Positions 1-29,765 of a stretch of DNA of 29,765 nt are shown piece by piece. Within the stretch, counting starts at the first letter, position 1, and each line of letters opens with the position of its first letter. The stretch spans positions 1 to 29,765 of the IMG/VR virus record IMGVR_UViG_3300030098_001842. One strand, given 5' to 3'. Position numbers and translations under genes: made by a program. The notes under the pieces were generated by a model. The model did no database searches. It was not told the DNA's origin and was given only the letters and a program-made list of their open reading frames with translations. This DNA is from a virus.

Positions 1-252
1 ATAATCCAAGCTGGGCGCATTGCAGTTGAAGAACTTATCAAAGTCGCTAAAGAACCAATCGTCGACACTGCTGACGATGTATCTGCAGATAGACTTAAAA
101 ATGCTGCTGCCACTAAAAAACTTGCTATCTTTGATGCTTTTGAGATCTTACACAGGATGGAAGAAGAAGAAGCGTTACTTGATGGTAAAAAGAAAGAAGC
201 AGATAAACCTCAAAGAGAGTTCAAAGGTTTTGCAGAAGGGAGAAGTAAATAA
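1..252 (+). CDS. C-terminal part of a small protein upstream of terminase; candidate small terminase subunit (5' cut by window edge)
   Basis: Frame 1 is open from the first base to the TAA at 250-252 and gives 83 residues, beginning I-I-Q-A-G-R-I-A-V. The segment is charged and looks alpha-helical, with an R-L-K-N-A-A-A-T-K-K-L-A-I-F-D-A-F-E-I-L helix and a Lys/Glu-rich tail. The start codon lies outside the window. Its stop overlaps the ATG of the large terminase by one base (TAATG), so the two are probably translationally coupled. A small helical protein immediately before TerL is the usual place for the small terminase, which recognises DNA and regulates packaging. No DNA-binding domain is visible in the part present, so function rests on position only. 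An overlapping open frame at 20-295 is a shadow: it lacks sensible composition and overruns the terminase start. Confidence 0.75.
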   Translation: MIQAGRIAVEELIKVAKEPIVDTADDVSADRLKNAAATKKLAIFDAFEILHRMEEEEALLDGKKKEADKPQREFKGFAEGRSK

Positions 253-2474
253 TGTATCAGCAAACACTTTGGAGCGAGATAAAAGACGTTGTTAATCCTA
301 AGATTTTAGCTAAACAAAATAGGTTAAAGAAATGGAAATATGGGTATAACAAAGACTATGATTTTATTGTAATAAGTAAAACTGGAAAGATTGGACAGAT
401 CATTGAAATACAAAATCTCCGCATTGCTTTACCAGCAGTCGATAACCCGTACAAAAGAAGTGATAAAAAATCAGAGCAATACTGGGAGCAGTTCGAATAT
501 CCAAAAGAATTAAAAAGAATTAAAAGTAGATTTGATTGGGAAAAATACCCAATGGACTTTAGAGAGAAATGGTGGGATTATATAGATGAAGAATTTAAAA
601 GAAGAGATGAAGGGTTTTGGTTTAATAATAATGGTTTACCTACTTATATCACTGGTACTCATTACATGTACTTGCAGTGGTCAAAAATCGATGTTGGTGC
701 ACCAGACTATAGAGAAGCAAACAGATTGTTCTTTATTTTCTGGGAAGCATGTAAAGCAGATAATAGGGCCTATGGAATGTGTTATCTTAAAAATAGGCGA
801 TCTGGATTTTCCTTTATGTGTTCCGCAGAACTGGTCAATCAAGCAACAATATCCAGTGATTCCAGATATGGCATACTATCTAAAACCGGTGCTGATGCTA
901 AAAAAATGTTTACAGATAAAGTTGTACCAATCTCAATTAATTATCCATTCTTTTTCAAACCCATCCAAGATGGTATGGATCGTCCTAAAACCGAACTTGC
1001 GTATAGAGTGCCAGCATCAAAACTTACACGTAGAAAAATTGAGGTTAACGAAGAACTTAGAGAATTAGACGGATTAGACACGACTATAGATTGGAAGAAT
1101 ACTGGAGACAATAGTTATGATGGTGAAAAACTAAAACTATTAGGACACGATGAAAGTGGTAAATGGGAGAGACCCGACAATATCAAAAACAATTGGAAAG
1201 TAACTAAAACTTGTTTAAGATTAGGTAGTAGAATTATTGGTAAATGCATGATGGGGTCAACTTCTAACGCTTTAGATAAAGGAGGACAAAATTTTAAAGA
1301 TATTTATTATGGTTCAAATTGTTTAGAACGTAATAGAAATGGTCAAACAAAAGAAGGTTTATATTCTTTGTTTATACCAATGGAATGGAATTACGAAGGA
1401 TTTATAGATATATATGGTTATCCTGTTTTTGACACTCCTAAAAAACCCATAAAAGGTATTGATGGAAATTACATTGAAATTGGAGTTATAGAACATTGGG
1501 ACAATGAGGTTGATGGGTTAAAAGGAGATCAAGACGGATTAAATGAATACTATAGACAATTTCCAAGAACTGAGCAACATGCTTTTCGTGATGAGACTAA
1601 ACAAAGTTTATTTAATTTAATTAAAATTTATGAACAAGTAGATTTTAACGATGCTTTAAATAATCACGCAAATGTTACACGTGGAAGTTTTCAGTGGCAA
1701 AATGGTATTAAAGATACACAAGTTATTTTTATCCCTAATAATAATGGTAGATTTCTTGTATCATGGGTTCCACATAAAAATCTTCAAAATCAAGTGATAA
1801 TAAAAAATGGAGTGAAATATCCTGGTAATGAACATGTTGGTGCTTTTGGTTGTGATAGTTATGATATTAGTGGAACAGTAGACGGTAGAGGTTCAAATGG
1901 TTCATTACATGGATTAACTAAATTTAGTATGGAAGAAGTTCCTGCAAATCAATTTTTTTTAGAATATATAGCTAGACCTCAAACTGCGGAAATATTTTTT
2001 GAAGAAGTTTTAATGGCTTTAGTTTTTTATGGAATGCCTTTACTTGCAGAAAACAACAAACCTCGATTATTATATCATATTAAAAGAAGAGGTTATAGAG
2101 GTTTTAGTATGAATAGACCTGATAAAATATGGAGTAAACTATCTGTAACCGAAAAAGAAATTGGTGGAATTCCTAACTCAAGTGAAGATATTAAACAAGC
2201 TCATGCAGCGGCAATTGAATCTTATATAAATGAATATGTAGGTTTATATGATGGAGTATGTGGAAGTATGTATTTTCAAAGAACTTTAGAAGATTGGGCA
2301 AGATTTGATATAACAAAAAGAACTAAACACGATGCATCAATTAGCTCTGGATTAGCGATTATGGCTTGTAATAAAAATAGATACAAACCTGTTTTTCAAA
2401 GACAAAGACCAATAGTGAATCTAGGATTTAATAAATATGATAATCAAGGATCAATTTCAAAAATAATAAAGTAA
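252..2474 (+). CDS. terL: Large terminase subunit (packaging ATPase and nuclease)
   Basis: This is the motor that pumps DNA into the prohead and cuts the concatemer. It has 740 residues. An N-terminal region of about 130 residues precedes the ATPase. The P-loop is deviant: K180-N-R-R-S-G-F-S-F188, with Phe at the usual Lys position. It lines up with the deviant lambda gpA motif (KSARVGYSK), where the upstream Lys does the work. Walker B is L-L-G-H-D300-E301, and the coupling motif is M-G-S-T-S-N-A-L-D-K-G-G at 334-345. The C-terminal RNase H-like nuclease shows candidate metal ligands D535 (G-C-D-S-Y-D), E600 (L-L-A-E-N-N) and D694 (T-K-H-D-A-S). GGGAG at 238-242 lies nine bases before the ATG and is one of the few plausible Shine-Dalgarno sites in the window. 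The portal ATG follows the stop directly. GC content is higher at about 600-1070 than in the rest of the gene. Confidence 0.93.
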   Translation: MYQQTLWSEIKDVVNPKILAKQNRLKKWKYGYNKDYDFIVISKTGKIGQIIEIQNLRIALPAVDNPYKRSDKKSEQYWEQFEYPKELKRIKSRFDWEKYPMDFREKWWDYIDEEFKRRDEGFWFNNNGLPTYITGTHYMYLQWSKIDVGAPDYREANRLFFIFWEACKADNRAYGMCYLKNRRSGFSFMCSAELVNQATISSDSRYGILSKTGADAKKMFTDKVVPISINYPFFFKPIQDGMDRPKTELAYRVPASKLTRRKIEVNEELRELDGLDTTIDWKNTGDNSYDGEKLKLLGHDESGKWERPDNIKNNWKVTKTCLRLGSRIIGKCMMGSTSNALDKGGQNFKDIYYGSNCLERNRNGQTKEGLYSLFIPMEWNYEGFIDIYGYPVFDTPKKPIKGIDGNYIEIGVIEHWDNEVDGLKGDQDGLNEYYRQFPRTEQHAFRDETKQSLFNLIKIYEQVDFNDALNNHANVTRGSFQWQNGIKDTQVIFIPNNNGRFLVSWVPHKNLQNQVIIKNGVKYPGNEHVGAFGCDSYDISGTVDGRGSNGSLHGLTKFSMEEVPANQFFLEYIARPQTAEIFFEEVLMALVFYGMPLLAENNKPRLLYHIKRRGYRGFSMNRPDKIWSKLSVTEKEIGGIPNSSEDIKQAHAAAIESYINEYVGLYDGVCGSMYFQRTLEDWARFDITKRTKHDASISSGLAIMACNKNRYKPVFQRQRPIVNLGFNKYDNQGSISKIIK

Positions 2475-4871
2475 ATGATTGAAACAAGTGGAAGAAATTC
2501 GTTTCCGGATCAGGTGGTACCTGATGTAGTAAAAGATACTTGGGAATATGGACAACAAGTTGGTAGAGCTATAGAAGGCGAATGGTTTGGATACACAAGA
2601 GCTGGAAGTAGATATTATACTAATTTTGATAATTTTCATAAATTAAGATTGTACGCTAGAGGAGAACAAAACATCCAAAAGTACAAAGATGAAATGTCTA
2701 TTAATGGAGATTTATCTTATTTAAACTTAGATTGGAAACCTGTACCAGTAATTCCTAAATTTGTAGATATCGTTGTTAATGGTATGTCCGATCGTCAATA
2801 CGACATAAAAGCTTTTTCTCAAGATCCTGAATCAATTAAACAAAGAACTAAATACGCAGATACGATATTAAGAGATATGCAAGCTAAAGAGTTTTTAGAT
2901 AATGTACAAAACACTTTAGGATTAAATTATTATTCAGTAGAAGATCCAGAAAATCTACCTCAAAACAGAGAAGAACTTGATGTTCATATGCAATTAGATT
3001 ACAAACAATCTATTGAAATTGCGGAAGAAGAAGCTATAACAAATACGTTAGCTAGAAATAAATATGAGTTAACTAAACGCAGATTAAATTATGATTTAAC
3101 CGTTCTAGGTATTGGTGCTGTTAAAACTTCTTGGAATGAATCAGAAGGAGTAAAAGTTGAGTATGTTGATCCAGCAAATCTAGTATGGTCTTATACTGAA
3201 GATCCTAATTTTGATGATTTATGGTACGTAGGGGAAGTTAAAGGTTTAAGTTTACCAGAAATAAAAAAAGAGTTTCCAAATCTAACAGATGCCGATTTAG
3301 AAGAAATTCAAAAATACCCAGGTAATTCTAGCTACTTAAGAAATTGGAATGGTAGAAAAGATGATAACATGGTTTATGTTTTATATTATGAGTATAAAAC
3401 TTACAGTAATCAAGTTTGGAAAATAAAACAAACCGCTACAGGATTAGAAAAAACATTAGAAAAACCAGATACTTTTAACCCACCTGCTAATGATAACTTT
3501 GATAGAATCCATAGATCTATAGAAACTTTATACTCTGGAGCTAAAATATTAGGACATCCTAAAATGCTTAAATGGGAGTTAGCAAAAAATATGGTTAGAC
3601 CTAAGTCTAATCTAGTTAAAGTGAATATGAATTATAGTATTTGTGCTCCTAGAATGTACAAGGGAAGAATTGAATCTTTAGTTAGTAGAATAACTGGATT
3701 TGCAGATATGATTCAATTAACTCATTTAAAACTACAACAAGTGTTATCTCGAATGGTTCCAGATGGTGTATATTTAGATGCAGATGGTTTAAATGAAGTT
3801 GATCTAGGAAATGGTACAAAATACAATCCTGCCGAAGCTCTTAACATGTACTTCCAAACAGGTAGTATAGTTGGTAGATCTTTTACTCAAGATGGAGATA
3901 TGAACCCTGGTAAAGTTCCTATACAAGAATTAGCTAGTAGTAATGGAATGGGTAAAATACAATCTTTAATATCTACTTATCAATATTATCTTCAAATGAT
4001 AAGAGATGTTACCGGTTTAAATGAAGCAAGAGATGGTAGTACTCCTGATCCAAAATCTTTAGTTGGTTTACAAAAACTTGCTGCAGCAAATTCAAATACT
4101 GCTACTAGACATATATTACAAGCTAGTTTGTATTTAAGTTTAAAAGCTTGTGAAAATATAGCTTTAAGAATTTCAGATTCTTTAGAATATGCTTTAACTA
4201 ATGAAGCTTTACAATCTAGTATTAGTTCTTATAATGTAGGATCTTTAGAAGATGTTATGCATTTACATTTATATGATTTTGGTATATTTTTAGAACTAGA
4301 ACCTGATGAAGAAGAAACAGCTCAATTTGAACAAAATATTCAAATGGCTTTACAACAACAAAGTATTACGTTAGAAGATTCAATAGATTTAAGACAAATT
4401 AAAAACTTAAAACTAGCGAATCAAATGTTAAAAATAAAACAACGTAAAAGAGCTGAAGAATTACAAGCACAACAACAAGCTGCTATTCAAGCTCAAGCTC
4501 AAGCTAATGCACAAGCAGCTGAAGCGGCAGCGTTGGCTGAAACACAAAAACAACAAGTATTAACAGAGCAAAATATTCAATATGAAAACGCGAAAAAGAA
4601 TTTTGATATTGAAAAATATGAAGCAGAAGCTAACATTAAACAAAGGTTAATGGCTGTTGAGTTTGACTACAATATGAGACTTGCTCAGGCAAAACTTAAA
4701 AGAGAAAAAGAAAAAGAGGAGTTTATTGAAGATAGAAAAGATCAAAGAACTAAGTTAGAAGGAACTCAACAAAGTAGAATGATAAGTCAAAGGCAAAATG
4801 ATTTATTACCAACTGATTTTGAGTCAGAAGGAAATGATACATTGGGAGAAATTGGATTAAATCAATTTTAA
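2475..4871 (+). CDS. Portal protein
   Basis: The portal forms the dodecameric ring at the capsid vertex that binds the terminase during packaging and the connector afterwards. The protein has 798 residues and starts immediately after the TerL stop with no Shine-Dalgarno. Position, length and sequence character support the call: a mixed alpha/beta N-terminal half, then helical stretches around G-R-I-E-S-L-V-S-R-I-T-G-F-A-D and R-D-V-T-G-L-N-E-A-R-D-G-S that fit the stem and crown of podovirus portals. From about residue 655 the tail becomes Gln/Ala-rich and then a charged coiled coil running to about residue 770 (I-E-K-Y-E-A-E-A-N-I-K-Q-R), longer than a minimal portal needs. It could extend as the barrel or crown into the capsid. 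An N-terminal V-K-D-T-W-E-Y (residues 19-25) recurs in the protein at 8023-8787. Confidence 0.85.
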   Translation: MIETSGRNSFPDQVVPDVVKDTWEYGQQVGRAIEGEWFGYTRAGSRYYTNFDNFHKLRLYARGEQNIQKYKDEMSINGDLSYLNLDWKPVPVIPKFVDIVVNGMSDRQYDIKAFSQDPESIKQRTKYADTILRDMQAKEFLDNVQNTLGLNYYSVEDPENLPQNREELDVHMQLDYKQSIEIAEEEAITNTLARNKYELTKRRLNYDLTVLGIGAVKTSWNESEGVKVEYVDPANLVWSYTEDPNFDDLWYVGEVKGLSLPEIKKEFPNLTDADLEEIQKYPGNSSYLRNWNGRKDDNMVYVLYYEYKTYSNQVWKIKQTATGLEKTLEKPDTFNPPANDNFDRIHRSIETLYSGAKILGHPKMLKWELAKNMVRPKSNLVKVNMNYSICAPRMYKGRIESLVSRITGFADMIQLTHLKLQQVLSRMVPDGVYLDADGLNEVDLGNGTKYNPAEALNMYFQTGSIVGRSFTQDGDMNPGKVPIQELASSNGMGKIQSLISTYQYYLQMIRDVTGLNEARDGSTPDPKSLVGLQKLAAANSNTATRHILQASLYLSLKACENIALRISDSLEYALTNEALQSSISSYNVGSLEDVMHLHLYDFGIFLELEPDEEETAQFEQNIQMALQQQSITLEDSIDLRQIKNLKLANQMLKIKQRKRAEELQAQQQAAIQAQAQANAQAAEAAALAETQKQQVLTEQNIQYENAKKNFDIEKYEAEANIKQRLMAVEFDYNMRLAQAKLKREKEKEEFIEDRKDQRTKLEGTQQSRMISQRQNDLLPTDFESEGNDTLGEIGLNQF
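4488..4505 (+). repeat. (CAAGCT)x3 microsatellite in the portal gene
   Basis: Three perfect hexanucleotide units encode Gln-Ala three times inside the Gln/Ala-rich portal tail. Unit number would change by slippage without shifting frame. It is probably a by-product of the low-complexity coiled-coil coding. Confidence 0.8.
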
Positions 4872-4891
4872 CCAGTATAACAATTATTAAC

Positions 4892-4908
4892 TATTATATT
4901 ATATTATG
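4892..4908 (+). promoter_or_regulatory. A/T-only leader element, copy 1 (17-mer ending in the scaffold ATG)
   Basis: The sequence TATTATATTATATTATG includes the start codon of the scaffold gene and sits in a 34-base gap after the portal. The identical 17 bases occur at 8009-8025, again ending in a start codon. No Shine-Dalgarno is present at either site. It could be a -10-like promoter element or an A/T-rich translation initiation region. Neither is proven. Confidence 0.4.
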
Positions 4909-6117
4909 TCAAAAGAAGAACAAGTACCTCAAGAAGGTGAATTTAAAATGAAGAAAAAACCTGGTAGACCTAGAAAATTAAATAAAACTGATGAGCCAGT
5001 AAAGTTAGATTTAACTAAAAAAGAAGAAAATGCCGTTCAAGAGCAAGATTCAAAGAAAGAAGTGTTACAGTCTACTAAGCAAAGCCAAGAGACAGGGCAA
5101 AAAACCGAAGTGGGATTGCAAGAAGTGGGATCGTCACACACCGAATCTAAAAAACCTACCGAAGACAAAGAAGTAAAAGAAGTAATCAAACCTAAAGAAG
5201 AAGAAAAGCCTCCACTAGAAGAAATAAACATTGGAGAAAAAGAAAAAGAAATAGAACCTCAAGTAGCTAAAACTCCTGAAACTCCTAAAATGGATTTACC
5301 GGAAAACGTAGAAAAATTAGTAAATTTTATGAGAGATACTGGAGGTAATATAGAGGATTATGTTAGGTTAAATGCGGATTACACAAACGTAGATGGAAAC
5401 GTATTATTAAAAGAATATTATAAACAAACTAAACCACATTTAGATGCATCTGAAATAGATTTTTTAATGGAAGATAAATTTTATTACGATGAAGATGTGG
5501 ATGAAGAGCGAGACATTAGAAAAAAGAAACTCGCTAAAAAAGAAGAAATTGCAAAAGCCCAAAACTTTTTGGAAGAAACAAAAGCTAAGTATTACGATGA
5601 GATCAAGTTGAGACCAGGAGTAACACAAGAGCAACAAAAAGCTATGGAGTTTTTCAATAGATACAACGCAGAACACGAGCAAAAAGTTGAAAGACATAAA
5701 AACTTTGTATCAACAACTAACGATTACTTTAATAATGATTTTAAAGGTTTTAATTTCGATTTAGGTGAAAAGAAGTTTAGATACGGTGTTAATAATCCTT
5801 CACAGGTAGCGCAAGATCAGTCTGATATAAGTATATTTCTTAAGAAGTTCTTAAATGAAGACGGTACAATTAACGACTATCAAGGTTATCACAAAGCCAT
5901 GTACGCTGCTAGAAATGCTGATACCATTGCAAAACATTTTTATGACCAAGGTGTATCCGACGCGACTAAAGATATTGTAACTAAATCAAAAAATATAAGT
6001 AAAGAAGGTAGACAAAGTACTCCTGATGATATTTATATAAATGGATTAAGAGTAAAAGCAATAAGTGGTGTAGATAGTTCTAAGTTGAAAATAAAAAAAC
6101 GCAAATTTAACACTTAA
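4906..6117 (+). CDS. Capsid scaffolding-like protein
   Basis: This 403-residue, very hydrophilic protein lies between portal and major capsid genes, the classic place for the scaffold that templates prohead assembly and then leaves. Residues 1-120 are dominated by Lys, Glu, Gln and Pro and are probably disordered. They include an AT-hook-like core K-K-K-P-G-R-P-R-K (16-24). From about 130 the sequence is predicted helical, with V-E-K-L-V-N-F-M-R-D-T-G-G-N-I-E-D-Y-V and a charged coiled-coil stretch around R-K-K-K-L-A-K-K-E-E-I-A-K-A (about 206-219). The C-terminus is basic (K-L-K-I-K-K-R-K-F), which suits binding the inner capsid face. A later in-frame Met at residue 15 is possible, but the first ATG carries the 17-mer leader. 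The role is inferred from position and composition, with no enzymatic motif seen. Confidence 0.65.
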   Translation: MSKEEQVPQEGEFKMKKKPGRPRKLNKTDEPVKLDLTKKEENAVQEQDSKKEVLQSTKQSQETGQKTEVGLQEVGSSHTESKKPTEDKEVKEVIKPKEEEKPPLEEINIGEKEKEIEPQVAKTPETPKMDLPENVEKLVNFMRDTGGNIEDYVRLNADYTNVDGNVLLKEYYKQTKPHLDASEIDFLMEDKFYYDEDVDEERDIRKKKLAKKEEIAKAQNFLEETKAKYYDEIKLRPGVTQEQQKAMEFFNRYNAEHEQKVERHKNFVSTTNDYFNNDFKGFNFDLGEKKFRYGVNNPSQVAQDQSDISIFLKKFLNEDGTINDYQGYHKAMYAARNADTIAKHFYDQGVSDATKDIVTKSKNISKEGRQSTPDDIYINGLRVKAISGVDSSKLKIKKRKFNT

Positions 6118-6128
6118 AAATTAAAATT

Positions 6129-7565
6129 ATGGGATTTGTAACCGGTGGGAGTTTTCCCGCATCGTTAGTTCCTAGTCAAAGACGAATGACGCTTTCAGAT
6201 AATTATCTGAATTTTGCTGATGGAACGTCTGATTGGGCACAACAATACTTACCTGAGCTTTATGAGCAGGAAGTAGAGAGATATGGTAACAGAACGTTGT
6301 CAGGTTTCTTAAGAATGGTTGGCGCTGAAATGCCAATGACATCTGACCAAATTATTTGGTCTGAACAAAATAGATTGCATGTAGCGTATAATCAAGTACG
6401 TTGTAATGCAGCTAATCAATTAACAGTCACTTTAACAGCTCCAGCTACTAATCATGTAGTTAAAGTTAATCAAACAATTTTGGTTTCTGATAATGCAACT
6501 GGATTGATTACACAAAAAGCAATTGTAACAGCGATTGGAGCTACTACAATTACAGCTACACCTTATGATAGTGTTTCTTTTAGTGCTGCTATTCAAGCGT
6601 TAAATGTAGCAGGTGATCTAAGTGTTTTTGTATATGGTTCAGAATGGGAAAAAGGATCTAACGATGCTACTACTATTTCTGTAACTCCAGGTTTTCAAGA
6701 GTATTCAAACTCTCCAATTATTATTAGAGATAAGTATCAAATCAATGGTTCTGATGCTGCTCAAATTGGTTGGGTTGAAGTTGCTACTGAAGACGGTACG
6801 TCAGGATACTTGTGGTACCTAAAGGCCGAATCTGAAACAAGATTAAGATTTGAAGATTATATGGAAATGGCGTTGGTTGAAGGTGAACTTGTTGGTCACA
6901 CTTTCTCTCCAGCTACATGGACAGCTAATGTAAAAGGTACACAAGGTTTATTCTCTGCTATTGAAGCAAGAGGTAACGTTTATCAAGGTTTTGCAGGTGC
7001 TGCTGCTCCAGGTTCTGGCGCAATGGCTGATTTCGATGAAATCCTTAAAAACTTAGATAAGCAAGGTGCTATTGAAGAAAACATGCTTTTCTTACAAAGA
7101 CAAACAGCTCTTGATTTTGACGATATGATCGCAGCTATGGCTGGTGGAGGTTATGCTTCTACTGCTGCAGCTTCTTATGGTCTATTTGACAATGAAGAAG
7201 AAATGGCGTTAAACTTTGGATTTTCTGGGTTTAGAAGAGGTTCTTATGACTTCTACAAAACTGATTGGAAATATCTAAATGACGCTTCTACTAGAGGTTT
7301 ATCTAAAGCAATTGATGGTGTTTTAGTTCCTGCTGGAACTTCAACAGTATACGATCAAATGTTAGGAGCTAATATCAGACGTCCATTTTTACACGTAAGA
7401 TATAGAGCTTCTGAAACTGAAGACAGAAGATACAAAAACTGGATCACTGGTTCAGTTGGTGGAGCTTACACTGATGGGGTTGATGCAATGTCTGTACATT
7501 TCTTAACTGAGAGATGTTTAGTAACTCAAGCAGCTAATAACTTTGTGTTATTCAAAGCGGTTTAA
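6129..7565 (+). CDS. Major capsid protein
   Basis: The protein has 478 residues, is not highly charged, is rich in Ala, Gly and Thr, and directly follows the scaffold. It would form the icosahedral shell. The N-terminal region contains L-P-E-L-Y-E-Q-E-V-E-R-Y-G-N-R-T-L-S-G-F, typical of the E-loop or N-arm part of phage capsids. A beta-rich insert follows at about 90-185 (repeated Thr/Val stretches such as Q-L-T-V-T-L-T-A-P-A-T), and then a core with G-Y-L-W-Y-L-K-A-E-S-E-T-R-L-R-F-E-D-Y. The C-terminus ends F-L-T-E-R-C-L-V-T-Q-A-A-N-N-F-V-L-F-K-A-V. An HK97 fold is expected for this position but cannot be shown by eye. The start follows an A/T-rich leader ending AAATT-ATG. A protease gene is not seen, so cleavage by a neighbour is not implied. 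Confidence 0.82.
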   Translation: MGFVTGGSFPASLVPSQRRMTLSDNYLNFADGTSDWAQQYLPELYEQEVERYGNRTLSGFLRMVGAEMPMTSDQIIWSEQNRLHVAYNQVRCNAANQLTVTLTAPATNHVVKVNQTILVSDNATGLITQKAIVTAIGATTITATPYDSVSFSAAIQALNVAGDLSVFVYGSEWEKGSNDATTISVTPGFQEYSNSPIIIRDKYQINGSDAAQIGWVEVATEDGTSGYLWYLKAESETRLRFEDYMEMALVEGELVGHTFSPATWTANVKGTQGLFSAIEARGNVYQGFAGAAAPGSGAMADFDEILKNLDKQGAIEENMLFLQRQTALDFDDMIAAMAGGGYASTAAASYGLFDNEEEMALNFGFSGFRRGSYDFYKTDWKYLNDASTRGLSKAIDGVLVPAGTSTVYDQMLGANIRRPFLHVRYRASETEDRRYKNWITGSVGGAYTDGVDAMSVHFLTERCLVTQAANNFVLFKAV

Positions 7566-7593
7566 TTTATTAACATTTTAAAATTTAGAAATT

Positions 7594-7959
7594 ATGCTTA
7601 TAAAAATCATAAACCCAAATACAAGTACATCAGAATTATCTGGTACTATACAAACTGGTAATATTATAGCGGACGTTAATGTTCCTATAGCTATTTCTGG
7701 TTATTCAGATAGTAATTCGTTATCATCATTTGATCTTGCTATTCAAGATCCTGCTGGTGGTGCACTTACAACTTTACAAATTCAATTTGATGGTGATATG
7801 GGAGCAACAATGCCTCAAGCTGTTATTGATGAACTAAATTCATTAGTAGAACTTGGCACAGAATCCATAAATATTCCTGAATTTAGAAGTGTAAATACGT
7901 CTAACGGTGTTTCCCCTGGTGGTGCACTTTATACTATTACTGGTCTTAGAATATCATAG
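7594..7959 (+). CDS. Small beta-rich protein after the capsid gene; possible head decoration protein
   Basis: I do not recognise this 121-residue protein. It is acidic to neutral, rich in Ser, Ile, Thr and Gly, with almost no Lys or Arg after the first residues, and alternates hydrophobic and polar residues as in a beta-sandwich. It lies 28 bases after the major capsid stop and ends just before a strong terminator, so it is expected to share the high expression of the capsid gene. Phages commonly keep a decoration or cement protein here, and that is the best guess. There is no signal peptide or membrane segment. Confidence 0.6.
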   Translation: MLIKIINPNTSTSELSGTIQTGNIIADVNVPIAISGYSDSNSLSSFDLAIQDPAGGALTTLQIQFDGDMGATMPQAVIDELNSLVELGTESINIPEFRSVNTSNGVSPGGALYTITGLRIS

Positions 7960-7971
7960 ATCATAACTAAC

Positions 7972-7998
7972 AAGACCCCTTTAATTAGGGGTCTTTTT
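7972..7998 (+). terminator. Intrinsic terminator after the capsid genes
   Basis: A nine-base-pair perfect stem (AAGACCCCT, 7972-7980, with AGGGGTCTT, 7987-7995) encloses a TTAATT loop and is followed by more T residues. The GC-rich core stands out sharply from the AT-rich surroundings. In T7 a terminator also follows the capsid gene and raises head over tail gene transcription, so read-through at partial efficiency is the likely mode here. Confidence 0.88.
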
Positions 7999-8008
7999 AA
8001 ATTATTTA

Positions 8009-8025
8009 TATTATATTATATTATG
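8009..8025 (+). promoter_or_regulatory. A/T-only leader element, copy 2 (17-mer ending in an ATG)
   Basis: This is identical in all 17 bases to 4892-4908 and again ends with the ATG of the following gene. It fills most of the 24 bases between the terminator and the gene at 8023, so any promoter for that gene would have to lie within it or overlap the terminator. Confidence 0.4.
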
Positions 8026-8787
8026 AAAGAAAAAGAAACTACTCAAGTGAAAGACACTTGGGAATATAAAGATAGACATTATTACTTAGCAGATGGTAAA
8101 GAACCTTTATCATATACTATTCCTAGTAGACATACTCAAAGATATCCGTTAGTATGGTTTGATCCAGAAAAAGGATATGAAAGAGAATTAAGATATGCTA
8201 CTAACCAAAAGAGTGTCTTTGTAGATGAACAAAAAGGTCCAGCTACTTTAAAGCATATTATTTTTACAGATGGTGTTTTACATGTTCCTAAAAATAAAAG
8301 AAGCTTACAAGAGTTTTTAGCTATTCATCCTCATAATGGTATTATATTTAAAGAGCTTGATAAGCAAGTTGAAGCAATTGATGAACTTGAATATTTAGAA
8401 CTTGAAGATGATGCTGTTGGAATTGCTAGAACAATGGACGTTGATCAACTTGAAGCTATATTAAGAGTTGAAAGTGGATCAGCTGTTTCTAATTTAACGT
8501 CTAAAGAAATAAAAAGAGACGGTATTTTGTTTGCAAAGAAAAACCCTGCTTTATTTATTAATTTAGCTCAAGATGAAAATGTTGTATTAAGAAACTTTGC
8601 TATTAAAGCTAGAGAAGCTCATATAATAAATTTATCTGACGATCAAAGAACTTTTAAATGGGCAACAAATGGCCGCAAACTTATGACTGTTCCATTCGAT
8701 GAAAATCCATATTCAGCTATGGCTGCTTGGTTTAAAACGGATGAAGGGTTAGAAGTTTATAAGTCTATAGAGAAAAAACTCAAATAA
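8023..8787 (+). CDS. Conserved-looking phage protein of unknown function, bracketed by two terminators
   Basis: This 254-residue soluble protein has no membrane segment. The N-terminal half (residues 10-110) is aromatic and beta-rich, with H-Y-Y-L-A-D-G-K-E-P-L and R-Y-P-L-V-W-F-D-P-E-K-G-Y, then the phrase I-I-F-T-D-G-V-L-H-V-P. The second half is an acidic helical segment (residues 110-150) followed by a region with K-K-N-P-A-L-F-I-N-L and a C-terminal helix. Residues 9-15 (V-K-D-T-W-E-Y) match portal residues 19-25. I do not recognise a fold. Its place between capsid and connector genes suggests a head-completion or capsid-associated role. Separate terminators before and after suggest its dose is set independently of both blocks. 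Confidence 0.7.
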   Translation: MKEKETTQVKDTWEYKDRHYYLADGKEPLSYTIPSRHTQRYPLVWFDPEKGYERELRYATNQKSVFVDEQKGPATLKHIIFTDGVLHVPKNKRSLQEFLAIHPHNGIIFKELDKQVEAIDELEYLELEDDAVGIARTMDVDQLEAILRVESGSAVSNLTSKEIKRDGILFAKKNPALFINLAQDENVVLRNFAIKAREAHIINLSDDQRTFKWATNGRKLMTVPFDENPYSAMAAWFKTDEGLEVYKSIEKKLK

Positions 8788-8800
8788 CAAGTGATTATTA

Positions 8801-8832
8801 AAAGGGTGGCCTAACCGCCATCCTTTTTTTTT
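8801..8832 (+). terminator. Second intrinsic terminator
   Basis: The stem AAAGGGTGGC (8801-8810) pairs with GCCATCCTTT (8817-8826) through ten pairs including one G-T wobble, with a six-base CTAACC loop. A run of nine T residues follows (8824-8832, the first ones shared with the stem). Only 12 bases separate it from the next start codon, which leaves no room for a normal promoter, so the downstream tail genes must rely on read-through. Confidence 0.88.
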
Positions 8833-8844
8833 AAAAATATTAAT

Positions 8845-9861
8845 ATGGTAGACGTAAATACAGTTTATAAAACAGTATTATATATTCTCAATAAAGAACA
8901 AAGAGGATATGTAACACCAGATGAGTTTAATAAGTTAGGAGTTCAAGTACAAAGAGAAATCTTTGAACAATACTTTGATGAACTAAATCAACAATTACGT
9001 GTACCTCAAAATAATGATGAGTATGCTGATAGAGTTAAAAATTTAGAAGAAAAAATAGATATTTTTAAAAAATTTGACACTTGTACATATTCAAATCCAC
9101 ATTTTACTTTACCTTCCGATGTTCATCGTTTAGGTATATTGGCTTATAGAGAAAAAGAAATTCAAGAAATAGATAGAAGAAATCATTTGCTTGTAAATAA
9201 GTCATCATTAACAACTCCCACAAACTCAAATCCTTTATATATATTAGAAGGCACTGGATCTCCCTCCGCTGCTCCTAGCAAAGTTTTTGTATATCCTAAT
9301 AGTATTACTTCAGGTGTGACAGCTTATTATGTAAAAGCACCAATTGATCCTAGATGGGGTTATTCAGTGGGTAATTTAGGACAATATCTTTATGATAGCA
9401 CTACTTATGGAGCTAATTTATTAAATAACGGAGGAGTTTTAAGCTCTATATTAACAAACCCCACAGGTATTACTCCTGATAAAACTTACACAGGTTTAAC
9501 AACAACAGTTTCTCCAGCTGGTGGATCAGGTGCTGAGTTATCAGCAGTAGTTAGTGGAGGAACGGTGACATCTGTTACTGTAACTACACCAGGATCAGGA
9601 TATAGCGTTGATGATGTTATAACTGTGTCATCCGGACAATTTTTAGGTGCTCCAACTAGTGATTTAGATGTTACTTTAACTGCTGCAGATTTTAACTCAG
9701 GTAGTACTTATGGTTCAACTCAATTTGAGTTACATCCTTCCGAACAAACTAATATAATTTTACAAATATTAATGTACTGTGGAGTTATAATTAGAGATCC
9801 ACAAATAGTTCAAACTGCTGCTAGTTTAGTTCAGCAAGACGAAATGTTAGAAAAAAGTTAA
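8845..9861 (+). CDS. Head-tail connector/adaptor candidate with an inserted Gly-rich beta module
   Basis: The protein has 338 residues. The N-terminal 80 residues are helical (V-Y-K-T-V-L-Y-I-L-N-K-E-Q-R-G-Y-V-T-P-D-E-F), then a beta segment reads F-T-L-P-S-D-V-H-R-L-G-I-L-A-Y-R-E-K. The extreme C-terminus is helical again (E-L-H-P-S-E-Q-T-N-I-I-L-Q-I-L-M-Y-C-G). This helix-beta-helix arrangement between head and tail-tube genes fits a connector ring bound under the portal. Residues about 211-285 are an unlike segment rich in Gly, Ser, Thr and Val with P-G-S-G-Y-S-V-D-D-V-I-T-V, which looks inserted between core parts, since W-G-Y-S-V-G-N-L-G-Q-Y and the C-terminal helix flank it. The same GSGY pattern occurs in the nozzle protein at 11072. 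Function is inferred from position. Confidence 0.62.
   Translation: MVDVNTVYKTVLYILNKEQRGYVTPDEFNKLGVQVQREIFEQYFDELNQQLRVPQNNDEYADRVKNLEEKIDIFKKFDTCTYSNPHFTLPSDVHRLGILAYREKEIQEIDRRNHLLVNKSSLTTPTNSNPLYILEGTGSPSAAPSKVFVYPNSITSGVTAYYVKAPIDPRWGYSVGNLGQYLYDSTTYGANLLNNGGVLSSILTNPTGITPDKTYTGLTTTVSPAGGSGAELSAVVSGGTVTSVTVTTPGSGYSVDDVITVSSGQFLGAPTSDLDVTLTAADFNSGSTYGSTQFELHPSEQTNIILQILMYCGVIIRDPQIVQTAASLVQQDEMLEKS
9475..9700 (+). other. GSGY beta module inside the connector gene
   Basis: About 75 codons encode a Gly/Ser/Thr/Val-rich stretch with S-P-A-G-G-S-G-A-E-L-S-A-V-V-S-G-G-T-V-T, then P-G-S-G-Y-S-V-D-D-V-I-T-V-S. The pattern 'GSGA.l.a.v..GtvtsvtvttpGSGYsvdDvitv' is shared with the region at 11660-12195. 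Boundaries are approximate. Confidence 0.6.
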
Positions 9862-9867
9862 TAAAAT

Positions 9868-11067
9868 ATGGCTGCAATAAACGAAACAAACGAACAATAT
9901 TATAGTGGTACACAAATACTTCAGGCAGATGCAGCAGGAAGTGCTGGACAAGTTTTTACTTTTACTTTTGATACAGAACTATCTTTAGGCAGTGCTACAA
10001 GTTGGGATCCTACAGTTAATGAATATGCTTTAAATAATTTTAAAATATATACATCAGCAACAGGTACTCCTGGTACTTGGGTTGAATATATATTAGCTTA
10101 CACAGTAACTACTACACCTATAGGACCAAATGTAAATAGTTTAATAACTATCACAGCGGCTTTACCTTCTAACGTGTATGTTAAAGTAGAATTATCTACC
10201 ACTGCTTTAGAAAACAATTACGGTGGTTACGCATATATAACTATTGATGATATAGTAAATAATTTTTTAGTTGGATACGTTGGTACAGGTAAACTAATTT
10301 CAAATGTTCCTAGAACTGACGTTATATTTCATGCTAAAAGAGGTTTGCAAGAATTTAGTTACGATGTTTTAAAAAGTATAAAATGTCAAGAATTAATTAT
10401 TCCAGATAGTTTATCTTTAGTTATACCTCAAGACTATGTAAATTATGTTAAACTTTCATGGATAGATGATCTAGGAGTTCAACATATTATTTATCCTACC
10501 ACATTGACTACAAATCCTACAGAAATACCTATTCAAGACGAAGAAGGTATACCAACGCAAGATAATTTTGGTGCAAATGTTGAAGGAGATTCTATTACAG
10601 AAGATAGATGGGATAGTGCTAATATGAGAAGGATAAGTGGAAATATAGGTTTAATAAATGGTGGTGTGTACAACGATTGGTGGGGTAGAAATTTTATTGG
10701 AAAAAGATATGGATTAGAACCGTCATTAAGTCAAACCAATGGATGGTTTACAATAAACGAAAGAGAAAATAAATTTTCATTTAGTAGCAACCTTAAAGGT
10801 TTAGTAATTACTTTAGAATATTTATCTGATGGATTAGCTTATGATACTGATACTAAAGTTCCTAAATTAGCAGAAGAAGCAATGTACATGCATATAGCTT
10901 ACTCTATATTAGCAAGTAAAATTAATCAACCTGAGTACGTAGTTCAAAGGTACAAAAAAGATAGAAGAGCTGCTTTGAGAAATGCTAAAATTAGATTACA
11001 AGGTATGGGTAAATTTGAAGAGTTAACAAGAATAATGAGGAACAAATCTAAATGGATTAAACATTAG
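9868..11067 (+). CDS. Tail tubular protein A-like adaptor
   Basis: The protein has 399 residues. Residues 1-115 form a beta-rich domain (T-F-T-F-D-T-E-L-S, Y-V-K-V-E-L-S-T-T). It is followed by a conserved-looking core starting Y-I-T-I-D-D-I-V-N-N-F-L-V-G-Y-V-G, with V-I-F-H-A-K-R-G-L-Q-E-F-S-Y-D-V and I-P-Q-D-Y-V-N-Y-V-K-L-S-W. It ends in a basic helical C-terminus (R-Y-K-K-D-R-R-A-A-L-R-N-A-K). The helix-rich core with a central beta strand layer and the slot between connector and nozzle genes match T7 gp11, the gatekeeper ring between portal/connector and nozzle. The N-terminal beta domain is an addition relative to T7 gp11 (about 196 residues). It starts six bases after the previous stop with no Shine-Dalgarno. 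Confidence 0.65.
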   Translation: MAAINETNEQYYSGTQILQADAAGSAGQVFTFTFDTELSLGSATSWDPTVNEYALNNFKIYTSATGTPGTWVEYILAYTVTTTPIGPNVNSLITITAALPSNVYVKVELSTTALENNYGGYAYITIDDIVNNFLVGYVGTGKLISNVPRTDVIFHAKRGLQEFSYDVLKSIKCQELIIPDSLSLVIPQDYVNYVKLSWIDDLGVQHIIYPTTLTTNPTEIPIQDEEGIPTQDNFGANVEGDSITEDRWDSANMRRISGNIGLINGGVYNDWWGRNFIGKRYGLEPSLSQTNGWFTINERENKFSFSSNLKGLVITLEYLSDGLAYDTDTKVPKLAEEAMYMHIAYSILASKINQPEYVVQRYKKDRRAALRNAKIRLQGMGKFEELTRIMRNKSKWIKH

Positions 11068-11071
11068 TTAA

Positions 11072-14000
11072 ATGGCTGAAATAAAGAACAACTTTCTAAA
11101 GTCCAAAATGAATAAAGATTTGGACGATAGAATACTTCCTAATGGCGAATATAGAGAAGCTCAAAATGTTGCTATAAGTAAATCTGAATCATCAGATGTA
11201 GGTGCTTTAGAAAACATTCTTGGTAATAGTTTAGCATCTAGTTTAGGTTTAAGTTCTAACTGCGGTATTACTGTTATTGGTAAATATATGGATGATACCA
11301 ATAATAGGATTATAATTTTTGTCACTGACTATACAGACTCTTCTCCTAACAGACTTGATAATTTCGCTCCATCTACTACCACTCATCAAATTCTTTGTTA
11401 CTATCCAAATGACAACACTGTCAATACATTGGCAACGGGTAGATTTTTAAATTTTTCTAAAACACATCCAATTTATGGGGTTAATTTATTGGAAGATTTA
11501 TTGTTTTGGACTGATGATAGAAATCAACCTAGAAAATTAAATGTTTCCGTTGCTGAAGCAAATAATAATTGGTATAATATAGAAGAAACTATTTCTGTTT
11601 GTAAATACTACCCATGGAAACCTATTAGGTTGTATAAAGATAGTGGTATTCCTACAAGTGTATCTTTATTTGCTGGGGGATCAGGTTATACTGCTTTTAC
11701 AGCAGGAATGGCTACTAGTCCTGTTATTGCTGGTGGTACAGGCTTAATAGTTAATAATGGTGCAGTTGGAGGCGGTGGAGCATTACTAGATAATATTACA
11801 ATAAGCACTCCTGGAAGTGGATACACGAATGGAGAAATTGTAAATGTTAGCGGTGGTGGTGGTAGTAGTGGTGGACAAATTGTTGTAACTACTAGAATGG
11901 ATTCTACAATGCAAGATGTTGTAAGTCAATATTTACCAGATGCTAACGTAACGGCTGTATCAGTAGTAGGAGCTCCGTCTGGATCAGGTTACACTGCTGG
12001 AGCAGCAAACACTAGTGCAGGTTCAGGATCAGGTTTAACTGTAACATTGGTAGTAGATGGCACTGGAAGAATAACAGACGCATCAATAGTTAATCCTGGA
12101 GTGGGATATACGAATGGAGATGTAGTAACAGTTGATGCAAACGGAGGTGGTCCAGCTGGAAGTGGTGGCTCATTACAATTAACAGTCACTTCCACTGTAA
12201 ATCCTTATTATAACGCAAATTGGCCTGGTGATCCTGAATATTTTAAAAATAAATTAGCAAGATTTAGTTATAGATTTAGATTTGAAGATGGAGAATATTC
12301 TTTAATTGCGCCGTTTACACAAATAGCGTTTATTCCAGAACAAGATGGTTATTTTATAGCTAATGATGAAGATAGAACTTATACAAGTACTGAAGTGGCG
12401 TTTATGAAAAATAAAGTAAACAATGTTTCATTAATGATAGATTCTCCTGAAGGTTATCCATGGGCTGGATTAAGAAGTACTTTAAAAGTTGTAGAAATGG
12501 ATATACTATACAAAGAGTCAAATGGTTTATCTATTAAAGTTCTAGATACTATACCAGCAGAAGAATTTGGAAATAATGTTTCTAAAGGAACAACTGTATT
12601 TGAATATGAATATCAATCTAAAAAACCAATAAAAGTTCTTCCAGAATCTGAAGTTATTAGAACTTCTGACAAAGTACCAATAAGAGCTTTAGCTCAAGAG
12701 GTAGTTGGAAATAGAGTAATATACGCAAACTTTTTAGATAAACACAGTTCTCCAGATCATTTAGATTATAATATTTTATCTTCTACAAAACATGATGAGT
12801 CGTCAACAACCCCTGCTTACACTCATAAAGAATATCAAAATAGTACATTAAAGCAAAATAGAACCTATCAAGTAGGAATAGTTTTATGCGATAAATACGG
12901 TAGACAAAGTGATACTATACTATCGTCAGCAAATAGTAGTATTTCTACTACTGATAAAGGAGATACTATTTATCATGCGTATAAAAGTGATGGATTTACT
13001 GATAGTGATTTAATAAGTAATACTACAACTTGGCCAGGTGACTCGTTAAAAGTGTCTTTTAATTCATTAATACCTTCATCCATATTAAATGATCCAGGTT
13101 ATCCAGGGTTATACGATAGTACAACTAATCCATTAGGATGGTATTCTTATAAAATTGTAGTAAAACAAACTGAACAAGGTTATTATAATGTGTATTTTCC
13201 AGGAATTTTAAATGGAGGTAGTAATAATTTAGGAAGTACTCCAGCTAGTTCGGAAGATCCTACAGGGTATATGGTTTTAACTGGTGATAACATTAATAAA
13301 GTCCCAAAAGATTTATTAGATGTAGGTCCTAATCAAAATCAATTTGCATCTGGAAGACCTACATATGACCAAGATCCATCATACTACGAATGGGACGCAA
13401 TTCCTTTAATAAGTGGAGATGTTGCTTATGGATTACAAGTAGATATATCATCTGATCCTGAAAATCTTACCCAAGCACAAAAAGCTTTATTAAATAGAAG
13501 AGATAGAATAACAGGAAGAAGAACATTAAATTCTAATGTTATACTTTATGGTAGAGTTACAAATTTTACTGTTACAACTCCAAGTGTAGTTGTTTGTAAT
13601 AAACGAATAAATCCAGGAACTAATAATGATTTTGTTGCGGGAATAGGTACGTTGATAGATCTTGGTTTAGCAGATTCCAGTGGTGCTATACAACCATCTT
13701 TATATAGTTATCAAAGTAATCCATTTGCGGGTAGAATAGAGCTAACTGATACATCTATTGGATCTACTCAAGCTGATTTAGGATCAGGTAATTTAACTGA
13801 ACTTGCGGTTTACGAAACTGAACCATTTAACTCTGCGTTGGATATATATTGGGAAACTTCAACTTCTGGGTTAATATCTGAATTAAATAATGCTATAGGT
13901 GCTAGCGACTTATTTATACCAGTTAGTTTAGATAAACCATCTACCGATACTTTTGATGAATTCACAAATATTGGTGGTGGTGCAACTAGCACATTTTATG

Positions 14001-14638
14001 CTCGAGACAATAACGGAAGTATTATAGCAGGTGCAACTATGGTTTTAAGTAATGTAAAAGATGCAAACTTAAATAATGTATTAGGTAATTTTACTTTAAC
14101 TAACGATGGTGGGGGAGGATATCATATTTCCTTAGCTACTCATCAATATTATACTTCTAATTTTGATAACAATAAATTCACTGGTTATGTTCAAGTTAGT
14201 AGTGGAGTTAATGTACAGTTTTTTAAAGTAGATTTTATAAGAACTAATCTATCTCCAAGTATAACAAACAAACCGCCAGCTGTTGGAAGTTATCCAAGCT
14301 TATTACTTGCAGATACTTCAGGAGGTTTAATGTATACTTTTTTAGCAGATAATGGAGCAAGAGATACTAGCGTCAACAAAAAAGAACTAACTTGGGAACT
14401 AGTCTCTCAGCAAGAATATGACTTCGGCACTCAAACAAAAGGCAACGATGTAAACTTATTTTACGGTAGTTCAACTACAGAAGGACAATATTCTTTTTAT
14501 AATAATCCTACTCCTCAAAGTTATCACTCAGCAATCTTACCTGGTTTCTTAAACTTTGCATATATTGTAACAGTAAAAGTAACTGACGGTGGTGGTTTAT
14601 CTGATGAATCAGAGTTTATTGTAATACCTGATGTGTAA
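11072..14638 (+). CDS. Large tail nozzle/stabilisation protein with GSGY modules and a cadherin-like C-terminus
   Basis: The protein has 1188 residues. It opens with a signature I remember from marine podovirus-like nozzle proteins: N-F-L-K-S-K-M-N-K-D-L-D-D-R-I-L-P-N-G-E, then Y-R-E-A-Q-N-V-A-I-S and a G-A-L-E-N-I-L-G-N turn. Such proteins are analogous to T7 gp12, a beta-propeller tube below the gatekeeper. Residues about 197-375 are Gly-rich GSGY modules. The middle (about 380-700) alternates strands with aromatic loops (F-S-Y-R-F-R-F-E-D-G-E-Y-S-L-I-A-P-F-T). The last 115 residues look like a cadherin or Ig-like sandwich ending V-T-V-K-V-T-D-G-G-G-L-S-D-E-S-E-F. No catalytic motif is visible. 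Only four bases separate it from the upstream adaptor. It may combine a tube role with receptor contact. Confidence 0.68.
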   Translation: MAEIKNNFLKSKMNKDLDDRILPNGEYREAQNVAISKSESSDVGALENILGNSLASSLGLSSNCGITVIGKYMDDTNNRIIIFVTDYTDSSPNRLDNFAPSTTTHQILCYYPNDNTVNTLATGRFLNFSKTHPIYGVNLLEDLLFWTDDRNQPRKLNVSVAEANNNWYNIEETISVCKYYPWKPIRLYKDSGIPTSVSLFAGGSGYTAFTAGMATSPVIAGGTGLIVNNGAVGGGGALLDNITISTPGSGYTNGEIVNVSGGGGSSGGQIVVTTRMDSTMQDVVSQYLPDANVTAVSVVGAPSGSGYTAGAANTSAGSGSGLTVTLVVDGTGRITDASIVNPGVGYTNGDVVTVDANGGGPAGSGGSLQLTVTSTVNPYYNANWPGDPEYFKNKLARFSYRFRFEDGEYSLIAPFTQIAFIPEQDGYFIANDEDRTYTSTEVAFMKNKVNNVSLMIDSPEGYPWAGLRSTLKVVEMDILYKESNGLSIKVLDTIPAEEFGNNVSKGTTVFEYEYQSKKPIKVLPESEVIRTSDKVPIRALAQEVVGNRVIYANFLDKHSSPDHLDYNILSSTKHDESSTTPAYTHKEYQNSTLKQNRTYQVGIVLCDKYGRQSDTILSSANSSISTTDKGDTIYHAYKSDGFTDSDLISNTTTWPGDSLKVSFNSLIPSSILNDPGYPGLYDSTTNPLGWYSYKIVVKQTEQGYYNVYFPGILNGGSNNLGSTPASSEDPTGYMVLTGDNINKVPKDLLDVGPNQNQFASGRPTYDQDPSYYEWDAIPLISGDVAYGLQVDISSDPENLTQAQKALLNRRDRITGRRTLNSNVILYGRVTNFTVTTPSVVVCNKRINPGTNNDFVAGIGTLIDLGLADSSGAIQPSLYSYQSNPFAGRIELTDTSIGSTQADLGSGNLTELAVYETEPFNSALDIYWETSTSGLISELNNAIGASDLFIPVSLDKPSTDTFDEFTNIGGGATSTFYARDNNGSIIAGATMVLSNVKDANLNNVLGNFTLTNDGGGGYHISLATHQYYTSNFDNNKFTGYVQVSSGVNVQFFKVDFIRTNLSPSITNKPPAVGSYPSLLLADTSGGLMYTFLADNGARDTSVNKKELTWELVSQQEYDFGTQTKGNDVNLFYGSSTTEGQYSFYNNPTPQSYHSAILPGFLNFAYIVTVKVTDGGGLSDESEFIVIPDV
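11660..12195 (+). other. Tandem GSGY beta modules inside the nozzle gene
   Basis: Residues about 197-375 contain four related turns: G-G-S-G-Y-T-A-F, P-G-S-G-Y-T-N-G-E-I-V-N-V, G-S-G-Y-T-A-G-A and P-G-V-G-Y-T-N-G-D-V-V-T-V. They form two longer units. The DNA at 11819-11848 and 12104-12133 (GGATAyACGAATGGAGA, then diverging) is alike at about 23 of 30 positions, pointing to an internal duplication. Gly-rich spacers separate the units. Confidence 0.7.
14290..14635 (+). other. Cadherin/Ig-like C-terminal domain of the nozzle protein
   Basis: Residues about 1073-1188 end with the strand pair I-V-T-V-K-V-T-D-G-G-G-L-S-D and S-E-F-I-V-I-P-D-V, the usual ending of cadherin-like or dystroglycan-like repeats in bacterial adhesins. 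The other strands are less clear. Such domains bind surface sugars or pack as fibre stalks. Confidence 0.45.
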
Positions 14639-14667
14639 TAAGTTAAAAACATAAGTAATTATAAATT

Positions 14668-16437
14668 ATGGCATATACAGTAGAAGTAAAATATTTTAAT
14701 TCTTTTTGGTTAAAAAAAGTAGTTCAAGGTGGAGCCAATCCTAGAACTTTACCAGAGTGGCCAGGATTGCCTTGGAATCCAACAGGTTATCCTACTTTTC
14801 CTTTTGGAGGAGGAACAGCTACTCCCGCGCCAACTAATTACACACCATGGTTTGTTGAAGAAGCTAGAATAAAAGGAGGATATAATAATACTACTGTAGA
14901 TTTTGGAGCTAAAGCATATATTACAAGAAGACCAAGTATACAAACTAGAAGGGAAAGTTCTTTAATATATTCAGGTATTTATAATTCAGCTACTGATATT
15001 AATAAAACTAATGTATTTTCTGTAGGAGAAGCTATAACAAAATCCACTGATCCTATCAACGGAAGTATTCAAAAGTTATATGCTGAAGATAGCAATTTAA
15101 TTATTTTTCAAGAACTTAAAGTAAGTAGAGCTTTAATAGATAAAGATACTATATATACCTCTGAAGGTGGTACACAAACGATGCCACAAGGCGTGGTGAT
15201 GGGACAAATAAAACCTTATAAAGGTGAATTTGGTATAAGCAAAAATCCAGAATCTTTTGCCCAGTATGGTTATAGAAAATATTTTGTAGATAAAAATCAC
15301 GGTTGTGTTTTAAGATTGTCTAATGATGGTATGACTGAGATATCAAATTATGGTATGAAAGATTATTTCAGAGACCACTTAAATAATTTAAACAACGAAT
15401 GGACGGTAAGTAATTCTACATTTACTTTAAGTACTCCAGTTCCAACTGGTGCTAGTGTTACAAGTTTTGATGTCGATAGTGCTGATTGCTGTGGTATTGA
15501 AAAAGGAGGAAGAATTCAAGCTGTAATTATCTCGGCAGGAGTTATAACTTCTATATATCCTCAAGAATCATATATAACTAACGTAGTAGACGCAGGATCT
15601 ACTTGTACTATAACTATAGATCCCGCTATGGATTTTAGTGGAGCATCGATGCCTACTCCACCTACAAGTATAATAATATATACACCTATAAAAAGTAAAA
15701 CTATAGGTGGTTGGGATACTTACAATAAAAATTATGTAATTTCTCTACAATCAACACCTTCTTATATAGGTACTTCCACTAGATTTTCTACATTAAATGG
15801 ACTGATAAGTGGAAACTATGACACTCTTTCTTTCGATGAAGAGTCTTTAGGTTGGACAAGTTTTTACACTTATAAACCTACTTTTATAGATAGCCTTCAA
15901 AATATTTTTTATAGTTTTAATTCTGGAGAAGTATGGAAACATAATGATGAGTTAGCGGGAAATAATAGAGGTGAGTTTTATGGAGTTAGAGATGATGCTT
16001 ATATAGAGTTTGTATTTAATCCTAATCCTTCTATAACTAAAAACTTTTTAACAGTTTCTTATGAAGGAACTAATGGTTGGGAAATAGCAAGTTTTAAAGG
16101 TAGCGAAGTTGGTCCGGATAATAATTCAACTTCTACTACACCAGATTGGGTTAATACTCAAGATATTACTACAACTGTTAAGAGTTATAATGACGGATTA
16201 TATACGGAAAATGGAATAACTTATAGAGCAGGTTTTAATAGAAAAGAAAATAGATACGTAGCAAATTTAATAAATAATTCACCAGCTGCTGCAGGTGAAA
16301 TTGCTTTTGGAAGTGCAATGAGTGGAATAAAAGGTTATTTCGCTACTGTTAAGATTCAAACTGATGATACAACACAACCAGGTGCTATGAAAGAATTATT
16401 CACTGTGGGATCTAATTTTTCCATGTCTTCACAATAA
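14668..16437 (+). CDS. Second tail nozzle/stabilisation protein (beta-propeller-like)
   Basis: The protein has 589 residues. It opens with F-N-S-F-W-L-K-K-V-V and a proline-rich stretch (W-P-G-L-P-W-N-P-T-G-Y-P-T-F-P-F). A long beta-rich body follows, with E-E-A-R-I-K-G-G-Y-N-N, Q-K-L-Y-A-E-D-S-N-L-I-I-F-Q-E, K-V-S-R-A-L-I-D-K-D and I-S-K-N-P-E-S-F-A-Q-Y-G-Y-R. Later comes S-F-D-E-E-S-L-G-W-T-S-F-Y-T-Y-K-P, a propeller-blade pattern of podovirus tail stabilisation proteins. I remember similar proteins next to nozzle genes in marine phages. It probably forms the lower part of the nozzle or closes it. Cysteines are few, with a C-C pair at residues 275-276 (D-S-A-D-C-C-G). It starts after a 29-base A/T-rich gap with no Shine-Dalgarno. 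Confidence 0.62.
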   Translation: MAYTVEVKYFNSFWLKKVVQGGANPRTLPEWPGLPWNPTGYPTFPFGGGTATPAPTNYTPWFVEEARIKGGYNNTTVDFGAKAYITRRPSIQTRRESSLIYSGIYNSATDINKTNVFSVGEAITKSTDPINGSIQKLYAEDSNLIIFQELKVSRALIDKDTIYTSEGGTQTMPQGVVMGQIKPYKGEFGISKNPESFAQYGYRKYFVDKNHGCVLRLSNDGMTEISNYGMKDYFRDHLNNLNNEWTVSNSTFTLSTPVPTGASVTSFDVDSADCCGIEKGGRIQAVIISAGVITSIYPQESYITNVVDAGSTCTITIDPAMDFSGASMPTPPTSIIIYTPIKSKTIGGWDTYNKNYVISLQSTPSYIGTSTRFSTLNGLISGNYDTLSFDEESLGWTSFYTYKPTFIDSLQNIFYSFNSGEVWKHNDELAGNNRGEFYGVRDDAYIEFVFNPNPSITKNFLTVSYEGTNGWEIASFKGSEVGPDNNSTSTTPDWVNTQDITTTVKSYNDGLYTENGITYRAGFNRKENRYVANLINNSPAAAGEIAFGSAMSGIKGYFATVKIQTDDTTQPGAMKELFTVGSNFSMSSQ

Positions 16438-16453
16438 ATAAATAATAATAATT

Positions 16454-17206
16454 ATGATTGCTTTTGGACCAATAGGAATAGGAGCTTTATTTTCAATAGC
16501 TACGCCTTTAGCACAAGGTATATATACGAAAATAAAAGCAAAAAAAGATTTAGATACAGCTAATCAACAAGCTCAAATGTATGCTGATCAAGAAGAGCAG
16601 CTAAGAAAAAATAGACAAGCTATTATAAATCCTTACGAAGAAATAAAAGATTTAAGTGGACAAATAACAAATCCTTTTGAAAACATGGGAGTTGCTACTA
16701 ATGCAGCTAGAACTCAAGCAGAAGAAGCTGACATTGCTTTAGCTAATACATTAGACACCATGAGAGAAACTGGTATGGGTGCTGGTGGTGCTACAGCTTT
16801 AGCTCAAGCTGCTTTAAGAAGTAAGAAAGGTATATCTGACAATATACAACAACAAGAAGCTCAAGTTCAAAAAATTAGAGCTGAAGGAGAAGCTCAAGCT
16901 AACAGAGAAAGAGTTGCAGAGAAACAAAGAGTTCAAGAAGCTGGAGTTATGGGAGAAATGTTTCAGTTTCAAGCTCAAGAAGCTAGAGATATTGCAGACT
17001 TGGAAAGAACAAGTGCTTTAGCTGATAGAGCTTGGGCTAGACAATACTACGATAATCAAGCTAACACACAAGCAAGTGCAAACCTAATAGGTGATATTGG
17101 TACAGGTTTAACTATGGTTGGTGGTGCTATGGGAGGGTTTTCTCCTGGAAGTGGTTATTTAGACTATCAAGCATGGCAAGAAGAATACGGCCCTCAAGGA
17201 GAATAA
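16454..17206 (+). CDS. Small internal virion (ejection) protein candidate
   Basis: The protein has 250 residues. Residues 2-23 are hydrophobic (I-A-F-G-P-I-G-I-G-A-L-F-S-I-A-T-P-L-A) and end before a basic patch (K-I-K-A-K-K). Residues about 25-190 form a long, Gln/Ala/Glu-rich helical coiled coil, with a Gly break (G-M-G-A-G-G-A-T-A-L-A-Q-A-A-L-R). The C-terminus is Gly-rich and mildly hydrophobic (I-G-T-G-L-T-M-V-G-G-A-M-G-G-F). A protein that is stored in the head and then inserts into the host outer membrane, as T7 gp14 does, has this composition. It precedes the 520- and 3350-residue genes in the gp14-gp15-gp16 order. The role is inferred. Confidence 0.6.
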   Translation: MIAFGPIGIGALFSIATPLAQGIYTKIKAKKDLDTANQQAQMYADQEEQLRKNRQAIINPYEEIKDLSGQITNPFENMGVATNAARTQAEEADIALANTLDTMRETGMGAGGATALAQAALRSKKGISDNIQQQEAQVQKIRAEGEAQANRERVAEKQRVQEAGVMGEMFQFQAQEARDIADLERTSALADRAWARQYYDNQANTQASANLIGDIGTGLTMVGGAMGGFSPGSGYLDYQAWQEEYGPQGE

Positions 17207-17218
17207 AACAAAAAAAAT

Positions 17219-18781
17219 ATGGCAACACCAGGATTTAACATTCAAAAAGAAAACGTAAATAAACCTCAATTCCAAGCTTATAGGCAATTAGAGTCTTATG
17301 GGCAGATGAGGAGAGATCTTAATAGACGATTAAAAGACGCTGCCACTTATGGTGATACTATAGCAGCACAAACCGCTCGTAATCGAAAGTATAGAGACGC
17401 TTTACAAAAAGAAGAAGAGAAAGAATTAGATACTCAATACGCTAGAATTGGAGATATTGGAGACACGGGATTTAGTAAACTTGATAAAAGCAAAGATGAT
17501 TATTTTTACGCGTTAATAGATGATTATGTAGATATTAAAAGAGCTATGGAAGGTCCTTCTCCAACAGTTGATCAACAAACTGGTAGAAGAGCCTTAGCTG
17601 AAATCAATCAAAAAGTAGATAGGTTTAAAGGTGCTGTACCTGAGATAATGGCTCAAGCTCAATTAGTAAATGAAGCGTTAAAAATACCTGCAGGAAAACC
17701 TGGTTCTTTAAGTTCATTGTTTAGCTCTGAAGAAGCTCAAGTATTACGTAATTTAGTAAATGATGGTGATGTAAGTATATTAGAGAAAAACGGGCAACTA
17801 GTTTTATTTTCTCCTCCTGGTAGTACTAATCTTCCTGAAGGAGGATTAATTAATGTAGATGAACTACAAAAACTCACTGAGCAAGGAAAAAATTATGTTC
17901 AAACAGTTCCTGATGTAGGAGGACAATTAAAAAATGCTTTTGAAGGAATAGTAGGTAATAAAGAAAATGGATATAACTTGGGATATACTATTGATCCCAC
18001 TACTGGTAAAACAAGAGTTGATGATGAAGGAAATCCTATAGGTAGATTTTTTACAGAAAATACATTTACAGAAAACAATAAAACCATTACCACTAGAACA
18101 ATGACATCTCAACAAAGAGATAATATTCAAGATGCAATGTTAAAAACAAACATTATGCAACCTATTGTAGATACATATGGTAGAGAAATATGGGCTGATA
18201 TGATGGGTAATGATACACCTTACGAACCAAATAAAAATAGTGACGAAGTAGTTAGGTTTTTAACAAATAAAGCTATCGATGATTATGGCAATGAAGTAGG
18301 TATTGAATATATAACAGATACTAAAGACAAAGAGAAAGAGAAAGCTAGTGAGGCGGATAAAAAAGCTTATAGAGAGAGGAAAAAAGCACTTAAAGAAATG
18401 AAACTAAGTAAAGATGAGTTAACACAAGAAGTTGATTTCATGTTTAAAGGTTTAATGAATTTAGATTCTCAAAATTTATTAAATATGAAACTATTTGATG
18501 TGCTTATGGAAGATATTAAATTCACTAAAGATGGTAAAATGCAAATGGCTGGAGGAGATCTTGCTCCGTTTGATATAACAGATAGAGAGGCTATAGTAAA
18601 TTTATTTAGAGAAAACTTCCCTAAAATACCAGTTAAAGACGTAACTAAAATAGTAGATGATTGGTACGAAGATCATCCAGGTTATGAAGCAACATGGAAA
18701 GATATTTTAAAAGAAAAAATTGAATCAGGAACACTTGAAATGGTGGAAGAAGAAGTGAAAGAAGAAGGGGAATTAGATTAA
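17219..18781 (+). CDS. Internal virion protein candidate (520 residues, unknown fold)
   Basis: I do not recognise a domain. The protein is hydrophilic and largely helical. It has an N-terminal charged region (R-Q-L-E-S-Y-G-Q-M-R-R-D-L-N-R-R), a central mixed stretch (residues about 190-290, with D-D-E-G-N-P-I-G-R-F-F), a Lys/Glu-rich linker at about 365-400, and an acidic C-terminus (E-E-E-V-K-E-E-G-E-L-D). No signal peptide, membrane segment or catalytic motif is seen. It lies between the small hydrophobic-ended protein and the giant protein, the slot of T7 gp15, so a part in the DNA-ejection channel is the best inference. The giant gene starts eight bases after its stop. Confidence 0.6.
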   Translation: MATPGFNIQKENVNKPQFQAYRQLESYGQMRRDLNRRLKDAATYGDTIAAQTARNRKYRDALQKEEEKELDTQYARIGDIGDTGFSKLDKSKDDYFYALIDDYVDIKRAMEGPSPTVDQQTGRRALAEINQKVDRFKGAVPEIMAQAQLVNEALKIPAGKPGSLSSLFSSEEAQVLRNLVNDGDVSILEKNGQLVLFSPPGSTNLPEGGLINVDELQKLTEQGKNYVQTVPDVGGQLKNAFEGIVGNKENGYNLGYTIDPTTGKTRVDDEGNPIGRFFTENTFTENNKTITTRTMTSQQRDNIQDAMLKTNIMQPIVDTYGREIWADMMGNDTPYEPNKNSDEVVRFLTNKAIDDYGNEVGIEYITDTKDKEKEKASEADKKAYRERKKALKEMKLSKDELTQEVDFMFKGLMNLDSQNLLNMKLFDVLMEDIKFTKDGKMQMAGGDLAPFDITDREAIVNLFRENFPKIPVKDVTKIVDDWYEDHPGYEATWKDILKEKIESGTLEMVEEEVKEEGELD

Positions 18782-18789
18782 TAAAGTAT

Positions 18790-21700
18790 ATGGATGAAGT
18801 AGAAAAATTATTTGAAGTTCTTAAAAGAGATGGTTATTATACTAAATCTTTTGAAGAGTTTAAAGAACAGTATGCTGACGAGTCTTATAGAGAGAAAATT
18901 TACGAAGTTATGTCTAGAGACAAATACTATACTAAATCTAGAGATGAATTTTTTCAACAATATAGTGTTGGTGATAATGATGTTGAAGTAGTTAAAACTC
19001 CCACTTATCAATCAACAACTTTAAAAACTAAAGATGATGAAGTAGTTGAAGAAGAAGAACAAGAAGTTGTTTTTGAACCTACTGAGGAGGGGAAATTTAA
19101 AGTTGGAATACAAGAAACAGAACAAATTGGAATACAAGAAACAGAACAAAAGAAACCTATTTCAACTAAAGAACATTTCAGTCCTCTTGAAGAAGAGGAT
19201 TTAGCAGATGATATAACTTTTGAAGAATTTGACAACGTTCCTGAGGAAGATTTACAAAAAACTTTGGAAAATCAATATCCTTGGTTAGAGTTTGATCAAC
19301 CTTTTATATACGACAGTAAATTAGGAGGTGGAGCTAATAGAGATGTTATTCAAGTTACAAACCCTCAAACCGGAGCTACGAAAGACTTTGATTTAGGTAC
19401 AGATTTTAATAGGCAGAGAAGTTTTACTACCAATCCATTAAGTAGTAAAGAATCTTACGATAACATGCTTAGTTTTATAAATGAACAAAGGTATGATAAA
19501 GAAGGGAATCCTAATAAAAATTATTTAGATCATTATAGTTCTACAAGAACTTATGGTCCTGATTATCTTATAGATGATCTCACAGCTCCAGGAGGTAAAA
19601 CTGAGCTCCCAGTTTCTAAAGAAGTAACTAGTGAAGCGCTTAGGTTGGTTAAGAGTGATCCTACTGGTAAACTTACTATGAAAAAAGCTATACAGCAAGT
19701 AGCAAATAGCCAATGGGGTCAAATGAATATTGCCTGGAAAACTGATTTTTATAATGATAAAAACTTTGAAAATGTAACATTGGTTAATGCTACTAAAGAT
19801 GCGGTTGAGAATGGAGATTTAAATATTAATATAACGACTACAGATCAAATAAATGATCCAAACCTAGTTCATGAAACTTATCAAACTCTACGAAAATTAG
19901 GAGTACCTGCAGAAGTTTTTAAAACAGATATAGATCAAGACTATTTAGAAGCATTGTACAATATAGATAGTGTTAATCCTGATCCAGCTGATGAACTTGT
20001 ATTTGAAAAATACCAGCGAACTAGAGACGCTCAAATTAAAGATCAAGTATATGAATATTTAAATACTACACAAAAAGGAAGATTAATATTACAAACTTAC
20101 AATGCTGTAGAAGAACAGAAAAATGTAGATGATATAGTTATTCCTATACAAAATAAAGTTAATGAAGAAGTTACAGCTGAAGATCCAAGGGTTGCTAAAA
20201 CAAAAAATATCATAAAATACTATAATCCAGACATTAATGAAGAGACAGCTGAAGCTACAGCTTTAGAAATGGTAAGAAACCAAGAGACTAATGATAGAAT
20301 AGACGCTAAAGTAAACGAGTACGGAGAAAAAGAATTTGAATGGCAAGTTAGGATGGGCTATGGAATGAATGCTGAAGATCTCAAAGCTTTAAAAGAAAAA
20401 GGTAAAAAGGCTAAAACTCCAGAAGAACTTGAAGCTTATAGAGCAGAAGTAAGAGATCTAGTTAATGATGGGAAAATTAATTTATTAAGAAATCCTGATG
20501 GAACTTTTGTTGATCAAACTTTACAACAACAAACAGACGCTTTAAAAGATAACAAAAAACTAGGATCTTTACTTGATGAATACATGTATCAAAGTTCTGA
20601 TGAACTAACTCAAGAACTGTTTAACATGAACAATCAATTAAAGGTTTATGCTAAAGATATATTAAGAGAAGGTTACGGTAATACTATGGTTGATGCTACT
20701 CTTGCTCAGCAGTTAGGCGAAGGCTTAAGCTTCTTAACAGGTTGGGCAACTGTTGGTAGCACTAAAGGGTTACCTGGTAGTGCATACAGAGATTTTGAAA
20801 ATATAGATGATTGGATTAATGGTTCTGAAGAAATGCCTATAGGTTTAACTACATTACCCGAATCAGCAAGTGCTAGTAAAACAGTTAAAAATTACAACGA
20901 TCTTTTAGAGAAAAGAGCTACATTATTGTTAGCAAAAGAACTAAATGTAAATCCAATGACGTTTGGTAAGCATGATTGGGGTGTTGTTAGAGCTGCACAC
21001 TCATTCGGACAAGAACTTATCCCTGCTCTTGGTGGTAGATATATGGGTGAAGAAGAAATGAGGAGTAATGCTTTAGATATATACGAAAATGCTTTTGGAA
21101 TAACAAGAACTGAAAGTCAAGACTTTATAGCTAACCATTTAGGAGGTTATGAGAAAGCAGGAAGTGCAACAGCTAATTTGGTAGTCATGGCAGGTGAAAT
21201 GGCTTTAACATATCCTTTATTTGGAGGAGCTAGAAGTTTGACCAAAGGAATCTATTTAATGGCTGAAGCTGGTTTAACTAGTATATCTAAAAAAGCAGCA
21301 TTAAGTCCAGGGTTTATTAAATCTTTATCTAAATATACTTCTCATGTAGGAACTGAATATGTAGGTTTAGTAGGGAGTAATATAATGGAGCGTAATATAT
21401 TTAATAGAGAAGGTATACATAATCCATTATTGTTTGCTGCTGGAGCAGGAGGTGCTAGAGCTGTGTTTGCTAAAGGAGGAGAGATGTATAACCAAGCTGT
21501 TAAAGAAGCCGCTAAAGTAAACCCTAGATTAAGAGAGAGTTTACTATGGGTTAGTCAACAAGAGATGACAGCTAATGTAGAAGGAGCTTTAAAACTCAAG
21601 GCTATAGCTCAATCAGGAACGAGAAATATAATAGTAAAACCCACTCTTATAGGTGGTGAAGCTTTAACAGGAGCAATAGGTATAAAAGCTGGTGAAGGTG

Positions 21701-24700
21701 CTGCTGGAGTAGTGGATGTAGTTGAAGGTAAAAAAACAATGAGTCAGTTGTGGAATGAAATAACTGATGTTGATTCATTATTAGAAACAGCTGCTGCTTT
21801 AGTCTTTATGAAAGTTAGTAGACCTGATCAATATGTAAACAAAGCAGTAGAAGATTTTTACGCAGAGGTTGATCTTATAGCAGGTAATAATCCTGCTTGG
21901 AATAGAATGCGTGACGCTATTGGATTAAAAAGGTTGTCTCCTAAAGAAGCTGCTAAAGCGTCTGAAGATCCTAATTATGAATTAACTATTACTGACGCAT
22001 ATAATAAAAAACTTCAAGAAATTCAAAAAGGTGAAGGAGATTATGAAGGACTTAGCAAAGAAGAGTTAGATCAAGCTACTGATAATTTAAACTATCAATA
22101 TAATAGGTTATTAATGAAACCTGAGTTAGATCGATTAGCCAAAATGTACAAAGCTGAAGATGGTATTATAGGTTCTTATACTGACTTAGAACTAGCTTCT
22201 TTAAACATAGCTGAAGGTAGTATGAATGCAAAAGATTTATTAACTATTGCTTCTACCCCAAGTGGAGGATCGTCTGCGGTCCTACAATTAATGGCTAATG
22301 GTTATACTGAAAAAATAGCTACACAAATCTATGATTTTGCTGTAAATCAAAAAGCTATAGGTATGGAACTATTTGCAGGAGATTTAAGAAGTAAACCATT
22401 TCAAAACTATGTTAAAGAATCAATTAGACTCAACGAGTTAATTAGTGAAAAACGTACACTAGAAGACACATATAAGAACAATAAAATAGATAAAGCGGCT
22501 TATGAAATTAAAAATGAGAATTTAGATAAAGCCATCGATGCAGCTGTCGCTACTCAAAAAATAAATATTAAAAAAGCTCAGTTTGATAGACAAGTAAAAG
22601 AATCTAAAACCATACAAGAACTTAAAGATAAAGGTTTTAATGTTATAGAAGTAGATAACAAAGGAATGAAAGAGTTCAAAGAAAAAGGTGGAGAAGATTT
22701 TGTAGAAACTGAATTTGGTTTACAAGGTATTGACAAAGCAACTGGACAAGGTGTTATGGTAGTTAACACTGAAGCTACCAAAAAGTATGGAGTAGGTGGA
22801 ACAGCTACTCATGAAGTGTGGCACTTTGGTTGGGAGAGAAAACTAGGAGATCAAGCTCTTGCTAAAAGAGCTGAAGAGGTTGGAGAAGAACAAGCTAATG
22901 CAGAAGCTAGAGAATACATACAAAATTTTACAGATGGTTTAAAAAAGAGAGGAATATACGATGTTGTAGAAGCTGAAATGCTTCAACGTAAAGGATTTCA
23001 AGAAGCTACATGGAGAAAAGTTCTAGAAGGTGAACAAGTCCCAATGTCAGAAATGAAAGAGTTTATAAATGAGTTTATTCAATTAGATAAAAATGGATCG
23101 TTTGACGCTGCTAAAACTGATGCACAAGTTAAAGCTTCTAAAAGACAAGAAGGTAAAAACATAACTGAAGCTGAATACAAAGCTGCTATGGCAGATCCTG
23201 CTAAATTTGTAGACTTTGTTTTAAGTGGTAAATATAAATCTAAAAATATAAATGACTTCTTAAAAGCAGAGCAAGATGCTTATACAAAAGAATTTGGTGG
23301 AAAGAAAGAAACTACAACTCAAAAATCTGAAAAAACAGATAAAGTTGTAATTTCTAAATCTAATAAAGAAATAGCTGATAGAAATACTGAAATAGAGAAA
23401 AAGATAATAAAAGCTGGAGATAGTAGAGTTAGAGATATTAAAGATCAAGAGTTGTCTGCAGAAATTAAAAAAGAATTATCTGAAAACAATATAGGTAAAG
23501 CTAGACAGTTAGCTAACCAAGCAGCTAAAAGTCCTGGCGCCATGGCTTTAGAACCTAGCAAAAGAGTTTCAGCAGAAGAATTTAGATCTGGATATGAAGA
23601 ACAATTGGCTAGATTAATTGATACTTATAAACCTATCGTGAATGGTAAGCGTATACCTTTTGGTGCTTACATGCAGAAGAATTTAAAAAGAAGATATGGT
23701 CAAATACTTCAACAAGCTAAAAGAGGTAAGTTCGAAGGTAAAGAAAAAAGATTAGGACAAGAACGAGCTGAAGGAGAAAAAGAGTTTGATGTAGTAGATC
23801 CAGACGCACAAAGAGCTGTTGAATCTGTAGGTGAAAGTAAATCACTTGAACCTACAAAAACTGATAGACAAATTAGTGTTTTTGAAGGTAGACAAGCTAA
23901 AGCTAAAGAAAAGCAAATTGTAGATATATTTAAAGGATTAACAGAGGTTGATTTAGTAAATAGATCTAAAAAAGGCTTAGGTGGTACTCCAACAGAAGAA
24001 TTAACTAAGGTTGCTGAATTATTATTTGATTTAAAAGATGGAGGTAAAGTAACTAACTTGTCTAAGTCTTCATACCCTAGTGTTGATTTAGTAAATCCTA
24101 AGACTGGTAAAAAACTTACGCCAGCTCAAATCAAAAAAGGAGTTAAAGGTATAATAGACGCTAAAGATTTTGTAAACATTAGGGATTACTTTAAAGATGT
24201 TAATAATCTAGATAGATATTTAAAGACAATGCCTGAGTATAATATAACAGGTGATAGGTCTAGAATAAATGATAAAGGGGAAACTATTGAAGTATCACCA
24301 GATGTTAAAGGTAAAGGTTTAAGATTAACTGACAGAGTGTATGATTACTTTTACGAACCATTTATAAACCACCCAAGTAAACCTGGTTATAATCCTAAAT
24401 TAATACAAACTACACCAGGAGGTAGAAGTAAAGGTAAGACAACTCAACCATTTGTTAAAAGATTAAAGCCAGAATTTAGAGGTAAAATATCTCCAGAAGT
24501 AATTAAAAAACTTAGAGAAGATTTATTATTAGATACTAAGGTTGAAGATCTCATTAAAATATATGATAGAACCAAGCATGGCCAACTAATAAAAGGCATG
24601 GCCAAACTTGAGACAATGAAAGTTGCTAACGAAGCCACAAGAAAAGGATTGCCTAAAGATACTGAGTTGAGTAAAAAATTAACTGCAGATACTAGAGCTG

Positions 24701-27700
24701 GAGGTAGTGATTTTGCAGCTTCAGAGCGTGTAAATAAAAAAGCTATAGAAGAAATAAGAAAAAAGATTATATCACGTTCTTTTGTAAGTGAAATGCAAGG
24801 AATGGCAAATTGGATCAAGAGCTTTGCTAAAGATATGGATATAGCAATTGCTAAAGAAATTGGTTCGGATGGCAATGTAAGAGATCTAATTGGTCAACAA
24901 AGATTATCTGATTTTGCTTCTAAAGTTTTAAGTAAATATTTTGGAGAGTCAATACTAAGTGGTCAAACTTGGTCAAACACAAAGCTTGGAAAAGGCATGT
25001 GGTTTTCTACTGACCTTAGAAATAAAGTATTAGAAGAGTTTAGAAAAGAGCAAAAAGATCTTGGGATTCCATTAACTACTAAAGAATACAACGCTTTAAA
25101 ACTACTAATGGGAAGTCCTGGATTAGATCCTATGAAGACTAATCCATTTGGTGGTAAGCAAAGTGGGAAATGGATAGAAAAAGTTAATAGAAATTATGAA
25201 GGATTAGATTTATTTATAGATCAAACATTTAAAATGTTAAAAGAAAACCCAGAGTATTTAGGAGAATTTTTAGCTATGATGAAAGGATCTTCTTCTTCAA
25301 ATTCTCATTTTTGGAGAAATGCATCTCAAGTTATAGGTAAACATAAAAATTGGGCTGATAAAGCAATGATAAATCCTAAGAAAAAAGGTGTAGGAGTAGG
25401 AGAACATGCTTTAGTTCAAAATCAAGCAGCTGAATTTATGACTAAAGCTATATTAGAATCTATAGCTCGTGGTAATCTTAAAGCAAAAAATATTGCTAAA
25501 AAATTATTAAATGAAAATTACTTTCAAATATTAATTAGTCATGGACTTGATGGTAAATTAACTCAAATCGGTTTACAATCTAGTATGCCTAAAGGTTTTT
25601 GGGAAAGTTGGAATAAAGCTTTAGAAACAGGAGACGTAAACAAAGCTTGGTCAGTATGGTCTAGATATTTTAATGAAAAAATAAATAAAATTAAAGGAGC
25701 AGATGGAGAATTTGGATTTGATCCTAATAAAATAGATTTGCTTAACAGAAAAACTGGAGAAGTTGAGAGTCTAGCAGACATATTAAAAATAGGCAGAAAA
25801 GAATTTGGAAAAGACATTTTAAATCCAGAGATAATAGCTAAACAACAAGAGTTAATAGCCAAATGGTCTACAAGACAAGAAGGATTTACTAAACCAGAGC
25901 AACTAAGGGAAAGACTAGCTATTGAACTAGATATGTTAAACGCTAAGCGAGATGCTACGTTAGAGACAATGAAGGATATATCAGAATTAAATAATCCTAT
26001 ATTCAACATGTCTGAGCGTATGCCAAATAAATCACTAGTGGAAGAAGCTAATAAATTTGATAAGGCATTAGCTAACGCTAGAAAAATTAAAAAAGAAGTT
26101 AAAAAAGCTAGAGTTTTTGACTTTGATGATACTGTAGCTAGAACGAATAGCAAAGTATTTGCAGAAAGAGCAGGGGAAAGAATAGAGCTAACGGCAGAAG
26201 AGTTTGCTGCGCGTGGAGACGTATTACTAGCTGAAGGATATAAAATGGATTTTTCTGATTTTAACAAAGTTGTTGAAGGAAAGAAAGGACCATTATTTGA
26301 TGTTATGAAAAAGATGAAAGAGGCTGCAGGCGATAGAGATATGTTTATCTTAACTGCTAGAGCTCCTGAATCTGCTCCAGCTATTAAACAGTTTTTAGAT
26401 GCTATGGGCATCAAAATACCTTTAGAAAATATAACTGGACTAGGTAATTCAACTGGCAAAGCTAAAGCTGACTGGTTAGTTGAAAAAGCAGCCGAAGGTT
26501 ATAATGATTTCTATTTTGCAGATGACGCACCTCAAAATGTGAAAGCAGTTAGAGATGCTATGGAAGTATTAGATGTTAAATCTAAAGTTCAACAAGCGAG
26601 AATGAATGCTAGTGAAAGACTTAACAAGAGATTTAATGAGATACTAGAACATTCTACGGGTATTGGTAAGGACAAAGTGTTTTCAGATGTTAAAGCTGAG
26701 ATTAGAGGAAATGAAGCTAGAAGACAAAAGTTTTTTATACCTCCATCAGCAGAAGATTTTACTGGTTTACTCTATAGAACATTAGGTAAAGGTAAGAAAG
26801 GAGAACAAGCAATGAATTTTTATAAAGAAAATCTTCTTGATCCTTATACTAGAGCAATGGAAAATTTGTCTACAGATAGGGTTAATTTAATGGCTGATTT
26901 CAAAGAATTGAAAAAAGAATTAAAAGTTCCTAAAGAATTAAAGAAAACTACAAAGTCAGGATTTAAAAGAGAAGACGCAGTGCGAGTTTATATTTGGCAA
27001 AAAACCGGTAAAGAAATTCCTGGTTTAGCTAAAAAAGATTTAGCAGAATTAAACAAAATAATGGAAAGTGATCCTAGACTTCAAGCTTTTGCAGATCAAA
27101 TTTTAACTTTAACTAAAGGTGATGGTTATTCAACTCCTGGTAAGGATTGGAATGCTGGTACTATTACAACCGATTTAATTGAGTTATTAAATAAAACTAA
27201 AAGAGCAAAATATTTAACTGAGTGGAAAGAGAATGTTGACGTTATATTTTCTAAGAAAAATTTGAATAAATTAGAAGCTGCTTATGGTAAGAAATATAGA
27301 GAAGCTTTAGAAAATTCTTTAACTAGAATGAAACAAGGAACTAATAGAACTAGTTCAGGAAATAAATTAAGTAATCAGGTATTAGACTATGTTAATAACG
27401 CTACTGGTACTATAATGTTCTTGAATGCTAGATCTGCAGTTCTTCAAACTATATCTGCTGCTAACTTTACTAATTGGACCTTTAATAATCCATTGAAGAT
27501 GGGTAAAGCTTTCGCAAACCAACCTCAGTATTGGAAAGATTTTGTTGAATTAATAAATTCAGATTATTTAAAAGATAGAAGAAACGGTTTGAAACTAAAC
27601 ATTTCTGAATCTGAAATAGCTAACGCCGCTAAAACTTCCAAGAATAAAGCTAGAGCTGTTATGGGTTATATATTAGAAAAAGGTTATTTACCTACAAAGT

Positions 27701-28842
27701 TTGCTGATAGTTTTGCTATTGCTTCAGGTGGCGCGATGTTTTATAGGAATAGAATAAATGATTTAATTAAAAATCATGGTAAAACAGAAGCAGAGGCTAA
27801 GAAAATAGCAATGGAAGAGTTTAGAAAAGTATCTGAAACTTCTCAACAGTCATCAGATCCTAGTAAAATATCTCAACAACAAGCTAGTGATTTAGGTAGA
27901 ATAGTTTTATCTTTTGCAAACACTCCAATGCAGTATGCTCGTATACAAAAAAGGGCAATACAAGATATAGCAAATGGTAGAGGAAGTAATAAAGAAAATA
28001 TAAGTAAAATAATTTATTATGGATTTTTACAAAATATAATGTTTAATGCTCTTCAACAAGGTTTGTTTGCTTTAGGTTTTGGAGATGGAGAAATCAGAGA
28101 CAAGGAAGAAGAAAAAATAATTAACAGTTTAAATGGAATGGTAGACTCTCAATTAAGAGGTTTAGGCATGGCAGGCGTTACAATTCAAGTGATTAAAAAT
28201 TTAGGTATAGATATATATAGAAGATCACAACGGGTAAGACCAGATTTTAGTGACGCATGGCAAAAGCTATTAGAATTTTCACCAGCTATCAAAAGTAAAT
28301 TATCTAAATTTAAAGGAGCGGCATATCCTTTTGATTCTAAAAAACGTAGACAAAAAGTGTTCGATAAAGGGTTTAGTTTAGATAATCCTGCTTATGAATC
28401 CCTTGCTAAGGTGGTAAGTGGCGTTACTAATTTTCCTTTAGATAGATTATATAGTAAAGTTAACAATTTACAAGCAGCGGCAAATGAAAATACTGAAACT
28501 TGGAAAGCGGTTGCCCTTACTTTAGGTTGGCCAGAATGGCAATTAGAAAGTGGAAGGGAAAAAGAAGAAAAGAAATCGATAGATTTATATAATAAAGCTG
28601 AACAAGTCAACATTCTTAAACAATATGGTTTAACTGAAACTGAAATAAAAAAATTAAAAAACGAAGACCAAAGAGTTAAAAAAATAGAAGCACTTAGAAA
28701 GAAAACAAATAAAATATACATTCCTAAAAATGTAAAAAAAGAAGAAAATAAAACTAAAGAAAAGAAAGCTAAAGAAAAGAAAAAATCTAGTCCATTTTCT
28801 ACACGTTTAAAAAATAAAAAACTTACTACAACATTTAATTAA
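18790..28842 (+). CDS. Giant polyvalent virion/ejected protein with zincin-like, sigma-like and HAD regions
   Basis: One uninterrupted frame gives 3350 residues (near 380 kDa). In order: two 30-residue Y-Y-T-K-S repeats (1-58); an acidic linker with an exact 8-residue duplication (about 105-120); a long helical part; Gly/Ala-rich hydrophobic stretches (about 790-1017) that may touch membranes; an HExxH motif (H1341-E-V-W-H1345); a sigma-70 region 2-like stretch (about 1590-1650); more helical sequence; a HAD phosphatase domain (about 2438-2590) with all four motifs; a block with F-F-I-P-P-S-A-E-D-F-T-G-L-L-Y (about 2645); a long hydrophobic helical module near 3020-3105; and a basic tail. Giant multi-enzyme proteins carried in virions are known as 'polyvalent proteins', and this fits. 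It is probably injected with the DNA. A tape-measure role is less likely because of the enzyme motifs and the podovirus-like neighbours. Confidence 0.82.
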   Translation: MDEVEKLFEVLKRDGYYTKSFEEFKEQYADESYREKIYEVMSRDKYYTKSRDEFFQQYSVGDNDVEVVKTPTYQSTTLKTKDDEVVEEEEQEVVFEPTEEGKFKVGIQETEQIGIQETEQKKPISTKEHFSPLEEEDLADDITFEEFDNVPEEDLQKTLENQYPWLEFDQPFIYDSKLGGGANRDVIQVTNPQTGATKDFDLGTDFNRQRSFTTNPLSSKESYDNMLSFINEQRYDKEGNPNKNYLDHYSSTRTYGPDYLIDDLTAPGGKTELPVSKEVTSEALRLVKSDPTGKLTMKKAIQQVANSQWGQMNIAWKTDFYNDKNFENVTLVNATKDAVENGDLNINITTTDQINDPNLVHETYQTLRKLGVPAEVFKTDIDQDYLEALYNIDSVNPDPADELVFEKYQRTRDAQIKDQVYEYLNTTQKGRLILQTYNAVEEQKNVDDIVIPIQNKVNEEVTAEDPRVAKTKNIIKYYNPDINEETAEATALEMVRNQETNDRIDAKVNEYGEKEFEWQVRMGYGMNAEDLKALKEKGKKAKTPEELEAYRAEVRDLVNDGKINLLRNPDGTFVDQTLQQQTDALKDNKKLGSLLDEYMYQSSDELTQELFNMNNQLKVYAKDILREGYGNTMVDATLAQQLGEGLSFLTGWATVGSTKGLPGSAYRDFENIDDWINGSEEMPIGLTTLPESASASKTVKNYNDLLEKRATLLLAKELNVNPMTFGKHDWGVVRAAHSFGQELIPALGGRYMGEEEMRSNALDIYENAFGITRTESQDFIANHLGGYEKAGSATANLVVMAGEMALTYPLFGGARSLTKGIYLMAEAGLTSISKKAALSPGFIKSLSKYTSHVGTEYVGLVGSNIMERNIFNREGIHNPLLFAAGAGGARAVFAKGGEMYNQAVKEAAKVNPRLRESLLWVSQQEMTANVEGALKLKAIAQSGTRNIIVKPTLIGGEALTGAIGIKAGEGAAGVVDVVEGKKTMSQLWNEITDVDSLLETAAALVFMKVSRPDQYVNKAVEDFYAEVDLIAGNNPAWNRMRDAIGLKRLSPKEAAKASEDPNYELTITDAYNKKLQEIQKGEGDYEGLSKEELDQATDNLNYQYNRLLMKPELDRLAKMYKAEDGIIGSYTDLELASLNIAEGSMNAKDLLTIASTPSGGSSAVLQLMANGYTEKIATQIYDFAVNQKAIGMELFAGDLRSKPFQNYVKESIRLNELISEKRTLEDTYKNNKIDKAAYEIKNENLDKAIDAAVATQKINIKKAQFDRQVKESKTIQELKDKGFNVIEVDNKGMKEFKEKGGEDFVETEFGLQGIDKATGQGVMVVNTEATKKYGVGGTATHEVWHFGWERKLGDQALAKRAEEVGEEQANAEAREYIQNFTDGLKKRGIYDVVEAEMLQRKGFQEATWRKVLEGEQVPMSEMKEFINEFIQLDKNGSFDAAKTDAQVKASKRQEGKNITEAEYKAAMADPAKFVDFVLSGKYKSKNINDFLKAEQDAYTKEFGGKKETTTQKSEKTDKVVISKSNKEIADRNTEIEKKIIKAGDSRVRDIKDQELSAEIKKELSENNIGKARQLANQAAKSPGAMALEPSKRVSAEEFRSGYEEQLARLIDTYKPIVNGKRIPFGAYMQKNLKRRYGQILQQAKRGKFEGKEKRLGQERAEGEKEFDVVDPDAQRAVESVGESKSLEPTKTDRQISVFEGRQAKAKEKQIVDIFKGLTEVDLVNRSKKGLGGTPTEELTKVAELLFDLKDGGKVTNLSKSSYPSVDLVNPKTGKKLTPAQIKKGVKGIIDAKDFVNIRDYFKDVNNLDRYLKTMPEYNITGDRSRINDKGETIEVSPDVKGKGLRLTDRVYDYFYEPFINHPSKPGYNPKLIQTTPGGRSKGKTTQPFVKRLKPEFRGKISPEVIKKLREDLLLDTKVEDLIKIYDRTKHGQLIKGMAKLETMKVANEATRKGLPKDTELSKKLTADTRAGGSDFAASERVNKKAIEEIRKKIISRSFVSEMQGMANWIKSFAKDMDIAIAKEIGSDGNVRDLIGQQRLSDFASKVLSKYFGESILSGQTWSNTKLGKGMWFSTDLRNKVLEEFRKEQKDLGIPLTTKEYNALKLLMGSPGLDPMKTNPFGGKQSGKWIEKVNRNYEGLDLFIDQTFKMLKENPEYLGEFLAMMKGSSSSNSHFWRNASQVIGKHKNWADKAMINPKKKGVGVGEHALVQNQAAEFMTKAILESIARGNLKAKNIAKKLLNENYFQILISHGLDGKLTQIGLQSSMPKGFWESWNKALETGDVNKAWSVWSRYFNEKINKIKGADGEFGFDPNKIDLLNRKTGEVESLADILKIGRKEFGKDILNPEIIAKQQELIAKWSTRQEGFTKPEQLRERLAIELDMLNAKRDATLETMKDISELNNPIFNMSERMPNKSLVEEANKFDKALANARKIKKEVKKARVFDFDDTVARTNSKVFAERAGERIELTAEEFAARGDVLLAEGYKMDFSDFNKVVEGKKGPLFDVMKKMKEAAGDRDMFILTARAPESAPAIKQFLDAMGIKIPLENITGLGNSTGKAKADWLVEKAAEGYNDFYFADDAPQNVKAVRDAMEVLDVKSKVQQARMNASERLNKRFNEILEHSTGIGKDKVFSDVKAEIRGNEARRQKFFIPPSAEDFTGLLYRTLGKGKKGEQAMNFYKENLLDPYTRAMENLSTDRVNLMADFKELKKELKVPKELKKTTKSGFKREDAVRVYIWQKTGKEIPGLAKKDLAELNKIMESDPRLQAFADQILTLTKGDGYSTPGKDWNAGTITTDLIELLNKTKRAKYLTEWKENVDVIFSKKNLNKLEAAYGKKYREALENSLTRMKQGTNRTSSGNKLSNQVLDYVNNATGTIMFLNARSAVLQTISAANFTNWTFNNPLKMGKAFANQPQYWKDFVELINSDYLKDRRNGLKLNISESEIANAAKTSKNKARAVMGYILEKGYLPTKFADSFAIASGGAMFYRNRINDLIKNHGKTEAEAKKIAMEEFRKVSETSQQSSDPSKISQQQASDLGRIVLSFANTPMQYARIQKRAIQDIANGRGSNKENISKIIYYGFLQNIMFNALQQGLFALGFGDGEIRDKEEEKIINSLNGMVDSQLRGLGMAGVTIQVIKNLGIDIYRRSQRVRPDFSDAWQKLLEFSPAIKSKLSKFKGAAYPFDSKKRRQKVFDKGFSLDNPAYESLAKVVSGVTNFPLDRLYSKVNNLQAAANENTETWKAVALTLGWPEWQLESGREKEEKKSIDLYNKAEQVNILKQYGLTETEIKKLKNEDQRVKKIEALRKKTNKIYIPKNVKKEENKTKEKKAKEKKKSSPFSTRLKNKKLTTTFN
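18805..18963 (+). repeat. Two Y-Y-T-K-S repeats at the N-terminus of the giant protein
   Basis: Residues 6-28 and 36-58 repeat with a 30-residue period: K-L-F-E-V-L-K-R-D-G-Y-Y-T-K-S and K-I-Y-E-V-M-S-R-D-K-Y-Y-T-K-S, each followed by an acidic helix with F and Y (E-E-F-K-E-Q-Y, D-E-F-F-Q-Q-Y). The DNA is only moderately similar, so the duplication is old. Such a helix-turn-helix-sized pair could be a docking motif at the virion's inner surface. Confidence 0.75.
19103..19150 (+). repeat. Perfect 24-base tandem duplication in the giant gene
   Basis: Two identical 24-base units (19103-19126 and 19127-19150) encode G-I-Q-E-T-E-Q preceded by Val in the first and Ile in the second. It lies in an acidic, probably disordered linker and keeps frame, as expected for a recent slippage event. 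Confidence 0.9.
22741..22900 (+). other. HExxH zincin-like motif in the giant protein
   Basis: Residues 1341-1345 read H-E-V-W-H (22810-22824) inside G-G-T-A-T-H-E-V-W-H-F-G-W. The preceding small-residue strand and following helix fit a zinc metallopeptidase active site, with E1342 as base and both His as ligands. A third ligand is not certain. The glutamates in K-E-F-I-N-E-F about 90 residues later are candidates for a gluzincin arrangement. Confidence 0.55.
23560..23745 (+). other. Sigma-70 region 2-like stretch in the giant protein
   Basis: Residues about 1590-1650 contain Q-L-A-R-L-I-D-T-Y-K-P-I-V-N-G-K-R-I-P-F followed by G-A-Y-M-Q-K-N-L-K-R-R. This follows the sigma-70 region 2 pattern, where a D-K-Y-D-P loop is followed by G-x-x-F-S-T-Y-A and a basic I-R-R helix. 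The paired aromatic residues that melt promoter DNA in true sigma factors are replaced by K-N, so activity is doubtful. Confidence 0.35.
26101..26560 (+). other. HAD-superfamily phosphatase domain in the giant protein
   Basis: All four HAD motifs are visible. Motif I is F-D2444-F-D2446-D-T2448 (nucleophile and acid-base Asp). Motif II is T2522 in F-I-L-T-A-R-A. Motif III Lys is K2557 or K2559 in T-G-K-A-K-A-D-W. Motif IV is D2578-D2579 in Y-F-A-D-D-A-P-Q-N. A helical cap fits between motifs I and II. The substrate cannot be told. Polynucleotide 3'- or 5'-phosphatases and nucleotidases share this arrangement. Confidence 0.8.
27390..28100 (+). other. Hydrophobic helical C-terminal module of the giant protein
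   Basis: Residues about 2868-3104 include A-T-G-T-I-M-F-L-N-A-R-S-A-V-L-Q-T-I-S-A and R-I-V-L-S-F-A-N-T-P-M-Q-Y-A-R, then I-I-Y-Y-G-F-L-Q-N-I-M-F-N-A-L, ending L-F-A-L-G-F-G-D. Such phrases recur, from memory, near the ends of large proteins of marine phages. The hydrophobic helices could insert in the inner membrane during ejection. Confidence 0.5.
28754..28783 (+). repeat. 15-base tandem repeat in the basic tail of the giant gene
   Basis: Two units of CTAAAGAAAAGAAAG/A encode K-E-K-K-A and K-E-K-K-K within a Lys/Glu-rich tail. Only the last base differs. The tail probably binds DNA or other virion parts by charge. Confidence 0.75.
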
Positions 28843-28846
28843 CAAA

Positions 28847-29203
28847 ATGGTAAAAGTTAATGAAAATACAGAAGTAAAATTAGATCTTAAAACTATTATT
28901 AGTATTATTGTTATTACAGCTTCATTTGTAGGTATGTATTTTACTTTACAGTCTGATATTGAAGTAGCTAAACAACTGCCACCAAGTGAGATTAATAGAA
29001 TTGAATATGATTTAAAACATGAAGTATACGAAAACAGACTTGATCAATTAGAAGAAACAGTGGAAATAATATTTAAATTAGGTATTGAGTTAGATAAAGA
29101 GTTACATATTTTAGATGCTGATTATAATAGTAATATGGATTCTAAAATTAAAGAAATTGAGTCTAAAATAAAAGCGACTAATAAAAAAAGAAAAAGAAAA
29201 TGA
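28847..29203 (+). CDS. Small single-TM coiled-coil membrane protein; possible lysis or ejection-associated protein
   Basis: The protein has 118 residues. A short charged N-terminus precedes one membrane segment (residues about 15-34, T-I-I-S-I-I-V-I-T-A-S-F-V-G-M-Y-F-T). A hydrophilic helical region follows, likely coiled coil (E-E-T-V-E-I-I-F-K-L-G-I-E-L-D-K-E-L), and a basic end (K-K-R-K-R-K). One TM segment with a charged coiled-coil tail is compatible with a spanin-like or holin-like protein, but no family can be named. It starts five bases after the giant gene's stop with no Shine-Dalgarno. Its stop overlaps the next start as ATGA. Confidence 0.65.
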   Translation: MVKVNENTEVKLDLKTIISIIVITASFVGMYFTLQSDIEVAKQLPPSEINRIEYDLKHEVYENRLDQLEETVEIIFKLGIELDKELHILDADYNSNMDSKIKEIESKIKATNKKRKRK

Positions 29204-29442
29204 ATGAAGTGTTAAATTTAGTAAAAGAATTTGGGTTACCATTGGTAATAGCTATAGGCGCTTTATACGCTTTATATAAATTTTTCTTTTTCAGTGTAAG
29301 AGAAGTTAAAGATACATTTACAAAGAGACATGAGATAAATGCTAAGAAAATGGAAGAAGTAAAAATTACACTAGCAGAAATTAAATCTGATTTAAAACTA
29401 TTAATAGAGTTTATTAAAGAAATAAATAACAAAAGAAAATGA
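29200..29442 (+). CDS. Holin-like small membrane protein
   Basis: The protein has 80 residues. A membrane segment spans residues about 12-32 (G-L-P-L-V-I-A-I-G-A-L-Y-A-L-Y-K-F-F-F-F), and a charged helical tail follows (R-H-E-I-N-A-K-K-M-E-E-V-K). Size, single TM and charged coiled-coil tail recall BhlA/UviB-type holins, which permeabilise the inner membrane at lysis. The start overlaps the previous stop by four bases, and its own stop overlaps the next start the same way. An endolysin is not in the window, so the lysis role is tentative. Confidence 0.6.
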   Translation: MNEVLNLVKEFGLPLVIAIGALYALYKFFFFSVREVKDTFTKRHEINAKKMEEVKITLAEIKSDLKLLIEFIKEINNKRK

Positions 29443-29765
29443 AACACTTACTAACTTTAATATTTACTTTACTTATTATATTGGGATATTCTCAATGTGA
29501 TAATGGAACTAATTACTATCCTAGCACTATATATACTCCAGCTGACAATACCTGGGGTTCTGCTACTAGTTGGAACTACGCGGGTGAAGTTATTAGAGTT
29601 AATATAGTTTCGGGAGATGAATATGAATTTTCTACATGTGATGGATACGGAGGGGTTTTAGCTTCATATGACACACAACTAACGTTAATAGATGAATCTG
29701 GTATAGTTGTGGGATTTAATGATGACTATACAGGTTGTACAGGATATACTTCATATTTAAAATAT
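29439..29765 (+). CDS. Secreted protein with flavobacterial-type signal peptide, 3' cut by window edge
   Basis: An open frame of 109 codons runs to the last base without a stop. It starts at the ATG of an ATGA overlap with the preceding holin-like gene. Residues 1-19 form a signal peptide (M-K-H-L-L-T-L-I-F-T-L-L-I-I-L-G-Y-S-Q), probably cut after Gln, as in many Bacteroidota secreted proteins. The following C20 does not fit a lipobox (Y-S-Q-C). The mature part is Tyr/Thr/Gly-rich and beta-like, with phrases E-Y-E-F-S-T-C-D-G, D-T-Q-L-T-L-I-D-E-S-G and G-F-N-D-D-Y-T-G-C. These resemble bacterial pre-peptidase C-terminal-like (PPC) beta-sandwiches found in secreted flavobacterial enzymes and adhesins. 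A phage gene with such a product may be host-derived and may coat or modify the cell surface. The end of the protein is unseen. Confidence 0.75.
   Translation, partial: MKHLLTLIFTLLIILGYSQCDNGTNYYPSTIYTPADNTWGSATSWNYAGEVIRVNIVSGDEYEFSTCDGYGGVLASYDTQLTLIDESGIVVGFNDDYTGCTGYTSYLKY

Follow-up and report, generated by a model that had tools for sequence, protein, structure and literature searches.

A host-derived protein from the 3' end of the late gene block of a marine Bacteroidota phage is a probable cargo of the host type IX secretion system

Introduction

Why would a phage end its late gene block with a gene for a secreted protein of host type? The question is raised by the window, the whole stretch of DNA analysed here, which is an entire virus record of 29,765 bases and ends inside this gene. 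From the analysis described below we consider, with a probability of roughly 0.6, that the last three ORFs of the window (w14, w15, and w16) form the 3' end of the late block of a marine Bacteroidota phage and that w16 is host-derived and exported by Sec and the host type IX secretion system (T9SS). To our knowledge, the type IX secretion machine is restricted to Bacteroidota and close relatives.

Results

Arrangement of the late genes

The genes ahead of the trio in the window encode several virion structural proteins besides a terminase (phrog_6681) and a portal protein (phrog_6547), and also the giant protein w13. The features at the 3' end are as follows.

18790..28842, plus strand: w13, a giant late gene of 3350 aa directly upstream of the trio; its stop lies 4 bases ahead of w14
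28847..29203, plus strand: w14, 118 aa; one N-terminal hydrophobic segment, then a charged coiled-coil-like tail
29200..29203, plus strand: ATGA overlap of the w14 stop and the w15 start, from the ORF calls
29200..29442, plus strand: w15, 80 aa; one hydrophobic segment, then a charged helix
29439..29442, plus strand: ATGA overlap of the w15 stop and the w16 start, from the ORF calls
29439..29765, plus strand: w16, N-terminal 109 residues, open at the window end; full-length relatives have 283-515 aa
29439..29492, plus strand: predicted Sec signal peptide of w16 (residues 1-18), cleavage expected before Q19 according to the Bacteroidota Q-rule
29493..29765, plus strand: PPC-like beta-sandwich domain of w16, start only, from the model of the relative L018 and PPC-family structural matches

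The three ORFs and both overlaps of four bases were found as the first-pass annotation had claimed. ATGA overlaps are common in phage operons and alone prove little; translational coupling may lead to the three products being made together, and the trio is probably expressed late. Including the window, w16 was found on 22 contigs, and in 12 of them the ORF upstream overlaps w16 by exactly 4 bases; two contigs show a 1-base overlap, and the other eight have a gap at this place or gave no ORF ahead of w16. Apart from the window, one contig (L002/L028) was seen to have the exact order w14-w15-w16.

Within w13, residues 2433-2606 are polynucleotide-kinase-like (phrog_415, E 2.3e-6); otherwise the protein has nearly no recognised domain.

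The two predicted small membrane proteins belong to lysis neighbourhoods

The description of w14 and w15 as small membrane proteins is based on the one hydrophobic segment read from each sequence. Searches of the window trio against PHROGs and Pfam gave nothing usable, the best families being phrog_20984 for w14 and phrog_18771 for w15, both listed as function unknown. The former was also the best family for 16 of 18 w14 members; one member each weakly matched a holin family and an Rz-like spanin family. One of 14 w15 members showed a weak match to the holin family phrog_4898 (E 0.04), and w15 may be called holin-like by its layout only.

The gene neighbours were more informative. In viral contigs 533 relatives of w14 were confirmed by tblastn, of which 80 were kept, and 78 loci with a w14 ORF were counted, allowing one intervening ORF and checking domains by Pfam on examples. 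The upstream neighbour was an Amidase_2-like endolysin in 48 loci and an M15 peptidase in two, i.e. an endolysin in 50/78, whereas the others showed a w13-like giant (19), another gene (6), or the contig end (3). From this we infer that w14, together with w15 when present, belongs to lysis neighbourhoods, and w14 is probably a membrane protein of such a neighbourhood. An amidase or M15 gene similar to those beside w14 elsewhere was searched for in the window and not found. The earlier assignment of w14 and w15 as lysis or envelope proteins is thus backed by the endolysin directly upstream in these 50 loci but hardly by direct similarity to holins.

The w16 protein carries a predicted signal peptide and PPC-like fold

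Relatives of w16 were identified on 21 other viral contigs, 16 at first and five in a later search. Three copies are cut, the window's among them, and 19 are complete. The full protein could therefore be described from the complete relatives but not from the window's own copy, as the record ends at 29765. The protein consists of a signal peptide, a PPC-like domain, usually a second beta domain, an Fn3-like domain, and a C-terminal tag; the second beta domain is absent from the forms of about 285 aa (L029, L030, L032, L050, and L052-L054). Modelling of the full-length protein (474 aa) gave a structure of limited reliability (pLDDT 70.9, pTM 0.39) with generic beta-sandwich matches in the PDB, which was used solely to describe w16 as a probable string of beta domains.

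The N-terminus of w16 shows a lysine near the start, a hydrophobic core, and a Q|C site, as judged by eye and by the Q-rule. The pair Q19-C20, which follows the hydrophobic core, does not vary in any row of two alignments (17/17 and 20/20). A glutamine directly before the cysteine does not make a lipobox, and w16 accordingly appears to have none. According to PMC5837995 the Bacteroidota signal peptidase exposes a glutamine after cleavage (the Q-rule), and the invariant Q19-C20 therefore fits a Bacteroidota signal peptide. The signal peptide proposed for w16 is hence borne out, and with it w16 possesses the Sec signal expected of T9SS cargo.

An AlphaFold2 model of the N-domain was obtained for residues 1-145 of L018 (pLDDT 81.5, pTM 0.75; model ma50ed62e7ce4). 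This model matches the PPC/collagen-binding structure 3jqw (Z 9.4, 101 residues aligned, rmsd 2.6) and the PPC-family structure 5sv5 (Z 9.2, 97 residues aligned, rmsd 2.8). A PPC beta-sandwich fold is thus predicted for the N-domain, Z values of this size showing fold and not function. The top structural match is the lysozyme inhibitor PliG (Z 10.5, 8% identity), slightly above the PPC domains, and a role as exported lysozyme inhibitor is possible. In Pfam the PPC family (PF04151) was not matched by the window copy, and the best relative, L032, reached 13.7 bits against a cut-off of 25.9. The PPC-like character claimed previously hence holds for the predicted fold but not for the Pfam score.

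Two kinds of C-terminal tag

A C-terminal type IX secretion signal had been proposed as a feature to look for, and it was found in relatives. Three of the 19 complete w16 copies (L021, L024, and L027) end in a canonical T9SS type A domain with scores above the curated NCBIfam and Pfam cut-offs (TIGR04183, 26.6-28.9 bits, cut-off 23; PF18962, 38.3-38.6 bits, cut-off 27). The other 16 end in a tail of about 40 residues. No T9SS model matched the short-tail w16 copies scanned, i.e. among nine relatives searched with NCBIfam and Pfam and 20 records searched with TIGR04183. TIGR04183 exceeded its cut-off in 6/20 w16 records, in three of these within a second cargo gene. The short tail is present in the complete relatives closest to the window's w16 (90-94% identity in the part that both have), and the window copy, which is cut before its C-terminus, would probably end in a tag of this kind. 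It is not filed as type A cargo, since its C-terminus lies beyond the record end.

The stretches L063 1-2792, L064 1-2423, and L065 440-3198, on the contigs of L052, L054, and L031, respectively, contain the second T9SS type A cargo gene and, after a 4-base overlap, a gene for a signal-peptide protein of 353-362 aa with an outer-membrane-barrel-like end (by eye); a Pfam scan of this protein in L063 gave no family.

The short tail is also used by marine Flavobacteriales

A tail profile built from phage sequences only matched in three of four marine Flavobacteriales metagenome-assembled genomes (MAGs), with a best E of 1.9e-9. After addition of four host rows, which match by construction, the profile gave 77 matches in 24/39 genomes of one marine Flavobacteriales family. 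Across the phylum, any match was found in 6/247 genomes, and only two were strong, one of them in the centre genome. Weak, partial matches at the phylum level (L072-L075, 22-25 bits) look like cross-hits to type A C-terminal domains (CTDs) and were dropped from the host counts.

In all 24 host proteins whose ORF start lies inside the fetched locus the tail match ends 1-6 residues from the C-terminus. By a crude rule 20/24 of these tail proteins seem to bear a signal peptide, compared with 16/40 neighbouring control ORFs. The passengers are diverse, with PHA-depolymerase-like, thioredoxin-like, beta-propeller, and beta-glucanase-like proteins among them. In ten host proteins scanned, the tail lay outside all NCBIfam matches.

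We considered two alternatives for the tail. First, it could be a compact T9SS signal; second, it could be a degenerate remnant or a dimerisation element, in which case most w16 proteins would stop in the periplasm. The main reason for the first reading is that the same passenger swaps tail and type A domain in phages as well as in hosts. On w16 the two alternate (16 versus 3 of 19), and so they do on the host homologues of the PHA depolymerase, of which 28 were recovered from 30 loci out of 67 matches: the short tail closes 12 of them and a type A CTD another 12, while four have neither by profile, two of which look like type A or cut type A by eye. The position at the very C-terminus in 24/24 proteins likewise argues against a remnant or dimerisation element. 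That second alternative is favoured by the length of the tail, about 40 residues compared with about 100 for type A CTDs (PMC12618676), and by the profile comparison with 26 type A CTDs, in which the tail aligned in register without reaching significance (Prob 0.2, E 0.22). This comparison thus gave no statistical homology of the short tail to type A CTDs.

The presence of the secretion system in the hosts does not help in the decision. Type A cargo was found in 39/39 genomes of the tail-sharing family and the T9SS core protein SprA in 37/39, this being the family that shares tail and N-domain with the phage; co-occurrence with T9SS therefore cannot discriminate. Published accounts describe the T9SS CTD types A, B, and C as having about 100 residues or more (PMC10202324, PMC12618676), and no short signal type was found in the literature searched. 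On balance the tail is likely to be a compact T9SS signal, judging from these sequence comparisons, and we regard the remnant or dimerisation element as rather unlikely. At the host loci L070-L104 the tail may mark a class of exported enzymes overlooked by current models.

w16 is of host origin and reshuffled among phages

Relatives of the N-domain, 49-55% identical, occur in four marine Flavobacteriales MAGs. These homologues are chromosomal, adjoining a gene which we take to be that of a tRNA-modification GTPase-like protein. Two of them, L044 and L045, are long, and by eye their ends resemble T9SS domains of type B. The short tail is borne by the host proteins L091-L094, and L091 shows ahead of it an Fn3-like segment resembling the C-terminal half of w16 (by eye). 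The host-like character attributed to w16 is supported by the chromosomal homologues of its N-domain and by the use of the tail in the same order. Its capture from a host with export to the surface is well supported by these homologues, by the signal peptide, and by the C-terminal tags of the relatives. Contamination with host DNA was set aside as a source, w16 being present on 22 virus records with phage neighbours. In 12 pairs dN/dS was 0.07-0.23, which indicates purifying selection and speaks against a decaying gene.

Compared with L018, the window shows 57% identity in w14 and 94% in w16; compared with L032, 86% in w14 and 61% in w16. From these discordant values it follows that w16 is reshuffled among phages. 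In L024, L026, L052, L053, and L054 w16 has different neighbours, and no lysis gene beside w16 was recognised by eye in L024, L026, L027, L052, and L054. The statement that such a protein is rarely seen in late phage operons was too strong, since the 22 contigs that carry w16 represent several backbones and similar places are taken by other T9SS cargo.

Deposited phages gave no megablast match to the late region and no tblastn match for w14 or w15; only the Fn3-plus-tail half of w16 was matched, in four uncultured huge phages. In LR745206, a 635-kb uncultured phage, an ORF with an Fn3-like segment and the short tail was found (L322 2974-3417); the part of it that was read shows neither a clear start nor a signal peptide.

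Further exported or surface-related proteins were noted around w16. Small signal-peptide proteins with MORN-like repeats (by eye) lie near or overlap w16 (L052 8852-9229; L054 8801-9175; L024 10122-10523, minus strand) and represent another exported host-like type in these phages. In L029, glycosyltransferase-like and sulfotransferase-like ORFs (6953-7615 and 8953-10819; by eye) flank w16, possibly as a surface-modifying set.

The cargo gene beside w15 is exchangeable

For w15, 177 relatives were confirmed and 80 kept. Among the 14 contigs with w15 relatives of at least 76% identity, several of which are mutually related so that the counts are not independent, T9SS-tagged cargo is the next gene in nine and none is present in five. 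This rules out that w15 always travels with T9SS cargo. The cargo is w16 in L002/L028 and L012/L021 and a different protein in L003, L004, L005, L010, L011, L013, and L014. The latter proteins contain MAM (L003, L005, L010, and L014) and PKD-like domains (L005), and in L004 and L013 the cargo is cut by the contig end. In the remaining 66 kept loci no type A or short-tail cargo was found by profile, though one of them, L015/L147, encodes a type B cargo (CHU_C, 66.7 bits) two genes after w15. The w15 ORF had been lost to a filter in 12/80 loci; L135 and L143 were judged from other data, and the other ten count only as showing no cargo by profile in the stretch read.

In the 19 loci with a w13-like giant, w14 is followed within two ORFs by a tail-bearing w16 in ten, by another protein with a signal peptide, truncated where the contig stops, in one (L217), and by neither in eight.

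Discussion

How could w16 act? In the model that we propose, the small membrane proteins w14 and w15 form part of the lysis neighbourhood, and w16, a host-derived beta protein of several domains, leaves the cytoplasm by Sec. Its C-terminal tag would then take it across the outer membrane via the host type IX secretion system, and it would be displayed on the infected cell or shed from it. There, at a late stage of infection, it may block surface receptors by masking or jamming them. Virions set free would then not be lost on the dying cell or its fragments, and later phages would be excluded.

This purpose, receptor masking or jamming with superinfection exclusion, is the one we favour, if only tentatively. 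It is favoured because the cargo is of binding type, is without a recognised catalytic domain, and varies between phages, and because w16 is probably made together with the lysis proteins, at the time when loss of progeny to debris matters most. The position of w16 at the end of the late block speaks against exclusion, as exclusion proteins are usually early according to PMC9586334.

Three other roles were weighed against masking. As an adhesin or matrix protein, w16 could change the stickiness of infected cells or debris and aid spread. Its PPC- and Fn3-like layout and the MAM, PKD, and P-domains on cargo in comparable places are all typical binding modules. No ligand is known, however, and the gain for a lytic phage just before lysis is unclear, so that we hold this role to be somewhat unlikely.

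Alternatively, w16 could be an exported helper of lysis or particle release which, once holin and endolysin have acted, carries out a third step at the outer membrane. Several contigs show it overlapping w14 or w15, a gene with PG_binding_1 and Amidase_2 domains comes two genes after it in L053, and other cargo genes also adjoin w15. Nevertheless, no lytic, pore-forming, or fusion domain was found in any of the nine relatives scanned, and the new lysis route suggested in the first-pass annotation is left unsupported. Similar domains make up ordinary host surface proteins, several copies of w16 are not beside lysis genes, and most w14 loci are without cargo (T9SS cargo within three genes in 10/78). 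A helper of lysis therefore seems improbable.

Finally, w16 could be a virion protein, such as a tail fibre or a receptor-binding protein. Its gene comes after those of virion proteins within one block, tail proteins often contain Fn3 domains, and the structural matches in BFVD include some tail proteins. Nevertheless, virion proteins that are put together in the cytoplasm normally lack Sec signals, and the invariant Q|C pattern, the C-terminal secretion tag, and the chromosomal surface proteins found as host homologues make a virion protein very improbable.

Phage-encoded T9SS cargo as such is already known (PMC7468147, PMC6949934). In the cryoconite phage 'Cryophage', T9SS type A sorting domains are described on phage genes and vary between phage variants; the cargo comprises endoglucanase, GH39, and PA14 proteins, and was called a unique occurrence (PMC7468147). 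The authors suggested that the phage hijacks the host T9SS and that the cargo acts in competition or superinfection. The w16 family is probably likewise phage-encoded T9SS cargo; it differs from the account of this one phage and its type A CTDs in its PPC/Fn3 make-up, in its spread over 22 contigs of several backbones, in its frequent place next to lysis genes, and in the short tail that most copies bear. In gut phage lineages T9SS sorting-domain proteins are reported beside BACON-domain proteins near head genes (PMC6949934). They share with w16 the sorting domains in phage proteins; unlike w16, that set has BACON domains, and the account there describes no lysis-linked location. Compared with T9SS type A cargo in general (TIGR04183/PF18962), w16 has the Sec signal and a C-terminal tag, above the cut-off in three complete copies, whereas the tail of about 40 residues stands instead in 16/19. 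With PPC/collagen-binding domains the N-domain shares the predicted fold (Z 9.2-9.4), below the Pfam cut-off and with the PliG match ranking higher.

For masking, the nearest parallel is Llp of phage T5, a small superinfection-exclusion lipoprotein of the host outer membrane, which is described as blocking adsorption to infected cells and fragments (PMC9586334). The likeness, a placement at the outer membrane which stops adsorption, is only proposed for w16; Llp is a lipoprotein whereas w16 seems to lack a lipobox, and no homology is known between the two. In the published literature searched we found no marine w16 family, no exchangeable cargo in a lysis neighbourhood, no short tail, and no follow-up of the idea of T9SS hijack by phages, put forward in 2020 for one phage.

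Taken together, and as a still speculative picture, marine Bacteroidota phages may keep a cargo slot in the lysis neighbourhood for swapped, host-derived surface proteins with Sec signal and T9SS tag. Most w16 proteins would carry the compact tag of about 40 residues, an unmodelled T9SS class common to one marine Flavobacteriales family, and the host machine would recoat the dying cell, sparing the progeny.

Should the tail prove to be a T9SS signal, a far shorter tag than thought would suffice for export, and cargo predictions for marine Flavobacteriales would miss a class of exported enzymes. Likely hosts could then also be read from the tail itself for phages that have not been cultured. 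A passenger that naturally occurs with either tag type provides a ready-made test set, and in the w16 family one can ask concretely how the secretion machine of Bacteroidota benefits phages.
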